From Bacteroidota bacterium (GTDB lineage: Bacteria; Bacteroidota; Ignavibacteria; Ignavibacteriales; Ignavibacteriaceae), in assembly GCA_021824145.1 (NCBI GenBank), contig JAKALM010000001.1, positions 434,001 through 498,000 of the forward strand: a stretch of 64,000 bases of DNA, read 5' to 3'. Below are positions 1 through 64,000 of this stretch, piece by piece (positions within the stretch are counted from its first letter, which is position 1; each line of letters begins with the position of its first letter). Below the pieces are notes generated by a model. The model was not told where the DNA came from and searched no databases. It worked only from the letters and a program-made list of their open reading frames with translations. A program made the position numbers and the translations under genes.

Positions 1-181
1 TTAATACTTGATATTCTTCTCTTAATAATTCGTAAAGTCTTCCATCTTCTTCAAAGAGATAATAATCATAAAGACTTGAAACAAGAAGAATTTCTCTGAT
101 TTTGTATCGCATTAATTTTTGGAATTCTTTAATGCGGCTTGTAAAAATATCTTCTATGTCCAGAAGATTAAACTTATCCAT
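1..181 (-). CDS. PEP/pyruvate-binding domain protein, N-terminal fragment (gene continues off the left edge)
   Basis: The first 60 codons are in the window, starting with ATG at 181 (MDKFNLLDIEDIFTSRIKEF). The stretch with REILLVSSLYDYY followed by EEDGRLYELL matches what I remember of the start of long (about 950-1000 aa) Bacteroidota proteins annotated as phosphoenolpyruvate synthase or PEP/pyruvate-binding domain proteins. In those, this N-terminal part precedes a receiver-like region and the PEP/pyruvate-binding domain. None of the catalytic part is visible, so the function rests on N-terminal similarity only. It lies downstream of gdhA on the same strand, about 100 bp away, with a GC-rich stem-loop between them. 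Confidence 0.55.
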   Translation of the reverse strand, partial: MDKFNLLDIEDIFTSRIKEFQKLMRYKIREILLVSSLYDYYLFEEDGRLYELLREEYQVL

Positions 182-225
182 AGAATTAATTTTATTTTTA
201 GGTTCGATTTTAATTAGGAATATTC

Positions 226-251
226 TGCACCGGCAGAATTTAACCGGTGCA
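226..251. terminator. GC-rich stem-loop between gdhA and the PEP-binding gene
   Basis: An 8-bp perfect stem TGCACCGG / CCGGTGCA has a 10-base loop. It lies 30 bp past the gdhA stop codon. On the minus strand, where both flanking genes lie, the hairpin is not followed by a good T-run. On the plus strand a short TTTT follows. It may be a weak terminator or an mRNA 3'-end structure. Confidence 0.4.
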
Positions 252-280
252 TTTTAAGAAGAATTGCGAGTAATATCAAG

Positions 281-1621
281 TTAGACTAAACCTTGGTCAA
301 GCATTGCATCCGCAACTTTTAAGAAGCCAGCAATGTTGGCGCCATTAACATAATTTCCAGGTGTTCCAAATCTTTCTGATGTGGATAAACACGTTTCGTG
401 AATTTTCGTCATTATTTGTTGTAATCGATGATCAACTTCTTCCTTTGGCCATGGCAAGCGCATACTGTCTTGAGACATTTCAAGTCCTGAAACTGCAACG
501 CCGCCTGCGTTAGCTGCTTTTCCTGGAGCGAATAACATTCCAGCTTCTTTAAATATTTTATAAGCGTCTAAAGTTGTTGGCATATTTGCAGCTTCGCAAA
601 CACATTTACAGCCGTTCTTGATTAATTCTTTTGCATCTTCTGGGAAAAGTTCGTTTTGTGTAGCGCAAGGCATTGCAACATCAACTTTAACTCCCCAGGG
701 CCTTTTACCAGGATAAAACTCTACTTTAAATTTATCAGCATAATCTTGAACTTTATCATTAGCGCTTGCTCTTAACTTTAACATGTAATCAATTTTTTCT
801 CCTTTGATTCCATCTTTATCGTAAATGAAACCATCAGGACCAGAAAGCGTAACAACTTTTCCGCCAAGCTGAGTTATTTTTTGAACTGCACCCCAAGCAA
901 CATTTCCAAATCCCGAAATTGCAAAAACTTTTCCTTCAATATTTTCCTTTTTTGTCTTCAACATTTCTTGTGCAAAATAAACTGCGCCATAGCCGGTAGC
1001 TTCAGGTCGAATTAACGAACCGCCCCAACTCAATCCTTTTCCGGTGAGAACACCGGTAAATTCATTTTTTAATCTTTTGTATTGTCCAAACAAGAAACCA
1101 ATTTCTCTTGTGCCGACTCCGATATCTCCAGCTGGTACATCAGTATCTGGACCAATATGTCTATACAATTCAGTCATAAAACTTTGGCAGAAACGCATAA
1201 CCTCGTTGTCGCTTTTTCCTTTTGGGTCAAAATCAGAGCCGCCTTTACCGCCGCCCATTGGAAGTGTAGTTAAACTATTTTTAAATACTTGTTCAAATGC
1301 TAAGAATTTTAAAATTCCTAAATTAACAGATGGATGAAATCTCAATCCTCCTTTGTAAGGACCGATTGCGCTGTTCATTTCAATTCTAAATCCACGGTTG
1401 ATATGAATTTCTCCTTGATCGTCCATCCAAGGTACACGGAAAGTAATTATTCTTTCTGGTTCAACCATTCTTTCTAATATTTTTGCAGATCGATATTCTG
1501 GGTGGCGTTCTAAAACTGTATCCAGCGATTCAACAATTTCTTCAACTGCTTGATGAAATTCAGGTTCATTTGGATTTTTTGTTTTTACTTCAGCCAATAA
1601 TTTTTTTGAATAATCAGACAT
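281..1621 (-). CDS. gdhA: NADP-specific glutamate dehydrogenase
   Basis: This enzyme carries out reductive amination of 2-oxoglutarate to glutamate, a main ammonium-assimilation route in the cytoplasm. The 446-residue length is typical of the hexameric bacterial NADP-type enzyme. The N-terminal domain has the substrate-binding block NSAIGPYKGGLRFHPSVN and the catalytic-lysine motif PMGGGKGGSDFDPKG (K126). Next come PAGDIGVGTREIGF and the Rossmann-domain segment FAISGFGNVAWGA. The C-terminal part has CEAANMPTT and the ANAGGVAVSGLEMSQ block. The start is ATG at 1621. The gene is divergent from the M24 peptidase gene, with 319 bp between them. It is complete and unremarkable. Confidence 0.97.
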   Translation of the reverse strand: MSDYSKKLLAEVKTKNPNEPEFHQAVEEIVESLDTVLERHPEYRSAKILERMVEPERIITFRVPWMDDQGEIHINRGFRIEMNSAIGPYKGGLRFHPSVNLGILKFLAFEQVFKNSLTTLPMGGGKGGSDFDPKGKSDNEVMRFCQSFMTELYRHIGPDTDVPAGDIGVGTREIGFLFGQYKRLKNEFTGVLTGKGLSWGGSLIRPEATGYGAVYFAQEMLKTKKENIEGKVFAISGFGNVAWGAVQKITQLGGKVVTLSGPDGFIYDKDGIKGEKIDYMLKLRASANDKVQDYADKFKVEFYPGKRPWGVKVDVAMPCATQNELFPEDAKELIKNGCKCVCEAANMPTTLDAYKIFKEAGMLFAPGKAANAGGVAVSGLEMSQDSMRLPWPKEEVDHRLQQIMTKIHETCLSTSERFGTPGNYVNGANIAGFLKVADAMLDQGLV

Positions 1622-1940
1622 TGTAAGCTCTCAAGTTTTTGTTAGTAAATATGAATGTAATTTTGTTACATCATCAAATTTGATTTTTTTGTTTGACTAA
1701 AATTAGTAATTATAAAACTAAAAAGTCTAAGACGATTTTTGGTTTTTTAGAAGTAAAAAATCGAATAATTCTAAACTTATGAAACCAACTTTGCCTTACT
1801 TCATTAGTTTAAAAGGATATACTGAATGTATTTCTTAATTAATTAAGAAAACTTATCGTTAAATTTAAATAGTATTTTTAAAGCATATTTGATAGATTTT
1901 CTAAGAAAAATTTTCAGAAAATGAAATTTCAGAGGGAAAA
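1622..1940. other. Divergent intergenic region between gdhA and the M24 peptidase gene
   Basis: These 319 bp are very AT-rich and hold no convincing reading frame. They must contain the promoters of both divergent genes. The only clear structure is the perfect palindrome at 1831-1850. A GAGGGAAAA ribosome-binding site directly precedes the plus-strand gene at 1941. Confidence 0.6.
1831..1850. promoter_or_regulatory. Perfect 20-bp palindrome in the gdhA / M24 divergent promoter region
   Basis: TTTCTTAATTAATTAAGAAA reads the same on both strands and the symmetry stops exactly there. It sits about 90 bp before the peptidase start and about 210 bp before the gdhA start. A dimeric-regulator operator is possible. 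In sequence this AT-rich, chance symmetry is also plausible. Confidence 0.3.
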
Positions 1941-3131
1941 ATGGTAAACGATATAATTAAGCAGAAAATTGATCAGGCAATTCAAATCTTAAACGAAAAG
2001 GATATTGATCTTTGGTTAACGTTCGTTCGTGAAAGCGGCAACATTAAAGATCCAGCTTTAGATATGATTTCTGGAATTGGCTGCACTTGGCAATCTGCTT
2101 TTATGATTTGTAAAGATGGCGATACAACCGCAATAGTTGGCTCGCTTGATGTAGAAAACTTTGAAAGAATAGGAGCTTATAAAAATGTTAAAGGATACGT
2201 TCAATCTATAAGAGAATTATTATTAGAATATTTGAAAAAGAAAAATCCTAAAAATATTGCAATTAACTTTTCGAAAAATTCAAATCTAGCAGACGGTTTA
2301 ACTCACGGAATGTATTTAATACTTCAAGAACATTTATCGGGAACAGATTTTTCTCAAAGATTTATTTCATCCGAAGAAATTATTTCAGCGCTTCGCGGAA
2401 GAAAATCAAAAGCTGAAATTGAGATAATGAAAAGCGCAATAGATGAAATGCTAAAGATTTTTGACGAGATGACAAAATTTATTCGTCCAGGGAAAAGCGA
2501 AATCGAAATTGCAAATTTTATAAAAGAAAAAACAAAAGAAAAAAACTTTGGATTAGCTTGGGAAGAAGATCATTGTCCGGCAGTGTTTACCGGACCGGAA
2601 GCTAAAAGCGCACATGCTGGCCCAACAGAAAGGTTAGTTGAAAAAGGCCATCTTGTTAATGTCGATTTTGGCATTCGATATAAAGGCTATTGTTCTGATC
2701 TTCAAAGGACATGGTACATTTTAAAAGATGGAGAAACAAAAGCTCCGACAGAAGTTCAAAAAGGATTTGAAGTTATACGAGATTCAATCCAAAAAGTTGC
2801 TGATAATTTAAAGCCCGGAGTTATCGGATGCGAAATGGATGATATCGCTAGGAATTATATTATCCAAAAAGGCTATGAAGAATTTCCGCATGGCCTTGGC
2901 CATCAAGTTGGCAGGGAAGCTCATGATGGCGGTGGAGGCTTGCTGCCGAGATGGGAAAAATACGGAAAAACTCCATTTATGAAAATTGAAGAATCGCAAG
3001 TTTACACAATTGAACCACGTCTTTATGTTGAAGGTTATGGAACATCAACAATTGAAGAAGAAGTTGTTATTACAAAAACTGGTTGTGAATTTTTGTCTAA
3101 ACCTCAAAAAGAATTAATATTAATTGGTTAA
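1941..3131 (+). CDS. M24 family metallopeptidase (Xaa-Pro aminopeptidase-like)
   Basis: This is a probable cytoplasmic dimetal aminopeptidase of the pita-bread fold (396 aa). Residues 1-150 form the creatinase N-terminal-like domain and residues 160-396 the catalytic domain. The expected metal ligands are visible in order: the aspartate of VNVDFGIRYKG, the aspartate of YCSDLQRTWY, the histidine of FPHGLGHQVG, the glutamate of YTIEPRLYV and the glutamate of TIEEEVVIT. A GAGGG ribosome-binding site precedes ATG 1941. It is probably monocistronic, because the next gene lies on the other strand. The exact substrate (Xaa-Pro peptides or another dipeptide) cannot be told from sequence. Confidence 0.88.
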   Translation: MVNDIIKQKIDQAIQILNEKDIDLWLTFVRESGNIKDPALDMISGIGCTWQSAFMICKDGDTTAIVGSLDVENFERIGAYKNVKGYVQSIRELLLEYLKKKNPKNIAINFSKNSNLADGLTHGMYLILQEHLSGTDFSQRFISSEEIISALRGRKSKAEIEIMKSAIDEMLKIFDEMTKFIRPGKSEIEIANFIKEKTKEKNFGLAWEEDHCPAVFTGPEAKSAHAGPTERLVEKGHLVNVDFGIRYKGYCSDLQRTWYILKDGETKAPTEVQKGFEVIRDSIQKVADNLKPGVIGCEMDDIARNYIIQKGYEEFPHGLGHQVGREAHDGGGGLLPRWEKYGKTPFMKIEESQVYTIEPRLYVEGYGTSTIEEEVVITKTGCEFLSKPQKELILIG

Positions 3132-3159
3132 AGATTTTAATAAAAAATAATGTTGTGGG

Positions 3160-3762
3160 CTAAAATTTACATTCCCTTTGGTATGCAGTAAGCAGCAATT
3201 GATTATATTCATCGAATGGAATTTCTTTTGCACCAAACATTCGTAAATGTTCAGTCATATATTGAACATCAAGAACAACAAAATTTTTTTCATTCAAATG
3301 TTCAATCAATTTTACTAAAGCAAATTTAGATGCTTGAGAAACTTCCGAAAACATAGATTCTCCAAAGAAAGCTCCTTTAAAAGATATTCCATATAATCCT
3401 CCAACCAACCGATCGTTAAGCCAGGTTTCTACGGTGTGAACATGGCCAAGTTTTTCAAGCCGCAAATAAGCTTCAATTAATTCTTTAGAAATCCATGTCT
3501 TTTTTCTTTTTGCACAACTGTTTACAACCGTAAGAAAATCGACATCAAATCTAACTTCAAAATTCAATTTCAGAACAGCCTTCTTAAACGAACGTGGAAT
3601 ATTATAATTATTAAGAGGAATAATTGTTCTTATTTCTGGCATGTACCAATTTATTTCACCAGAACTTTCATCTGCCATTGGGAAGGCTCCGCTTGCATAT
3701 AAGCGAATCATATTTTGCGGTTTTAAAAACTCGGACTGATCAAATTTACTATGTCTTGTCAT
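3160..3762 (-). CDS. aat: Leucyl/phenylalanyl-tRNA--protein transferase
   Basis: The enzyme transfers Leu or Phe from aminoacyl-tRNA to proteins bearing N-terminal Arg or Lys, marking them for ClpAP/ClpS degradation (bacterial N-end rule). The family pattern is complete in 200 residues: YASGAFPMAD near the N terminus, WYMPEIRTIIPL, IPRSFKKAV, then TWISKELIEAY. The C-terminal core has GHVHTVETW, GGLYGISFKGAFFGESMFS and a final block with FVVLDVQYMTEHLRMFGA. The start at 3762 lies 10 bp after the DUF2721-like gene on the same strand, so the two may be cotranscribed. Confidence 0.95.
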   Translation of the reverse strand: MTRHSKFDQSEFLKPQNMIRLYASGAFPMADESSGEINWYMPEIRTIIPLNNYNIPRSFKKAVLKLNFEVRFDVDFLTVVNSCAKRKKTWISKELIEAYLRLEKLGHVHTVETWLNDRLVGGLYGISFKGAFFGESMFSEVSQASKFALVKLIEHLNEKNFVVLDVQYMTEHLRMFGAKEIPFDEYNQLLLTAYQRECKF

Positions 3763-3772
3763 AAAAAATTCA

Positions 3773-4249
3773 TTAGTCTATTTTGACTTCGTAATGAATA
3801 ATGTCATAACCTTTTTTGGTTTCATATGCAGCATAAATTACTCCGAGTAAAACCAAAATCATTCCGACTAAAAATAAAATGGTAACTATATAATTGAGCT
3901 TTTCATTTTCTAGGACGTACTGTAATCCAATAAATAAAGATGTCAGCACAAAGAAAGCAACTGCAAAAGTGTAAGATAAAACTGCATTGCGGACTAGTTT
4001 AACACGAAATGAAAGTTGATTAAGTTGAGCAGAAATACTTTCTAGCCTTACATTATCTTCATAATTAAAGTCTTTTTCGCCAGCTTTGATAAAGAATTTC
4101 CTTTTTTCTTCATTCAATAATCTAATACGATTAACTACTAAAGAATATTTATTATTCATACTTAACAGTAGTAAACCGCATGCAGAAATCATCAATCCAG
4201 GCGCAAGCATTAATTGAATAACTTGTACAATTGAAATATGATTCTCCAT
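3773..4249 (-). CDS. DUF2721-type inner-membrane protein
   Basis: This is a 158-residue protein with three hydrophobic segments: about residues 8-30 (VIQLMLAPGLMISACGLLLLSMNN), 85-107 (VLSYTFAVAFFVLTSLFIGL) and 118-142 (IVTILFLVGMILVLLGVIYAAYE). A charged, probably helical cytoplasmic stretch (RIRLLNEEKRKFF) separates the first two. The pattern RxRxLNEE after a first transmembrane helix is what I know from DUF2721. Function is unknown. It lies just upstream of aat on the same strand. Confidence 0.65.
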   Translation of the reverse strand: MENHISIVQVIQLMLAPGLMISACGLLLLSMNNKYSLVVNRIRLLNEEKRKFFIKAGEKDFNYEDNVRLESISAQLNQLSFRVKLVRNAVLSYTFAVAFFVLTSLFIGLQYVLENEKLNYIVTILFLVGMILVLLGVIYAAYETKKGYDIIHYEVKID

Positions 4250-4441
4250 TTCTTTCCCTATTCTAAACTATTATCAAAAAGTAAATTTATCATGGTGTTC
4301 CAATCCTAATATAAATATATTAAAACACGCTTAACAAATTTAATTTTTTGTTTTCGATTAATCTAATGTTTGAAGTGTATTTTCAAAGTAAAAAATAATT
4401 AATTTAGAAATGACAAGCAGGCAATTTAGAAATGATATTTC

Positions 4442-4810
4442 TTATCTTCTTATAAAAACTTCTTTAATTCCGCCATTCTTTCCACGCGGCCCAAAATGTT
4501 TTTTGAAGAAATTAGAAATTCTTGAATGAATATTTTTGTATAAAGTTATTTTAGAGGGACTAATTTTAATTATCGAAATATTTAAAGTAATTTCAGAATA
4601 ATATTTTTGGAGAAAGTTGAATATATCATATTCACCGGTAAACGATTTATCGAAATCGAAAAAAAGAAGTTTTGGGTCCTCATTTTTTATTATTTCAATT
4701 GCTTCCTTTCCCGTGCATACAAATCTATCCTCTGAATCAAATATGTTTTCTAGCAGCTTTGGTATTAAGCCTGAATATTGTCTTTCAAAAATGAAAATAG
4801 TTTTTAACAT
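4442..4810 (-). CDS. Small receiver-like protein, degenerate or uncertain
   Basis: This 122-residue protein starts MLKTIFIFERQYSGLIPKLL. Its layout loosely follows a CheY-type receiver: a beta-strand (KTIFIFE), a helix, then KLLFFDFDKSFTGEYDIFNFL where a phosphoacceptor aspartate would sit. The acidic pair of the first strand and a clear TxxxK end are missing, so it would be a degenerate receiver. The C terminus is basic (FFKKHFGPRGKNGG). The gene stands alone on the minus strand with about 150-190 bp of noncoding sequence on each side. No confident family call is possible. Confidence 0.4.
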   Translation of the reverse strand: MLKTIFIFERQYSGLIPKLLENIFDSEDRFVCTGKEAIEIIKNEDPKLLFFDFDKSFTGEYDIFNFLQKYYSEITLNISIIKISPSKITLYKNIHSRISNFFKKHFGPRGKNGGIKEVFIRR

Positions 4811-4959
4811 AAATTAAATACTCCTTTGAAATGGCTTAAATTTTTTTTAAATTATTTCAAAAGTGCAGATTAAAACTAAACATTTATTAAATATAAAATT
4901 GTGATTTATAATAGCAGCTATATTATCGGAAATTATTTGGAGATATTAAATCAAATTTA

Positions 4960-5691
4960 TTAGACAAAAGTTCTTTTTATGAAATCATTTATTACTTCAT
5001 CTTGCGAGTTTAACAATTCATTTGGCGACCCAGTGAAATAAATAGCTCCTTCGTGCATCATAGCAACTTTATCTGCAATATTTTTTACACTATACATATC
5101 GTGGGTAACCACAACCGATGTAACTTTTAATTTTTCGCTCAATTCTTTGATCAGATTATCAATTGAATCAGACATAATTGGATCTAAACCTGTTGTAGGT
5201 TCATCATATAAAATATAATCTGGATTAGTAACCAAAGCTCTTGCAAGTCCCACACGTTTTTTCATGCCTCCAGAAAGTTCTGAGGGTTTTAATTTCTGCG
5301 CTTCTGGTAAACCAACAAGTTCAAGTTTTTCATCTACAATTTTATTTATTTCTAAATTTGTATAACCATTACCAGATTCAACTAAAGGCAGCGAAACATT
5401 TTCTGCCACGGTCATTGAATCAAACAAAGCAGCGCCTTGAAAAAGGAAGCCAAATTTTTTTCTTAATTCATAAAGTGATTTTGTACTAAGCTCGTTTACA
5501 ATTTGACCTTCAACCTTTACATATCCCTTATCAGGATATAACAAACCAACAATATGTTTTATCAAAACGCTTTTACCGCATCCGCTTTTGCCAATAATTG
5601 CAATTGTCTCCCCAAGGTCAATTTGGAGATTTACACCATTGAGAACTTTATTTTCTCCAAAACTTTTATGCAGATCGTAGATTTCTATCAT
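4960..5691 (-). CDS. ABC transporter ATP-binding protein, MlaF-like
   Basis: This 243-residue ATPase belongs to the class that powers Mla/MCE phospholipid transport. It has Walker A (GKSGCGKSVLIKHIVGL), the Q-loop region FLFQGAALFDSMTVAENV, the signature LSGGMKKRVGLARAL, Walker B with D-loop YILYDEPTTGLDPIMSD, and the switch histidine in VVVTHDMYS. FQGAALFDSMTV and TGLDPIMS are the MlaF-like features. The usual partners, an MlaE permease and an MCE-domain protein, are not adjacent: the upstream neighbour encodes the GWxTD protein and the downstream neighbour is a lone small gene. The permease must be elsewhere. Confidence 0.85.
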   Translation of the reverse strand: MIEIYDLHKSFGENKVLNGVNLQIDLGETIAIIGKSGCGKSVLIKHIVGLLYPDKGYVKVEGQIVNELSTKSLYELRKKFGFLFQGAALFDSMTVAENVSLPLVESGNGYTNLEINKIVDEKLELVGLPEAQKLKPSELSGGMKKRVGLARALVTNPDYILYDEPTTGLDPIMSDSIDNLIKELSEKLKVTSVVVTHDMYSVKNIADKVAMMHEGAIYFTGSPNELLNSQDEVINDFIKRTFV

Positions 5692-5811
5692 TGATTATCA
5701 CTTTGTGTATTTTAATTATGTGCTAAAATAATTAAAAAATGGTTTTGTTTTATAAGAATGAAAGTTATTTATCTTCCAATTGACAGATTTCTATTAAATA
5801 ATATTCTTCCA

Positions 5812-7929
5812 TTATCTTAAACTAAAGGTTACACTTTTGCTAACTTCTTCACCAGTTAAATTATCTGTTATGACTAAAGTGAGAATATAATCTCCAGGCA
5901 GGTAATTATGCATGTCATACTGAAAATCAATTTGCGGATTAACTTCATGAGTTTGATATTTTGTAGAGATTATAACTTCCTCTTTTTGTTTACCCAAGCC
6001 TACAACATTTAAAACCGAATTAATTGCTTTGCTTAATCCTGAACTTTGAACTTTTCTTTTTAAAATTAGTTTTTGTTCAAAGTTTGTAAGATTGTTTTTA
6101 TCCAATTTTAGATTGTACAGCTCGAAATAAATGTGAATTGGTTTATTTAATGGAAAGATATCTGTCGGATTTGGTAAAATAGAAATTCCATTTCTCTTAA
6201 AAGGTAAATCGGAATATTTCCCTTTGATTATTTTATCTGCAAGAATTACATCGCTAATATCTAAATTATTAATCTTGAATTTTCTTGGAGCGAACTCAAA
6301 ATGATTTGATGAAACGCCATGATCGTCATCTCTTTGTATTTCAAATGCAAGATTCCCAGAGTCCGGGTAAACACTCATATCCAAAGTATTGATAAGCAAA
6401 TCTTTTCCTCCTTTAATATTAATTTTTCTGTCAGAATTTAATTCGGCAATGTTACCTTTCTTTTCAACAATTGGATTGTAAACTGAATCGAAGAAGAATA
6501 AGCCCCATTCATGTTTGTAAAAATATTTGTTTCCTTTTTTCAATGAATCGGAAGCGTTTAATCCGTAACTTAAATAAACATCGGTGTAATTAAATTTCTC
6601 ATTTCTAAATTGTGAGATAACGAATGGAACTTCGAAAGTTGGCCCATCATACTTTGGTGTATACAATTGGTACTGAGCTTTTTTTAAATAGTTTACAAGC
6701 ATCGGAGTTTCACCTGCAAATTGAGGTATAAATCTGTTCCCGGGTTCCGGTTCACTGTAAACAAAATTATTTGTATAAAATTGATCTGTAAATCCTAAAG
6801 TAAAATTTTTATAATACCATACATCAGTTTTCATATCAACTTCGGTTCTTCCGCCGGCATTTATGTGAGGCCTAAATCTTATTCTTTTAATCGGCTCGCC
6901 ATAAAGTAAAACTATTTCTCCTCGATCAGTTTTCCATCCTGGAATTTTTTTATCTGGTAAGCTGTATCTAAGATTTGCATATGCTACTCTAGAATAATGT
7001 TCAAGAAGTCGTTCATTATAATTAGTAATAAAAAGTGGATCGGTAATTTTCCAAAAATAATTTATTATTTCTTTGAACCCAGTTTCGGAAATTTCTTTAT
7101 ACTTATCGCCAAAGATTGGTTTTAAAAGCTCTTTCACAGAATTGTATGTAAAATCTTCCCTAACCGAATCGTCCATAAGTGCAAGGGCTTTTTGATATTC
7201 TTTGAAAGAACTATCAATTTTAGAAGTTTCATAATAAAGTAATCCTAGATAAAGATGTGCCTCTTCATCGGAAGGATTAAGTTTGATTAACTTAGCTAAA
7301 ATTGGAATTCCATTTTCAGGCTTTGCATCATCTTCAAATAAAAAGCTGAGATGAAGGTAAGCTTCACGATTTAATGAATCATATTTAATTGCTTTGGTAA
7401 GATAATTTTTGGCCGAATGAAAATCTTCTTGGGCAAATTTTTCATAGCTTAAGGAAGGAGCATCGCCATCTTTAAAAACAGAATTATGGTAATCATCAAA
7501 ATCCTCTTCTTTAATTCTGCCTAAATTATAAAGTGCTTTTGATGAAGTGCTGTCTATTTGAATTATCTCTTTATAAACTTGATACGATAATCCTGTGCTG
7601 ATTTTTTCCATTAATTCGGCATAAAGAAACCTATAATCTAAGTTCTTCGGATCTTTGAAAATAGCGCTGCGCAAATAATTCCGCGCTTCTTCTCTTCCGC
7701 TGATTGTATTTTTTGCTGCGCAAATTTTTGCTAGTTCAAAAAAAGAATTCGGATCGGGATTATTTTTTATGGCTTGCTTAAGCTGAATCTCTTTCGATTT
7801 TAAATTATCCAAAGAAAAAATTTCAGAATTTCTGTTTAATGTTTGAGTTGAAGAATTATTTGTTTGCCCCCAAATGTTACAAATAATTGCGATTAAAAGG
7901 AATGAAACATATTTAATTATAGGTTTCAT
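5812..7929 (-). CDS. Secreted TPR and GWxTD-domain protein
   Basis: This is a 705-residue exported protein. A signal peptide covers residues 1-22 (hydrophobic FLLIAIICNIWG). TPR-like repeats run from about 45 to 260, for example AHLYLGLLYYETSKIDSSFKEYQKAL. The GWxTD domain follows, with its name motif in PGWKTDRGEIVLLYGEP, followed by WYYKNFTLGF. The C-terminal part is beta-rich and ends with a Bacteroidota-type extracellular domain. In databases this domain is confined mainly to Bacteroidota, Ignavibacteria and Acidobacteria-like genomes, and its function is unknown. The gene lies 120 bp upstream of the ABC ATPase gene. Confidence 0.85.
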   Translation of the reverse strand: MKPIIKYVSFLLIAIICNIWGQTNNSSTQTLNRNSEIFSLDNLKSKEIQLKQAIKNNPDPNSFFELAKICAAKNTISGREEARNYLRSAIFKDPKNLDYRFLYAELMEKISTGLSYQVYKEIIQIDSTSSKALYNLGRIKEEDFDDYHNSVFKDGDAPSLSYEKFAQEDFHSAKNYLTKAIKYDSLNREAYLHLSFLFEDDAKPENGIPILAKLIKLNPSDEEAHLYLGLLYYETSKIDSSFKEYQKALALMDDSVREDFTYNSVKELLKPIFGDKYKEISETGFKEIINYFWKITDPLFITNYNERLLEHYSRVAYANLRYSLPDKKIPGWKTDRGEIVLLYGEPIKRIRFRPHINAGGRTEVDMKTDVWYYKNFTLGFTDQFYTNNFVYSEPEPGNRFIPQFAGETPMLVNYLKKAQYQLYTPKYDGPTFEVPFVISQFRNEKFNYTDVYLSYGLNASDSLKKGNKYFYKHEWGLFFFDSVYNPIVEKKGNIAELNSDRKINIKGGKDLLINTLDMSVYPDSGNLAFEIQRDDDHGVSSNHFEFAPRKFKINNLDISDVILADKIIKGKYSDLPFKRNGISILPNPTDIFPLNKPIHIYFELYNLKLDKNNLTNFEQKLILKRKVQSSGLSKAINSVLNVVGLGKQKEEVIISTKYQTHEVNPQIDFQYDMHNYLPGDYILTLVITDNLTGEEVSKSVTFSLR

Positions 7930-8024
7930 TAAATTGCTGTTAGATTAATCTAACAAAATTTACAAAAAAGAATACAAATGTTAATTAGATATTTTTAGTA
8001 GATTATTGTAACAGATTTGTTTGA

Positions 8025-8255
8025 TTAAAATGAATTAGCTGTATTCTGAATATTCCCTTTTATATTTTTATTTAAAAGGCACGAGTAGAAATCTTTTATG
8101 TGAGATATTCCTAAATTTTTTTGGCATTCTCCGCAAAAATATGCATATCGAATTCCAATTATCGACTCCAATTTGCACACCCACACTAGATCAATTTTTT
8201 TTAAACAATGAGGGCAAATTGTGTGAACATCTTCTTTGTCGACTTCTTTTACCAT
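8025..8255 (-). CDS. Small zinc-ribbon-like protein
   Basis: This 76-residue protein has two cysteine pairs, CPHCLKK (near residue 14) and CGECQKN (near residue 42), spaced like a zinc ribbon. Between them is a hydrophobic strand-rich stretch (IGIRYAYF). The tail is Asn/Lys-rich. No family is recognised. The CxxC pairs argue that it is a real gene despite its size. It stands upstream of the GWxTD gene on the same strand, with 95 bp between. Confidence 0.5.
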   Translation of the reverse strand: MVKEVDKEDVHTICPHCLKKIDLVWVCKLESIIGIRYAYFCGECQKNLGISHIKDFYSCLLNKNIKGNIQNTANSF

Positions 8256-8545
8256 TACTAACTTTCAGAATTACATTTTATTAGACTTAAAAAAATAAAA
8301 TTAGTTACTACTAGTTTGTTATAATTAAAGAAGAAAAGTTATTGTTAAAAAAATAATATTAGAAATCCCAAAAACTCAATTCAGAAATAGCTAATTTCTA
8401 TGAACATAGCAACGCAATTTAGAAGTACTTAAAATTTTTTAGATTTATAAGATATAAGCTGCATCGGCAAAATGTTTTTTTTAATAACTGTAAATAATGG
8501 TATTAAAAAATAAAATATACTTTAAAACCGAATTGAGAGTATAAT

Positions 8546-8875
8546 TTATTTTGATATATTTTTCTTAAAATCAAAACCTAAAACTTTAATTAAATCGCAC
8601 GGAAAACACGAAGTAATTTGCAAATCTAATTTTTTTAGCCAGTTTTTATAAATCTTAGAGCCAGCAAATTGACCAAAGAAAAATGATCCGACAAGAATTG
8701 GATAAGTAATAAATGCAAACCCAATTCCTGATAAAAATCTTAATGCAATTATAAAAGGGACAGGAAGATGAATAGCAAGTATCCATTGAATTGAAAATTT
8801 TTTAACATTTGCACGCCAATATCCAAAAGGTACATTAAACAAAAAGACAATTACAGCAACTTCAAATATTTTCAT
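8546..8875 (-). CDS. Small integral membrane protein, unknown function
   Basis: This 109-residue protein has three hydrophobic stretches: residues 3-20 (IFEVAVIVFLFNVPFGYW), 30-48 (WILAIHLPVPFIIALRFLS) and 51-72 (IGFAFITYPILVGSFFFGQFAG). A cytosolic-looking basic segment with two cysteines (SCFPCDLI) follows. Similar small proteins with N-terminal VPFGYWR are annotated as hypothetical in Bacteroidota, as far as I recall. It is flanked by 290 bp of AT-rich noncoding sequence on the downstream side. Confidence 0.55.
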   Translation of the reverse strand: MKIFEVAVIVFLFNVPFGYWRANVKKFSIQWILAIHLPVPFIIALRFLSGIGFAFITYPILVGSFFFGQFAGSKIYKNWLKKLDLQITSCFPCDLIKVLGFDFKKNISK

Positions 8876-9013
8876 ATCAAATCAAATTTAAATAAAAAAT
8901 TGAACTCGAACTTATACTGAATATATAATATAAGCAACATGTAAATTTTTAAAACTAAATGAAAATTATCAATTATAAATTTTATATTTGCTGAAGCATA
9001 ATGGAGTAAAAAA

Positions 9014-9607
9014 ATGATTAAAAGAGTTTGTGTTTATTGTGCCTCTAGCGATTATTCAGATCAAGTTTATTTAAATGCGGCTTATAGGCTTGGAGAAATA
9101 TTAGCAGAAAAATCAATCACAATTGTATATGGAGGTGGTTCTGCTGGTTTAATGGGAATGCTTGCGAATGGTGCTTTATCAAAAGGCGGAAAAGTTGTTG
9201 GTATTATTCCTCAATTTATGTATGAATTGGAGTGGGGGCATGAAGGGCTGACGGAATTACAAATTGTTAATAATATGCATGAGAGAAAAGAATTAATGAT
9301 GATGAATACTGATGCCGCTATTGCACTTCCAGGCGGCTCAGGAACTCTTGAAGAACTATTTGAGACAATAACTTTGAAAAGACTTGGTGTTTATTTAAAT
9401 CCAATAATTTTAGTGAACATAAAAAATTTTTTTGATCCATGTATTCAGTTACTTGAAAATGCAGTTATTGAAAAATTTATGGATGAACGAAATAAATTAA
9501 TGTGGAAAGTTGTTGATGATCCAAGTAACGTTTTAGAAGCAATTATTGCTTCTCCAGTATGGACAGAAGAATCACGTCATTTTGCAACACTAAAAAAAGA
9601 TAAATAA
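9014..9607 (+). CDS. LOG family nucleotide 5'-monophosphate phosphoribohydrolase (TIGR00730)
   Basis: This is a 197-residue Rossmann-fold protein of the LOG / lysine-decarboxylase-like family. Members release a nucleobase from a nucleoside 5'-monophosphate; in plants and some bacteria this activates cytokinin. The diagnostic motif PGGSGTLEELFE is present, with the N-terminal CVYCASSD and the central YGGGSAGLMG. The start is ATG at 9014, preceded by GGAGTAAAAAA. It is followed by a strong terminator hairpin at 9627-9656, so it is probably monocistronic. In bacteria the physiological role is often general nucleotide salvage rather than hormone production. Confidence 0.9.
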   Translation: MIKRVCVYCASSDYSDQVYLNAAYRLGEILAEKSITIVYGGGSAGLMGMLANGALSKGGKVVGIIPQFMYELEWGHEGLTELQIVNNMHERKELMMMNTDAAIALPGGSGTLEELFETITLKRLGVYLNPIILVNIKNFFDPCIQLLENAVIEKFMDERNKLMWKVVDDPSNVLEAIIASPVWTEESRHFATLKKDK

Positions 9608-9626
9608 TAAATTATTTTAAAGCTAT

Positions 9627-9656
9627 AAAGCCGTCCAACATAAATTAGACGGCTTT
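9627..9656 (+). terminator. Intrinsic terminator of the LOG-family gene
   Basis: A 9-bp stem AAAGCCGTC / GACGGCTTT with a 12-base loop starts 20 bp after the stop codon at 9607. A TTT within the stem and A-rich sequence follow. It is GC-rich relative to the surroundings and well placed. Confidence 0.75.
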
Positions 9657-9851
9657 AAAAATGATCCTGATTTCTAGCTGAATAATACCTAATCTAAACT
9701 TAAGTAATACTAATTTTAACTTCCCTAATCATCATTGCCAGAATCATTTTGATTATTTTTTTTAATTTCTAAATGTTAGACAATGTATAATTAAAAAAGT
9801 TGCACCATAAAGTTAGCTTTATTTCTTGTTGTGATAGGGAAAACTTTTATT

Positions 9852-10120
9852 TTATGAATTCATTAAATCTATATTTGTCATTTCATTATAAAAGCGCCCG
9901 GTGTTCAACGTTCCAGTAGATTCAAATAATAGAATATGCACTTCTTAATTTGTAGCTGATCGATTCTCAATACTTTTTAAAATGATGATAATTTCATCTT
10001 TGTTATCTTTTCGATGCCATACAAATTGACAATCAGATTTAACAAGCTTTACATGTTGTTCATTTAGTTACCAATTATTCTAGAATTGAGTTAATGAATA
10101 AATTTCGATTTTTTTATTTA
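9852..10120 (-). pseudogene. Decayed cupin-domain protein gene
   Basis: Reading the minus strand from about 10120 to 9852 gives a broken cupin. A segment with two stops, ending NNW then stop then LNEQHVKLVKSD, is followed by CQFVWHRKDNKDEIIIILKS, then IENRSATN, another stop, and EVHILLFESTGTLNTGRFYNE to a final stop at 9852. Intact small cupins that I know have the same order: GQHVKLVK, a W-H-x-H metal motif, a glycine turn, then LFEPxxTLNTG. Here the second metal histidine of WHxH is replaced (WHRK). The middle of the barrel, about 25 codons, appears deleted in frame. Three in-frame stops confirm loss of function. It fills most of the otherwise gene-free stretch between 9608 and 10129. Confidence 0.65.
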
Positions 10121-10129
10121 TATAAATTT

Positions 10130-10576
10130 TTAATTATCCAAAATTCTTCTATGATAGTTTATCTGTCCAAGATGATAATTAAGATGAGTGGCTAAATGAA
10201 TTAGGAAATATCCGGTTGTCATTTTTTTATTATTTAATTCAACCGGGAAGTCATTTCCAAATTTGTCTTCATCCAAAGACGCAATTGTATTTATTACCGT
10301 TTCTTTAGTTTCATCAATTTCTTTAAGTAAATCTTTCCTTGGAACATTTTTTTTAGCGAATTCAGAATCACGATCGCGGTTATATTTTATTCCTCCCAAA
10401 ATATTTCCCAAAAAATGTTTTAGATTTCCAATTAAATGTAAAGTTAAATTACCGCCCGAATTTTTAATGTTTTTTTCGATAATCCATAATTTGGATTCAT
10501 TTTCGTAAGCCTCAATTTCAATTTTCAGTTTGTTTATATCACGTTCAAAAATTTCGATTAAAGATTCTTTCAACAT
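10130..10576 (-). CDS. DinB-like (DUF1572-type) four-helix protein
   Basis: This 148-residue protein of the DinB/YfiT superfamily has metal-binding histidines in the expected places: HLIGNLKHFLGNILGG in the second helix and HLATHLNYHLGQINYHRR in the last. Many members are thiol-dependent metalloenzymes or stress proteins of unknown substrate. The start at 10576 gives an N terminus typical of the family (LIEIFERDINKLKIEIEAY). Its stop codon lies only about 10 bp from the beginning of the cupin remnant on the same strand, so the two may once have formed an operon. Confidence 0.75.
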   Translation of the reverse strand: MLKESLIEIFERDINKLKIEIEAYENESKLWIIEKNIKNSGGNLTLHLIGNLKHFLGNILGGIKYNRDRDSEFAKKNVPRKDLLKEIDETKETVINTIASLDEDKFGNDFPVELNNKKMTTGYFLIHLATHLNYHLGQINYHRRILDN

Positions 10577-10736
10577 AAATTTTCCTATATTTTTGTATTA
10601 AAATCAATTGTCCTTGCTAAGCTAAGCAGAGAAATACTAAATATTTTTAAGATATTAATTATTGAGTAACTTATGCCGAATTATTTTTAATATCAATAAA
10701 GCTTTTTAGTAGTGTGCTTGAAATTAAATTTATAAA

Positions 10737-13700
10737 TCAATTTAATTTTCTAGCAACAACTACAACAGTTTTGAGATTTTCTACTGAGCCGCTGTATTCA
10801 TTTAATGCTTCAAGAAATATTATATAAATCCCCATTCTTAATGCATTGCCATTATCGTCAAGCCCATTAAAAACAAATGAGCCGTTTTGCCCGCTAGCTT
10901 GATTATTAAGCAGTGTTCTTACCAATCTTCCTTTGCTGTCAAAAATTTTTATTCGTATTTGGAATGTCGGTTGTGTCAAATTATAATTTATAACTGAGAA
11001 ATCTTCAAATCCATCATTGTCTGGAGAAAAAGGATTTGGCGAAACTGAGATTTTCGAAATATTATTATTATTTATTGCATAAATACTATTCTGTTTTCCT
11101 GGAGTTGCGCCTAGCGGGTTTGCTGAACTACTCCAGTTTGTTGGTAAATTACCGCTTATCTGTGGATTTATTTTTTCCAATGAAATGTTTTTTGTAGATG
11201 AAAAATTTTTATTGTGCCACTTGGAAGAAAAAGTAACAGAATCAATTGTATTACCCTTTAAATCTTTAAGAAGCAATAATTCTCCTTCGTTAGATAAGCC
11301 AAGATTAGAAATGTTTAAAATATTTTTGGAAGTAAGATCATATAAATTATATTTTTTTATGACTAAAGAATCAGCAGCAAGAAGAAAATATGAATTTAAT
11401 GGGATGGTTAAACTTGTTGCGGAAAGTTTTATTGAATTTCCCGAACCATCATTTATGCTCCATCCGCCTATATTTATAGAACTATTGCTCATATTTAAAA
11501 ATTCAATAAACTCATTATTATCATAACCTGGATCAAACATTATTTCATTTATAACTAAATCATTTTTTTTATATGCAGGGATGGTAATAATTGAATTAAT
11601 TTCACCAGGTGTACTTTTTAATTCACAAAGTGAAGTTGACCAATTGGTGCAATCGTTAGTTGAGTTTGATAAAGAAAATCTTTCTAAAGAATAGCCATTT
11701 GTGCCGCCCCAAGTTGAATAATAATGCAAACTGTCTATTATTCCATTTCTAAAATCATAAATTACAATTCCATCTTCCGAATTGCTTAACGAGCCAAAAT
11801 TTACAATCTTAAATTTAGATTTTAATGATTGATGAAAAAGAAAAATTGAAGAGTCTTTTGTAAGTACGAAATATTCTCCCGGAGCTAAAAATAAATCTTC
11901 ATTTGAAATAAAATTTTTTGTCGGCGAAGGCAGCATATCGCTTACAGACCAGTTTTTTAAATTTACAATTTTATTTGAGGCATTGACTAATTCTATCCAT
12001 TCTGGCTCGGAATTATTTGGTGAGTACATTACTTCATTTATTAAAACTGAGTTTTGAGCAAATCCAGTTTCTAAAATTTTCTCATCATAATTATTAAATT
12101 GATCCTCGTCGTTAGAATAAACTATATTTGCAGCTACTAAAATTTTGGAAGTCAAATTAGTAATTGGAACTGATGAAACGATGGTTGTTGAATCACCAGA
12201 ATTTAAAAATAGAGCAGATTGTTGGTTTAATAATTTATCAATTGTTCTGTTTGAATCAGAATCGAAATAAAACTCGACAGAAAAATTTGAAGCTTTTGAA
12301 GAACCTAAATTTTTAACTTTTACAGTAGGATAAACATTTTCTCCAGTTACTGGAAATTTTGGTTCTGATGATATTTCCGTCAACATTAAATCAAACTGTT
12401 TTGGGGAAATGCTATTTATTCTTCCTGGAGTACTTAATTCAATATCGCAAGAAGAATTCCAATTTGATGACAATGAAGAAGAAATATTCAAAGATTTTCT
12501 TTCGAGTGATTTTCCATTCCCACCTTCATCTTTATTATAAAAAACAGAATCAATCGTATTACCATGATTATCTTTTACAACTATTCCATCCGCATCATTA
12601 TTCATTGTAGGCAAATTCAAAATAAGAATTTTTGAAGGTATAATTCTGTGATAATTTAATATGGAAGAGTCTTTAGAAATAACTAAATAATTTTTAGGTG
12701 GCAGATAAAAATTATCTTTTACTTTAACTGTTGCAGGAGTAGTGAGAACATCGCTTAAGCTCCACGATTTCAAATTAATTGAATCAGATGTTGTGTTAAA
12801 AATTTCAATCCACTCCGGCTCGCCGCCAGAAGGATTATACATGATTTCATTAACTAAAACAGAGCCGGAATGAAACCCAGGCGAAATTGTTTTGTAAAAA
12901 TAATTATTGCTTGTATCTTGATCATTTTCAGAAGAGGCAATTACATAAAATCCTCTGGTCGAATTCAAATCTAGAATTTTATAATTTAAATTTATGATCG
13001 AAGAATCGGACGGTTGAATTATATGATTTTCTGTTGTAGATAAAAATGAATCATAAACTGAATCAAGATTATTATCGTCGAATAAGTTAATTGATATTGC
13101 TGTCGAATATTTCCCATTATTTTTAACCATTGCAAAAACTGAAACAGTATCATTAATAAATGGAACCGAAGGCGAAAAAATTATATCTGAAATTTCAATA
13201 TCAAAATCTTTTTGCGAAACAGAATTAATATAGCCAGGAGTGGCGCGCTGTTTACTGGTGGAATTCTTCCAATTTGCCGAATCATTTGAAGGACTTTGGA
13301 AATTTATTCTTTCTAAGGATTTACCATTTGCATTGCCTCCCCACGAAGGAAAGTATTGTAAGCTATCCACGGTATTACCGCCAGGGTCTTTGATAACAAC
13401 AGCATCACCAGTATTATTTAACGAAGGTAAGTTTGTAACAATAATTTGGGAAGAAATTTTAAAATATCTAATAATTGAAGAATCTTTACTAACAATTAAA
13501 TAACTTTTTTGCGGAATAATTATATCTTTTAAAGTAATGATGGCGTATGTTGAGTTATCGCCAATCTTCCAATTATTTAAATTAATTGCTTCATTCTTTG
13601 TATTAAAAATTTCTACCCACTCAGGCTCACCAGAAAGCGGCGCATACATTATTTCGTTTATAATTATATCGCTATAATTTACGTTAAGCAGTGAAATGGG

Positions 13701-14591
13701 AAATATTTTTGTCATTTGGTTGTTGGTTGTGGATTCATCTTTATCAAATAAAATTTTCCCAATAATTGAAAAAGCTTTTTCATGCGGGACTATAAATTTT
13801 ATTGAAGTGATAAGTGAATCTTCGTATCTCAAATTTGTAAACTCATGTGAATATATTAATTCTGTAAATGAAGGAATTGAATCAAAGTTTGTATCATTAA
13901 AAATTTCCAGCTTAAAATTATCAGCAGTGTTTTCTCCAATATTTTTTATCGATATAGAAATTGATATTTCATCGCCTGGTTTAGCATTATTCGATGAAAT
14001 ATTTATTGATGAAATCATTAGATCAAAGCTTGGCGGCGAAATTGAGTTCTTAAATCCTGGGGTACCATTTGGAATTAAACTATTTCCCCAATTCTCTAAA
14101 GAATTATTTTTTGTTAGATGAATTTTTTCATCTGAATAACCGGCGCTATTATTTGCTGTATATGGATAATATTCAAGTGTATCATTGTTTGCATTTATTA
14201 GCCAGATTGGACGTGAGGTAGTGTTAGCCATGCCTGTGGTGCCAAATGAACCATCAGAAATTTTCAAAATTAATGTACCAAGCGGTACTAAATTTTTATA
14301 AATACCAGAATCAATGTTGTAATCCGATTCAAAAATTATTGCAAAAGATTGTGGCTGAAGAATTGTCCCAAATCCAGCCGACTTAAATGTGTCTGGTGCA
14401 GAATTATAATATTTAATTTTAAAATCTTTTAGATCGATACTATTTGTGAAAGATGTATTAAATACTTCAATAAATTCATTATTCCCAGTCTGTGGGTAAA
14501 ACATTATTTCTGTTAATGTCAGAGAGGAGTCTGATTGTGGAAAAATGAAATTTGACAATAAAAATATGAAAGATAAAATTAGTTTATTCAT
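10737..14591 (-). CDS. Large secreted lamin-tail-domain protein with CARDB-like spacers and a FlgD-like C terminus
   Basis: This is a 1284-residue exported protein. The signal peptide is residues 1-18 (LILSFIFLLSNFIFPQS). Five lamin-tail domains (LTD) follow, at about 20-170, 305-445, 575-715, 845-985 and 1015-1150. Each opens with a variant of INEIMYxP followed by GEPEWIEIFN and contains a LxNWSIxD block. Between the first four lie CARDB-like beta-sandwiches (for example FDLMISSINISSNNAKPGDE). The C terminus (about 1195-1284) is a FlgD-type Ig fold, with SPNPFSPDNDGFEDF and IFDSKGRLVRTL. In Ignavibacteria such C-terminal modules occur on surface or secreted proteins. The repeats recur about every 800 bp in DNA. 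The function is likely extracellular adhesion or a scaffold role (inference). Confidence 0.85.
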   Translation of the reverse strand: MNKLILSFIFLLSNFIFPQSDSSLTLTEIMFYPQTGNNEFIEVFNTSFTNSIDLKDFKIKYYNSAPDTFKSAGFGTILQPQSFAIIFESDYNIDSGIYKNLVPLGTLILKISDGSFGTTGMANTTSRPIWLINANNDTLEYYPYTANNSAGYSDEKIHLTKNNSLENWGNSLIPNGTPGFKNSISPPSFDLMISSINISSNNAKPGDEISISISIKNIGENTADNFKLEIFNDTNFDSIPSFTELIYSHEFTNLRYEDSLITSIKFIVPHEKAFSIIGKILFDKDESTTNNQMTKIFPISLLNVNYSDIIINEIMYAPLSGEPEWVEIFNTKNEAINLNNWKIGDNSTYAIITLKDIIIPQKSYLIVSKDSSIIRYFKISSQIIVTNLPSLNNTGDAVVIKDPGGNTVDSLQYFPSWGGNANGKSLERINFQSPSNDSANWKNSTSKQRATPGYINSVSQKDFDIEISDIIFSPSVPFINDTVSVFAMVKNNGKYSTAISINLFDDNNLDSVYDSFLSTTENHIIQPSDSSIINLNYKILDLNSTRGFYVIASSENDQDTSNNYFYKTISPGFHSGSVLVNEIMYNPSGGEPEWIEIFNTTSDSINLKSWSLSDVLTTPATVKVKDNFYLPPKNYLVISKDSSILNYHRIIPSKILILNLPTMNNDADGIVVKDNHGNTIDSVFYNKDEGGNGKSLERKSLNISSSLSSNWNSSCDIELSTPGRINSISPKQFDLMLTEISSEPKFPVTGENVYPTVKVKNLGSSKASNFSVEFYFDSDSNRTIDKLLNQQSALFLNSGDSTTIVSSVPITNLTSKILVAANIVYSNDEDQFNNYDEKILETGFAQNSVLINEVMYSPNNSEPEWIELVNASNKIVNLKNWSVSDMLPSPTKNFISNEDLFLAPGEYFVLTKDSSIFLFHQSLKSKFKIVNFGSLSNSEDGIVIYDFRNGIIDSLHYYSTWGGTNGYSLERFSLSNSTNDCTNWSTSLCELKSTPGEINSIITIPAYKKNDLVINEIMFDPGYDNNEFIEFLNMSNSSINIGGWSINDGSGNSIKLSATSLTIPLNSYFLLAADSLVIKKYNLYDLTSKNILNISNLGLSNEGELLLLKDLKGNTIDSVTFSSKWHNKNFSSTKNISLEKINPQISGNLPTNWSSSANPLGATPGKQNSIYAINNNNISKISVSPNPFSPDNDGFEDFSVINYNLTQPTFQIRIKIFDSKGRLVRTLLNNQASGQNGSFVFNGLDDNGNALRMGIYIIFLEALNEYSGSVENLKTVVVVARKLN

Positions 14592-14701
14592 TCAGTGCCC
14601 CATTTATAATTTCAATATAAATTAATTTTTGAAAATCTTTAATTTTAAAAATAATAATTACTTATATATTCAATTAATTAAGTTCAAAATTTATAAATAT
14701 T

Positions 14702-15460
14702 TTAAGTTTTGCTTGCAATATATTCGAAGATGTTATTTGGTAAAATTCTAAGAAGTTTTGAAAATAAAACTGTTGGGAATGGAAATTGGATAATCCTCTT
14801 TTCTTTTTTAATCCCTTTAACAATAATTCTTGCAGCTTTATTTGCATCAATTAAAAACGGCATTTTAAAATTGTTTTTTTCAGTCATTGGTGTTTTTATA
14901 AAACCAGGCTTTACAGTTAAAACATTAATATTTGTTTTCCATAATTCAACTCTTAAACTTTCTAAAAAAATCGAAACTGCTGCTTTGCTTGCGCAATAAA
15001 TTCCGCTTTTAGGGAATCCTCTTTTTTCAGCCAAGCTTGAAATCCCGACAAAAGTTCCCAAACCTTGAAGTTTAAAAATTGGAAGAATCTCTTTTACACA
15101 ATTAAAAATTCCCCAAACATTTACATCAAATATTTCTTTTGCAGATTCATGAGAAACAATTTCAGTTGTGGTTCTTCCGCTTTTACCAGAATTTAAAATT
15201 GCAATATCAATTTTTTGGAAATGATTAATAACTGCCTCAACAGCATTTCGAACTTCGTTTTCATTTGTTACATCACATTTAATTGGAAGAACTTTGCAAT
15301 TGAATTTATTGTGAAGCTCTTCAGCTAAATCATTAAGAATATTTATTCTTCTACTCAAAAGTGCAAGTTTGCAACTTTCTGCTGCAAAAACTTTGGAAAG
15401 TTCAAATCCTATTCCGCTGGATGCGCCTGTTATTAAAATAACCTTATTTGAAAGTTCCAA
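14702..15460 (-). CDS. SDR-family oxidoreductase
   Basis: This is a short-chain dehydrogenase of the classical type. It has the NAD(P)-binding TGASSGIGFEL, NSGKSGRTT in place of NNAG, the catalytic serine of GISSLAEKRG, and YCASKAAVS with the catalytic Tyr-x-x-x-Lys. A C-terminal extension with FPTVLFSKLLRIL is membrane-associating or substrate-related. No ATG is suitable. A TTG at 15460 gives MELSNKVILITG, the normal family start and about 252 aa. A TTG at 15538 would add 26 residues (FKLSKIWFTLFIIKK...) not usual for SDRs. Neither has a clear Shine-Dalgarno site. The substrate is unknown. Confidence 0.85.
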   Translation of the reverse strand: MELSNKVILITGASSGIGFELSKVFAAESCKLALLSRRINILNDLAEELHNKFNCKVLPIKCDVTNENEVRNAVEAVINHFQKIDIAILNSGKSGRTTTEIVSHESAKEIFDVNVWGIFNCVKEILPIFKLQGLGTFVGISSLAEKRGFPKSGIYCASKAAVSIFLESLRVELWKTNINVLTVKPGFIKTPMTEKNNFKMPFLIDANKAARIIVKGIKKEKRIIQFPFPTVLFSKLLRILPNNIFEYIASKT

Positions 15461-15687
15461 TTTAAATTTTATTATTACTGATGAATTTAATTTTTTAATT
15501 ATAAATAAAGTAAACCAAATTTTCGATAATTTAAACAAAAAAATTTATTTAAGTTAAATTACTTTTGTACTATTCAGTATATTTTTATATCTTTTTTTAT
15601 GCGGATAATGATCGGTTTAAAAGTACACGTTCTTTAAACTTTTCTATTAAGTAACAAATTATTATCTTTTCCACAAAAATTATTCCA

Positions 15688-16272
15688 ATGTTTGATACTA
15701 ATATACTTCAGGTTAAAGATGTTTTAATTCGAAACGAAATCGCAGAAATTAAGTTCGCTTGTGATTTAAAGAAATGTAAAGGTGCTTGCTGTACAATTGA
15801 AAGTGAATTTGGTGCACCACTTCTTAAAGAAGAAGTTGAAAAAATAAAAAGTGTTTTAAATGATGTTAAAAATTATTTGCCTAAAAAGCATCAAGAAGAA
15901 ATTGATGAATTCGGATTTTACGAATTAAAACATGATGAGTTATTAACAAAAAGTGTTGATAATAAAGCTTGCGTTTTTGTTTATTATGATAATGGAATTG
16001 CAAAATGCGGAATTGAGCGGGCGTTCTTAGATGGTAAAATTAAATTCAGAAAGCCGATCTCATGTCATCTGTTTCCGATTAGAGTTTCTAAATTTGGCGG
16101 AGATGTATTAAGATTTGAAAAATTTTCTGAATGTTCTTACGCACTAGAAAACGGAGCAAAAAACAATATCAAACTAATAGACTTTTGCAAAGATGCATTG
16201 GAAAGATTATATGGAAAAAAATGGTATTCATTATTAAAAGAAATAGTCGGTAAATTATATGTTATCCCTTAG
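15688..16272 (+). CDS. DUF3109 family cysteine-rich protein
   Basis: This 194-residue protein has a cysteine cluster typical of DUF3109: CDLKKCKGACCTIE near residue 30, NKACVFVYYDNGIAKCGIERAF near the middle, ISCHLFPIRVS and a later FSECSYAL. The cysteines suggest metal or iron-sulfur binding (family inference; function unknown). It overlaps rpoN by 14 bp (16259-16272), so the two are translationally coupled. The gene begins the plus-strand run that includes rpoN. Confidence 0.85.
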   Translation: MFDTNILQVKDVLIRNEIAEIKFACDLKKCKGACCTIESEFGAPLLKEEVEKIKSVLNDVKNYLPKKHQEEIDEFGFYELKHDELLTKSVDNKACVFVYYDNGIAKCGIERAFLDGKIKFRKPISCHLFPIRVSKFGGDVLRFEKFSECSYALENGAKNNIKLIDFCKDALERLYGKKWYSLLKEIVGKLYVIP

Positions 16273-17719
16273 TCAAAAACTTTCGCAGCAGCAGAAACTT
16301 TCTCCACAGCAAATTCAATATCAAAAATTGCTTCAGTTAAATACTCTTGCATTGGAACAGAGAATAAAAACTGAACTTGAATTAAATCCAATTCTTGAAG
16401 AAGTAATGGAAGAGGATATCGATTTATCTTTAGACTCAGATGAAAAAAATAAAAATGATGAAATTGAAGAAGATGAAGATTTCGAAAGTAATTCAAAAGA
16501 TGAATTTGAATTAGAAGACTTTATGAATGATTTGGAGTTTGAAGGCGATAAAATTAATAAAAGCAAAGATGAAGAAGTATATCAGCCATTAGCGCCTGCA
16601 AAGGAAAGTTTAAGCGAACACTTAAGAGAACAACTTAGCATGTTAAACCTTGACGATAATTTGTACATGCTTGGCGAAGAAATTATTGGTAATCTTGATT
16701 CTGATGGATATTTAAAAAGTGAGCTTTCTGATATTCTGAATGAGCTTGAAATGTTTGAGCATGTTCAAATTTCTGCTGAAGATGCAGAAGCTCTTCTCAA
16801 AAAAATTCAAACTTTTGATCCTATCGGTATAGCGTCTAGAAGTTTGCAGGAATGTTTGCTTGTTCAATTAAGAAATTCATCTTTCGATCCTTACTATACA
16901 TTTTTAGCCGATGAGCTTTTGGTGAATTATTTTAATGACTTTACACAAAAGCGTTATGATTTAATCAAACAAAAGATGAATCTTACAGACGAAAGCTTGA
17001 AAGCTACAATCAATCTTGTACAAAGTTTAAATCCTAAACCCGGAGAAGGAAATATTGATTCTGTAGAAATGAATCAGATAACTCCGGATTTTATAGTTGA
17101 AAAAGTTGATGACAATTTTGTAATCACTTTAAATGATCGGAGTGTTCCATCAGTAACTTTGAGCAAAACTTATCTTGAGATGATTGATCAAAATAAAAAA
17201 AGCAAAAAGAACTCGCCTCGAGATAAAAATACTTATAAATTTTTACGAGAGAAATTTGAATCTGCAAAATGGTTTATAGCTTGCATTCAACAGAGACGCG
17301 AAACATTGATGAAGATTATGCAGGCAATTGTAGAAAAGCAATATGAATTCTTCGATAAAGGGCCAAAATTATTAAAGCCAATGATTTATAAAGATATTGC
17401 TGATGAAATTAGAATGGATATTTCAACGATAAGCAGAGTAGTGAATGGAAAATATGTACAAAGCCCAATGGGAATTCATGAACTAAAATACTTTTTCAGT
17501 GAAGGCTTAAGCACAGACTCCGGTGAAGAAGTTTCTAATAAGCATATTAAAGAACGTCTAAAAGAAATTATTGATTCGGAAGATAAAAATTCACCGCACA
17601 GTGATGACAAACTTGCTGAAATGTTAAATGATGAAGGTATTCACATTGCTAGAAGAACTGTTGCCAAATATAGAGAACAACTTCGAATTCCTATTGCCAG
17701 ATTGCGCAGAGAACTATGA
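16259..17719 (+). CDS. rpoN: RNA polymerase sigma-54 factor
   Basis: This 486-residue sigma factor recognises -24/-12 promoters and needs AAA+ activators. Region I is the Q/L-rich N terminus (LSQKLSQQQKLSPQQIQYQKLLQLN, through residue about 45). A strongly acidic region II follows (about 50-100). Region III contains the core-binding domain and the HTH (DISTISRVVNGKYV). The C-terminal RpoN box reads ARRTVAKYRE, with RIPIARLRREL after it. It overlaps the upstream DUF3109 gene and the downstream membrane-protein gene (4 bp), so it sits inside an operon. A candidate client activator (22246-24705) and promoter (24953-24967) are nearby. Confidence 0.97.
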   Translation: MLSLSQKLSQQQKLSPQQIQYQKLLQLNTLALEQRIKTELELNPILEEVMEEDIDLSLDSDEKNKNDEIEEDEDFESNSKDEFELEDFMNDLEFEGDKINKSKDEEVYQPLAPAKESLSEHLREQLSMLNLDDNLYMLGEEIIGNLDSDGYLKSELSDILNELEMFEHVQISAEDAEALLKKIQTFDPIGIASRSLQECLLVQLRNSSFDPYYTFLADELLVNYFNDFTQKRYDLIKQKMNLTDESLKATINLVQSLNPKPGEGNIDSVEMNQITPDFIVEKVDDNFVITLNDRSVPSVTLSKTYLEMIDQNKKSKKNSPRDKNTYKFLREKFESAKWFIACIQQRRETLMKIMQAIVEKQYEFFDKGPKLLKPMIYKDIADEIRMDISTISRVVNGKYVQSPMGIHELKYFFSEGLSTDSGEEVSNKHIKERLKEIIDSEDKNSPHSDDKLAEMLNDEGIHIARRTVAKYREQLRIPIARLRREL

Positions 17720-18366
17720 TCGGTTATGTGTTTGATGTCTTTTTAATCATACTTTTTTTTTCTCTATTCGGTTTTTTGCATTCTTATTTCGCTTCAAACT
17801 TAGCAAAAAGAATTATTGTTAATCGATTTGGAAATGTGATTGCTTTTTACAGGTTTTTTTATGTTTTCTTTTCTCTGATTTTATTTTATATGGTTTATAT
17901 TGCAGTGCCCCATCCCAATTTAATTATTTACGATTTACCTTATCCATATGATTTTATAATTTTAATTCCTCAGTTTTTAAGTTTAGCTGGAATATTGTGG
18001 ACACTAAAATATTTTAGTCTAAATGAATTCTTAGGAATCAATCAAGTCTTTCGATGGTTCAATAAAGAATATAATGTTAATGAACTTGACGAAAGACTAA
18101 CACTTCATATTAACGGCCCTTATAAATTTTCAAGGCATCCAGTCTATCTTTTTTCAATTTTGTTCTTAACATTCAGATCGGAAATGGATTTATTCTATCT
18201 GGTTATGCTGATTTGTATTATTGCATATTTTATTATCGGTTCGTTTTATGAAGAAAAAAAATTAGTAGAAAAATTTGCCGGCGAATATGTTGAGTATCAG
18301 AAAACAGTTCCAAGAATTTTTCCGATCAAATTCGCATTTTTAAATAAAACAACAATCTTAGAATAA
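17716..18366 (+). CDS. Isoprenylcysteine-carboxyl-methyltransferase-like / NnrU-like membrane protein
   Basis: This 216-residue integral membrane protein has about five hydrophobic segments (VFLIILFFSLFGFLHS; FYRFFYVFFSLILFYMVYIA; FIILIPQFLSLAGILW; YLFSILFLTF; FYLVMLICIIAYFIIGSFYEE). The C-terminal block GPYKFSRHPVYLFS plus EEKKLVEKFAGEYVEYQKTVPRIFP is the hallmark of the ICMT/PEMT superfamily, which includes NnrU-like proteins. SAM-dependent methylation is therefore likely, with unknown substrate. It overlaps rpoN by 4 bp and is followed 6 bp later by the PpiC-type gene. Confidence 0.8.
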   Translation: MIGYVFDVFLIILFFSLFGFLHSYFASNLAKRIIVNRFGNVIAFYRFFYVFFSLILFYMVYIAVPHPNLIIYDLPYPYDFIILIPQFLSLAGILWTLKYFSLNEFLGINQVFRWFNKEYNVNELDERLTLHINGPYKFSRHPVYLFSILFLTFRSEMDLFYLVMLICIIAYFIIGSFYEEKKLVEKFAGEYVEYQKTVPRIFPIKFAFLNKTTILE

Positions 18367-18372
18367 ATTTTT

Positions 18373-20199
18373 ATGAAATTATTTTTTTATAGTTCAGTCT
18401 TTTTTGTTCTAATTAGTTCAACAGTTTACTCACAGCAAGATTCAGTTTTAGCCAAAGTCGGTCCAGACAAAATTACCGGTAAAATGTTTAAAGAAAGATT
18501 TGAACTTACACCTCAAGTTTATAAGCATGAAGGAAATCATTATTCAAAAAAAGAAGATCTTCTTTATTCTTTAATTGCCGAAAAACTTTGGGCGCTCGAA
18601 GCATCTAAAATTGGGCTAGATACTACTGAAATTATGAAAACTTCTTTTAAAGCTTTGGAAGATATGTTTGTAAGAGATGCACTTTATAAAATTGAAGTGA
18701 TGGATAAAGTAAAAATTCCAGATCAGGAAATTATCAACGAATTGAAAAAAGAATATTCAAAACTTGATGTTAAAACTTTGTATTCTACAGACTCTGCTGA
18801 AATTTTTTATTCGTATGCTAAATTGAAAAAAGGTGTACAGTTTGATTCTCTCCAAACATTGAAAGATGAAAAGGAAACATCGTTTGAAGTTAAACAAGGA
18901 GTCTTTCAAAAAGCTGTTGAGGATTCATTGTTCGATTTATCAAAAGGACAATGTACTCTGCCAATAAAATCAAACTCGGGTTGGTTTATTTTTTATCTTG
19001 AAAACAAAACAAATACATCATTTACTTCCGAAGATATTGCTAGTAAAGTAAAAAGTATTAAAAATAAAATCGAACATGAAAAAGCTGCTCAAATTGGGGA
19101 GGAATTTTTAAAAAATTTCTTTGCGGGTAAACAGGTTCCAATTGATCCCGAATTGCTGAAGAAAATCTCTTCTAAATTCACATCTATTCTTCAGGAAAGA
19201 AAATTAAAAGATGATATTCCAGACACTTCAAATGTATATCTTAAACCGAAAGATTTTTTGAAAGTTGAAAATGAATTTGCCCCTGATACGTTGAAAGAAA
19301 TTTTTATAAAATTTGAAAATAATCCTTTTACAGTTGAAGATTTTCTAAGATATTTTGCCTTCGAAGGCTTTTACTCAAAGGAGGTGAATTCAGAAATCAT
19401 TGATGCAAAGATAAATGCTCGAGTTAGGCAGATAGTAGAAGATGAGCTTTTGTCAAGAGAAGGTTATCGGCGTGGACTTGAAAATCTTCCTGAGGTTCAA
19501 TCATCAATAAATATGTGGAGAGATAACTATCTTGCTCAACTATTGAAAGATAAGTTTGTCGATTCAATCAAAGTAACAAATGAAGAAGTTCATAATTATT
19601 ATGATGGCATCGGGAAAGAAAAAAATCCAAATGACATAATGGTAAATGTTCAGGAAATTTTAACAGACAGCTTAGATGTAATTAATAAAGTTTTAAATGA
19701 ACTTAAAAATGGTGCTGATTTCGGAAAGCTTGCTTCAATTTATACTAAAAGAATTTGGACGCGCAGCAAAGGCGGTGAATTTGGATTTTTCCCTTCAACA
19801 ATGTATGGTGATATTGGAAAAATTGCAGCTACAATGAAAATAGGCGAAATTTATGGCCCAATTAAAACGCCGAACGGTTATTCATTATTTAAATTGATTG
19901 GTAAAAAAGAAAAAGATGAAAAACCTACCAAACCTTTTGTTGAAATGAAGAATGAATTAACAAAGGAATTATTAGGTAAAAAACGAAGTGACTTTTTTAT
20001 AAATTATACAGCAAAACTTGCAAATGAGTTTGGTGTTTCAATAAATCAAAATTATTTATCTTCAATACAGGTTAACGACTTTAACATGTATGTATATCGT
20101 TATATGGGATTTGGCGGAAGAATTTCTGCAGTTCCAGTTACAATTCCATTTGTTGAATGGTATAAACCGTGGATAGATGAAAAAAAAGTTGTACCTTAA
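18373..20199 (+). CDS. Periplasmic peptidyl-prolyl isomerase, PpiC/SurA type
   Basis: This is a 608-residue exported foldase. It has a signal peptide (MKLFFYSSVFFVLISSTVYSQ), then a SurA-like chaperone region beginning VLAKVGPDKITGKMFKERFELT. An EEVHNYYDGIG helix precedes a parvulin/rotamase domain at about residues 425-530: VNVQEILTDS, DFGKLASIYTKR, GGEFGFFPS, YGPIKTPNGYSLFKLIGKKE. An additional degenerate rotamase-like segment lies near 160-210 (GVFQKAVEDSLFDLSKGQ). It probably assists folding of outer-membrane proteins. The gene sits 6 bp downstream of the ICMT-like gene and 89 bp upstream of hslV. Confidence 0.85.
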   Translation: MKLFFYSSVFFVLISSTVYSQQDSVLAKVGPDKITGKMFKERFELTPQVYKHEGNHYSKKEDLLYSLIAEKLWALEASKIGLDTTEIMKTSFKALEDMFVRDALYKIEVMDKVKIPDQEIINELKKEYSKLDVKTLYSTDSAEIFYSYAKLKKGVQFDSLQTLKDEKETSFEVKQGVFQKAVEDSLFDLSKGQCTLPIKSNSGWFIFYLENKTNTSFTSEDIASKVKSIKNKIEHEKAAQIGEEFLKNFFAGKQVPIDPELLKKISSKFTSILQERKLKDDIPDTSNVYLKPKDFLKVENEFAPDTLKEIFIKFENNPFTVEDFLRYFAFEGFYSKEVNSEIIDAKINARVRQIVEDELLSREGYRRGLENLPEVQSSINMWRDNYLAQLLKDKFVDSIKVTNEEVHNYYDGIGKEKNPNDIMVNVQEILTDSLDVINKVLNELKNGADFGKLASIYTKRIWTRSKGGEFGFFPSTMYGDIGKIAATMKIGEIYGPIKTPNGYSLFKLIGKKEKDEKPTKPFVEMKNELTKELLGKKRSDFFINYTAKLANEFGVSINQNYLSSIQVNDFNMYVYRYMGFGGRISAVPVTIPFVEWYKPWIDEKKVVP

Positions 20200-20288
20200 A
20201 GAGTTAGTTTAAATTCTTTTTTAAAGATTCTTTAAAATTATTATTGTATATAATTAATTAAACTTTCTTGTAGATCGGAAGTTGAAAT

Positions 20289-20825
20289 ATGGAAAATAAA
20301 ATTCATGCAACAACTATTTTAGGAGTTGTACATAACGGTGAGGCTGCAATTGGCGGCGATGGGCAAGTTACTCTTGGCAACACTGTTATGAAGCATAATG
20401 CAATGAAAATTAGAAAACTAAATAATGGAAAAGCTTTATGCGGATTTGCCGGTGCTTCTGCAGATGCATTTACATTAATGGAAAGATTTGAAGATAAACT
20501 TGAGCAATATCGCGGTAATGTAAACAGAGCTGCAGTTGAATTAGCGAAAGACTGGCGGACTGATAAATATTTACGAAAACTTGAAGCAATGTTAGCAGTT
20601 GTTACTGAAGATAAAGCCCTAATTATTTCAGGTAACGGAGATGTAATTGAGCCTGACGATCAAATTGTTGCAATCGGCTCAGGCGGAATGTATGCTCTTT
20701 CTGCAGCTCGTATGCTAAAAAAATACAGCAAACTTTCTGCAAAAGAAATTGTTGCCGAATCTTTGAAAACTGCCTCAGAAATTTGTATCTATACAAATGA
20801 TAAAATAAATGTTGAAGTCTTATAA
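20289..20825 (+). CDS. hslV: ATP-dependent protease subunit HslV
   Basis: This is the peptidase of the HslUV (ClpQY) proteasome-like complex, 178 aa. The catalytic N-terminal threonine is T8, in HATTILGV, so a 7-residue propeptide is removed. Other core motifs are [30 protein letters not shown] and [20 protein letters not shown]. The C terminus contains [17 protein letters not shown] and the acidic [10 protein letters not shown] end. It lies 17 bp upstream of hslU in the usual V-U order, so cotranslation is expected. Confidence 0.97.
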
Positions 20826-20842
20826 AAAATTATAAAAAGAAT

Positions 20843-22219
20843 ATGAAAAATAAATCGATGAGGGCATTTACACCTTCTCAAATAGTAAATGAACTTGACA
20901 AATATATAATTGGCCAAACCGAAGCTAAAAGAGCTGTGGCTATTGCTTTGAGAAATAGATGGCGAAGACAGCAAGTACCTGCTGAATTACGCGAAGAAAT
21001 TTTACCAAATAATATTATTTTAATTGGGCCAACAGGTGTTGGTAAAACCGAAATTGCAAGGCGCTTGGCAAAGCTGGCTGAAGCTCCCTTTATAAAAGTT
21101 GAAGCTTCAAAATTTACTGAAGTTGGTTATGTTGGAAGAGATGTAGAATCTATGATTCGTGATCTAGCTGATTATGCTGTTAACATGGTTAAATCTGAAA
21201 AGACAGCCCAAGTTCAATCACATGCTGAAGAACTAGCAGATGAAAAAATTCTTGACCTTTTAATTCCCCCAGTAAAAAAATCTGTTGGACTAACTGAAAA
21301 TAATGAAGGTGAAGTCAATAATGAAGCTTTTCAGAATCAAAAAACACGCGAATGGATGAAGCAAAAATTGAAAAGCGGAGAAATGAATGACAAAATGGTT
21401 GAGTTTGATGCAAATTCACAAAACTCAATTGGCATGCAAGTACTGGGACCATTCGGTTTAGACGATTTAGGAATCAACTTCCAGGAAATTATGGGCAACA
21501 TAATGCCCAAGAAAAAGAAAAAAAGAAAAACTACAATTTCTGAAGCAAGAAAAATTATTGCACAAGAAGAAGCTCAAAAATTAATTGACATGGAAGCTGT
21601 TCAGAAAGAAGCAATTGATAGAGTACAGGATTCTGGAATAATTTTTATTGATGAAATTGATAAAGTTGCTGGCGGAGGTAAAGGGCAAGGACCTGATGTT
21701 TCTCGAGAAGGAGTTCAAAGGGATTTGCTTCCAATTGTTGAAGGATCAAACGTTAATACAAAATATGGCGTTGTAAAAACAGATCACATTTTGTTTATAG
21801 CATCTGGAGCTTTTCATGTTTCTAAACCTTCCGATCTTATCCCTGAGTTGCAAGGCAGGTTTCCGATTCGTGTTGAGTTGAAAAGTCTTACTCAAGAAGA
21901 TTTTGTTAAAATATTGACCATGCCGGAGAATGCTTTACTCAAACAATACAATGCACTTCTTGAAACTGAAGGTGTTAAGTTGGAGTTCACACCTGATGCA
22001 ATAAAAGAGATAGCACGAATTGCTTCTGAAGTGAATGAACAAGTTGAAAATATTGGCGCACGAAGGCTCCATACCATACTGACAACTTTATTAGATGAAA
22101 TTCTTTTTGATGTGCCTGATAAAATTCCGAATGAAAAAGTTAAAATTACCGCAAAATCTGTAAAACAAAAGTTGGATAGCATTGTAAAGAATAGAGACTT
22201 AAGTAAATTTATTCTTTAA
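20843..22219 (+). CDS. hslU: HslUV protease ATPase subunit HslU
   Basis: This is the AAA+ unfoldase that feeds substrates to HslV (458 aa). It begins with [23 protein letters not shown] and has Walker A in [15 protein letters not shown]. The intermediate (I) domain of about 130 residues includes [20 protein letters not shown]. Walker B is in [13 protein letters not shown], and the sensor and arginine-finger region is in [12 protein letters not shown]. The C terminus ends with the HslV-docking tail [10 protein letters not shown]. The order and spacing with hslV are standard. Confidence 0.97.
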
Positions 22220-22245
22220 GAAACTAGAAATAATTTGAAAAACTC

Positions 22246-24705
22246 ATGACAAATTTTCAAACCTTGGTCAAGAACAAGTTTTTTGTAAAATTATTTCTAG
22301 CAATTTTATCAATTGTAATTTTATCTTTTATCCATCAGCCTGATGAATTCTTAGACAAAAATATCGAAACTTCCTTTGCATTGATGAGGGGACAGCAGCA
22401 GCCAGATACAAATATAGTTTTAATTGATATTACTGCATCAGATATTAATAACCTTGGTTACTGGCCGCTAAAAAGAAGCTACTATGCACTTTTGATTAAA
22501 AATCTTATTGACTATAAAGTAAAAACTATTGGATTGGAAGTTTTTCTAAGTGCTAAGTTTGTAACACAAACTATTTATGATAATCTAGTTACAAAAGTAA
22601 TTGAAAACTCCGGAAATGTTGTGTTAAGCTCAGTCGCTGGAAATGTTATTGACCAAAATGGGAAATTTTATACTGATTCTTTAAGTTACCCAAGCCCAAA
22701 ACTGCTAGATGAAAATATTAAAACTGGGCATCTTAATTACTTTGATGGAAACGGGATTCAAATTCCACTTATTATTCATAGTGGGAAAAATATTGTTAGT
22801 GCATTTTCTTATCAACTAGCTAATAAAAAACTTGATGCTAAAGACGGACAATATCTTAAAATTAATTTTGTCTCTTCATGGAAGAAATTTAAAAGATATT
22901 CACTGTTAAATTTTTTTCATTTAGTTAATCGTCAGTCTGATAACCTTCAATCATTAAAAGATAAAATTGTAATAATCGGTATCAGCGATCCTCAGATTGC
23001 TTCAGATTTTAAGACTTCCTTTGATGACAATATGCCTGGATTTGCAATTCATGCTTTTGCGCTTGACAATATTCTTCATCATCGGTGGCTAAATGACAAC
23101 TTTATTCTAACATCGGAAATAATTTTTGCGGTTATTATTTTATTTCTATTATTCATAGAGGAAAAGAAACTAAAATTTTCTATTCTGAAATTTAAAATTT
23201 ATACTTTGGTTATTTTCTTAATGATCACCTTCTTTGTTTACTCATTCCTAAATATTGAACTATCTTATTCATTCTTTTTGATCCCTTTGTTTGTTGTTGG
23301 TATAGCTGATATTATTTTCATCCTTACTGAAGACAAAATTAAATTGCAAGGAGTAAAAGATGAAGCAAACCTGCTTAAGAGATTGCTTTCAAAAAAAGAA
23401 GATGAACTTGAAAAACTACAAAAGGAATTAAATTTATCTCATGATGATGGATCGAATTCCCTTATAAATAAAATAAAATTGTTAAAGGCTGATATTGAAA
23501 AACTAAAAGAAAATGAAGCTGATAATAAAGAAGCATCTGAAATATTTAATGGTGAAGCAAAAGAATTTGAGCATATAATTTACCGTTCAAAAGCAATGTC
23601 CAATGTTGTTGATACAATAAAAAAAGTTTCAAAAGGAAATGCAAACATTTTAATTTTAGGAGAAAGCGGTACCGGCAAAGAGTTAGTTGCCAACGCTATT
23701 CATTCTCAAAGCGAAAGAAGTAAAAATAATTTTGTTGCTGTTAATTGCGGTGCTCTTTCTGATACCTTATTAGAAAGTGAATTGTTCGGACATGTGAAAG
23801 GAGCATTTACAGGCGCTGTTGCTGATAAAATCGGAAGATTTGAAGCGGCAAACAAAGGGACAATTTTTCTTGACGAAATTGCGGAGACTTCTGAGAATTT
23901 TCAAGTAAAATTATTGCGTGTTATTCAAACCGGAGATTTTGAAAAAGTTGGTTCTTCAAAAACATTTCATACAGATGTTCGAATTATTGCGGCAACAAAT
24001 CGGCAGTTAGAGTCTTTTGTGAAAGAAAAGAAATTTCGGGAAGATCTTTATTATAGGTTAAATGTTATAAAAATAGAACTGCCGCCTTTAAGAGAAAGAA
24101 AAGAAGATATAGAAATATTAACTCAAAAATTTTTAGCTGGAGAAGGTGTAGAATATAAATTGTCCGAAGCAGTGCTTGAAGCTTTGATAAAATATGAATG
24201 GAAAGGTAATGTAAGAGAATTAGAGGCAGTGATAAAACGTTCAGTAATTTTTGCAAAGTCAGTCGGCAGAAATTTAATTCAGCTATCTGATTTACCAGAA
24301 GAAATAGTTAAGGATAGTAAATTTAATTTTGACGATATTGTGATGGAATCTCTTCGAAATAAAAAGTTTACCCGATCATCAATTATAGATACTGCAAAAG
24401 AGCTTGGTAATATAAGCCGAACAGTTATTTCCGAAAATTTCCGTGGTTATTCACTTAAAGTTTATGTTGAAAATAATTATGACCTGGAAAAATCCGTAAG
24501 TGTTATTTCCTCAACAGATGATGAAGAAGTTAAAGAACGTGTAAGAATTAAACTGCAAATATTTCTAAAAAATATTGAGCACGATATAAAAGAACTTCCG
24601 TTAACTGATTTTGAAATCATAAAGGCAAAATTTTCGTCTAAATACAAAAACCTTCCTCATAAGTTTCACCAATACTTGGATGACATTATAAAACATCAGA
24701 TATGA
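22246..24705 (+). CDS. CHASE2-sensor sigma-54-dependent transcriptional activator
   Basis: This 819-residue membrane-bound enhancer-binding protein begins with a TM helix (residues 13-30). A CHASE2-like periplasmic sensor follows to about 280, with DTNIVLIDITASDIN and LKDKIVIIGISDPQ. Three more TM helices lie at about 287-307, 319-337 and 342-364, followed by a coiled coil (370-430). The AAA+ sigma-54 interaction domain has Walker A GESGTGKE (about 472), GAFTGA (about 521), FLDEIAE (about 541) and GNVRELEA. No Fis-type HTH is evident; the C-terminal RSSIIDTAKELGNISRTVIS may be a divergent HTH. It fuses an extracytoplasmic sensor directly to the activator, with no separate kinase. It lies 26 bp downstream of hslU. 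Confidence 0.88.
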   Translation: MTNFQTLVKNKFFVKLFLAILSIVILSFIHQPDEFLDKNIETSFALMRGQQQPDTNIVLIDITASDINNLGYWPLKRSYYALLIKNLIDYKVKTIGLEVFLSAKFVTQTIYDNLVTKVIENSGNVVLSSVAGNVIDQNGKFYTDSLSYPSPKLLDENIKTGHLNYFDGNGIQIPLIIHSGKNIVSAFSYQLANKKLDAKDGQYLKINFVSSWKKFKRYSLLNFFHLVNRQSDNLQSLKDKIVIIGISDPQIASDFKTSFDDNMPGFAIHAFALDNILHHRWLNDNFILTSEIIFAVIILFLLFIEEKKLKFSILKFKIYTLVIFLMITFFVYSFLNIELSYSFFLIPLFVVGIADIIFILTEDKIKLQGVKDEANLLKRLLSKKEDELEKLQKELNLSHDDGSNSLINKIKLLKADIEKLKENEADNKEASEIFNGEAKEFEHIIYRSKAMSNVVDTIKKVSKGNANILILGESGTGKELVANAIHSQSERSKNNFVAVNCGALSDTLLESELFGHVKGAFTGAVADKIGRFEAANKGTIFLDEIAETSENFQVKLLRVIQTGDFEKVGSSKTFHTDVRIIAATNRQLESFVKEKKFREDLYYRLNVIKIELPPLRERKEDIEILTQKFLAGEGVEYKLSEAVLEALIKYEWKGNVRELEAVIKRSVIFAKSVGRNLIQLSDLPEEIVKDSKFNFDDIVMESLRNKKFTRSSIIDTAKELGNISRTVISENFRGYSLKVYVENNYDLEKSVSVISSTDDEEVKERVRIKLQIFLKNIEHDIKELPLTDFEIIKAKFSSKYKNLPHKFHQYLDDIIKHQI

Positions 24706-25019
24706 TAATTATAAAGTTTTTGGATATTAATCAGCTTTACTAACCGAATCTCACAATATTTTACTGCTTAACAAAAATCTATGACCTAGATTAAATAATA
24801 GGATTAAATTGTTAGTAACGTTTTCAGTTCTATTATGGTCAAAAAATTAAAGTGAAAAATTTAATTTTTGCAGTTGTTCAATTTTTGAAATTTCCTGTAT
24901 AAAAAAATATTCAGTATTTCTATAAAAAGTTTTTAATTTTATTGAAAATTTCAGGCACGATCATTGTGATCTGAGTTCTACATTTTTATAATTATACTTT
25001 TATTGAATAGGAGGATCTA
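24706..25019. other. Intergenic region upstream of the outer-membrane-type gene
   Basis: These 314 bp are AT-rich and lack a reading frame. They hold the sigma-54 promoter candidate (24953-24967) and an AGGAGG ribosome-binding site (25009-25014), which is 5 bp before ATG 25020. I see no terminator for the activator gene that ends at 24705. Confidence 0.6.
24953..24967 (+). promoter_or_regulatory. Candidate sigma-54 (-24/-12) promoter
   Basis: The sequence AGGCACGATCATTGT compares with the RpoN consensus TGGCACGNNNNTTGC. The -24 block GGCACG is perfect, the spacing to TTG is exact, and 9 of the 11 fixed positions match (mismatches: the first T and the last C). Transcription would begin near 24978, about 42 bp before the ATG at 25020. 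It lies 248 bp downstream of an RpoN-activator gene and within 8 kb of rpoN. Confidence 0.6.
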
Positions 25020-25913
25020 ATGTTTAACAAAAAAATATTGTTCATAATAATTCTAAGTTTTGTAACAGTAGCTTACAATTTTGCTCAAGATGAAGATTCA
25101 ACTGAAACGAGCAATAGCGGCTGGAAACATAAACATCATTTTAAATTTATGATGTTCCATGATGAGTTTAAAGGAAAACCAACAATCTCATTAAATTATG
25201 GATTATCAAAATTATCAACAAAAAATTTTGATGAGACATTTGCAAAACCCAATTTGATTGAATTAAAATTAGGTTACACTCGTGAAAATGAAAATGATAT
25301 GGAAGAAAATATTCTTGATTATAATTATAAGTATTTTTATGTAAGCAACATCTCAACAAATTTATCCAATACAAATTCAAATAATGCCGAGCTTAAAACT
25401 AATTTATGGCGTTTTGGTTTTGGCAGATCTTCTGGTTATGGATATAAAATAGGATCTGCTGCAATTATTCCATATCATACTTATTCATTCGAGTGGTCTA
25501 ATCTGAAAATGCTTGATAATCCGGGAACTATCAATGATCAATCAATTACAAATCTCTATAATAATTCGTTTAGGTTTGGAACAAGCAGCGAAGGCGGAAT
25601 AAGAGTTAAAATAATTTCGCATTTAGTTTTAGAAGCAGGATATGAACGTTCAATAATTTTTCCAAGACATATTTTTTGGAAATGGATTGGAAGTTCTTTG
25701 ATAGAAGCTGCTGGACAATGGGGAATTGATGGCTTTGTAAATGAAATACTCGATTCATCTCCTTATGCAGCTCCGGTTGTAAATTTTGTTTTGAAAAATG
25801 CTTTGTCGTATGGAATTTATGAATTGCGCCAAGAAAAAATGAATTGGCCTTTTGATACCGTAGCGCCGCTTTCATATGATCAATTTAAATTTGGATTTAC
25901 ATTCGAATTTTGA
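25020..25913 (+). CDS. Probable outer-membrane beta-barrel protein, unknown function
   Basis: This 297-residue protein has a signal peptide (ILFIIILSFVTVAYNFAQ). The mature part alternates polar and aromatic residues as in a beta-barrel, for example YNYKYFYVSNIST and FRFGTSSEGGIRV, and ends FGFTFEF with a terminal phenylalanine. No family is recognised. The first mature segment (WKHKHHFKFMMFHDEF) is His-rich. It has a strong AGGAGG ribosome-binding site and the sigma-54 promoter candidate upstream, which suggests tight, conditional and high expression. A terminator hairpin follows at 25948-25973. Confidence 0.6.
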   Translation: MFNKKILFIIILSFVTVAYNFAQDEDSTETSNSGWKHKHHFKFMMFHDEFKGKPTISLNYGLSKLSTKNFDETFAKPNLIELKLGYTRENENDMEENILDYNYKYFYVSNISTNLSNTNSNNAELKTNLWRFGFGRSSGYGYKIGSAAIIPYHTYSFEWSNLKMLDNPGTINDQSITNLYNNSFRFGTSSEGGIRVKIISHLVLEAGYERSIIFPRHIFWKWIGSSLIEAAGQWGIDGFVNEILDSSPYAAPVVNFVLKNALSYGIYELRQEKMNWPFDTVAPLSYDQFKFGFTFEF

Positions 25914-25947
25914 AAGTAACTGAATTTAAAATTAAAATTTATTTTGA

Positions 25948-25973
25948 AACCCGGATTGTATAAGATTCGGGTT
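25948..25973. terminator. Bidirectional terminator between convergent genes
   Basis: A 9-bp stem AACCCGGAT / ATTCGGGTT (one G-T wobble) is followed by TATTTTT on the plus strand. On the minus strand it ends within 5 bp of the next gene's stop. It serves the plus-strand OMP gene and possibly the convergent metallophosphoesterase gene. Confidence 0.75.
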
Positions 25974-25977
25974 ATTT

Positions 25978-27120
25978 TTAGATGAATTTGATTTTAAGGT
26001 TTACTATTTCAGAATTACTGCCGATTTTTACTGGAGGCCCCCAAGTTCCTGCACCACATGAAACATAATATTGTGTATTGCCTTTTTTCAAATAACCCCA
26101 GCTAATTTCATAAATCATTTTTGTTATAAGATTTGCTGGGAAGATTTGCCCATGATGAGTATGACCTGAAATCTGTAAATCTATATTATTCTTTTCAGCT
26201 TCATCCAAACCAAACGGAGTATGATCCATCAAAATTATTGGAAGAGATTTATCAACACCGTTCATTAGTTCGGCTAAAGTTTTTCTATCTTGTTTAGTAA
26301 ATTGTTTCTTTGCGCGGTCATCTCTTCCGATGATGTAAAATGAATCATCAATTTTAATTGAAGAATCACGTAAAAGTTTTATACCAAAATTTTCGATGTA
26401 TTTTTCACATCCGTCAATGCCATTGATAAATTCATGATTGCCGGTAATCGCATACGATCCAAATTTCGATTTTAAATAAAGAAGAGATGAACCAATGTTT
26501 CTATTAATTAATGTTTCCGCTCTATCATCAACCAAATCGCCGGCAATAAAAATAATATCCGGATTTAGCTCGTTAACCTTTTGAACAATTCTTTTAAGAT
26601 GTCTTCCATTGTTTATCGGGGAAAGATGAATATCAGAAATCAAAACTGCATTCAATTCATTTAAATTGCTCGATCCTTTTCGTAAATCTAAGTTCAGAGT
26701 TTTTACAGAAAGAATTTGTGTGTTGATATATCCGGCAAGAACAATAATCGAAACAATAATAACAACTGTTAAAGCAATAATCTGCTTAGTTAAAATATAA
26801 TTTTGATTTATGAAAGTTGGTACAAAATGAAAAATTGTCAAAAAAAATCGTGCAGCATCAATAAATAAAGCTGCTAATAAAAAATAAACCATAAATGCGA
26901 ACCAGAAAGAACCAATGCCGAGTAAAACATCATATAGAAATGGCGAAAGAATTTTTTCCATTGTTTTTGCCCCAATGTAAGAAAGAGATGCAACAACAAA
27001 CAATATTAAATATGGAATTTTTAAGTGTGGACTTCCTTCAAGTGCTTGCCAGCCTCTAATAAAAATATAATAGTTTAAAGAAGCATAAACAGTAAAAAAT
27101 ATTGAAAAGAATATTGCCAT
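25978..27120 (-). CDS. Membrane-anchored metallophosphoesterase
   Basis: This 380-residue protein has four or five N-terminal transmembrane helices (residues 1-140). A calcineurin-like phosphoesterase domain of the YaeI/UDP-diacylglucosamine-hydrolase-like type follows. Metal-binding motifs are in order: LISDIHLSP, FIAGDLVDDRAE, ITGNHEF, then DHTP and SGHTHHGQIFP. YaeI-like enzymes can hydrolyse lipid-linked or cyclic phosphodiesters, but the substrate here is unknown. The gene is downstream of carB on the same strand with a 92-bp gap. Confidence 0.85.
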   Translation of the reverse strand: MAIFFSIFFTVYASLNYYIFIRGWQALEGSPHLKIPYLILFVVASLSYIGAKTMEKILSPFLYDVLLGIGSFWFAFMVYFLLAALFIDAARFFLTIFHFVPTFINQNYILTKQIIALTVVIIVSIIVLAGYINTQILSVKTLNLDLRKGSSNLNELNAVLISDIHLSPINNGRHLKRIVQKVNELNPDIIFIAGDLVDDRAETLINRNIGSSLLYLKSKFGSYAITGNHEFINGIDGCEKYIENFGIKLLRDSSIKIDDSFYIIGRDDRAKKQFTKQDRKTLAELMNGVDKSLPIILMDHTPFGLDEAEKNNIDLQISGHTHHGQIFPANLITKMIYEISWGYLKKGNTQYYVSCGAGTWGPPVKIGSNSEIVNLKIKFI

Positions 27121-27158
27121 TTCTAGTTAGATTTTTTGATCTCGAACTTACTCTTAAA

Positions 27159-27186
27159 CTTGAACCTTTATTTGTGGAAGTTCAAG
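27159..27186 (-). terminator. Possible weak terminator after carB
   Basis: A 7-bp stem CTTGAAC / GTTCAAG with a 14-base loop lies 27 bp after the carB stop on the minus strand. The T-run after the hairpin is short (TTTAAG), so it may be only partial. Confidence 0.3.
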
Positions 27187-27212
27187 AATATGCCCACGGT
27201 TATTATTTTTGT

Positions 27213-30200
27213 TTAGTTATACTCGTCCCAGCTTTTAGCCGATAAATCTTGGATTTTGGAAAGCGATTTTACAAATCTTTTTGCCACTTGAATATTGGTA
27301 ATAAGGTTAACATTCATATCAACAGCTTTCCTGCGTATCAAATAGTCATTGTCTAGTTCATACTTTTCTTCATTCTTTGGAATATTAATTACAAGATCAA
27401 TTTTCCCTTCATTCAGATAAGTTATAATATTTGGTTCAACTTTTTCAAGTGGCCAATTCAAAACTTCGGATTCAATTCCGTGTTCTTTTAGAAATTTTGA
27501 AGTTCCATTAGTTGCATACAGTTTTAATCCCATATCATAAAGCTTTTTTGTTTCGTTTAAGAAATCAGCTTTATCCTTTGCAGTTCCAGTTGAAAGCATA
27601 ACAGCTTTCTTAGGAATTCTATAACCAGTAGACAAGAAACTTTTTAAGAATGCTTCGTTGAAATCGTCGCCAAGGCACGCAACTTCTCCAGTTGACGCCA
27701 TTTCAACACCAAGGATCGGATCTGAACCTTTTAATCTTGTGAAAGAAAATTGAGGTGCTTTTACCCCAACATAATCAACGTCAAATGACGATTTGTCAAG
27801 CTTCGGAATTTTTTCTCCCATCATCAACTTGGTTGCAATTTCAATAAAATTAATTTTCAGAACTTTGGAAACGAACGGGAAACTTCTGGAAGCGCGCAAA
27901 TTGCATTCGATAACTTTTACTTCGTTGTCCTTTGCAATAAACTGAATATTAAACGGACCGGTAATTTTTAACTCTTTTGCGATTTGCTTTGTAATTATTT
28001 TTACTCGTCTCATTGTTTCAAGATAAGTTCTTTGAGGCGGCAAAACAATTGTTGCATCACCTGAGTGCACTCCAGCATTTTCAACGTGTTCTGATATTGC
28101 ATAGCAGTATAGATTTCCATCTTCCGCAACAGCATCGGCTTCAATTTCTCTTGCATCAGTTATGAATTTGCTGATAACAACTGGATGCTCTCTGCTTATT
28201 TCCGAAGCCTTCTTTAGATATTCTTCAAGTTCATCATCTGAAATTACAATGCTCATTGCGGCACCGCTTAAAACATAGCTTGGCCTTATTAAAACCGGAT
28301 AACTAACTTTTTTTGCAAATTTCTTTGCTTCATCTAAACTTGTCAGTTCTTTCCATTCCGGTTGATCGACTTCCAACCTGTCAAGTATTTGCGAAAACTT
28401 GTGGCGATTCTCGGCATTATCAATTTGTTCGGGCGAAGTTCCTAAAATTTTTACACCAGCATTGTAGAGTTTCACAGCTAGGTTGTTCGGAATTTGCCCG
28501 CCCATCGAAATGATTACACCTTCAGGATTTTCTTTGTCGTAAATGTCAAGCACTCTTTCAAAAGTCAATTGCTCAAAATAAAGTTTGTCGCAAATATCAT
28601 AATCCGTACTTACTGTTTCGGGATTACAGTTGATCATTATCGTTTTGTATTCAAGCTTATTCAAGGACATAACTGCATTCACACAGCACCAATCAAATTC
28701 GACCGAAGAACCAATTCTGTAAGCGCCGCTTCCAAGAACTATAATCTGATTACTTTGCCCAAATTGAATGTCATTCTCTTTACCATGGTAAGTAAGATAA
28801 AGATAATTGGTTTGTGCTGGATACTCAGCTGCTAAAGTATCAATTTGTTTTACAACAGGAACCACACCTATACTTTTTCTATAATTTCTAACCTCAAATT
28901 CAGTTGCTCCGGCAAGATGTCCAAGCTGAACATCAGAGAAACCGTTCATCTTTGCTTCTCGCATTAGATCCACAGATATTTTATTGAGCTTAATTCCTTT
29001 CAATTTGTTTTCTGTCAATACGATATTCTTCATCTTGTAAAGAAACCATCTTGTAATTTTTGTAAGCTCATGAATTTTGTCAATCGAATAACCTTCTTTT
29101 AATGCTTGAGCGATTGCATAAATTCTTTTATCTGTTGGTTTCGATAATTCATTATCGAGATCGTTGAAAACTAAATTGTTACCGACGAACCCTTTCATTC
29201 CGATATCAAGCATTCTTATTGCTTTCTGCAGAACTTCCTCAAAGCTTCTGCCAAGTGACATAACTTCACCGACAGACTTCATTTCAGAACCAAGTTGAGT
29301 GCTTACTTGTCTAAATTTTTGCAGATCCCATCGAGGAAATTTTAATGCAACATAATCAAGTGCAGGTTCAAAACATGCTGAAGTTTCTTGGGTAATAATA
29401 TTTTCAACTTCGTTTAATGCATAACCGAGAGCAAGTTTTGTCGCGATGAATGCAAGCGGGTAGCCAGTGGCTTTTGATGCAAGTGCAGAGCTTCTGCTCA
29501 ATCTTGCGTTCACTTCGATTATTCTATAATCATCAGATTTTGGATCAAGAGCATATTGAATATTGCATTCGCCAATAACTCCCAAATGACGAATTAATTT
29601 TATTCCAATAGATCGAAGCTTGAAGTTTTCCGAGGCAGAAAGAGTTTGAACAGGCGCAATTACAATGCTGTCACCAGTGTGTATTCCCATCGGATCAATA
29701 TTTTCCATCGAGCAAATTGTAATACAATTGTTAAATCTGTCGCGAACAATTTCGTATTCAATTTCCTTCCAGCCGTAAAGAGATTCCTCAATCAAAATTT
29801 GATTTGTAAAAGTAAAAGCTCTTCGTGCTTTCTCAATCAGTTCATCTTTATTATTTACAATTCCCGAGCCCAATCCGCCGAGTGCATAAGCTATTCGAAC
29901 CATCACTGGAAAACCAATTTCTTCTGCAGCTGCAATTGCTTCATCAACATTGTTTGCAGTTTTGCTTAATGCAACTTTCAAACCGATTTCAGTTACTTTA
30001 TTTCCAAAAATAAGCCGGTCTTCAGTAGCTTCAATTGCTTCTACGGGAGTTCCGAGAACTTTTACATTATGTTTTTTAAGAATTCCTTTTTCGTAAAGCT
30101 CAACGCCAACATTTAGTGCAGTTTGCCCACCGAACTGAAGCAGAATGCTGTCTGGTTCTTCTTTCTCAATTATCTTTTCAACAAACTCTGCTTTAATAGG

Positions 30201-30401
30201 CATAAAGTAAACTTTGTCGGCGAAATTTTCTGAAGTTTGAATTGTTGCAATATTGGGATTGATTAAAATAGAAGTAATTCCATCTTCCTTTAATGCTTTT
30301 ATTGCTTGGCTTCCGGAGTAATCAAATTCTCCAGCTTGTCCAATTTGAAGCGCACCCGATCCTAATATTAAAACTTTTTTTGGTTTACCGCGTTTAATCA
30401 T
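27213..30401 (-). CDS. carB: Carbamoyl-phosphate synthase, large (ammonia) subunit
   Basis: The enzyme makes carbamoyl phosphate for pyrimidine and arginine synthesis. At 1062 residues it carries two homologous ATP-grasp halves. The N-terminal half starts VLILGSGALQIGQAGEFDYSG and has the INPNIATIQTS and MENIDPMGIHTGDS blocks. The C-terminal half has LGSGAYRIGSSVEFDWC, NCNPETVSTDYD, ENAGVHSGDATIVLPP and ECNLRASRSFPFVSKVL. The C-terminal allosteric (MGS-like) domain begins about residue 930 and includes YDMGLKLYATNGTSKFL. The 4-bp overlap with carA makes a coupled operon. It is complete and standard. Confidence 0.97.
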   Translation of the reverse strand: MIKRGKPKKVLILGSGALQIGQAGEFDYSGSQAIKALKEDGITSILINPNIATIQTSENFADKVYFMPIKAEFVEKIIEKEEPDSILLQFGGQTALNVGVELYEKGILKKHNVKVLGTPVEAIEATEDRLIFGNKVTEIGLKVALSKTANNVDEAIAAAEEIGFPVMVRIAYALGGLGSGIVNNKDELIEKARRAFTFTNQILIEESLYGWKEIEYEIVRDRFNNCITICSMENIDPMGIHTGDSIVIAPVQTLSASENFKLRSIGIKLIRHLGVIGECNIQYALDPKSDDYRIIEVNARLSRSSALASKATGYPLAFIATKLALGYALNEVENIITQETSACFEPALDYVALKFPRWDLQKFRQVSTQLGSEMKSVGEVMSLGRSFEEVLQKAIRMLDIGMKGFVGNNLVFNDLDNELSKPTDKRIYAIAQALKEGYSIDKIHELTKITRWFLYKMKNIVLTENKLKGIKLNKISVDLMREAKMNGFSDVQLGHLAGATEFEVRNYRKSIGVVPVVKQIDTLAAEYPAQTNYLYLTYHGKENDIQFGQSNQIIVLGSGAYRIGSSVEFDWCCVNAVMSLNKLEYKTIMINCNPETVSTDYDICDKLYFEQLTFERVLDIYDKENPEGVIISMGGQIPNNLAVKLYNAGVKILGTSPEQIDNAENRHKFSQILDRLEVDQPEWKELTSLDEAKKFAKKVSYPVLIRPSYVLSGAAMSIVISDDELEEYLKKASEISREHPVVISKFITDAREIEADAVAEDGNLYCYAISEHVENAGVHSGDATIVLPPQRTYLETMRRVKIITKQIAKELKITGPFNIQFIAKDNEVKVIECNLRASRSFPFVSKVLKINFIEIATKLMMGEKIPKLDKSSFDVDYVGVKAPQFSFTRLKGSDPILGVEMASTGEVACLGDDFNEAFLKSFLSTGYRIPKKAVMLSTGTAKDKADFLNETKKLYDMGLKLYATNGTSKFLKEHGIESEVLNWPLEKVEPNIITYLNEGKIDLVINIPKNEEKYELDNDYLIRRKAVDMNVNLITNIQVAKRFVKSLSKIQDLSAKSWDEYN

Positions 30402-31474
30402 TTTAAAGCCCTCAAAAACATATCAAAAATAAATTCAGTATCATCCGGTCCTGGTGAAGCTTCTGGATGAAACTGCGTTGCAAAAAATGGTTTTGCTATG
30501 TGAATAATTCCTTCGTTAGTACCGTCATTGTCGTTGATAAACCATTCGCGCCAATCTTCCGGCATAGTTTCAGAATTAACAGCATAGCCGTGATTTTGTG
30601 AAGTTATATAACATCTTTTTGAACCAGTTTCATTGCAAGGCTGATTGTGGCCTCGGTGGCCGTATTTCAATTTATAAGTATCTGCTCCGGCGGCAAGAGC
30701 CATTATTTGGCTGCCAAGACAAACGCCAAGTGTTGGCGTTCCAAATTTCATAACTTTGCGAGTGTTCTCAATTGTAGCTTTGCACATTTTTGGATCGCCA
30801 GGACCATTGGAAATTAAAATTCCATTTGCTTTCTCTTTTGAAAAATCATAATCATATGGAACACGAATGACTGTAATATTTCTTCTTAGAAAAGCTTGAA
30901 TAATGTTGTTCTTTGTCCCGCAGTCAACAAGAATTATTTTTTTCTTGTTTCGCGTATATTCAATAGGCTCTTTCACACAAACTTCACCCACAAGATCTAA
31001 TTTATTTACATCTTCAAAATCGATTTTTTCTTTTTCATCTATTACTATCTTTCCCAACATTGTTCCACTTTCACGCAGCTTTCTTGTAAGCATTCTTGTG
31101 TCTATTCCATAGATACCAGGAATTTTTTGTTCCTTCATCCAATCATCTAACGATCTTTTTCCATTCCAGTGAGAATATTCATCAGAATAATTTGAAATAA
31201 TAAGAGCTCGGCAATGAATTTTTTCTGATTCAAAATATTTTAATAGGCCGTTTTCTCTCTCATAATTTGGAACGCCGTAATTTCCTATCAACGGAAATGT
31301 CATTACAAGAATTTGACCGCGATAAGAAGGATCAGTCATAGTTTCTGGATAACCAACCATGCCGGTATTAAATACAACTTCACCGTTTGTATTTATTGGA
31401 TATCCAAATGCAGTCCCAACAAATTCAGTTCCGTCTTCAAGAATTAATTTTGCTTTTTGTGGTTTGTTATTCAT
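30398..31474 (-). CDS. carA: Carbamoyl-phosphate synthase, small (glutaminase) subunit
   Basis: This subunit hydrolyses glutamine and passes ammonia to CarB (358 aa). The N-terminal domain has KLILEDGTEFVGTAFGYP and PLIGNYGVPN. The class I glutamine-amidotransferase domain has GILISNGPGDP, the nucleophile region GVCLGSQIMALAAGA (cysteine within CLGSQ) and the histidine of FHPEASPGPDD. In most enzymes this elbow reads CLGHQ; the serine replacement is a modest variation. The start ATG at 31474 is preceded by a 41-bp spacer and then a strong terminator hairpin (31516-31548), implying control in the leader. Confidence 0.95.
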   Translation of the reverse strand: MNNKPQKAKLILEDGTEFVGTAFGYPINTNGEVVFNTGMVGYPETMTDPSYRGQILVMTFPLIGNYGVPNYERENGLLKYFESEKIHCRALIISNYSDEYSHWNGKRSLDDWMKEQKIPGIYGIDTRMLTRKLRESGTMLGKIVIDEKEKIDFEDVNKLDLVGEVCVKEPIEYTRNKKKIILVDCGTKNNIIQAFLRRNITVIRVPYDYDFSKEKANGILISNGPGDPKMCKATIENTRKVMKFGTPTLGVCLGSQIMALAAGADTYKLKYGHRGHNQPCNETGSKRCYITSQNHGYAVNSETMPEDWREWFINDNDGTNEGIIHIAKPFFATQFHPEASPGPDDTEFIFDMFLRALK

Positions 31475-31515
31475 GTCTTTATCATGTTTATGAATTTTTT
31501 TTCACATGTCCGGCA

Positions 31516-31548
31516 AAAAAATAGCCACTCTTGGAGTGGCTATTTTTT
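31516..31548 (-). terminator. Terminator-like hairpin in the carAB leader (attenuator candidate)
   Basis: A perfect stem of 15 bp (AAAAATAGCCACTC and its complement, continuing the A/T base) has a 3-base loop TTG. It gives a run of seven T on the minus strand. It lies 41 bp upstream of the carA start on the sense strand. No annotated gene upstream on that strand needs a terminator, so it probably conditions read-through into carAB. On the plus strand it also looks like a terminator but has no gene in front of it. Confidence 0.7.
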
Positions 31549-31656
31549 ATAGACTCTATTATGCAAGTGATTTTTAATTTCGATTTTTTTAATTTCTTTC
31601 GCAAGTATTTCTTTAATTGGTTTTTCAAATATATTGCATAGAGATTTTAGATTCAA
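31540..31656 (-). CDS. Possible 38-codon leader ORF upstream of carAB
   Basis: An open frame on the minus strand starts with TTG at 31656 (MNLKSLCNIFEKPIK...). It ends with TAG at 31540-31542, inside the stem of the carAB leader hairpin. The product is Lys/Ile-rich (EILAKEIKKIEIKNHL). No Shine-Dalgarno site or ATG is present, and AT-rich sequence produces such frames by chance. It is recorded because a leader ORF ending in the terminator stem would be the classic attenuation layout. Confidence 0.2.
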   Translation of the reverse strand: MNLKSLCNIFEKPIKEILAKEIKKIEIKNHLHNRVYKK

Positions 31657-31853
31657 TTTATGAAATGATTTTTTTAGTGATTAAATTCACTTGAAATGAA
31701 TTTTAAAAAAATAAATTTCTATTAGTTCTGGGGAATTTTAATAAAATTGTTGAAGATTCAAAATTGCATACATCAAATCAATTTCATTCCATTAAAAATC
31801 ACCATTTATATGATGAATTTTACTAATTATTTAATCATCATTTAGGAAATTAA

Positions 31854-33218
31854 ATGAAACAAATTAAAAATTTGAAAGAAGAAAAAAAGAGAATAAAAAC
31901 ATTTATTCTTGATACAAATGTTATTTTACATGATGCGACTTGTATCAATCAATTTCAAGAAAATGATGTTGTAATTCCTTTAACAGTAATTGAAGAACTT
32001 GATCATTTTAAGCGGGGCAGCCAAGTTATAAACTTAAATGCTAGAGAATTTGCAAGAACTCTTGACTCTATGACCGGCACTGCACTGTTCAACGGTGGAG
32101 TTCCGATGGGAAAAGGCAGAGGGAAAGTAAGAATCGGAATTTTACGTGGTATTTCTAATGAGATAAAAGAAATATTTAAAGAAGATACTCCGGATCATCG
32201 AATACTTTCCGTTGCGTTCGAATTAAATAAAAAAGCAAAAAATAATTCAATAGTTGTTCTTGTTACAAAAGATGTAAATTTAAGAATGAAAGCTAAAGCG
32301 CTTGGAATTCTTGCTGAAGATTACACTACCGATCGAATAAGTAGTATTGAAGAACTTTATAGCGGTAAAAAAATTATTGAAGATTTTGATGATGATTTGA
32401 TTATTAAACTATTTCAAACGCCTTTTGAACTTCCGGCAAAACAAATCTTAAAAAAAATTGATCGGGATTCAGTGCCGAATAAATTTTATATTCTTAGAAA
32501 TACTAACCGTTCTGTGCTTGCATATCTTGATCAAGAAATGGAAAATCTTCATAAGGTAGATAAAAATATAATTTACGGTATAAAACCTAGAAATGCCGAA
32601 CAAACATTTGCTGTTGATGCGCTGACGAATAATAACATTCAATTAGTAACCATGACAGGGAAAGCCGGGACAGGAAAAACTTTACTAGCTTTGGCAAGCG
32701 CACTTCATGTTAGAAAATTTTATAGACAAATTTTTGTAGCCCGACCAATTGTCCCGTTAAGTAATAAGGATATTGGTTTCCTTCCAGGCGATGTTCAAAG
32801 TAAAATTGAACCATACATGCAGCCGCTTTGGGATAATCTAAGAGTAATTCAAGATCAATTTCCCGAAACAGATAAACAAAACCAATTAATTTCTAACATG
32901 ATTAAAGATGAAAAGCTTGTAATCGAACCACTTTCTTATATTAGAGGAAGAAGTTTGCAAAGAATATTTTTTATTGTTGACGAAGCACAAAATCTTACTC
33001 CGCATGAAATTAAAACAATTATTACTCGTGCCGGAGAAGGATCTAAAGTTGTGTTTACCGGAGATATTTATCAGATAGATCATCCATACCTCGATGCCCA
33101 ATCAAATGGTTTGTCTTATTTGATAGATCATTTCAAAGGACAAAAACTTTATGCTCATGTTAATCTTGAAAAAGGAGAAAGATCAGAACTTGCTGAACTT
33201 GCAAGCAATTTGCTATGA
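31854..33218 (+). CDS. phoH: PhoH-type PIN-ATPase (PhoH2-like RNA helicase/RNase)
   Basis: This is a 454-residue fusion. Residues 14-150 are a PIN endoribonuclease domain, with TFILDTNVILHDA, then IEELDHFKRG and KDVNLRMKAKALG. The PhoH NTPase domain begins about residue 260, with TGKAGTGKTLLALASAL (Walker A), ARPIVPLSNKDIGFLPGD, and FFIVDEAQNLTPHEIKTI plus FTGDIYQIDHPYLD. PhoH2 proteins unwind and cleave RNA in an ATP-dependent way. The gene is divergent from carAB. No upstream vapB-like antitoxin was seen, consistent with the non-toxin-antitoxin form. Confidence 0.92.
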   Translation: MKQIKNLKEEKKRIKTFILDTNVILHDATCINQFQENDVVIPLTVIEELDHFKRGSQVINLNAREFARTLDSMTGTALFNGGVPMGKGRGKVRIGILRGISNEIKEIFKEDTPDHRILSVAFELNKKAKNNSIVVLVTKDVNLRMKAKALGILAEDYTTDRISSIEELYSGKKIIEDFDDDLIIKLFQTPFELPAKQILKKIDRDSVPNKFYILRNTNRSVLAYLDQEMENLHKVDKNIIYGIKPRNAEQTFAVDALTNNNIQLVTMTGKAGTGKTLLALASALHVRKFYRQIFVARPIVPLSNKDIGFLPGDVQSKIEPYMQPLWDNLRVIQDQFPETDKQNQLISNMIKDEKLVIEPLSYIRGRSLQRIFFIVDEAQNLTPHEIKTIITRAGEGSKVVFTGDIYQIDHPYLDAQSNGLSYLIDHFKGQKLYAHVNLEKGERSELAELASNLL

Positions 33219-33313
33219 GTTCATTCATAATAAATTACGGTCTGCTGTTTTTACTTAAGATTAGCTAATCATTATATTTAAACACAGCATTCATTAAGAA
33301 AAGGAGATTGAGA

Positions 33314-34129
33314 ATGAAATTATTTTACAAAATTAGTTTGTTCTCGTTATTAACAATTCTTTTTTGCGGATGCCTTGAAGTGGAAACTACGATAAACCTA
33401 AATAAAGACGGCTCCGGCACTCTTGAAGAAAAAGTTTTGATGAAAAAAGAATTTGTCGATATGATGTCTGGATTTAATTTGAAAAGTGAGAATGATACAG
33501 CACAAACTAAAAGATTTTCACTTTTTAATCCAGAAGAATTGAAAGCCGATGCATTAAAATATGGAGAAAATGTTGAATACGTTTCTGGAAAAGAGATTGT
33601 TGAAAAAGGCAAAGAAGGTTATAAAGCAGTTTATAAATTTAAAAATATAAATCAATTAAAGATTGACAATGATCCAAGCAGCAAAGTTTCGTTGGCTGAT
33701 TCAAGCAATCAAAATAAGCCAAAAGAGTTTATAACATTTTCATTTGCAGGCAGCAATCCTTCTGAATTAACTATCAACATGCCTAAAGCCAAATTTAATG
33801 ATTCTTCGGAAACTATAATTGAAAATAAAGATACTTTAAATGCCAATAATACCGTGCAAGATGAATTTTTGAAGTTTATGAAAGATTTTCGATTTGCACT
33901 TCAACTTCATGTGAATGGAAAAATAAAAAGTACAAATGCTTCTTATGTTAAGGGTTCAAACATAACTTTATATAACGTTGAGTTTGATAAGTTATTAGAA
34001 AATAAAAAAGAAGTTGATAAACTGAATAATTTTAAAAGTCAGGATATTGATGAGATGAAAAAAATATTAGAGAAAATTCCGGGAATTAAAATAGAATTAA
34101 AAGAAGCAGTTAAAGTAAAATTTGATTGA
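33314..34129 (+). CDS. Lipoprotein of unknown function
   Basis: This protein of about 271 residues has a lipoprotein signal peptide: LFYKISLFSLLTILFCGCLEVE, where LFCGC supplies the lipobox cysteine. The following NLNKDGSGTLEEKVLMKKEF recalls bacterial lipoproteins that continue with a repeat-poor beta-sandwich. The start is set by AAGGAG at 33301-33306: the ATG at 33314 has a 7-bp spacing, while the upstream TTG at 33308 would be too close. Later segments are Lys/Asp-rich and end in MKKILEKIPGIKIELKEAVK. The function is not recognised. The next gene follows after 24 bp. Confidence 0.75.
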   Translation: MKLFYKISLFSLLTILFCGCLEVETTINLNKDGSGTLEEKVLMKKEFVDMMSGFNLKSENDTAQTKRFSLFNPEELKADALKYGENVEYVSGKEIVEKGKEGYKAVYKFKNINQLKIDNDPSSKVSLADSSNQNKPKEFITFSFAGSNPSELTINMPKAKFNDSSETIIENKDTLNANNTVQDEFLKFMKDFRFALQLHVNGKIKSTNASYVKGSNITLYNVEFDKLLENKKEVDKLNNFKSQDIDEMKKILEKIPGIKIELKEAVKVKFD

Positions 34130-34153
34130 ACATCTATCAGTAATTTTAAAAGT

Positions 34154-34696
34154 ATGCAAATATTTATTTATCCTTTTTTATCAAAGTTTATTTATCGTTA
34201 TGCCAATATTTTCATGACTTTATTTTTACTAATCATCTTTTATACAGCGGGCAGTAACATAGATTCTTCGTTATTAAACTTAATCCCATTTATCATTACT
34301 GCGCTTTTGATTTATTACCTCAACAAACACTATTTGAATTTATATAAACTAATGCCTTATAAAATTGAAGCTGATAATGAAAAAATTAAATGCAGTAAGT
34401 TTTTCTTTTCTAAAAAAGAAATTACAATTTATTATTCTGATATCGTTTCATTATCGGGTGGAATTTTTGAAGGTAAGTATTCCGGACTTATGAAGGTTTG
34501 CGATGGAAAAAATAATATTTGTATAGGATTTTTTCAGAGTTTGCAAGATGCTCGATCTCTTCAAAAAATAATCTTAAATAAAGTTGATCGAAAAATTTAT
34601 GATATTGCCGCCGAAAAAATAAAAAGGATGAAAGTATCAAATACACTTTCAGCAAAACCTCAAGTAGCTAATAAAAAAGAAGATAAAACATTTTAA
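34154..34696 (+). CDS. Small membrane protein with a PH-like domain
   Basis: This 180-residue protein has two transmembrane helices near the N terminus (about 18-38 and 45-62: NIFMTLFLLIIFYTAG; LLNLIPFIITALLIYYLN). A soluble domain follows that resembles a bacterial PH/YcxB fold (IKCSKFFFSKKEITIYYSDIVSLSGGIFEGKYS, then KVCDGKNNICIGFF). The Lys-rich tail is cytoplasmic. No specific family call is possible. It lies 24 bp after the lipoprotein gene and may be its operon partner. Confidence 0.55.
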   Translation: MQIFIYPFLSKFIYRYANIFMTLFLLIIFYTAGSNIDSSLLNLIPFIITALLIYYLNKHYLNLYKLMPYKIEADNEKIKCSKFFFSKKEITIYYSDIVSLSGGIFEGKYSGLMKVCDGKNNICIGFFQSLQDARSLQKIILNKVDRKIYDIAAEKIKRMKVSNTLSAKPQVANKKEDKTF

Positions 34697-34795
34697 TAAA
34701 TAGCCTTTAATTTCATCCAATACAGGTTCAATTTTAAAATGACTTAAATTTCACCAAGTCTTTGATTATTTTAGTCCGGTTTAATTTTAGGAATT

Positions 34796-35845
34796 ATGAA
34801 AATAGCAGTTTTATTATCTGGTGGAGTTGACAGCTCAGTAGCATTGAATTTATTGAAGAAAGAAGGACACGATCTGACGGCTTTCTATTTGAAGATTTGG
34901 CTGCAAGATGAATTTTCTTTTTTAGGCGATTGCCCGTGGGAAGATGATCTAAATTATGCGCGCAAAGTTTGTGATCAAGCTGGAGTTCCGCTGGAAGTTC
35001 TTCCACTTCAAACAGAATATTGGGAAACAGTTGTAACTTATACAATTTCAGAAATCAAAGAAGGGCGCACGCCCAATCCGGATATGTTTTGCAACAGTTT
35101 GATTAAGTTTGGCCAGTTCTATGGTAAAATTGATAAGACTTTTGAAAAAGTTGCAAGCGGTCATTATGCTAAGTTGGAATTTGATCATCAAAATTATTTG
35201 CTTAAAAGATCACCCGATCCAGTAAAAGACCAAACTTATTTTTTAGCATATTTAACTCAAGACCAACTTTCGCGGGCTTGTTTTCCGCTTGGCTTATTTA
35301 ATAAAAAAGAAGTTCGGAAAATGGCTCAAGAATCTAATCTTCCGAATATGAATAGAAAAGACAGCCAGGGAATTTGTTTTCTTGGGCAAATAAAATTTAA
35401 TGAATTTATAAAACATCATCTTGGAGAAATAAAAGGCAACATTGTTGATATTGATTCGGGTAAAAAAATGGGAGAGCATAATGGATATTATTTTTATACC
35501 ATCGGTCAAAGATCTGGTTTAGGATTGTCCGGCGGGCCGTGGTATGTTGTTAAAAAAGATGTTGATAAAAATATAATTTATATCTCGAGGGAGAATTTAG
35601 TTGAAAGGGCGAGAGATACTTTTGTGGTTGGTAAATTCAATTGGATTACTCAAGAGAAACCAAATGATAATAATTTGCAAGTAAAAATTAGGCACGGTGC
35701 TCATCTTTTTAATTGTAATTTAAATTTTATTGATGAGAAAAATGCCGAAGTAAAATTGGATAAAAAAGATCAAGGGATTGCACCAGGACAATTTGCCGTT
35801 TTTTATAAAGATGATATTTGCTTAGGCGGAGGAGTAATTCTTTAG
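34796..35845 (+). CDS. mnmA: tRNA-specific 2-thiouridylase
   Basis: The enzyme thiolates U34 of tRNA-Lys, -Glu and -Gln using a persulfide sulfur donor. In 349 residues it has the PP-loop VLLSGGVDSSVALNLL at the N terminus, the first catalytic cysteine in NPDMFCNSLIKFG, FLAYLTQDQLSRACFPLG, and the second cysteine in DSQGICFLGQIKF. The C-terminal beta-barrel has GQRSGLGLSGGPWYV and the end APGQFAVFY. ATG 34796 follows the GGAATT region. The gene abuts the convergent thioredoxin/TPR gene with no gap. Confidence 0.96.
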   Translation: MKIAVLLSGGVDSSVALNLLKKEGHDLTAFYLKIWLQDEFSFLGDCPWEDDLNYARKVCDQAGVPLEVLPLQTEYWETVVTYTISEIKEGRTPNPDMFCNSLIKFGQFYGKIDKTFEKVASGHYAKLEFDHQNYLLKRSPDPVKDQTYFLAYLTQDQLSRACFPLGLFNKKEVRKMAQESNLPNMNRKDSQGICFLGQIKFNEFIKHHLGEIKGNIVDIDSGKKMGEHNGYYFYTIGQRSGLGLSGGPWYVVKKDVDKNIIYISRENLVERARDTFVVGKFNWITQEKPNDNNLQVKIRHGAHLFNCNLNFIDEKNAEVKLDKKDQGIAPGQFAVFYKDDICLGGGVIL

Positions 35846-36307
35846 CTAAACATATAATGCTCTGCCGAAATCTCTTCTGTGCTTTAATGTAAGTTCATTT
35901 TCTTCGCCAAGATATTTGAAGATTGCAATACATGCCTTCCTTGCTCCATCATTGTCGAAGTATCTATCCGCTCTAATTACTTCAATAAATTTGGTTAATG
36001 CCGAATCAAAATTTTGTTTTTGAATTTCGTTGATTGCATCAAGATATAAATTTTTTACAGAACTATTATCTAAATTTTCTGGATTATTTTTTAACGAAAA
36101 AAGATACGCAAATGTTTTTAGTGAATCTATTGACTCCGAGTGCTCTGAGCCTTCTTCAATTTGATCAAGTAACTTTAAACTTTTTTCAAAGTCATCAAAG
36201 AAGATAAGCTTTGCAAGAATTATTTTTGCTTTTTGATTATTTGGTTCATCAACTAAAATATTTTCCAAAACTTTTTCTGCCTGTTTCAACTCGCCGGAAG
36301 AAATCAA
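35846..36307 (-). CDS. TPR half of the split CnoX/YbbN-like protein
   Basis: This 153-residue frame begins with a TTG at 36307 (MISSGELKQAEKVLENILV). Helical repeats follow: NNQKAKIILAKLIFF, FEKSLKLLDQI and IQKQNFDSALTKFIEVI, ending in a segment with ARKACIAIFKYLGEEN. If the TAG is a true stop and reinitiation is inefficient, this part is not made. The Trx domain could then act alone, as in ordinary TrxA. It is co-linear with the thioredoxin part and lacks its own Shine-Dalgarno site. Confidence 0.5.
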   Translation of the reverse strand: MISSGELKQAEKVLENILVDEPNNQKAKIILAKLIFFDDFEKSLKLLDQIEEGSEHSESIDSLKTFAYLFSLKNNPENLDNSSVKNLYLDAINEIQKQNFDSALTKFIEVIRADRYFDNDGARKACIAIFKYLGEENELTLKHRRDFGRALYV

Positions 36308-36361
36308 ATCCTCAACAGTAGCAATCTTTTTGTCATTCTTTCCTGGTATTGCTTTTTTTAG

Positions 36362-36661
36362 CTAGTCTCGAATTTTACTTTCAGGCAAAGCGCCGACAAA
36401 TTCATTTACAACTTTTCCGCCAGAAAATAATTTCACATTTGGAATACTGCGAATTCCATATTTCTCTGCCAATTCTGGATGTCCATCAGAGTTGATTTTT
36501 ACTAAATGCCAGCTTGTTTGAAATTCTTTTGCTAATTTTTCTAGCACTGGACTCAAAGCTCTGCATGGCCCGCACCACTCAGCCCAGAAATCTACAAGAA
36601 CAGGAATATCAAAACTTTTTTTTATTACATCTTCTTCAAAGTTATTCGTATTGAAATCCAT
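36362..36661 (-). CDS. Thioredoxin domain protein (N-terminal half of the split gene)
   Basis: This 99-residue thioredoxin fold has active site WCGPC at residues 29-33 in the order expected of TrxA: FDIPVLVDFWAEWCGPC, LEKLAKEFQ, VKINSDGHPELAEKYGIRSIPNVKLF (the cis-proline in SIPN). It ends after FVGALPESKIRD with TAG. A stand-alone thioredoxin usually has a few more residues after this point, so the ending is slightly short. It may function as a reductase on its own. Confidence 0.75.
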   Translation of the reverse strand: MDFNTNNFEEDVIKKSFDIPVLVDFWAEWCGPCRALSPVLEKLAKEFQTSWHLVKINSDGHPELAEKYGIRSIPNVKLFSGGKVVNEFVGALPESKIRD

Positions 36662-36748
36662 TATTTATCCCTACAATAAAAATTTGCCAAGAGTTCATTC
36701 GATTAAAGAAAAATAAAATCTTTTTTCAAGCAGTTAGATGCAAGAATT

Positions 36749-37630
36749 TTATTGTCGATCCAATATTTCTTTTATTTTTTTAATATGATCTGGCCCAGTG
36801 CCACAACAGCCGCCGATTATATTAACCCCTGCTTTTATTAATTCCTCAGCCTTAGGTGCAATTACTTCTGGTGTTTCAGTATAAACAGACATTCCATGTA
36901 TCCATTCAGGAATTCCAGCGTTGGCTTGTGCTATTATTGGTTTTTTAGTTAAAGGCCGTAGTTCTTTAATAATTGCAATCATCTCATCAAAGCCTTTACC
37001 GCAATTTGCGCCAATAACATCAGCGCCGGCTTCTGCGTATTTTTCAGCAGCTGTCTTTACATCAATTCCCCACATTGTTCTTAATCCAGCATTGCCTAAT
37101 TCAAAAGTCATGCTTGCAACTACTGGAAGTTTAGTATTTTCTTTTGCTGCACGTACAGCAGTTGTTGCTTCTTCAGGAGCCATCATTGTTTCAATATAAA
37201 GTACATCAACTCCGCCTTCTTCAAGTGCACTTGCCTGTTCAGCAAAAATATCATATGCTTCGTTTTCTGGGAGTGTGCCAAGTGGTTCAAGAAGTTCTCC
37301 TGTCGGTCCCATTGAGCCAGCAACAAATTTTCCATCAGGACAGACTGATTTAGCCAACTGTGCGGCAGCAATACAAAATTCTTTTACGCGATTTTCAAAA
37401 CCATGAAGCTTTAACCTTGCCCGGTTAGCTCCAAATGTATTTGTTTCAACAATATCTGAACCGGCAAGAAAATAATCTCTATGAATATCTTTTATTATTT
37501 CGGGATGTGAAATATTAAATTCTTCCGGGCAAGCTCCTGAAGGCAGGCCGCGCTTTTGAAGTTCAGTTCCCATTGCACCGTCGCTTAGAAGAATTTTCCC
37601 GGAGTTTAAAGCTTCAAGAAATTTATTCAA
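36749..37630 (-). CDS. Homocysteine S-methyltransferase family protein
   Basis: This 293-residue protein carries the zinc-dependent homocysteine-methylating domain found in MetH module 1, BHMT and MmuM. It has LLSDGAMGTELQKRG, ETNTFGANRARLKLHG, AGSMGPTGELLEPLG, VDVLYIETMM and the zinc ligands C210 (IGANCGKG) and C275-C276 (GGCCGTGPDHI). The start is a TTG at 37630: AAGGAG at 37638-37643 is 7 bp upstream, and this start overlaps the stop of the corrinoid-protein gene by 8 bp. An upstream TTG at 37657 has no such site. It is third in the corrinoid operon and would act as the methyl acceptor enzyme. Confidence 0.88.
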   Translation of the reverse strand: MNKFLEALNSGKILLSDGAMGTELQKRGLPSGACPEEFNISHPEIIKDIHRDYFLAGSDIVETNTFGANRARLKLHGFENRVKEFCIAAAQLAKSVCPDGKFVAGSMGPTGELLEPLGTLPENEAYDIFAEQASALEEGGVDVLYIETMMAPEEATTAVRAAKENTKLPVVASMTFELGNAGLRTMWGIDVKTAAEKYAEAGADVIGANCGKGFDEMIAIIKELRPLTKKPIIAQANAGIPEWIHGMSVYTETPEVIAPKAEELIKAGVNIIGGCCGTGPDHIKKIKEILDRQ

Positions 37631-38282
37631 TTTTATTCTCCTTAACTTCAATTCCAATTAATTGTTTTGCTAATTTAACTGCATCAGTTGCATTCTTTGC
37701 ATAGCCATCAGCTCCAACTTCTGAAGCAAAAGCTTTTGAAATTGGTGCACCACCAACCATTGTTTTTACTAAAATCCCTTCCTCTTTAATTTTATCAATT
37801 ACAACTTTCATATAACCCATTGTTGTTGTAAGTAATGCTGACATTCCAACTATATCTGCATTCTCTTTTTTAATTGCATCTATAAATTTTTCAACCTTTG
37901 TATCAATACCAAGATCGATTACTGTAAATCCGCTGCTTCTCAACATCATGGAAACAATATTTTTTCCGATGTCATGAATATCACCTTTAACGGTTCCCAT
38001 AATAATTGTGCCGCTTCCTTTTAAATCGGCTTTTGAAAGTAATGGCTCCAAAATAGCTAAAGATGATTTCATCGCTCTTGCAGAAATTAGAACCTGAGGT
38101 ACAAAAATTATATTATCCCGAAATCTAATTCCAACAACATCCATCCCGGGAAGCAATCCAAAATCGAGAATGGTTTTTGCATCTATGCCTAATTCTAAAA
38201 GCTTGTTGGTCAGTTCAATGCTTTTATCTTTGTTGCCATCGATTACTGCTTGAGATAACTCTTTGAATATTTCTTCAGTCAT
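37623..38282 (-). CDS. Corrinoid (cobalamin-binding) methyltransfer protein
   Basis: This 219-residue protein is a MetH/MtaC-like methyl carrier. A cap/helical domain covers residues 1-90. The B12-binding Rossmann domain has DIHDIGKNIV, where D101-x-H103-xx-G106 supplies the cobalt-ligand histidine, then VDLGIDTKVE-type strands, GMSALLTTTMGYMK and GGAPIS. It is the middle of three overlapping genes; its start codon overlaps the last base of the upstream stop codon. It should shuttle a methyl group from the UroD-type protein to the homocysteine methyltransferase. Reductive activation would require a separate enzyme that is not seen here. Confidence 0.92.
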   Translation of the reverse strand: MTEEIFKELSQAVIDGNKDKSIELTNKLLELGIDAKTILDFGLLPGMDVVGIRFRDNIIFVPQVLISARAMKSSLAILEPLLSKADLKGSGTIIMGTVKGDIHDIGKNIVSMMLRSSGFTVIDLGIDTKVEKFIDAIKKENADIVGMSALLTTTMGYMKVVIDKIKEEGILVKTMVGGAPISKAFASEVGADGYAKNATDAVKLAKQLIGIEVKENKIE

Positions 38283-39460
38283 TATTCGTATTTCCCATAT
38301 TTTTCAGTAAGCTCAATTAAAATTTCAATATTTCTTGGAGGTGTATAAGGAGCGATTGAACAAGCTGAACTTAGAATATAACCTCCATGCGGTTTTCCGG
38401 TTTTTAATCTCCATTCAATGTCTTTGCGAACTTTTTCTTCATCTGGTTGAAGTAAAGTATTCACCGGATCAATGTTTCCTTTTATAAAAACTTTTCCGTC
38501 TAGAATTTTTTTTGCTTCTTCAAGCTCAACTGTTCCTAATGGCGGAGGATCAAGTGTATCAATTCCGTTAGTACCAGTTTCCATCATCAAATCAAGCCTG
38601 TCGCCAATGCTTCCGCAAGTGTGTGTATAAACCGGTATGTTAAAATCTTTTTGAATTTCTTCGATGATTTTTCTTTCATAAGGTAAAACAAATTCTTGGT
38701 AATGCTCTCTCGAAATTAATCCAGCTCCAGCAAATGCTGAAGAAATTAATATTGCATCAACACCGCACTTTGCCTGTTCTTTACCAAGTGCGATAGCTCC
38801 CAATGTTAATCTTTCTAAACATGCTTTTGATTTTACCGGATCGTCCATTATTGCCATTAATGCATATTCATAATTTAAAAGCTCAAGAAATTGAGACCAC
38901 GGAGAAAATACTTCTGAGTGAACAGAAAATTCGCCTTTAGATCTTTCTAAAACTTTTTTGATAGTATCATGATGGTAATCTGGGAAAAAATTATCAAAAG
39001 GACGAACTTCATTTTCAAATCCCCATGTAAAAGGATAAGTAATATCAGTTAAATCCCACGGCTCAACATAAAAAAGTTCATCGGGATTTATTTGATCAAA
39101 ACTAGGAAAATAACGGCTGCCATCATTCTGATAATAATGCGGGTTATCATCTTTTGGTACAACTGTGTAGTTTCCATTTTTCCAACGGACAATTGATCCA
39201 TCATCATTCTTTTCAATTTTAGCAATATAATTTTTATAGTCCGGATCTCTTCCGGGAAGATTTACAAGTACGCCGTCGAAAGAATATTTATTTTTCAGTC
39301 TAACTAATGCTTCAGCAAATCCTTCAGAAGTAAACCAAATATCAATGGGATCGATTCCCGAATGCAAAAAATAATGGCCGATTGAAAGCTGGCACATTAA
39401 CGGAACTCGGTCTGCAGTTTGCAAATGCATTGCTTTATTCATTCTTTCTCGTGAGTTCAT
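38282..39460 (-). CDS. Uroporphyrinogen-decarboxylase-family corrinoid methyltransferase
   Basis: This 392-residue UroD-fold protein resembles MtaA/CmuA-type methyltransferases rather than HemE. It carries a zinc-binding pattern H280-T-C282 (VYTHTCGSIG) and C367 (SSACSIAPYTPPRN), the H-x-C-xn-C of MtaA-like enzymes. The N terminus RERMNKAMHLQTADRVPL is typical of the family. It is the first gene of the operon, overlaps the corrinoid gene by one base, and is preceded by a 308-bp divergent region. It probably moves a methyl group between an unknown methyl donor and the corrinoid protein. The donor (for example a methoxylated or methylthio compound) is not deducible. Confidence 0.88.
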   Translation of the reverse strand: MNSRERMNKAMHLQTADRVPLMCQLSIGHYFLHSGIDPIDIWFTSEGFAEALVRLKNKYSFDGVLVNLPGRDPDYKNYIAKIEKNDDGSIVRWKNGNYTVVPKDDNPHYYQNDGSRYFPSFDQINPDELFYVEPWDLTDITYPFTWGFENEVRPFDNFFPDYHHDTIKKVLERSKGEFSVHSEVFSPWSQFLELLNYEYALMAIMDDPVKSKACLERLTLGAIALGKEQAKCGVDAILISSAFAGAGLISREHYQEFVLPYERKIIEEIQKDFNIPVYTHTCGSIGDRLDLMMETGTNGIDTLDPPPLGTVELEEAKKILDGKVFIKGNIDPVNTLLQPDEEKVRKDIEWRLKTGKPHGGYILSSACSIAPYTPPRNIEILIELTEKYGKYE

Positions 39461-39768
39461 CTAGTTACCTGTTAATTTTAAAATGCAATATGATAAAACT
39501 TAAATAATTATTTGTAAAATCAAAAAAAAGATTTCGTGAAAAAATAGTTTAAAAAATATTGATTTATTCAAAAAGTTTTAATCCGAAATAATTACCGCTG
39601 AAAAATGTCAATATCCTCTTATCAAAAAAAAAGAATTATATAAAATTCTTATGCTAATATTTCCAAAGAGAAGAGGAAAACTATTTGTAGTACGAATCAA
39701 TTGTGTAACTTTGAAAAAAGTTAATTAGTCATAACATTAAATAAAAATCGAAATATCCGGATGAATTT
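39461..39768. other. Divergent intergenic region before the DUF5916 gene
   Basis: This 308-bp AT-rich stretch separates the corrinoid operon (minus) from the DUF5916 gene (plus). It contains a 7-bp hairpin AAGAATT / AATTCTT at 39631-39650 and no reading frame. No riboswitch-like B12 structure was recognised, but I could not fold it. Confidence 0.5.
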
Positions 39769-41976
39769 ATGATAAAAATTTTACTGAGTATTATTATTGC
39801 ATCAACAGTTTTTGTTTCAGCTCAAAATCAATTAAAAGTACTTCACTTAAAAAAAGTTAATGCTGAAATTAAAATTGATGGAGTTATTGACCCCATCTGG
39901 AATACGGCAGATTCCGCTACAAATTTTTTCCAGCTTGCACCTTATTATGGAAAAAAGCCTAATTGGCCGACAGTAGCAAAAATATTAACTACCGATGATG
40001 CAATTTATTGTTTAATGATTTGTTATGAAGACAAAAAAGATATCCAAGCTAATACAGGTACGCTTGATAATACTTCTGGAGAAATTGTCTCGCTTATGCT
40101 TGATACTTTTGATGATAGAAAAACTGCATATAAATTTGCTGTTACAGCAAGCGGTGTAAGAGCCGATGCAAGACTGCTAGATGATGCTAGGAACCGTGAT
40201 TACAGCTGGGATGGAATTTGGTTTGCCTCAACTAAGATTTATAATTGGGGATATGTTGTAGAAATGAAAATTCCTTATAAATCAATTCAATACAATAAAA
40301 GTTTAACGTATTGGGGAATTGATTTTGACCGGTGGATTCCATATTTGTCTGAAGATCTTTATTGGAATAAGTACGAACAAAACGAAGGTTTACGTGTTTC
40401 AAAATTTGGGAAGCTTGAATTTGATAATTTCAAACCAACAGTTACTGGGTTAAATTTAGAAATTTATCCAGTAGGAATTTCCAAAGCTGATTATATAGGA
40501 AATGGATTGAACAATTCAATATTTTCTTCTGATGCTAAATATAAAATTTCTCCCAATTTAGGATTAGATGTTATGTACAATCCATCGCCTGAATTAAAAT
40601 TTCAATTAACAGTAAATCCGGATTTCGCCCAAATAGAAGCCGATCCTTACCAGTTTAATATTTCAAGATATGAAACTTATTTCTCTGAACGCCGGCCATT
40701 CTTTACTGAAGGAAATGAAATTTTTATGCCTGCCGGAAAACAACATAATACTGGCTTTTATTCGCCGTTGGAATTATTTTATTCAAGGCGAATTGGACAA
40801 AAACTTCCGGACGGCAGCGATGTTCCGTTAATTCTTGGAACTAAAGCTTTTGGAAGAATTGATGATTGGGAGTACGGCGGCTTTCTTGCATTAACAGATC
40901 AGAAATCATATTTAGATAATGACAGCACGGTACTTGAACCCAGAGCAGTATTCGGATCAGCAAGATTAAAAAAACAGTTTGGAGAAAATTCATCAATCGG
41001 AACTTTGTTTGTAGGCAAGCAAACTCCAAATGATATTTATGGCGTTGTAGATGTAGATGGAGCTTTCAGAACTTCTGATTGGCAGCTTTCTTATCAAGTT
41101 GCAAGATCAATTAAAAATTCTGATGGAGATTTTGCTGCTTCGGCTGGGTTTGTTTCTTCAGGAAGAAACTGGTGGGTACTTGGCAGGAATAGATACATTG
41201 GAAATAATTTTGATATAAATGAAGTTGGATATGTACCTTGGATTGGCACTGCTGAAGTTACTTGGCTAACTGGACCAATTTGGTATTTTGATAAAGGATA
41301 TATTAGTCAGATTTTGTTACTAGGTGGATTTTATACAAATTATAAGCATGTTGAAGATTATACTGATCGATCTGCAGTTTTAGATTTCAATATGTCATTC
41401 CGAAACAACTGGAGTTATGAGTTTACATTTATTTTAGGTAAATCAAAAGATCAAGGAATAAAATACAATTCATACGAAATTGATTATCATGCAAACTTTA
41501 ATATAAATCCAAAGTGGGAGGGAAATATTTATGGCGGATATTCTAAGACTTATAACTTTGACAGAGATTATTTAGCTTTTTATACATGGCATGGCATAAG
41601 TTTCGACTGGAATGCCTCGGATATTTTATGGCTTGGGACAACTTATGATATGTATATTGAAGGTAATCCATCTGGTGCAATCGAAGATATTGTATTTAAT
41701 GCCCGGCCTTATGTTTCTTTAACTCCGATTAATGATCTTAATATCAGAATTTATGTCGATAATTTATTTGATAGATCTTCACAGCATATGGAACAGATAA
41801 TTGGAGGATTTCTTTTCTCTTATAATTTTTTACCTAAAAGCTGGATATACTTTGCTTACAATGAAGTTGACAATAGAAGTGATCAGTATGATTCTTTGGG
41901 GAATTTGTTGCCTCAGCGAATGCATGTTGCGGCAAGAGCAGGTGTTTTCAAAATTAAATATTTATATTATTTCTAA
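39769..41976 (+). CDS. DUF5916 / CBM9-like domain outer-membrane protein
   Basis: This 735-residue exported protein has a signal peptide (MIKILLSIIIASTVFVSAQ), then a CBM9-like domain (about 25-210). Key strings are AEIKIDGVIDPIWNTADSATNFFQL, DYSWDGIWFAST and YVVEMKIPYKSIQY. After about 240 residues a long beta-rich, Trp/Tyr-rich barrel follows, with FAQIEADPYQFNISRYETYFSERRPFFTEG (a highly conserved DUF5916 block). It ends as a beta-barrel (AAGVFKIKYLYYF). Members are often encoded near amidohydrolases or peptidases, but the substrate is unknown. There is no obvious operon partner; the pilin-like gene at 41978-42361 is convergent and adjacent. Confidence 0.85.
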   Translation: MIKILLSIIIASTVFVSAQNQLKVLHLKKVNAEIKIDGVIDPIWNTADSATNFFQLAPYYGKKPNWPTVAKILTTDDAIYCLMICYEDKKDIQANTGTLDNTSGEIVSLMLDTFDDRKTAYKFAVTASGVRADARLLDDARNRDYSWDGIWFASTKIYNWGYVVEMKIPYKSIQYNKSLTYWGIDFDRWIPYLSEDLYWNKYEQNEGLRVSKFGKLEFDNFKPTVTGLNLEIYPVGISKADYIGNGLNNSIFSSDAKYKISPNLGLDVMYNPSPELKFQLTVNPDFAQIEADPYQFNISRYETYFSERRPFFTEGNEIFMPAGKQHNTGFYSPLELFYSRRIGQKLPDGSDVPLILGTKAFGRIDDWEYGGFLALTDQKSYLDNDSTVLEPRAVFGSARLKKQFGENSSIGTLFVGKQTPNDIYGVVDVDGAFRTSDWQLSYQVARSIKNSDGDFAASAGFVSSGRNWWVLGRNRYIGNNFDINEVGYVPWIGTAEVTWLTGPIWYFDKGYISQILLLGGFYTNYKHVEDYTDRSAVLDFNMSFRNNWSYEFTFILGKSKDQGIKYNSYEIDYHANFNINPKWEGNIYGGYSKTYNFDRDYLAFYTWHGISFDWNASDILWLGTTYDMYIEGNPSGAIEDIVFNARPYVSLTPINDLNIRIYVDNLFDRSSQHMEQIIGGFLFSYNFLPKSWIYFAYNEVDNRSDQYDSLGNLLPQRMHVAARAGVFKIKYLYYF

Positions 41977-41977
41977 T

Positions 41978-42361
41978 TCAGTTATTTACTACAATACTAT
42001 CTTGTGATGAAGTGACATAATTTGTTACTTTAACCGGATTTAACCCATCGTTTCCTATTTGTGTTCCGGTTCCAACAATTGTTACAAGATTTGAAGTAAC
42101 TGTAGCTGAATAATTTCCATTGTCATTAGATAAAAATCCAGTTGGAATTGTCCATCCTATAAAAGATAGTTCTCCTCCACCCAATGATCTTGTTTCTATA
42201 AAATATTTTCTTGCATGCGAGCCTAAATTATTTAAATCACCTACAATTGCGTCTCTATTTGTTGAAGATTTATAATTATTAAAAATGCTAATTCCAATAG
42301 TAATAGCAATTCCAACTGCAATCACTCCGATTACAATTAATAAAAGCTGTTGTTGACCCAT
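41978..42361 (-). CDS. Pilin-like protein with an N-terminal hydrophobic helix
   Basis: This 127-residue protein begins MGQQQLLLIVIGVIAVGIAITIGISIFNNY, a single long hydrophobic helix at the N terminus, followed by a Gly/Ser/Asn-rich soluble domain (ARKYFIETRSLGGGELS, then repeated TVTSNLVTIVGTGTQ). The shape is type IV-pilin-like, though the prepilin signal with a cleavable leader and glutamate-5 is missing. Such MGQQQLLL proteins are frequent in Ignavibacteria, as far as I remember. The gene is convergent with the DUF5916 gene. A role in surface fibres is plausible inference only. Confidence 0.6.
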   Translation of the reverse strand: MGQQQLLLIVIGVIAVGIAITIGISIFNNYKSSTNRDAIVGDLNNLGSHARKYFIETRSLGGGELSFIGWTIPTGFLSNDNGNYSATVTSNLVTIVGTGTQIGNDGLNPVKVTNYVTSSQDSIVVNN

Positions 42362-42959
42362 AAATATTTCCTTATTCTAAAAGCAAATTAACAAATATAT
42401 TTATTCATGCTCTAAAAATATTTCATCATTTAATTTTTTACCAATTTTATGCCATGCAATAAATGAAATAACATTAACAATAGCGTTGTTAATCAAGGTT
42501 TTTTTGTTTAATAAATATTAAATAAATAGAAACTGGTACTGTATTCGGAAAATATTACTTACATTTTCTAAATAATCTTCCTTAAAATTTCTATGAGAAT
42601 TTTCTAATAACAACTTTGCGTAAAAAGATTTACGATTGATCCTATTAAATTGAAAAATTTAAATTTGAAAAATTTACAAAGAAACGTTGCAAATTTTACC
42701 AGATTTTTAATTAAAATAATTGAAAAATTATCTATCTTGGAAGTTTTTACAACTAAAATAGCTAACCTTAAAATTCACGTTGATAACTAATAATTCTTAC
42801 TAATAACCAAAATATTTTTCAAAATACATCAACTTATAATGAGTTGAGTTTTGTATTCTCAATTTATTAAAATTAGAAGTTAATTATTATCAATTATTTT
42901 CGATAATGGATTTAGGAATGTTGTATTCGAAATATATTGAATTAAATAAAAAATAATTA
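42362..42959. other. Gene-free AT-rich stretch, 598 bp
   Basis: No convincing gene, RNA or transposon is visible here. It holds a direct repeat TTGAAAAATTTA / TTGAAAAATTTA around 42651-42680 and a 16-codon frame at 42906-42956 immediately upstream of the next gene. Promoters of the pilin-like gene (minus) and the 619-residue gene (plus) must lie in it. Confidence 0.6.
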
Positions 42960-44819
42960 ATGGAAAAAGATAACATCATCTTTAACGGGAATTTTGATTC
43001 GGTAATTGATGAAAGTACTCTTTCTGAAGTAAATACTTATAAATTTAAAAGTCTGGGTAAAGAGCTCTTTCAGCTTGATGTAGATGATCAACCAGATATT
43101 TTAAAAACTATTAAAGAGAACTCCCGTTTTTTTAGTTTTAAGCTGCCAGATGAAATAAGTGAGCAATTCATTAGATATGAAGAAGCGCCATTATTTTGGC
43201 TTAGCCGCTCGCCAATTATTTTGCAGCTTGAAGATCTTTATAAAACTTCTTCAGTCCATTCAACAAACCAAAGTGCATATAAATCAATTAAGGAATTTTA
43301 TACTAAGTGGATTATAATAAAATCTGAAAATGAAAAAAAATATTTTGCTGCCTCTGCTTTAAGTTTGGCTGACAAAAAATCCAGCAGAAATAATTTTCTT
43401 TATTTGATGATTCAAGCAGCCATTTTAGCATATGATAAGCAGTTGTTTAATCCGGTAAAATCAATTGAACTTATAGAGCAGTCTAAGGAAATTCTAAATG
43501 AAAATAAATTAGACGAAAATATACAGCATGAAATTCTATACCTTATAAATTTATATTCGGGCTTTGTTTACTTAAATCAGAAAGAAGTTCAAAAAGCAAA
43601 AAATAGTTTTCTGCAAGCTTTAGAAATAAAACCATTAGGCATTAGCGCAAAATTTTATCTTACTCTTTGCGATGTCCAATTAAGCCAAAGCATAATTAAA
43701 TATGAAATGCTTAGTGAAATATATAATTATGACTTATCCAGGATTGAATATTCAATTGAAATGAATGACATTGCTTTGTATGATCATCTTCTAAAAAATT
43801 CGATAACAAGCAATTTGTTTTATTACCCTGAATTTTCGCTGTCTTATATAATTATATCAGATTTCTTGAAAGACATAAAATCTGAAAATACTTTTGATAT
43901 CAAATCAATTAAAATGAAAATGAATTCATTTAAATCTCTTAATTTAAATGAATATTATAATGAAAATATTTTAAAAGATATTTCTTTTATCGATAAAATA
44001 ATTCAAAACTATTCTTCAAATAATAATGTATTAGTTTTTGGAAGCATGAATAAAATTTTCCAAAAATATAAACTAACTGCCGAAACAGTAGTTAATACAA
44101 TTAAATTAAAATATTATAACCAGGCAAATGAGCGGTTGTTGGTTTTTGATAGGCAAATTCAAGATCGGTACAATGAAATTCAGGAGCTTTCAAAAGAACA
44201 AGAAGAGCATAAGAAAAAATTAAAAGAACGTCTTGACAATACTACGAAAGCAATTGTAAAACGCGCTGATGAAAATGTTGCAATTCTAGAGGAAAGAATA
44301 AAAAACCTCCAGCTAATACAAAGCTTGAATCCTAGAACCGCTTTTCGGAATGCGATGACATATAATTTTATTCTATCGGTTACAGTTTTTCTGATGGGCG
44401 GCTGTGCAGGTTATTCAAATAACATTACCAACAGTCCAGAAAAGATGAATGACATTATTCCTTTAATAGTAATGACTGGTTTGAAATGGGGAGTTATGGC
44501 ATTTACTGTTGGATTATTAATTTCTCTAATATCTGCAGGAATGGCATTGTTAGAAAGCTCAAACCAAAAACAAAGACTAGTCCGTGCAATCAGCTCAATT
44601 AAAGATGAAAAAGATTATCAAGTTGAATACATGAAAAAAGAATATGAAAAAAGCGATAAAGATCATGAAGAAAAGTTTAATAAATTAATTGAAGATAAGA
44701 AGAAACATTTGAACGACATTAAGTCTGAAAGAGAAGAGCTGGATAAAGTCTATAAAAAAGATGCCGAACAAAAATTTCAAGAAGAAACACACAAAATTTT
44801 AGAATTACTGCAAGAATAA
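42960..44819 (+). CDS. Coiled-coil membrane protein with helical repeats, unknown function
   Basis: This 619-residue protein has no signal peptide. Residues 1-390 are helical and contain a TPR-like stretch (IQHEILYLINLYSGFVYLNQKEVQKAKNSFLQAL, about 185-225). A coiled coil follows (QDRYNEIQELSKEQEEHKKKLKERL, about 395-450), then two transmembrane helices (about 470-487 FILSVTVFLMGGCAG and about 508-530 GVMAFTVGLLISLISAGMALLE). A second coiled coil runs to the end (570-619). No family is recognised. It opens the boundary of the glycan region but has its own 598-bp upstream gap. Confidence 0.6.
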   Translation: MEKDNIIFNGNFDSVIDESTLSEVNTYKFKSLGKELFQLDVDDQPDILKTIKENSRFFSFKLPDEISEQFIRYEEAPLFWLSRSPIILQLEDLYKTSSVHSTNQSAYKSIKEFYTKWIIIKSENEKKYFAASALSLADKKSSRNNFLYLMIQAAILAYDKQLFNPVKSIELIEQSKEILNENKLDENIQHEILYLINLYSGFVYLNQKEVQKAKNSFLQALEIKPLGISAKFYLTLCDVQLSQSIIKYEMLSEIYNYDLSRIEYSIEMNDIALYDHLLKNSITSNLFYYPEFSLSYIIISDFLKDIKSENTFDIKSIKMKMNSFKSLNLNEYYNENILKDISFIDKIIQNYSSNNNVLVFGSMNKIFQKYKLTAETVVNTIKLKYYNQANERLLVFDRQIQDRYNEIQELSKEQEEHKKKLKERLDNTTKAIVKRADENVAILEERIKNLQLIQSLNPRTAFRNAMTYNFILSVTVFLMGGCAGYSNNITNSPEKMNDIIPLIVMTGLKWGVMAFTVGLLISLISAGMALLESSNQKQRLVRAISSIKDEKDYQVEYMKKEYEKSDKDHEEKFNKLIEDKKKHLNDIKSEREELDKVYKKDAEQKFQEETHKILELLQE

Positions 44820-44941
44820 CACGCCTGATTTATCAATTTATTTTATCTATTTAACTAAGAACAATCTCACTTTCTTCAACTTTGTTTAATTAGAAAACAC
44901 TTTTTAATATCAACCACTTTTAACCAAGTAAAATTATTTGA

Positions 44942-45073
44942 GTATAATATGAGTATGAAAACAGTATAAAGTGAGTATGAAATTAGTATGGAATGAGTAT
45001 GAATTTAATATAAAATGAGTACAAAATAAAAGCTAGATATGTACAAGATAATAGCAAAATAGGTACAAGATAT
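44942..45073. repeat. Twelve consecutive 11-bp units, helically phased
   Basis: Units read GTATAATATGA, GTATGAAAACA, GTATAAAGTGA, GTATGAAATTA, GTATGGAATGA, GTATGAATTTA, ATATAAAATGA, GTACAAAATAA, AAGCTAGATAT, GTACAAGATAA, TAGCAAAATAG, GTACAAGATAT. The period is exactly 11 bp across 132 bp without an indel. Nine of the twelve begin GTA. Eleven base pairs is close to one helical turn, so the GTAY/A-tract pairs lie on one face of the DNA. It is not a CRISPR (no spacers). It ends 35 bp upstream of the palindrome. Confidence 0.75.
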
Positions 45074-45108
45074 CATAAATATAACGATTGGAGGGAGCGT
45101 TCTTAAAG

Positions 45109-45124
45109 TGGCTAAAGTTAGCCA
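45109..45124. promoter_or_regulatory. Palindrome TGGCTAAAGTTAGCCA, copy 1 (upstream of glf)
   Basis: This is an interrupted inverted repeat with 7-bp arms TGGCTAA / TTAGCCA and an AG spacer. It lies 65-93 bp upstream of the glf start. The same 16 bp occur at 48641-48656 upstream of the DegT aminotransferase gene, and the 20 bases following the two copies share 13 positions including a CTTTT. It looks like a dimeric-regulator operator. Confidence 0.6.
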
Positions 45125-45216
45125 AATTACCAAAAATTACTTTTCGTTAAATAAGTAAAACGATATTAAACGTAATTAATTGCTATGGTATGAAATTAGT
45201 AATTTTAAAATGCTAT

Positions 45217-46350
45217 ATGCCTTTAAAAATAGATTATCTTGTCGTCGGCTCCGGACTTACTGGAGGAACTATAGCTCGTCTGCTTCATGAAAGTGGACGT
45301 GAAGTAGTAATTCTGGAAAAACGCAATCATATTGGCGGCAACGTATATGATCACTTTCATCCCTCCGGAATTAGAATTCATACCTATGGCCCGCATTATT
45401 TTAGAACAAATTCTGAAAAGCTTTGGAATTTTGTAAACCGGTTCTCCTCATTCTATAAATATGAACCTTCTCTAAAATCATTTGTTGATGGTAACTTCGA
45501 AAACTGGCCTGTTACCGGCAGCTACATAAAAAAAACTGTCGGTATAAACTGGAAACCTTCATTTTACGGTCTTCCGGCAAATTTTGAAGAAGCTTCCTTA
45601 AAGATAATGCCTGAAGAAATTTATCTTAAATTTGTAAAAGGTTATACTGAAAAGCAGTGGGGAGTAAATGCAAAAGAGCTTTCCGCCGAGCTTGTTAAAA
45701 GATTTGATGTAAGAGAAGACGACGAACCGCGCCTGATGAGACATAAATATCAAGGCATCCCTTCTAACGGATACGCTGAGTTTACAAGAAATCTAGTTGA
45801 AGGTATTCCGGTCTTATTAAACGTGAATTATCTTACGAACAAAGATATGTTCGATGTAAAGAAAAAATTAATTTATACCGGCCCGGTTGACGAGTTTTAT
45901 AATTTCCAATACGGAAAACTGGAATACCGCGGACAAAAAAGAGAACATACATATTTTGAGGATATAAATTATTACCAGCCCTGCGGACAGGTAAATTACC
46001 CTATGCCTGAACACGGAAAGCATATTAGAGCTTTGGAATGGAAGCATATGATTCTGAAAGAATTTTCAGACAAAATAAAGGGAACAGTTATTACAAAAGA
46101 AATTCCGTTTACGCCCCAAAATACTGATGAATATGAATATCCTTTCCCTAGTGAGCGGAACAAATTATTATATAAAAAATATGAGGCCAAAGCACGTGAA
46201 GACACAAAACTGCTTATATGCGGCAGGCTCGGCGAGTATAAGTATTACGATATGGATCAAGCTATTGCCAGAGCAATGGAACTGTCAAATGAAATAATTG
46301 AAAACGAATATGCTGCAGAAGAAAATTACAGTACTAGTTTATATTCATAA
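45217..46350 (+). CDS. glf: UDP-galactopyranose mutase
   Basis: The enzyme converts UDP-galactopyranose to UDP-galactofuranose with FAD, supplying Galf for surface glycans. It has the FAD-binding N terminus DYLVVGSGLTGGTIARLL, HIGGNVYDH, THTYGPHYFR-type residues, the conserved GYTEKQWG, and the central YTGPVDEF. The C-terminal block CGRLGEYKYYDMDQAIARAM is diagnostic. ATG 45217 gives 377 aa and the usual start (MPLKIDYLVVG); an upstream ATG at 45190 would add 9 residues. No strong Shine-Dalgarno site is present for either. It overlaps the next gene by about 50 bp. Confidence 0.95.
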   Translation: MPLKIDYLVVGSGLTGGTIARLLHESGREVVILEKRNHIGGNVYDHFHPSGIRIHTYGPHYFRTNSEKLWNFVNRFSSFYKYEPSLKSFVDGNFENWPVTGSYIKKTVGINWKPSFYGLPANFEEASLKIMPEEIYLKFVKGYTEKQWGVNAKELSAELVKRFDVREDDEPRLMRHKYQGIPSNGYAEFTRNLVEGIPVLLNVNYLTNKDMFDVKKKLIYTGPVDEFYNFQYGKLEYRGQKREHTYFEDINYYQPCGQVNYPMPEHGKHIRALEWKHMILKEFSDKIKGTVITKEIPFTPQNTDEYEYPFPSERNKLLYKKYEAKAREDTKLLICGRLGEYKYYDMDQAIARAMELSNEIIENEYAAEENYSTSLYS

Positions 46351-48493
46351 TAACAGGAACACTATTGAAGCCTGTATAAGTTCAATAATTGATTCCTCAT
46401 CAAACATTTACAAAAATATAATTGCTGTAGATGACGGTTCCACCGACGGCGGCTATGAATTACTACAATCATTCGGCAACTTTAAAATTGTGCGCCACGG
46501 ATTTATTGGAATTGCAAAATCAATAAACGAACTGCTTGCACAAATAGGCGATGATGATATTGTAAGGATAAACGGTGATGTTATAATTAAAACAGAAGAC
46601 TGGCTGGAAGAATTTCAAAAAGCAGCTTATGCAAACAACGAAGTAGGAATTGTTGGCGCTAGATTATTATTGGCTGACGATAGAATTGAAACCGACGGAA
46701 GAAATTTTATTAATGGGATAGGTTATGAAGAAAGACATCTGAATCTTAATGCTTTTAAAGAAAACGAAAGCTGCAAAAAACAAATTATGGAAGTCGATTC
46801 AGTTAGCAGTGCATTTTGCTATTATAAAAACGAAGTAATTAAGAAGAATGGTTATTTTGATGAAAATTATTTTCCGCTGTATACTGAAGATGATGATTAT
46901 TGTGTAACTGCAAGAAAAAATAATTTCTCAGTTGTATGCAATTCCTTCATCCAGGCTTATCATTTTATTTCAGTTAGGACACCAACAGACTTACCTATCG
47001 ATAAAAAGTATAAAGATTTGGAAGAAATTATTTTTGGCGGCAAGAGTCTTATTCAGCAAGAGCATTTCAACTACTGGAAAGAAAAATGGGGCTGGAGCCC
47101 AAAATATCCCGATCTGAATTTTATCAGGGCAATATACGGTGATACAAAAATATGCTGGAACATCGGTGAAAAACTGAGAAGTAAGATAAATGAAGAATTT
47201 CCAACCGTAGATGTATGTATAGTTACCTGGAATAACCTGCCGATACTAAAAAATTTGATGAACTGCCTTTTAAGAACAGAATATCCAAGTGATAAAATAA
47301 AAATTTACATAACCGATAACGGCAGCAATGACGGCACGGTGGAATATCTAAACGATTTAAGTAAAAACTTTATATTCCAAGTCTTCCCTGAGTTTTTAAA
47401 AATCAACAGCGGTGTACCGTACGGATTAAACCTGGCAATCTTAAAAGGCAGCGGCGAACTTGTAGCAAGGCTTGATGATGATATAACTCTCCCATCAAAC
47501 TGGCTAAAAGAACTTGTTAAAATATTTTCCAAAAGACCTTATTGCGGAATGACGGGACCAAAAATATTAAATGACAATTCGGTTAATACAATTCAGAATT
47601 CAGACTTCCAAATGCTGCCTTCTTACGAGGCACATGAAAACGAATTAGACAATGGACAAGCAAATTATATAAGTAGAACATCGCATATAAAAGGCTGCTG
47701 CAATCTTTACCGGCGGGATGTATTTAAGAATTGCGGGTTGTTGGATATACGATACAGCCCAAGCCAATTTGACGATCCAGATCATCAAATTGCAGTTTTA
47801 GCCAGAGGTTACGAAATAATTTACTATGGATATTTGGGAATTACACACAAGCTAAATAGCGGCATTAATAACTCCTATGCTGCAAAAAGCAATATGGAAG
47901 GTAACCGGAATAAATTATACGGAAAGTGGGGAGCTAATATTTATTATATACTGGACAGGTCGATTGAAGACACTACAGAGGGAAGGTTTATAAATTTAGA
48001 TAAAGAAATTAAATACAAAAAAAATAATGTTAATGAATATGCTTTTCCGGGAAATGCAATAAATACTTTTGTCGGAATAATTGATATTAAATATTTAAAG
48101 AAAGAAGAATATCAACAGCTAATTACTTCAATGCTAATTGGTTCATTACAAATGTACAAATCAAAAAACTTAGCTAACTCGTTAAATGCTTTGCATACGT
48201 CCTTAAGTCTGGCACCTGCTAATATTCAATTACTTTTATTGCTTTCAATTGCATATATGCGTGTAGGAGACAAAAAGAAAGTTGAGCATTTTAAAAATAT
48301 TATTAAGCTTCTTAATAAAGGCAGCGTTAACAAATTACAACAGCAAATTGAATTAGACAGCGAGTTAAAAGGAATAAAACTAAATATTAAACATTTACTT
48401 AAACAGTACTCTTTAGAACAAATTATTGAAAATCAATTTATGAGTAGTCAGTTTAGCAATGCTGAATTAATCTTTAACTTGATGTCATTTTAG
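46298..48493 (+). CDS. Double GT2 glycosyltransferase
   Basis: This 731-residue protein has two GT-A family 2 domains in tandem. Domain 1 (about residues 8-250) has VDDGSTDGGYELL and IVRINGDVII, then YTEDDDYCVTARKN. Domain 2 (about 300-560) starts VDVCIVTWNNLPILKNLMN, has DNGSNDGTVEYL and ARLDDDITLPSNWL, and ends in SPSQFDDPDHQIAVLARGYEI. The C terminus (from about 600) is helical and TPR-like (SLNALHTSLSLAPANIQLLLLLSIAYM). The gene overlaps glf. An alternative start is ATG 46310 (MLQKKITVLVY). Two transfer steps in one polypeptide are likely; the sugars are unknown. Confidence 0.85.
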   Translation: MKTNMLQKKITVLVYIHNNRNTIEACISSIIDSSSNIYKNIIAVDDGSTDGGYELLQSFGNFKIVRHGFIGIAKSINELLAQIGDDDIVRINGDVIIKTEDWLEEFQKAAYANNEVGIVGARLLLADDRIETDGRNFINGIGYEERHLNLNAFKENESCKKQIMEVDSVSSAFCYYKNEVIKKNGYFDENYFPLYTEDDDYCVTARKNNFSVVCNSFIQAYHFISVRTPTDLPIDKKYKDLEEIIFGGKSLIQQEHFNYWKEKWGWSPKYPDLNFIRAIYGDTKICWNIGEKLRSKINEEFPTVDVCIVTWNNLPILKNLMNCLLRTEYPSDKIKIYITDNGSNDGTVEYLNDLSKNFIFQVFPEFLKINSGVPYGLNLAILKGSGELVARLDDDITLPSNWLKELVKIFSKRPYCGMTGPKILNDNSVNTIQNSDFQMLPSYEAHENELDNGQANYISRTSHIKGCCNLYRRDVFKNCGLLDIRYSPSQFDDPDHQIAVLARGYEIIYYGYLGITHKLNSGINNSYAAKSNMEGNRNKLYGKWGANIYYILDRSIEDTTEGRFINLDKEIKYKKNNVNEYAFPGNAINTFVGIIDIKYLKKEEYQQLITSMLIGSLQMYKSKNLANSLNALHTSLSLAPANIQLLLLLSIAYMRVGDKKKVEHFKNIIKLLNKGSVNKLQQQIELDSELKGIKLNIKHLLKQYSLEQIIENQFMSSQFSNAELIFNLMSF

Positions 48494-48762
48494 ATTATAG
48501 AAAAAATAAAAAGGGAAATAAATACCCGCCTAATCGATGAAACATTATTTGTCACCGAACAATCCTCCAGTCAGGGCAAGATAATCGAAAGGTAAGTATA
48601 AGAAATAAAAATCAGAAAATGCTTGTTTAGAGTTTAATAATGGCTAAAGTTAGCCAAATAGTGAATATTAACTTTTTTAAGAGTAAAAAATCAACAAATC
48701 ATTACAAATTCCGATTGGAATGATATTAGAATATTTGTCCTATAAATATTTACGAGAATTTT
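48494..48762. other. Intergenic region upstream of the DegT aminotransferase gene
   Basis: These 269 bp contain the second copy of the palindrome module at 48641-48656 and its CTTTT-containing flank to about 48676. I see no gene and no terminator for the preceding unit. The sequence is mixed AT-rich, with a slightly GC-richer block near 48560-48590. Confidence 0.5.
48641..48656. promoter_or_regulatory. Palindrome TGGCTAAAGTTAGCCA, copy 2 (upstream of the DegT gene)
   Basis: Identical over 16 bp to the copy at 45109-45124. It lies 106 bp upstream of ATG 48763. The two copies suggest that both units of the glycan region are controlled by the same regulator, or that the module was duplicated along with the unit. 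Confidence 0.6.
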
Positions 48763-49959
48763 ATGTTAGCATCAACAAAAATACTTAAGGTATTAGGTGA
48801 GGAAGATTTAAAGTTTCCAGCGCTGACAAATGTAAACCGAAGTGATGATGAGAAAGTATTTGTTACTCGTCCTTCGTTACCACCGCTTGAAGAATTTATT
48901 CCATATCTTGAAGATATATGGAAAAGCAAGGTGTTAACTAATAATGGTTTCTACCATCAACAACTGGAAATCGAACTAGCGGAATATCTTGGGGTGCCAT
49001 ACATTTCACTTTTTTCAAACGGGACACTTGCACTGCTGAATGCGCTGCAAACATTAAGAATAACCGGCGAAGTAATTACAACACCATTTAGTTTCGTAGC
49101 TACTACACATGCCTTACATTGGAACGGAATAAAACCGGTATTTGTTGATATCGATCCGGTTTACTGCAACCTTGATCCAGCTAAAATAGAAGCTGCAATT
49201 TCTCCGCAAACAACGGCAATCCTTCCGGTGCATGTTTACGGAAATCCTTGTGATGTATATGAAATTGAAAAAATTGCTGATAACTACGGTTTAAAAGTTA
49301 TATACGATGCAAGCCATGCTTTTAATGTAAAGATTAACGGGGAAAGCGTTTTGAATTTTGGAGACTTATCTGTTCTAAGCTTTCATGCTACAAAAGTGTT
49401 TACAACATTTGAAGGAGGGGCTATAATTTGCCATGATGAAAAGACAAAAAAGAGAATCGATTTCTTAAAGAATTTTGGATTTGCCGATGAAGTAACTGTA
49501 GTAGGGCCTGGAATAAATGCAAAGATGAATGAATTTCAGGCAGCGCTGGGCTTACTTCAGTTGAAGTACATTGACGAATATATTTCAAAAAGAAAGGAGA
49601 TTGCTCAAACATATAGAAAAGAATTATCGAGTATAGGGGGAATAAGAATGTTGAGAGAAATAGAAAGTGTAAAACACAATTATGCTTATTTTCCGATTTT
49701 CATCGACGAAGAAAAATATGGTACAAGCAGGGATGATTTATATAACAAATTTAAAGAAAATAATATTTATGCCCGGAGGTATTTTTATCCGCTGATAAGC
49801 CAGTTTCCAACATATAGAGGATTAGAATCAGCGAGTCCTGAAAATTTACCTATAGCTGAAAAAATAACAAAAGAAGTTTTGTGCCTGCCAATTTACCCAA
49901 GCCTTGACTTCGAAGATGTATCAGGTATAGTTAATCTAACAAAAAATTTTGCACTATGA
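48763..49959 (+). CDS. DegT/DnrJ/EryC1-family aminotransferase (aminosugar synthesis)
   Basis: This 398-residue PLP enzyme probably transfers an amino group to a 3- or 4-keto dideoxy-sugar nucleotide. It has FSNGTLALLNALQTL, ITTPFSFVATTHAL, PVFVDIDPVYCNLDP, ILPVHVYGNPCDVYEIEKIA and IYDASHAFNVKI. The PLP lysine is K211 (SFHATKVFTTFEGGAI). Later come NAKMNEFQAALGLLQL and ARRYFYPLISQFPTYR. The N-terminal 34 residues (up to VTRPSLPPLEEFIPY) are longer than usual for VioA/perosamine-type enzymes. The gene overlaps the ATP-grasp gene by 4 bp. The exact sugar is not deducible. Confidence 0.9.
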   Translation: MLASTKILKVLGEEDLKFPALTNVNRSDDEKVFVTRPSLPPLEEFIPYLEDIWKSKVLTNNGFYHQQLEIELAEYLGVPYISLFSNGTLALLNALQTLRITGEVITTPFSFVATTHALHWNGIKPVFVDIDPVYCNLDPAKIEAAISPQTTAILPVHVYGNPCDVYEIEKIADNYGLKVIYDASHAFNVKINGESVLNFGDLSVLSFHATKVFTTFEGGAIICHDEKTKKRIDFLKNFGFADEVTVVGPGINAKMNEFQAALGLLQLKYIDEYISKRKEIAQTYRKELSSIGGIRMLREIESVKHNYAYFPIFIDEEKYGTSRDDLYNKFKENNIYARRYFYPLISQFPTYRGLESASPENLPIAEKITKEVLCLPIYPSLDFEDVSGIVNLTKNFAL

Positions 49960-51239
49960 AAAAAAAGTACAGGATACTTGTTTTTCCGTGTGGGAGCGAA
50001 ATTGGTCTTGAAGTTAATCGCTCTTTAAGATATTCCGCACATATTGAACTTATAGGCGGTAATAGTATAGATGACCATGGTAAGTTTGTATATGAAAATT
50101 ATATCCCTAATATCCCGTTTATTAATTCAAGTAATATCATACAATATTTAAAAAATTTAGTAAATGAAAATCAGATTGATGCAATTTACCCAACTATGGA
50201 TAAGGTAATTTGGAAGTTAAAAAGCAATGAAGACGAATTAGGGTGTAAGGTAATTTCTTCACCTCCAGAAACAACGGAAATATGTTTGTCGAAAAATGAA
50301 ACTTATAAATTTTTTCAAAATAAAATTAAAGTTCCTAAAGTATACAACTCTTTAGAAGATATAGACAATTATCCTGTTTTTATTAAACCAGATGTAGGAT
50401 ATGGGGCAAGGAATATTTTTATAGCAGAAGACGTCAAAGAATTAGATTACTTTTTTAACAAAAAAGAAAAAAAAGATTATATAATTACCGAATATTTAAC
50501 GGGAGATGAATTTACAGTTGATTGCTTTACGGATAAATACGGGAAACTTCGTTTCGCACACGCTCGCAAAAGAAATAGAATTAAAGATGGAATAAGTGTT
50601 AATACCAGTCCGGTAGAAGTGGAAATTAAATTATTTAGTGAAATTGCTGAAGTAATAAATGCTTCTTTGAAATTGAGGGGTGCTTGGTTTTTTCAATTAA
50701 AGAAAAATATCAATGATGAATTAGTACTTTTAGAAGTGGCAGCGAGGTTAGGAGGGTCTTCGGCTTTATTTAGAGGCGTAGGTGTTAATTTTGCTTTATT
50801 AAGTGTTTTTGATGCTTTTGATATTGATGTGGAACTTATTGAAAATAATTATAGAATCGAGCTTGACCGTTCTTTTGATGTTAAATATAAAATGGATATT
50901 ACATATTCAACAGTTTATGTAGACTTTGATGACTGTCTTATAATTGATGGAAAAGTAAACTATGATCTGATAGCTTTTCTTTATAAATCATTAAATGAGG
51001 GGAAAAATATGATTTTATTAACGAAGCATGAAAACAATATTGAAGGAACACTAAACAAATACAGGCTTGGATCTATATTCGATGAAATTATAATTATCTC
51101 CAAAAATGAAGAAAAAAGTAATTACATCTCCATTCGAGATTCAATATTTATTGATGATTCTTTTATTGAAAGGAAGAATGTTTCAAAAAACAAAAATATT
51201 CCTGTATTTGCTCCTGACATGATAGAGAGTTTATTATAA
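49956..51239 (+). CDS. ATP-grasp domain fused to a HAD-like domain
   Basis: This 427-residue protein has an N-terminal half (about 1-310) like carbamoyl-phosphate-synthase-type ATP-grasp ligases: VFPCGSEIGLEVNRSL, FIKPDVGYGARNIF, ITEYLTGDEFTVDCF and LEVAARLGGSSALFRGVG. A HAD-type domain follows at the C terminus (about 315-427): VYVDFDDCLII (motif I, D-x-D-x-C), MILLTKHEN (motif II) and SIFIDDSFIERKNV (motif IV). The ATP-grasp part would ligate a carboxylate to an amine; the HAD part could be phosphatase-like. In this locus it may attach an amino acid or acyl group to the aminosugar of the preceding enzyme (inference). I know of no characterised example. Confidence 0.8.
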   Translation: MKKKYRILVFPCGSEIGLEVNRSLRYSAHIELIGGNSIDDHGKFVYENYIPNIPFINSSNIIQYLKNLVNENQIDAIYPTMDKVIWKLKSNEDELGCKVISSPPETTEICLSKNETYKFFQNKIKVPKVYNSLEDIDNYPVFIKPDVGYGARNIFIAEDVKELDYFFNKKEKKDYIITEYLTGDEFTVDCFTDKYGKLRFAHARKRNRIKDGISVNTSPVEVEIKLFSEIAEVINASLKLRGAWFFQLKKNINDELVLLEVAARLGGSSALFRGVGVNFALLSVFDAFDIDVELIENNYRIELDRSFDVKYKMDITYSTVYVDFDDCLIIDGKVNYDLIAFLYKSLNEGKNMILLTKHENNIEGTLNKYRLGSIFDEIIIISKNEEKSNYISIRDSIFIDDSFIERKNVSKNKNIPVFAPDMIESLL

Positions 51240-51254
51240 ATAGTTGAGAAAATT

Positions 51255-51797
51255 ATGGATGGAAAAATAATAGTAAACCAATTAGATATAGATAACTTGA
51301 AATTGATTAGGGAAAATGTAAGGGCTTTAATCAGAGATTGTTCCCTCATGTTTGATAAACCATGCATTAAAATACTGGATATAGCACCACAGGATCATAA
51401 GGGAGCTTCTGAATTCTTTAGAAATGCAAGTATCAAAACACTGGATATTAATCCAGATTCAAGGGCAGATATAATTGCAGATATCTGTGAAGATAATTCC
51501 AATTTAATCGATAGTGGACAATTCGATTTAATAATTTGTACTGAAGTGCTTGAACATACATTAAATCCGTTTAGTGCTGTTAAAGAAATTTATCGTTTGC
51601 TAAGAAAAGATGGGATCGTAGTTGTAAGTACTCCATTTAATTTTAGAATCCACGGTCCTCTTCCAGATTGCTGGAGATTTACCGAATATGGCTTGCGTGA
51701 GTTATTTAAAGATTTTAAAGAGATAAATATATCACAATTAAAAACCCAGGAGAGAGAACTTATGCCAATTCATTATACTTTAACAGCAAAAAAATGA
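51255..51797 (+). CDS. Class I SAM-dependent methyltransferase
   Basis: This 180-residue protein shows the type 11 methyltransferase layout: IKILDIAPQDHKGASEFF (motif I region, poorly conserved glycines), DLIICTEVLEHTLNPFSAVKEIYRLL (post-II) and GIVVVSTPFNFRIHGPLPDCWRFTEYGLREL. It is short and the N-terminal motif I is weak. The C-terminal block FRIHG...WRFTEYGL resembles that of the first methyltransferase in the 1842-residue protein (YRFTPFALERML), so both may belong to one subfamily. The gene follows the ATP-grasp gene by 15 bp. Confidence 0.8.
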   Translation: MDGKIIVNQLDIDNLKLIRENVRALIRDCSLMFDKPCIKILDIAPQDHKGASEFFRNASIKTLDINPDSRADIIADICEDNSNLIDSGQFDLIICTEVLEHTLNPFSAVKEIYRLLRKDGIVVVSTPFNFRIHGPLPDCWRFTEYGLRELFKDFKEINISQLKTQERELMPIHYTLTAKK

Positions 51798-51856
51798 AAT
51801 ATCAAATTATTTCTATAAATGTGCGAATATATAAAATTAAAACCATGTGTAAGTAA

Positions 51857-54800
51857 ATGATAAATAATAAATTAGATGGTTTCATAAATTCAAATGCTCT
51901 TCAAACACATATAGCATTGTATCCAAAGATTGTTATATTCGATGATATTTTTCCCCATCTTCTATCTGCATTCAGAATAGCAGAATTTAATTATTATCTA
52001 AAAAATTTTAAAAATGCACAAATATTTACTGATCCAAAAGCTTTTGCATATATTAATGAGAAACGAAGTTTTAACCAAGTCAAAGCTGAATATGAATCCT
52101 ATTATCCTGAATATAAGGAGAGGATACATCTGTTTAACAAAAACATAGAGTATGCTTTTGATTTAGCATATATGATATTTCTTAATAATGCATTTCGTTT
52201 TATTGATGTAATTGAAAAGAACAATATCCCTTTTGTTTTCACTCTTTATCCCGGTGGAGGTTTTGAATTATATAATAAATATTCTGATGAAAAATTAAAA
52301 AGGATCTGTGCCTCACCGAATCTTAAAAAAATCATTGTAACCCAGTCTATTACAAAAAACTATCTTCTAGAACGCGGATTTATCAATAGTAATAAAATAG
52401 AATTTATATATGGCGGTGTTCTTCCATCTGATTTATTAAATACAGAATTGGTAAAAAAGAAATATTATAAATCAGACAAGAATACTTTTGATATATGCTT
52501 TGTTGCTAACAAGTATATGCCAAAAGGAATTAATAAAGGATATGATGTTTTTATTGAAGTTGCTAATAAATTAAATAAAATATTTGATGACATTAAATTC
52601 CATGTAGTTGGGAATTATGACGAGAATGATATAGACGTAAAAGAAATATCTGACCGTATTACTTTTTATGGTATTAGAAATACAAAATTTTTTCCTGACT
52701 TTTATTCAAAGATGGATATCATTCTATCACCTAATTTACCTTATATACTTTCAGAAGGTAATTTCGACGGATTCCCGACGGGTTGTTGCATTGAGGCTGG
52801 TTTAAGCCAAGTAGCAGTTTTTTGTACAGACGAATTAAAACTGAATAACACATTAAAAGAACGAGAAGAAATTGTTATCATAAAACATGATTCGGATTCT
52901 ATAACTGATATAATTAAATATTATTATAACCATCCTAATGAATTATATATTATTGGTCAAAAAGGACAAACAAAGTTCAAAAAAGTCTTTGATATAAAAA
53001 ATCAAATGTCACCCCGTATGGAAATTTTAACCAATGTTTGGAATGACCTTACTTCTGAAAAATATGTTGAAAGACCAATTGTTAGCGTGTGCATGATAAC
53101 CTATAATCATGAAAAATACATTAGTGAAGCAATTGAAAATATATTGGCACAAAAAACAAATTTCCCGATTGAATTAATAATCGGAGATGATTGTTCTAAA
53201 GATAATACTTCTGATTTGTGTTTTCGATATGAGTTTGCTCATCCCGGAAAAATAAAACTTCTTAAAGCTGAAAAAAATTATGGAATGATTCTTAATTTCC
53301 TCCGTACTTTAAGAGCATGTCGTGGAAAATATATTGCTCTTTGTGAAGGAGATGATTATTGGATTGATCCTGATAAATTGCAGAAACAGGTAGACTTTTT
53401 AGAAATGAATCAGGATAGTGTAGCTTGTTATCACAGCGCAAGATTAATTAATGAGGATCAAGAAGATATAGGTATACTGCCTGGATATGGAGACGCAATT
53501 GATTTAACAATCGATTCTCTCCTTGAAAAAAATAGAACTGCTACAGCTTCTGTTGTTTTTAGAAATGTATTGAGAGAAAGAGATTTTGAAGATATTGGGG
53601 TACTATTCCCTGGCGATTGGGCCTTATATTTTATCCTTACTAAATATGGAAAATTCAATTATTTAGATTTCATAGGTTCAGTATATAGAATACATAAAAA
53701 CGGAGCGTGGACTTCTTTAAGCTCCGATGAAAACAATAACATTAAAATAAAATTTTATGAAGGACTAAAAAAAATATTACCTGTAAATGTAAATGGGTAT
53801 ATAGAGGATAAAATAAAAACATTTAAGAACTGTTTAATTAAAGATAACAAATACACAGACACTGCATATAAAGAAAATCTAAAGATATCTAAAGAAAAAA
53901 ATGAATTTTTGGCACCGGAGCTTAGCATCGATAACATGGATAAATATCTTGTCCGTACCAGTATATTAAATTCAATAAAAGATCACCTTCCTAAATTTTT
54001 CGGAACGTTACTGGACATTGGCTGCGGCCAAATGCCATATAAAAAACTATTGACTTCATTCCCGAGTAAAGTTGAAAAGTATATCGGGATGGATATTGAA
54101 AATCCGCTTTACCAGAAAAATGTTAAACCGGATTTGTTTTGGGACGGGAATAAAATACCCATGGATGATAACAGTGTTGATTGTGTAGTTGCTACAGAAT
54201 TTTTTGAACATGTTCCGTATCCGGAAAAAATTATGCAAGAGGTAAGAAGAGTACTAAAACCGGAAGGAGTTTTATTTTTTACTGTTCCATTCATTTGGTC
54301 GTTGCATTCGATTCCGCATGATGAATACAGGTTCACTCCTTTTGCACTTGAACGAATGTTAAGGAAATCTGGATTTAAAAATATAAACCTCAAACCGTTA
54401 GGTGGATGGGATGCAAGCTTGGCTCAAACCATCGGCTTGTGGGTGCGCAGAAAACCGATGAGCAACGAAGAAAGAAAAAAGTTTTCAGAAAGTCTTTTAC
54501 CGTTTTATAAGAACCTAATTGAGTCTGATCAAATCCCTGAACAGTTCACAGAAGGACAATTGATAACGGGATTATCCGGCACTGCGGTAAAATCAAATAT
54601 TAGCAATTCTGAGAAATTGAAATTTAAAAATTTGGCTGACGACAAAATTTCTCTTGCAATATTTACCCCTAATCTTGGAACGTTATCGGAAACCTTTATT
54701 AAAAAGCATATCGATTTATTGCTGCCGGGAAAAACTGTGGTTGTTACGGGAAACATATTCGACAAGAATTGGGTAGACGTTCCGGTACTTCAAATTCCTT

Positions 54801-57385
54801 ATTCGGAAGGACCTTCAAATTACTCTAAAGAAACCGAAGAAAAGGTTGAAGCATTTCTAATGCAGCACAATGTTACTCACATTCTTGTTGAATACGGTTG
54901 TTACGGTACTGATATAATAGAGCTAAACAGCAGGAAATTAAAACTGCCGATTTTTGTGCACTTTCATGGCGGCGACGCTGCTGCAATGCTGAGAAGAAAA
55001 GAAATGGTGGAACTTTATAAATGGATGGGAGAGCAAGTTACGGGAGTTATTGCAGTTGCTAAACCTATGGCAGAGAGGCTTATAAATATTGGAATACCAG
55101 CTAATAAGGTAATTATAAATCACTACGGAATTGATATTCCTGAACAAGTAGAGGCACAACCGGAAAAATTTCCATGTCATTTTATCTTTGTAGGAAGGCT
55201 TACACCGAAGAAAGCTCCGGCCTTAACTTTAAGAGCATTTGCAAAAGCTTACAGCCGGATTAAAAACATTCACCTCGATATTGTAGGTGATCATTTTTTA
55301 CCTAATCAATCCACATCAATAAAAGCAAAGCTTGAAGATTACATCACAAAAAATAATTTGCACGATGCAGTTACACTCCACGGCTCACGATCAAATGAAT
55401 ATGTAAAGGAAATACTTGCAAAGTCATCGGTTTACGTGCAACATTCCATTACAGTGCCCGAAACCGGAGATGCAGAGGGTTTGCCGAACTCAATACTTGA
55501 AGCTTCAGCAGTCGGATTGCCTGTTTTATCTACATTTCACGAGGGGATTCCGGAGGAGGTAGAAAACTTTAAGACCGGTTTGCTTGTTAACGAATTCGAT
55601 ATAGATACTATGGCGGAGTACATGGTTAAACTTGCAAGCGATCCACTTCTAAGAAAAAAAATGGGATTGGAAGGACGAAAAAAAGTAGAAAACGAATTTT
55701 CAAAAGAAAGATCAATTGAAGGACTTAGGAAGATTATTTTTTCACAGCAGGAATGCAACATGAGACAAAAAATAGATGAGGTAAGGGATTTTATTGCTAA
55801 AGGAAAACTGGAAGAAGCAAAACAACTGTGTTATGAAATGTTAAATGAAGATACTATGTCTGTTGATACCTATTTTCTGCTGGGAGAAATAAATTATATC
55901 TTAAAAAATTACGAACAAGCTTTAAGAATCTATAACTCTGCTTTTGAAATTTCAGCAGAAAGAATAGATGTTGCCGTTAAAATTGTTCTTTCTAATGTCC
56001 TGTTGAATCGTATTGAAGACGCTATTCACTTTTTGAAAAAAGTGATAATTGCTAATCCATACGATCCAAATCTTTTACTTCTTTGTGACAAATTGAAAAT
56101 TGAATTGCAATGGGAAGACATTAAAGACTTTTCTTCAATAAAACTTTACGCCGGAGATATACCTGAAAAAGAAGAATATAAAAATCTTATTGGGCTTTCA
56201 ATTGAAAAGAATGATTTTAGACATATTCGGCATGATGTTACCAAACCTTTTCCGCTTCCTGATAATTCGGTGGACAGTTTTCAAGCCGAGGATGTATTCG
56301 AACATATAAATTACGAAAAGCTTCCGGCAGTGTTCGATGAAATTTACAGAGTATTAAAACCCGGCGCTGCTTTTAGATTATCAATACCGGATTACGGCTG
56401 CGACGTTCTGATTGAAAGAAGCATTAAAGATAAAAACGGTAAAATAATTTTTGATCCGGCAGGCGGCGGAACCATTGACAACCCTGGGCATTTATGGTAC
56501 CCGGTTATAACCAATGTAGAACAGCTACTACAAAAAACAAAGTTCGCTCGAACTGGTAAAATAGAATTTCTTCATCATTACAATCCGGACGGCACTTTTT
56601 TGCTTAAAGATATAGATTATTCCAAAGGATTTGTAATGAGAAATCCCGATAACGATAAGAGAGTTCAGAATCCGAGGCGTCCAATGTCCATGGTTGTTGA
56701 TTTAATTAAAGGGAAAACACCAATGACTGGAAATGATTTTAGTACTGCGCCGAAAAAAACGTATTATGACGAAAAATATTTTAATTTTCAAAAGAAGATA
56801 GGTGAATTTGGGGGAGTAGCAAATAGATTTAAATTTACTGATTTAATATCTCCTACTGATACTGTTATTGATTACGGGTGCGGTGGGGGATTTTTATTGA
56901 AAAACTTAAATTGTTCTGCAAAAATTGGTGTGGAAATAAACAAAATTGCTGCGGATCATGCTAAGTCATTGGGTATAAATGTTTATGAAAACATTAGTGA
57001 TATACCTGATAATATTGCAGATGTCATTGTTTCCAACCATGCTTTAGAGCATGTGTATTCACCGCTTGATGAACTAAAAAAATTACATACAAAATTAAAA
57101 AAAAGCGGGAAAATTATTTTTGTCGTTCCACATCAGGATACCCGAGAAAATTATAATCCCGAAGATGTTAATAAACATTTGTACACTTGGAATCAATTGA
57201 CATTGGGAAATTTATTTTCTTCTGCCGGATATAAGGTTTTAAATGTACAAGCTATACAACATATGTGGCCTGCAAATTATGAAGAAGTGTTTTTAAAATA
57301 CGGAGAACAACAGTTCCATAATATTTGTCATCAAAATGCTGTGCAAAATAATAATTATCAAATACGTATCGTTGCAGAAAGATAG
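51857..57385 (+). CDS. Giant multidomain glycan enzyme: GT, GT2, MT, GT4, TPR, MT, MT
   Basis: One uninterrupted frame of 1842 residues. Modules in order: a GT-B-like glycosyltransferase (about 20-400; CFVANKYMPKGINKGYDV); a GT2 (405-620; VSVCMITYNHEKYIS, GDDCSKDNTS, CEGDDYWIDPDKL); a SAM methyltransferase (715-865; LLDIGCGQMPYKKLL, ATEFFEHVPYPEKIM); a GT4 (930-1295; FVGRLTPKKAPALTL, ETGDAEGLPNSILEASAVGLP); TPR-like repeats (1300-1410; AKQLCYEMLNEDTMSVDTYF); a second methyltransferase (1430-1525; FQAEDVFEHINYEKL); and a third (1660-1842; IDYGCGGGFLLKNLN, NHALEHVYSPLDEL). Start ATG 51857 is weakly supported. It lies 6 bp upstream of the next gene. Confidence 0.85.
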   Translation: MINNKLDGFINSNALQTHIALYPKIVIFDDIFPHLLSAFRIAEFNYYLKNFKNAQIFTDPKAFAYINEKRSFNQVKAEYESYYPEYKERIHLFNKNIEYAFDLAYMIFLNNAFRFIDVIEKNNIPFVFTLYPGGGFELYNKYSDEKLKRICASPNLKKIIVTQSITKNYLLERGFINSNKIEFIYGGVLPSDLLNTELVKKKYYKSDKNTFDICFVANKYMPKGINKGYDVFIEVANKLNKIFDDIKFHVVGNYDENDIDVKEISDRITFYGIRNTKFFPDFYSKMDIILSPNLPYILSEGNFDGFPTGCCIEAGLSQVAVFCTDELKLNNTLKEREEIVIIKHDSDSITDIIKYYYNHPNELYIIGQKGQTKFKKVFDIKNQMSPRMEILTNVWNDLTSEKYVERPIVSVCMITYNHEKYISEAIENILAQKTNFPIELIIGDDCSKDNTSDLCFRYEFAHPGKIKLLKAEKNYGMILNFLRTLRACRGKYIALCEGDDYWIDPDKLQKQVDFLEMNQDSVACYHSARLINEDQEDIGILPGYGDAIDLTIDSLLEKNRTATASVVFRNVLRERDFEDIGVLFPGDWALYFILTKYGKFNYLDFIGSVYRIHKNGAWTSLSSDENNNIKIKFYEGLKKILPVNVNGYIEDKIKTFKNCLIKDNKYTDTAYKENLKISKEKNEFLAPELSIDNMDKYLVRTSILNSIKDHLPKFFGTLLDIGCGQMPYKKLLTSFPSKVEKYIGMDIENPLYQKNVKPDLFWDGNKIPMDDNSVDCVVATEFFEHVPYPEKIMQEVRRVLKPEGVLFFTVPFIWSLHSIPHDEYRFTPFALERMLRKSGFKNINLKPLGGWDASLAQTIGLWVRRKPMSNEERKKFSESLLPFYKNLIESDQIPEQFTEGQLITGLSGTAVKSNISNSEKLKFKNLADDKISLAIFTPNLGTLSETFIKKHIDLLLPGKTVVVTGNIFDKNWVDVPVLQIPYSEGPSNYSKETEEKVEAFLMQHNVTHILVEYGCYGTDIIELNSRKLKLPIFVHFHGGDAAAMLRRKEMVELYKWMGEQVTGVIAVAKPMAERLINIGIPANKVIINHYGIDIPEQVEAQPEKFPCHFIFVGRLTPKKAPALTLRAFAKAYSRIKNIHLDIVGDHFLPNQSTSIKAKLEDYITKNNLHDAVTLHGSRSNEYVKEILAKSSVYVQHSITVPETGDAEGLPNSILEASAVGLPVLSTFHEGIPEEVENFKTGLLVNEFDIDTMAEYMVKLASDPLLRKKMGLEGRKKVENEFSKERSIEGLRKIIFSQQECNMRQKIDEVRDFIAKGKLEEAKQLCYEMLNEDTMSVDTYFLLGEINYILKNYEQALRIYNSAFEISAERIDVAVKIVLSNVLLNRIEDAIHFLKKVIIANPYDPNLLLLCDKLKIELQWEDIKDFSSIKLYAGDIPEKEEYKNLIGLSIEKNDFRHIRHDVTKPFPLPDNSVDSFQAEDVFEHINYEKLPAVFDEIYRVLKPGAAFRLSIPDYGCDVLIERSIKDKNGKIIFDPAGGGTIDNPGHLWYPVITNVEQLLQKTKFARTGKIEFLHHYNPDGTFLLKDIDYSKGFVMRNPDNDKRVQNPRRPMSMVVDLIKGKTPMTGNDFSTAPKKTYYDEKYFNFQKKIGEFGGVANRFKFTDLISPTDTVIDYGCGGGFLLKNLNCSAKIGVEINKIAADHAKSLGINVYENISDIPDNIADVIVSNHALEHVYSPLDELKKLHTKLKKSGKIIFVVPHQDTRENYNPEDVNKHLYTWNQLTLGNLFSSAGYKVLNVQAIQHMWPANYEEVFLKYGEQQFHNICHQNAVQNNNYQIRIVAER

Positions 57386-57391
57386 AATATA

Positions 57392-59845
57392 ATGGCAAGC
57401 ATTCCAACTATATTAATAACTTATAATCGTCCTATTCATACGAGACGTGTACTAGACGCACTAAAAGAAAATAAAGTTGAAATTTTGTATATATTTTCGG
57501 ATGCACCCCGAAATACAGAAGATATTGAAAGCGTAAACGCTGTTCGTGAACTTATTAAATCTGTTGATTGGGTAGAGCCGAATATAATTTATCAAAGGGA
57601 AAATCAAGGCCTTGCAAAATCAATAACATCAGCTGTTGATCTGGTCTTTCAAAAATATAACAAACTAATTTTACTCGAAGACGATTGCGTTCCGCAAAAA
57701 TACTTTTTTGATTATATGACAGAATGCCTTAATCGTTATGAAAATAATAAATCGGTTTTTGGGATAAACGGTTATACGGTTCCGCTTCATGATGATTTGC
57801 TAAGTGAATATCCCTATGATATATATTTTTATCAAAGGATAGGAAGTTGGGGATGGGCCACTTGGAAGGATAGATGGAAACATTACAATAAAGATATAAA
57901 AGAGTTATTAAGAGAAATTAAATCGAATAAAATTCAGCTTAATAAAGTCGGAAATGATATCCCTTCACAGATTGAAAAATATCTAAATGGCGAATTAAAG
58001 GATGTTTGGACATTAAATTGGATTTTGGCAGTATTATTAAACGATGGATACTATATCTATCCGACAAGATCGCATATCGAAAATATAGGTTGTGACGGTA
58101 CAGGACTTCATTCCGGCGCTACCGATATGTTTAAAACTATAATTGCCGATTATAAGCCCGAAAGATTTCCGAATGAAATTTTGTTAAATAAAAACTTAAT
58201 TAATAACTATCAAAAATATTTCGGCGGCCCGCATATTTCAAAAATTGAAACGGGACAAAATATCATTTCATTTAATGGATCAAAAAAAATAAATATTTGC
58301 CACATTAACACAAATGATATAGCAGGCGGGGCTGAAAAAGTAGCTTCGAGGTTGGTTAACTCACAGAAAAAATTAGGACTAAATTCAGGACTATTAGTTT
58401 GTAAAAAATACGGCGATTCTATATATTCTGAAGAATTTGATACTAAACCAGAGCTATTATTAAAAAGCACGACAAATGAAAAAGGATTGCTTTACTATGA
58501 ATATCAGGGAAGCCACAGTTTAATTGATAATCATTTGGTGAAGAATGCAGATATAGTTCATATCCATAATTTACACGGCGGATATTTTAATCCTTTTTCT
58601 CTATTACTTCTATCAAGAAAGAAAAAAGTAATTTGGACTCTCCATGATATGCAAGCCTTTACCGGACATTGTGCACATTCCTTTGACTGTGCAAAATGGA
58701 CATCCGGTTGTGGTAATTGTCCAGATCTGACAATTTACCCTTCTGTATCGTATGATTCTACAAATGAATTATGGCTTGATAAGAAATTTATATATGAAAA
58801 TAGTGACTTTTTATTGACTGTTCCCTCAGAATGGCTTAAAAAGAAGGTAGAAAATAGTATCTTGAAGAATCATCGTTGTGAACTTGTATATAACGGTGTA
58901 GATACTGAGATTTTCAAACCGCAAGACAAAAATGAATTACGAAGAAAATATAAGATTCCCGATAACTTATTTATTATTGGAGGAGTTGCACATTCCGGTG
59001 CGCTAAATAATGTTTGGAAAGGCGGAGAATATACTAGAGCAGCTCTTGAAATAATCTTTAAGAAAATTCCCAACGCAATATTTTTGAATATAGGTTCTAA
59101 CAGCGATTCAGATCAAGAAAGAATTTTCAATGTTCCTCATGTTTCCGATGAAAAAGAATTGGCGGAATTGTATTCTCTAATGGATATTTATTTAACTACA
59201 TCTATAGCAGATAATGCCCCGCTTGTTGTCCTCGAAGCATTGTCATGCGGTCTGCCTGTGGTAGCTTTTAATACCGGAGGAATTCCTGAATTGGTAAAAG
59301 ATGGATATTCTGGCATCATTTCGGAGTATAAAAATGCCGGGAAAATTGCTGAAGAAATAATTAAAATTTACTGGGATAAAAATAAACTTAGTACTTTTGC
59401 AAATAATGCTAGAAATGATGTACTTAATAGATTTGACAATGAAAAAGTTACGGACCAATATTTAAAACTTTATGAAGAATTAAAATCTGAAAAGAAAACT
59501 TCGAAAACGACATTTAACCTTGAAAAAATTCCCCAGGTAATACTTACTCCCGAATTTTTGAATTCGATTCATGCTGATGAGGTATTAGTCAAGGATATAA
59601 TAAATTTATCCGAGTCTTTAATTGAGAATAAAGATTATTTATCTGCGCGTAATTTACTTTCACAAACATTATCTCTGGGAAAAGAAAATTTAGAGATACT
59701 TAATAATCTGGCAGTGGTTGATATACTCGAAAATAAAATCGAATCAGCGGTAGAGACTCTTAACAAGGTTTTGGCAATTGAGCCTAATAATAGTGTGGCA
59801 TTGAATAATCTAAAAATTGTAGCTGAACGAATAACAACAACATAA
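57392..59845 (+). CDS. Bifunctional glycosyltransferase (GT-A N-half, GT4 C-half) with TPR tail
   Basis: This 817-residue protein has a GT-A/GNT-I-like N-terminal domain (1-290; SIPTILITYNRPIHTRRVLDAL, FSDAPRNTEDIE, LILLEDDCVPQKYFFDYM). A GT4 follows (about 300-690; ICHINTNDIAGGAEKVASRLV, VYNGVDTEIFKP, ADNAPLVVLEALSCGLPVVAFNTGG). A C-terminal TPR segment runs from about 735 to 817 (NLLSQTLSLGKENLEILNNLAVV, VETLNKVLAIEPNNSVALNNL). It starts 6 bp after the 1842-residue gene. The TPR tail resembles those in the other large proteins here. Confidence 0.87.
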   Translation: MASIPTILITYNRPIHTRRVLDALKENKVEILYIFSDAPRNTEDIESVNAVRELIKSVDWVEPNIIYQRENQGLAKSITSAVDLVFQKYNKLILLEDDCVPQKYFFDYMTECLNRYENNKSVFGINGYTVPLHDDLLSEYPYDIYFYQRIGSWGWATWKDRWKHYNKDIKELLREIKSNKIQLNKVGNDIPSQIEKYLNGELKDVWTLNWILAVLLNDGYYIYPTRSHIENIGCDGTGLHSGATDMFKTIIADYKPERFPNEILLNKNLINNYQKYFGGPHISKIETGQNIISFNGSKKINICHINTNDIAGGAEKVASRLVNSQKKLGLNSGLLVCKKYGDSIYSEEFDTKPELLLKSTTNEKGLLYYEYQGSHSLIDNHLVKNADIVHIHNLHGGYFNPFSLLLLSRKKKVIWTLHDMQAFTGHCAHSFDCAKWTSGCGNCPDLTIYPSVSYDSTNELWLDKKFIYENSDFLLTVPSEWLKKKVENSILKNHRCELVYNGVDTEIFKPQDKNELRRKYKIPDNLFIIGGVAHSGALNNVWKGGEYTRAALEIIFKKIPNAIFLNIGSNSDSDQERIFNVPHVSDEKELAELYSLMDIYLTTSIADNAPLVVLEALSCGLPVVAFNTGGIPELVKDGYSGIISEYKNAGKIAEEIIKIYWDKNKLSTFANNARNDVLNRFDNEKVTDQYLKLYEELKSEKKTSKTTFNLEKIPQVILTPEFLNSIHADEVLVKDIINLSESLIENKDYLSARNLLSQTLSLGKENLEILNNLAVVDILENKIESAVETLNKVLAIEPNNSVALNNLKIVAERITTT

Positions 59846-59922
59846 ATGAATTTTAATCCATTTGAAATTGTTTAATGAAGATAGACTTTAAAATTTGAAT
59901 CTTGTACTACTTAAGGCTGAAA

Positions 59923-62900
59923 ATGAATTCAGATAGTTTACCAAAAATATCGATTATTACCCCTTCATATAATCAAGGAGAATTTTTAGAGGATACGATA
60001 AAAAGCGTTATCGAACAAAAATATCCTAATCTTGAATATATAATTATTGACGGCGGCTCTACGGATAACAGCGTTGATATAATTAAAAAATACGAATCAC
60101 ATTTTTCTTATAGTGTAAGTGAAAAAGATAACGGGCAAACTGCTGCAATAAACAAGGGATTTAAAATTGCTACCGGTGATATAATAGCTTGGCTGAATTC
60201 AGATGATTTTTATTATCCGGGCGCTCTAAACCTTATTGCTGAGATGTATCTGTCTGATTCTGAAGCCGGACTTTATATCGGTAACGGTGCGGTTGCAGAT
60301 AAAAAAGGAAATCGAATCAGGAGATATTCGCATAATATCATATTTGATTACGATACTCTTCTGAAAGGTTCTAATTACATACTACAGCCCTCAACTTTCA
60401 TTAATGCAAAGGCAATTAAAGAAGTTGGTTTACTGGATGAATCGTTGCACTATGCAATGGACCTGGAATACTGGTTTAGGGTTGCCAGTAAATTTGGTGT
60501 TTTAACTGTCAATGAAGAGCTTTCAGCTTATAGATGGTATGATGAAATAAAAACAAAAACCGGCGGCTTAAAACGTTGGGTAGAGCAATGGCAAATAATA
60601 AATAAGTTTTCAAACTTACAGATAACTCCCGGATTACTTGTGGAATTTTTTAATGTCCTGCAGGAAAGAGAAGTAATAGATCATTTGGGGCTAGATATAA
60701 GTGATTTTTCTAATAAAGTTAAAATGCAATTTTATCAAACTATGCAGCAGATGCTTAATATGGATGAGTGCATACCGAGAAAAGGGAACGGAAAAATTTA
60801 TTATTCTCAGAAAAACAAAAATAATATTAAATATAATAAGAGCTCAAATATATCATCTATAAATTTATTAAAGTCAAATAGGAGTAATCCAAAATTAGAT
60901 ATTGTTTTACAGGTTACGGGTGAACATGCATGGGGAGTTGGGAAAGGTTGGGAAAACGCTGCTAAAAAAATAGGAGTTCATAATAAAACTTTTGCTCCTA
61001 AAGCAAATTGGAATGATACTAATCTTCAATACGATGATGGTCTTGAGAAATATTTAAAAGGAGATAATAGCGATATTTTATTTCTTGCGGGATTTGATTG
61101 GCATTCTCAAGTTTTACATAGAAATAGTCATTGGAAGGATTTGTTTTTTAAATCCAAAGCAAAAAAAGTTTTATACATTCAGGAGTCGATAGTCAATAAT
61201 TGCAAGTTGTTTAATACCGATGAAATGAAATTAGCATTTCAATCAGCTGCTGAAATTGCCGATCTAATTGTATATACGGATTTTTTCGATAAGGATTTTA
61301 TTGAAAATATAAAACTTCCTTCAATATGGCAGCCATTTGGAGTGGATGATTCGGTATTTTATCCAAAAGTAAATTTAGGAAATAGAATTCATAAACCATT
61401 TTTTAGAGGGAAATATAATCCATTTTACACGGATGCAACTTATGAAGAAAGGAGAGTACTACTAAAGTATTTGCTCGATAATCGCTTAATTGAATTAATT
61501 CCTTATAGTGATAAAGCTGTAAGTGTTGAGGAAATCGTATCGGATTATAATAAATATAAAATAGCTATTAATTTACCATCTATATTTTCAAATCATCCAA
61601 CCAGAGTTTTTGAAGCGTTAGCCTGTGGGAATGCGCTAATTACAAATCGAACTAATATTAAAAAGATTGATGATCTATTTGAAGATAAAGAACATTTAAT
61701 CTATTACAACAACCAGGAGAGCCTTAGTGAAGCTATAGAATTATTACAAAATGATAGTAATCTACTTGCAAAAATATCCCAACAAGGCCATGATTATGTG
61801 AAAGAAAATTTTACATTAGATAAGCATTTATCAGTAATATTAAAGGAATTAGAAAACATTAATCCCGGTAGAAAAGATAATAGCATAAAATCTAAAGTAA
61901 TAAGCACTGGAAAACAGAAGGAAATAATTATCGACGGCGTGATCTTTCAATTACAAAAAAATAGACCGGCTGGCATTTACAGAGTATGGCAATCATTGTT
62001 AAATGAAATTTCAAAAACAGATTCTGCAAATAATATTTTACTGCTTGATAGAAACAACACCGCACCTGATTTCCCAAACATTAAGAAGAGAAATATATTT
62101 CTGTATAACGAATTTCACTATGAAGCAGACTCAGCCTACTTACAGGATATATGTGACGAAGAAAATGGAGAGCTTTTTATAAGTACATATTATACTTCAC
62201 CGACAAAAACTCACTCTGTTTTAATGCTTCACGATTTTACTCCAGAAATTATGCAATGGGATCTTACCATACCGGAATGGCAAAGTAAAATTAAGGCGAT
62301 TTTGAAGGCCAATTCATACTTGTCGGTTTCGGAATCTACAAAAAAAGATTTCAGCAAGATTTATAAAAGTCAACTAAATCGAGAAATCTATGTTGTTCCA
62401 AATGCAGTCTCAGAAAATTTTAAAGTAAAGACAGAAGAAGAAATACTAAGATTCAAAAAGAAGTATGGTATAACCAAACCGTATTTTATAATAACTGGAT
62501 ATAGAGGAAAATATAAAAACACTATTCAATTCTTTAAGGCGTTCAGTCAATTAAAAAATAAAGAGAAATATGAAATTTTAATGACTGGAGGAGTACCACA
62601 AATTGAAAATGAATTTATTCCTTATCTTAACAAAATTAAATATCAGGTGGTTTATTTAAGTGATGATGATTTAGCCACGGCTTACAGCGGTGCAGTGGCT
62701 CTTGTTTATCCCTCCAAATATGAAGGCTTCGGATTGCCTGTGCTTGAGGCAATGAGCAGCGGTTGCCCGGTTATTACATGCAGAAATTCTTCTTTACCTG
62801 AAGTTGCCGGAGATGCCGCTTTATATATAAGGGAAGACGATGTTAACTCCATGAAGCAAGCTTTGCTGAATATACATAATAATAGTTTAAGAGAAAGCTT

Positions 62901-64000
62901 GATTAAAAAGGGAATTGAAAACGCTAAAAAGTTTTCTTGGACCCAAAGCAAGGATATACTTACCAACGCATTAAATAAAATTATTGAATCACTCAAAAAT
63001 GTACCGCTAAATTTTTCCCAACCGCTCGATGACCTGAATAAGCTATTTTATACAATATTAAAAGACGGAAAGCTCGGTAATGCATTTACGGAATTGCAAA
63101 CACAGCTTATTGCAGGTTCGAATGGAGATGTAGAAAAATTAAAAACTGCTGAAGAAACACTAACTATTTTTGACGATACTTTCTTTAAGCGATCATTGAA
63201 GTCAATTATTGTTGCAGATACAAATGACCCTTATTATTGTTATATAATGGGCTTTAACTATTATGAACATGGTTTATTGAAAGAAGCGTTCGAAGCTTAT
63301 TTGAAAGCAATTAATCTAGGTTTGACGCACTGGAGAATTGGTTATCTTGTTTCCCTAGTTGCGCTAGATCTAAATAATATACAATTTGCCAGAGATATGC
63401 TTGGTAAGGTGCTGGAAGCTAAGGTTGATTATAAAGAAGCAAAAATTCTTTTAGATAAAATAGAGAAACCGGATCGGGATAATTGTTCTTTTCGCGTTTC
63501 AGCAATCGTTTCAACTTATAATTCCGAAAAATTTATTCGGGGATGTCTGGATGATTTGATTAATCAAACCTTGTATAAAAAAGGTGAACTGGAAATTGTA
63601 GTAGTTAATTCAGGTTCACAACAAAACGAAGAGGAGATTGTAAAAGAGTTCCAGCTGAATTATTCAAACATAAAATATGTCAAAACTAAAAACAGAGAAA
63701 CGGTCTACAAGGCATGGAACAGAGGAATTAAAGAAGCTTCGGGCAAATATATTACCAATGCCAATACGGATGACAGGCATAAAGAAGATGCACTTGAAAT
63801 TCTTGCATCTGCACTTGACGAGAATAAGAATATTTCGTTGGTATATGCGGATTCTAAAGTAACTAACCAGGAGAATGGTAAGTTTGATGATGCAGCTATA
63901 ACTGGATTTCTATTATGGCCTGAATTTGATCCGCTTAATTTATTTAAAATTTGTTATGTCGGTCCCCAGCCGATGTGGAAGAAATCTCTTCATCTTAAAT
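59923..64000 (+). CDS. Very large multi-glycosyltransferase, N-terminal 1359 residues (gene runs off the right edge)
   Basis: From ATG 59923 the frame is open with no stop to 64000. Domains: GT2 (1-235; [43 protein letters not shown]); a CgeB-like or GT4-like glycosyltransferase (327-646; [38 protein letters not shown]); a GT4 (665-1026; [37 protein letters not shown]); TPR-like helices (1050-1185); then a second GT2 beginning at 1191 ([33 protein letters not shown]). It is the fourth large glycosyltransferase in a row. It probably continues beyond the window. Confidence 0.85.
   Translation, partial: [1359 protein letters not shown]

Follow-up and report, generated by a model that had tools for sequence, protein, structure and literature searches.

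A three-gene corrinoid methyl-transfer operon in an Ignavibacteriaceae genome: a possible accessory, folate-independent route to methionine

The locus described here raises the question of where a UroD-fold methyltransferase, a corrinoid protein, and a homocysteine S-methyltransferase (HcyMT) encoded as one compact set would take a methyl group from, and to what they would pass it on. We give an even chance to the reading that the operon is an accessory, folate-independent B12 methyl-transfer route making methionine beside MetH, with a donor that is probably a methylthio or methylseleno compound. The three genes lie within the window, by which we mean the whole stretch of 64,000 nucleotides that was analyzed:

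38282-39460, minus strand: UroD-fold methyltransferase, proposed donor:corrinoid methyltransferase (MT1); 392 aa; PF01208; predicted zinc ligands H280/C282/C367
37623-38282, minus strand: corrinoid (B12) carrier protein; 219 aa; PF02607 and PF02310; D101-x-H103-xx-G
36749-37630, minus strand: homocysteine S-methyltransferase, proposed acceptor module; PF02574; predicted zinc Cys 210/275/276, counted from TTG 37630

Gene layout, protein families, and conserved residues

An earlier, sequence-only reading of this DNA had described three genes on one strand with overlaps of 1 bp and 8 bp, and key residues in all three proteins; the open reading frames were found on the minus strand in this arrangement, and each residue was located at its named position. 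The UroD and corrinoid genes share a single base pair (taATGa), and the corrinoid and HcyMT genes share 8 bp given an HcyMT start at TTG 37630, upstream of which lies a GGAG site. Because the longest HcyMT reading frame begins at 37657 (302-aa frame), with TTG 37630 nine codons further in, the size of this second overlap depends on the start chosen. Profile E-values of the three proteins span 1e-21 to 1e-75, well away from chance. Relative to L045, a metagenome assembly that is the nearest named relative (its UroD protein is 88% identical to that of the window), the dN/dS ratios of the three genes are 0.062, 0.049, and 0.053, which indicates that all three proteins are under selection.

The UroD-type protein matches PF01208 (URO-D) with 139.9 bits (cut-off 23.9), and its AF2 model has a pLDDT of 93.2. 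The top VIA-align match to this model is 4ay7, a Methanosarcina mazei methyltransferase (Z 33.9, rmsd 2.5, 320 aligned), with MetE, acetophenone carboxylase, and MetH among the lower-scoring matches. By fold, a methyltransferase cannot be told from a decarboxylase here, several true UroDs sharing the Z of 33.9 with 4ay7. The nearest curated families are the methylcobalamin:coenzyme M methyltransferases: all 46 UroD relatives in our alignment (the window plus 45 of 80 named loci) match the MtaA, MtbA, and MtaA/CmuA models at E 0.001 or better, and the window protein reaches none of the NCBIfam cut-offs for these three models (104.7 bits versus 235.4 for MtaA/CmuA, TIGR01463). Identity as HemE was considered and rejected, TIGR01464 giving 65.6 bits versus a cut-off of 302.95; a separate HemE-like gene is present on contig C22 of the genome (PF01208, 465.1 bits).

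H280, C282, and C367 were confirmed in the UroD-type protein, and a profile alignment places them on the HxC and the C of 4ay7, the MtaA positions. The three residues are unchanged in 46 of 46 aligned relatives, and His-Cys-Cys is kept in all 16 same-phylum sequences. Within the UroD superfamily, this triad marks S/Se-methyltransferases, with O-demethylases having carboxylates or non-ligands at these positions (Kountz and Balskus, PMC10418091). By its triad, the window protein is a candidate member of the S/Se-methyltransferase class. The O-demethylase class, in which one or both zinc cysteines are replaced (PMC10418091), was rejected on the same 46 sequences. The full triad is absent from five other UroD proteins of these genomes, whose genes lie next to those for corrinoid proteins or HcyMT.

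The corrinoid protein matches PF02607 (75.4 bits, cut-off 23) and PF02310 (97.8 bits, cut-off 32.1), falls just below the cut-off for Pyl-type methyltransferase corrinoid proteins (TIGR02370; 202.5 versus 215.3 bits), and carries D101-x-H103-xx-G, a motif retained in 9 of 9 aligned sequences. HcyMT, scored on its longest frame, is a member of PF02574 (255.3 bits, cut-off 22) and stays under the cut-off for betaine-homocysteine methyltransferase (PRK07534; 280.9 versus 338 bits). Its Cys 219, 284, and 285 in the 302-aa frame, equivalent to the 210, 275, and 276 listed above, are likewise retained in 9 of 9 aligned sequences. The window genome (G000) has a third PF02574 gene, which stands alone on contig C32 (43414-44229; 306 aa), with no corrinoid gene among the adjoining reading frames that were read.

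Rfam scans for riboswitches at the gathering threshold, covering the window together with L010 and seven relatives plus 10 further loci (L034 lay outside these scans), returned tRNAs only. Promoter-like sites occur at the level of chance (18 found versus 16.2 expected), and no common upstream motif is evident in a six-sequence alignment. Just downstream of the operon (35846-36661, minus strand) lies a thioredoxin-TPR (CnoX/YbbN-like) gene with an in-frame TAG at codon 100, where L045 has Trp; the frame is uninterrupted in L045, L046, L058, L059, and L034, and the TAG in the window means either that the gene is disrupted or that the assembly is wrong at this point.

MetH, cobalamin supply, and reactivation in the genome

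The window genome (37 contigs, 3,483,596 bases, 95% complete) encodes a complete MetH on contig C22, with 1236 aa, all five Pfam modules, and 1804.6 bits against TIGR02082 (equivalog cut-off 1010.85). Full-length MetH is present in 9 of 9 genomes examined from the window's order. The operon itself does not qualify as MetH under TIGR02082: it encodes no pterin-binding protein, and the true MetH of the genome lies elsewhere. The sequence-only reading had suggested a search of the genome for methionine synthases, a RACo-type activator, and B12 synthesis genes; metH was found complete, and the MetE-type profile PF01717, the RACo profile PF14574, and CobS gave no match in the window genome. As CobS, the only B12 gene searched, has no match in any of the 13 genomes tested, that of the window included, B12 synthesis looks incomplete and the corrinoid is probably imported. 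The same reading had named, as grounds against itself, a complete metH combined with O-demethylase annotation in relatives, or missing cobalamin pathways; the complete metH and the lack of a CobS match bear these out in part. No relative was seen to be annotated as an O-demethylase, their loci carrying no annotation, and the His-Cys-Cys triad speaks against the O-demethylase class.

No reactivase gene lies beside the operon in the window, as had been read from the sequence. PF14574 covers RACo and, by a Methanosarcina control, apparently RamA as well, and RACo is found in 0 of 9 genomes of the window's order, one of which (G302) is a single contig. Since no activase gene was found in the window genome, its activation cycle is left incomplete; our guess is that Co(II) would be reactivated by the activation domain of MetH itself, acting in trans. 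Across the 41 genomes with a UroD gene, PF02965 has a match in 36 and PF14574 in 21. Selenocysteine was considered from in-frame TGA marks in RACo and MetH genes; for RACo it is unlikely, as the reading frames of the marked genes at L127, L128, and L134 are open over the usual length, and the TGA mark in these three is probably the terminal stop.

Occurrence and gene neighborhoods in relatives

In a survey of 395 genomes of the same phylum, with a threshold of E 1e-20 or better, 16 carry a UroD relative. Reading 15 stretches together with the window (n=16), we found seven loci at which the genes for UroD, the corrinoid protein, and HcyMT follow one another on the same strand. At one further locus (L031, which is also L054), the three genes are interspersed with those for RACo and an activation protein, and at another (L036) HcyMT is about 7 kb from UroD. 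The remaining seven have no gene labeled as corrinoid protein or HcyMT within the stretch, two of them (L030 and L040) being on contigs shorter than 10 kb. At E 1e-40 or better, UroD is present in 10 of 80 genomes of the window's family and in 3 of 13 of its genus. This patchy presence, combined with a complete MetH, suggests an accessory role.

A wider scan of genome contigs gave 302 UroD relatives, of which 80 were kept, with loci of up to 8 kb on each side; they span Ignavibacteria, KSB1, Gemmatimonadota, Acidobacteriota, Planctomycetota, Sumerlaeota, Spirochaetota, Chloroflexota, and others. HcyMT is found at 21 of these loci, a corrinoid protein at 19, RACo (PF14574/PF17651/PF00111) at 16, a Na+:solute symporter at 14, and a stand-alone activation protein (PF02965, with the match confined to the C-terminal portion of the model) at four, while 45 show none of the five, many of them on short contigs. 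Among the 40 loci that extend 4 kb or more in both directions, the counts are 16 for HcyMT, 13 for the corrinoid protein, 11 for RACo, and 20 for none of these three. On the tree, in which rows L101, L114, and L044 have very long branches and are unreliable, the presence of HcyMT is scattered, with 15 changes versus 24 in shuffles.

Several Gemmatimonadota share the gene order symporter, corrinoid, RACo, UroD, HcyMT, the end of the symporter gene overlapping the start of the corrinoid gene in some of them, and KSB1 locus L060 has the order UroD, RACo, activation protein, corrinoid, HcyMT. The PF02965 activation domain is a part of MetH, as its Pfam name indicates. A stand-alone protein of this kind in relatives supports methionine formation, and RACo together with PF02965 is what a methionine-forming corrinoid system would need. 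Symporters beside the relatives fit uptake of a donor from outside. With 5 to 12 SSF matches per genome in eight genomes of 2.0 to 4.1 Mb, each picked for the symporter at its locus, about 0.05 would be expected per 16 kb, versus 14 of 80 loci observed.

Several loci show other combinations. At L071, L076, L035, L037, and L062, a PhyH-type oxygenase gene lies beside or near UroD, in four of the five together with a GATase1-like gene and symporters. In KSB1, L127 and L128 each combine two or three UroD proteins with RACo, an MtaB-type methanol methyltransferase, and a corrinoid protein, next to dehydrogenase and FAH-like genes (these last named by eye). L125 (G228 contig C23, 14000-31000) is a glucuronoxylan-like cluster with GH10, aldose epimerase, UxuA, and FGGY kinase genes, which also holds a different UroD protein, a corrinoid protein, HcyMT, MTHFR, a pterin-binding protein, and RACo; 4-O-methylglucuronate is a candidate substrate for corrinoid-dependent demethylation there. 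In L130 (G416 contig C1, 1053000-1069000), an MttB-type gene is followed directly by those for a MetH-type activation protein, a corrinoid protein, and HcyMT.

Proposed pathway, rival readings, and known systems

In the scheme that we propose, the UroD-type protein would bind a methylated compound, most likely methylthio (or methylseleno), at a presumed zinc site formed by His280, Cys282, and Cys367, and would hand its methyl group to the corrinoid protein in its Co(I) state. Transfer presumably continues in this direction to the PF02574 protein, which would hold homocysteine, the putative acceptor, on its own three-Cys zinc site, take up the methyl group, and release methionine. The route would run alongside normal MetH as an accessory scavenging path. 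If so, scavenged methyl groups would enter the methionine/SAM cycle directly, bypassing folate, in bacteria that also keep MetH, and in sediments and groundwater the supply of B12 would be tied to how methylated sulfur compounds, or else methylated sugars, are reused.

A broader proposal, to which we give somewhat less than an even chance, is that the operon is one of a widespread class of B12-dependent systems, present in many phyla, that form methionine without folate and can exchange their donor subunits, the donor in the window again being probably methylthio. The core of such a class would consist of the corrinoid protein and the homocysteine enzyme, often with RACo and sometimes with a stand-alone MetH-type activation protein. 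Its donor subunits, UroD-type here and MttB-type in G416, would pass scavenged methyl groups directly to methionine; they seem interchangeable because, at L130, the MttB-type gene precedes the same core.

With respect to the donor, the zinc triad and the neighboring genes disagree. The main rival reading, which we consider rather unlikely, is that the methyl group comes from an O-methylated sugar or uronic acid (from methylated glycans, for example), which the UroD-type protein would demethylate, with the sugar passing to central metabolism and the methyl group disposed of as methionine. NagA/NagB-type genes near several UroD relatives point this way, as do GH38 alpha-mannosidase at L054 and L044, GH28 at L071, GH3 at L107, NamZ at L057, sugar-type ABC transport at L052 and L062, mannose-6-phosphate isomerase at L037, and the PhyH oxygenase genes that adjoin UroD in some loci. 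In G228, which has a UroD gene, the corrinoid and HcyMT genes of L125 stand beside the GH10 xylanase, UxuA, and FGGY kinase, but next to the different UroD protein. The different UroD proteins of L125, L127, L128, and L132 lack the full His-Cys-Cys triad, however, whereas the window protein has it, and the window's own neighbors are not sugar genes. Genes of sulfur or selenium metabolism were likewise not recognized beside the operon in the window or in close relatives. We nevertheless favor a sulfur donor over a sugar, because the triad sits in the protein itself and the sugar signals among neighbors come without a background count.

Two further readings concern what the operon is for. The sequence-only reading had likened it to a methionine synthase with the folate domain replaced and the remainder split into subunits. 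As a match of modules this holds up, the UroD-type protein standing in for the pterin module and relatives carrying PF02965 and RACo; as a stand-in for methionine synthase it runs against the complete MetH. That the operon nonetheless serves the cell as its main methionine synthase, or as a back-up, when methyl groups from folate run short seems to us distinctly unlikely: the modules do match those of MetH, relatives have MetH-type activation proteins, and four of the 41 genomes (G397, G400, G404, and G419) have neither a full-length MetH nor a MetE-type gene, but these four are assemblies whose completeness is not established, MetH is complete in the window genome, as it is in all 9 genomes examined from the same order, and few genomes of the family have the UroD gene at all. 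We think it very unlikely that the UroD-type protein is instead an acceptor enzyme, like MtaA with coenzyme M, methylating a thiol from a corrinoid protein charged by another protein. The closeness to methylcobalamin:coenzyme M methyltransferases would suit such a role, as would the ability of the zinc triad to bind thiols (PMC10418091), but the operon would then hold two acceptors and no donor enzyme, and nothing that came up here suggests coenzyme M or a comparable special thiol. Donation by the UroD-type protein, with methionine as the product, remains our preferred reading.

Our literature search, which had most subscription journals outside its reach, found no title or abstract opening that describes UroD, a corrinoid protein, and HcyMT as one system. 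MetH, whole or split into two or three parts (PMC7857596 and PMC12478193), resembles the operon in its homocysteine module, corrinoid module, and zinc thiolate chemistry, and relatives of the operon also have a MetH-type activation protein; the operon differs in having separate subunits and a UroD-type protein instead of a pterin-binding module. The folate-independent methionine synthases of Price et al. (PMC7857596) are of the MetE type, a protein family other than the operon's. PMC7448270, which concerns an MtmB-like system, was considered as a precedent and set aside.

Type 1 mlp clusters share with the operon His-Cys-Cys UroD-type proteins, a corrinoid protein, and the lack of a folate methyltransferase, but their definition calls for at least two Mlps plus a Ram activase and does not include a homocysteine enzyme (PMC10418091); by the same definition, the operon has a single UroD-type protein and HcyMT, with no Ram/RACo in the window or the genome. 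The acetogen O-demethylase and chloromethane systems MtvB, VdmB, and CdmBCA likewise combine a UroD-fold donor methyltransferase, a corrinoid protein, and a third, acceptor protein, but their acceptor is tetrahydrofolate and CdmB is without zinc (PMC13222342), whereas the acceptor protein of the operon is of the PF02574 type. The nearest published logic is that of the glycine betaine system MtgBCDE in marine bacteria, where a corrinoid protein is common to betaine demethylation and methionine synthesis (PMC12478193). MtgBCDE has separate corrinoid and homocysteine subunits and a dedicated donor methyltransferase, as in the operon; its donor enzyme is, however, MttB-type (PF06253), with the pterin protein MtgD in between, whereas the operon has a UroD-type donor enzyme and no pterin protein was seen in it.

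Follow-up and report, generated by a model that had tools for sequence, protein, structure and literature searches.

A 1842-aa chain of glycosyltransferase, methyltransferase and TPR modules in a probable flagellin glycosylation island of the Ignavibacteriales

In Proteobacteria and Firmicutes, glycosylation of flagellin is well known and is mostly carried out by separate enzymes. The islands described in Enterobacteriaceae and Geobacillus, in the available portions of those reports, place glycosyltransferase (GT), sugar-nucleotide, aminotransferase and methyltransferase (MT) genes beside flagellin, with gene content that is highly variable between relatives (PMC4875605, PMC5109656). According to the same portions, GT41 and one GT2 enzyme of such islands carry an MT domain (PMC4875605), and methylated flagellin glycans of Pseudomonas syringae and Clostridium botulinum are cited (PMC5109656). 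FlmG of Caulobacter, a protein of 596 aa with one GT, joins a TPR domain to the GT for cytoplasmic flagellin glycosylation, and modification of flagellin depends on this TPR domain, to which flagellin binds (PMC7591256). WbdD, WbbB and Klebsiella O7 ORF6 are single chains that include a methyltransferase, with several GT modules in the WbbB-like and O7 enzymes, and this type features a coiled-coil ruler, termination of a lipid-linked O-antigen and an ABC transporter (PMC11231755). Flagellin islands are already known, as are flagellin glycosyltransferases guided by a TPR and fusions of GT with MT, those of the WbdD/WbbB type from O-antigens. No description of the size, modularity and recurrence of the giant proteins reported below from flagellin islands of the order Ignavibacteriales was found in the open-access literature. 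Open-access full texts treating Ignavibacteria, flagellin and glycosylation jointly were not found, open-access texts on Ignavibacteria and flagellin were off topic by title and abstract, and GT-domain fusions in flagellin glycosylation were not found in open-access literature.

The window analysed here, a stretch of 64,000 nucleotides on a contig of 667 kb, contains an uninterrupted frame with an ATG start that encodes a protein of 1842 aa (Table 1). The module order was GT-B, GT2, MT1, GT4, TPR, MT2 and MT3, and the single multi-module chain proposed by the first-pass annotation was borne out by the ORF, by Pfam and by an AlphaFold model of the TPR and MT2. Pfam matches were Glyco_trans_1_2 (best stretch 244-383), Glycos_transf_2 (410-528), Methyltransf_11 (719-808), Glyco_transf_4 (1026-1094) together with Glycos_transf_1 (1109-1275), and Methyltransf_23 (1666-1795); Methyltransf_11 was matched by three stretches in the protein including one between the TPR and the C-terminus. 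Both class I SAM features, motif I and the acidic residue, were kept in MT1 (acidic residue in YIGMD at 742) and in MT3 (in GVE at 1691). Among solved structures, the GT2 module was nearest to chondroitin synthase (2z86/2z87, E about 2e-15), the GT4 module to a phosphatidylinositol-mannoside mannosyltransferase and MT1 to LahSB. Chondroitin synthase and other dual-GT2 polymerases have two GTs per chain, carry neither MT nor TPR and act in capsule polymerisation. The TPR of the 1842-aa protein scored under the Pfam cut-offs, and an AlphaFold model of residues 1290-1640 gave TPR helix pairs at pLDDT of about 85-95 that aligned with PDB TPR domains at Z 13-15 including SycD, PP5 and O-GlcNAc transferases, a likeness of fold and not of function.

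Assembly error as the source of the fusion was ruled out, and the initial view of one continuous gene upheld, because an independent genome of the same genus-level group (G004) encodes residues 408-1631 within one 4710-aa frame at 69% identity. The protein joins TPR and GT as FlmG does, but has three GTs and three MT folds, and because its short TPR is internal and further modules are present the layout differs and it was not filed as FlmG. The 1322-aa TPR-GT9-GT4 neighbour is the nearest to FlmG in layout.

Table 1. Features of the 1842-aa protein and of neighbouring genes; coordinates are positions in the window and residue numbers refer to the 1842-aa protein
Feature	Coordinates	Strand	Basis or remark
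619-aa protein	42960..44819	+	No Pfam/NCBIfam match; helical TPR-like N-terminus, long coiled coil, membrane segment
UDP-galactopyranose mutase	45190..46350	+	Pfam GLF, 3.7e-49
GT2-GT2 protein, 731 aa	46298..48493	+	Pfam
DegT/DnrJ/EryC1 sugar aminotransferase	48763..49959	+	Pfam; 73% identity to the G010 island copy
ATP-grasp ligase-like protein	49956..51239	+	Pfam, NCBIfam
Standalone methyltransferase, 180 aa	51255..51797	+	Pfam
Modular GT/MT/TPR protein, 1842 aa	51857..57385	+	ORF list, Pfam, G004 comparison
Module 1, GT-B glycosyltransferase, residues 21-390	51917..53026	+	Pfam Glyco_trans_1_2; no homologous segment in the G004 giant
Module 2, GT2 glycosyltransferase, residues 405-640	53069..53776	+	DDCS at 444, DxD-like GDDY at 498; about 40% identity to G004
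MT1-GT4-TPR-MT2 block, residues 681-1631	53897..56749	+	79% identity to G004; composition unlike the surroundings in both genomes
Module 3, class I SAM methyltransferase MT1, residues 690-862	53924..54442	+	Motif I LDIGCG at 719
Module 4, GT4 glycosyltransferase, residues 930-1290	54644..55726	+	E-x7-E motif at 1207
Module 5, TPR, residues 1296-1412	55742..56092	+	AlphaFold model, PDB TPR matches
Module 6, methyltransferase-fold MT2, residues 1416-1625	56102..56731	+	Non-canonical motif I KLYAGDIPE
Module 7, class I SAM methyltransferase MT3, residues 1635-1830	56759..57346	+	Motif I IDYGCG at 1671
N-domain-GT4-TPR protein, 817 aa	57392..59845	+	Begins a few bases past the 1842-aa gene
GT2/GT4/GT2-GT2-GT2 giant, 2100 aa, 5' part	59902..64000	+	Extends past the window end

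The 1842-aa gene lies in a same-strand run of GT, sugar-nucleotide and sugar-modifying genes that is contiguous with flagellin, fliS and fliD, and such runs were likewise contiguous in relatives. Beyond the window (L009) the same strand carries the remainder of the 2100-aa giant followed by a 281-aa TPR gene, a 1322-aa TPR-GT9-GT4-TPR-GT9 protein, a 501-aa GT2-TPR protein, flagellin, fliS (assigned from size and position) and fliD. As the run reaches flagellin, fliS and fliD, the locus is most likely a flagellin glycosylation island of an Ignavibacteriales-type bacterium. Since the 1842-aa gene is about 16 kb upstream of flagellin, its membership in the island rests on the same-strand continuity and on the relatives. 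The 501-aa, TPR-GT9-GT4 and 619-aa genes were kept across relatives and the giants in the middle varied. In its gene types and variability the locus resembles the islands of Enterobacteriaceae and Geobacillus, which belong to different phyla and for which the available portions of the reports describe GT and MT genes that are separate, or a single GT with an MT domain, but no many-module chains of 1000-4700 aa.

Several neighbours had features of their own. The 619-aa protein recurs upstream in these islands (13 relatives, 23-49% identity) and its confident, helical model has a TPR-like N-terminal part and very long coiled coils. A fold search with it gave no match at E <= 0.001 and weak TPR-like matches only, a result that excludes no family; judged from the model, the protein could be a membrane anchor for the glycosylation enzymes. 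It was the only island protein with a membrane segment in a simple hydropathy scan. The C-terminal part of the ATP-grasp protein may be HAD-like, as seen by eye, and no homolog of this protein was found in the other islands examined. The 501-aa GT2-TPR protein (L009:8260-9765), beside flagellin, is a conserved island marker whose nearest NCBIfam model was the peptide S-glycosyltransferase SunS, under the model cut-off, and whose named relatives were from Ignavibacteria/Ignavibacteriales and Melioribacteraceae, including the isolate Stygiobacter electus. These relatives point to the Ignavibacteriales as the probable order of the bacterium that carries the window.

GT/MT/TPR giants of 1000-4710 aa were frequent upstream of flagellin in relatives, within a recurring series of a giant ORF, often a 1030-aa TPR-GT9-GT4 protein, an approximately 501-aa GT2-TPR protein and flagellin. 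G004 and G033 likewise have flagellin downstream of their homologous giants. Of the 51 named loci nearest by their 501-aa gene, flagellin was present in 40/51, a GT/MT frame of at least 1000 aa with at least three modules in 31/51 and both in 24/51; many of these loci end at contig edges and some are the same contigs as unnamed loci. Twelve genomes hand-picked as a contrast and not as a survey, six per side, had 18/136 GT2 matches in frames of at least 1000 aa where flagellated (17/18 of these inside the flagellin island) against 0/130 where flagellin was lacking. The sole exception to the flagellin association was a 1569-aa frame with a GT2 match off the flagellin contig (G024:C58:83586). The largest frame found was that of 4710 aa in G004 (L040:638-14770), upstream of flagellin and with approximately 11 GT and MT modules. 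G130 has, at the corresponding place in its island, a 1538-aa giant (L179:2855-7471) in which a PGA_cap (bacterial capsule synthesis) domain is joined to methyltransferases.

The module order, noted at first sight as one not recognised, was not met in its exact form in the other island giants compared, but comparable giants are common beside flagellin in this order, and a similar alternation (GT2-MT-GT2-MT-GT4-TPR) occurred in G012. A scan of the genome contigs with the whole protein returned no relative because the patterns were derived from a single sequence.

The first-pass annotation had also suggested methyl end-capping of an O-antigen-like chain. Under such a reading the protein would be a surface-polysaccharide (O-antigen or capsule) polymerase-terminator, its GTs polymerising a lipid-linked chain that receives methyl caps in the manner of WbdD/WbbB. 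MT-GT fusions of this sort are found in Klebsiella O12 and O7 (PMC11231755), UDP-galactopyranose mutase and DegT sugars are compatible with O-antigens, and G032, which has no clear flagellin, carries standalone homologs of both MT1 and MT3 a short distance apart, from which it follows that such modules also serve other glycans. However, no Wzx, Wzy, ABC transporter (Wzm/Wzt) or initiating phosphoglycosyltransferase was found among the island proteins scanned from 42960 to flagellin, the stretch modelled between GT4 and MT2 is a TPR and not the coiled coil of WbdD-type enzymes, the gene run terminates in flagellin, fliS and fliD, and giant frames track flagellin presence in the six versus six genomes. 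The capping proposal was therefore abandoned, and a role in O-antigen or capsule synthesis is considered unlikely.

Relative to the G004 giant, residues 1-407 and 1632-1842 had no counterpart, residues 408-680 were 40% identical and residues 681-1631 were 79% identical. The neighbouring island proteins, flagellin and FliD were 37-49% identical between the two genomes, FliS 62% and an NtrC-type regulator further on 80%. GC3 along the frame was 0.19 (1-407), 0.20 (408-680), 0.31 (681-1631) and 0.21 (1632-1842), in agreement with the AT-richer ends and mosaic origin initially suspected by eye. The 681-1631 block had a GC3 of 0.33 in G004 although the hosts differ in composition (window GC 0.315, G004 contig about 0.40). 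Given the 79% identity of the block against 37-49% for its neighbours, and a GC3 shared despite the differing hosts, the block looks to have been exchanged between lineages and imported; slow evolution could also account for its conservation.

Other modules had relatives in different surroundings. MT3 shared 57% identity with the C-terminus of the 1538-aa G130 giant, which is followed by an 817-like gene as is the 1842-aa gene, and 53% with a G032 gene of 188 aa that stands alone. A G008 giant with other enzymes contained a stretch 74% identical to the TPR tail of the 817-aa neighbour, MT2 recurred in a G033 giant behind a different N-terminal part, and the 281-aa TPR gene corresponds to the C-terminus of giants in other islands. 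Junctions were at domain borders in each of these compared cases, those with G004, G033, G130, G032 and G008 and that of the 281-aa TPR gene, and the alignments indicate that modules are swapped at domain borders among the giants.

Three SAM methyltransferase cores had originally been called in the protein. The motifs of MT1 and MT3 were kept, but MT2 has the fold only, without the usual SAM-binding motif. The AlphaFold model of MT2 matched the SAM methyltransferase 2p8j in Foldseek (E 3.4e-5), and a PDB profile search gave weak MT matches only (best E 0.011). Motif I of MT2 reads KLYAGDIPEKEEYKNLIGLS (KLYAGDIPE), against KLHLGCGxxxxxGYINID in distant relatives from giants of the order, so that the glycine-rich motif I is missing along with the acidic residue after strand 2. 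MT2 was detected in three genomes only, all with the altered motif I, and an MT2 profile run against 296 genomes of the phylum matched its own genome alone. MT2 thus retains the fold, but its SAM role is probably altered or lost, and a SAM-independent function is likely among the options.

The lost motif I of MT2 and the shifts in base composition along the frame might be taken to mean that the gene is decaying or chimeric and arose by accidental fusion, with several modules inactive. This is very improbable, as the frame extends for 5.5 kb without a stop or frameshift, the catalytic motifs of GT2, GT4, MT1 and MT3 are intact, MT2 is 67-84% identical among its three genomes and another species encodes residues 681-1631 without a break in the frame.

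We favour, with a probability of about 0.78, a reading of the 1842-aa protein as a cytoplasmic multi-enzyme of the flagellin island, in which the GTs would extend and MT1 and MT3 would methylate a flagellin O-glycan, the TPR would dock flagellin or partners, and giants of this type evolve by module swapping. The ORF, its modules, the island setting, the recurrence and the module swapping are direct observations, from which we infer flagellin as the substrate, as well as the reaction order, the methylation targets and the docking role of the TPR. The glycan would probably be started by the conserved right-hand proteins, TPR-GT9-GT4 and GT2-TPR (the 501-aa, SunS-like protein), and elaborated by the variable left-hand giants including the 1842-aa protein. 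Before flagellin is exported, the GT2, GT4 and GT-B modules would add successive sugars to the O-glycan on its monomers, MT1 and MT3 would methylate sugar hydroxyls of this glycan, and the TPR, by analogy with that of FlmG, would hold flagellin or partner island proteins in the cytoplasm. Swaps of whole modules at linkers would then give rise to species-specific flagellar glycans.

Within the same island, the protein might instead methylate flagellin lysines or other protein residues in a FliB-like manner and not sugars. Flagellin methylation is known in enterobacterial islands, according to the available portion of that report (PMC4875605), and the TPR that shares a chain with the MTs may hold flagellin. 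MT1 and MT3, however, belong to generic class I families that are also found as single genes beside other glycan genes, and neither the Pfam matches nor the 25 best NCBIfam matches included a FliB model, which leaves protein methylation quite unlikely relative to methylation of the flagellin glycan.

A broader and tentative view, possible rather than probable, is that flagellar glycans of the Ignavibacteriales are built on assembly-line-like GT/MT/TPR giants whose module content would dictate the glycan, that modules and blocks would be exchanged between species at linkers with fast diversification of the flagellar surface as a result, and that MT2 would be a repurposed fold peculiar to the giants. 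The order as a whole appears to have shifted to multi-enzymes of giant size and modular build that are encoded beside flagellin, reach 4710 aa and show clear module swapping. They form a natural series in which to ask if glycan structure is encoded by the order of modules, and bear also on how TPR docking directs protein glycosylation and on how glycan diversity evolves through module recombination.
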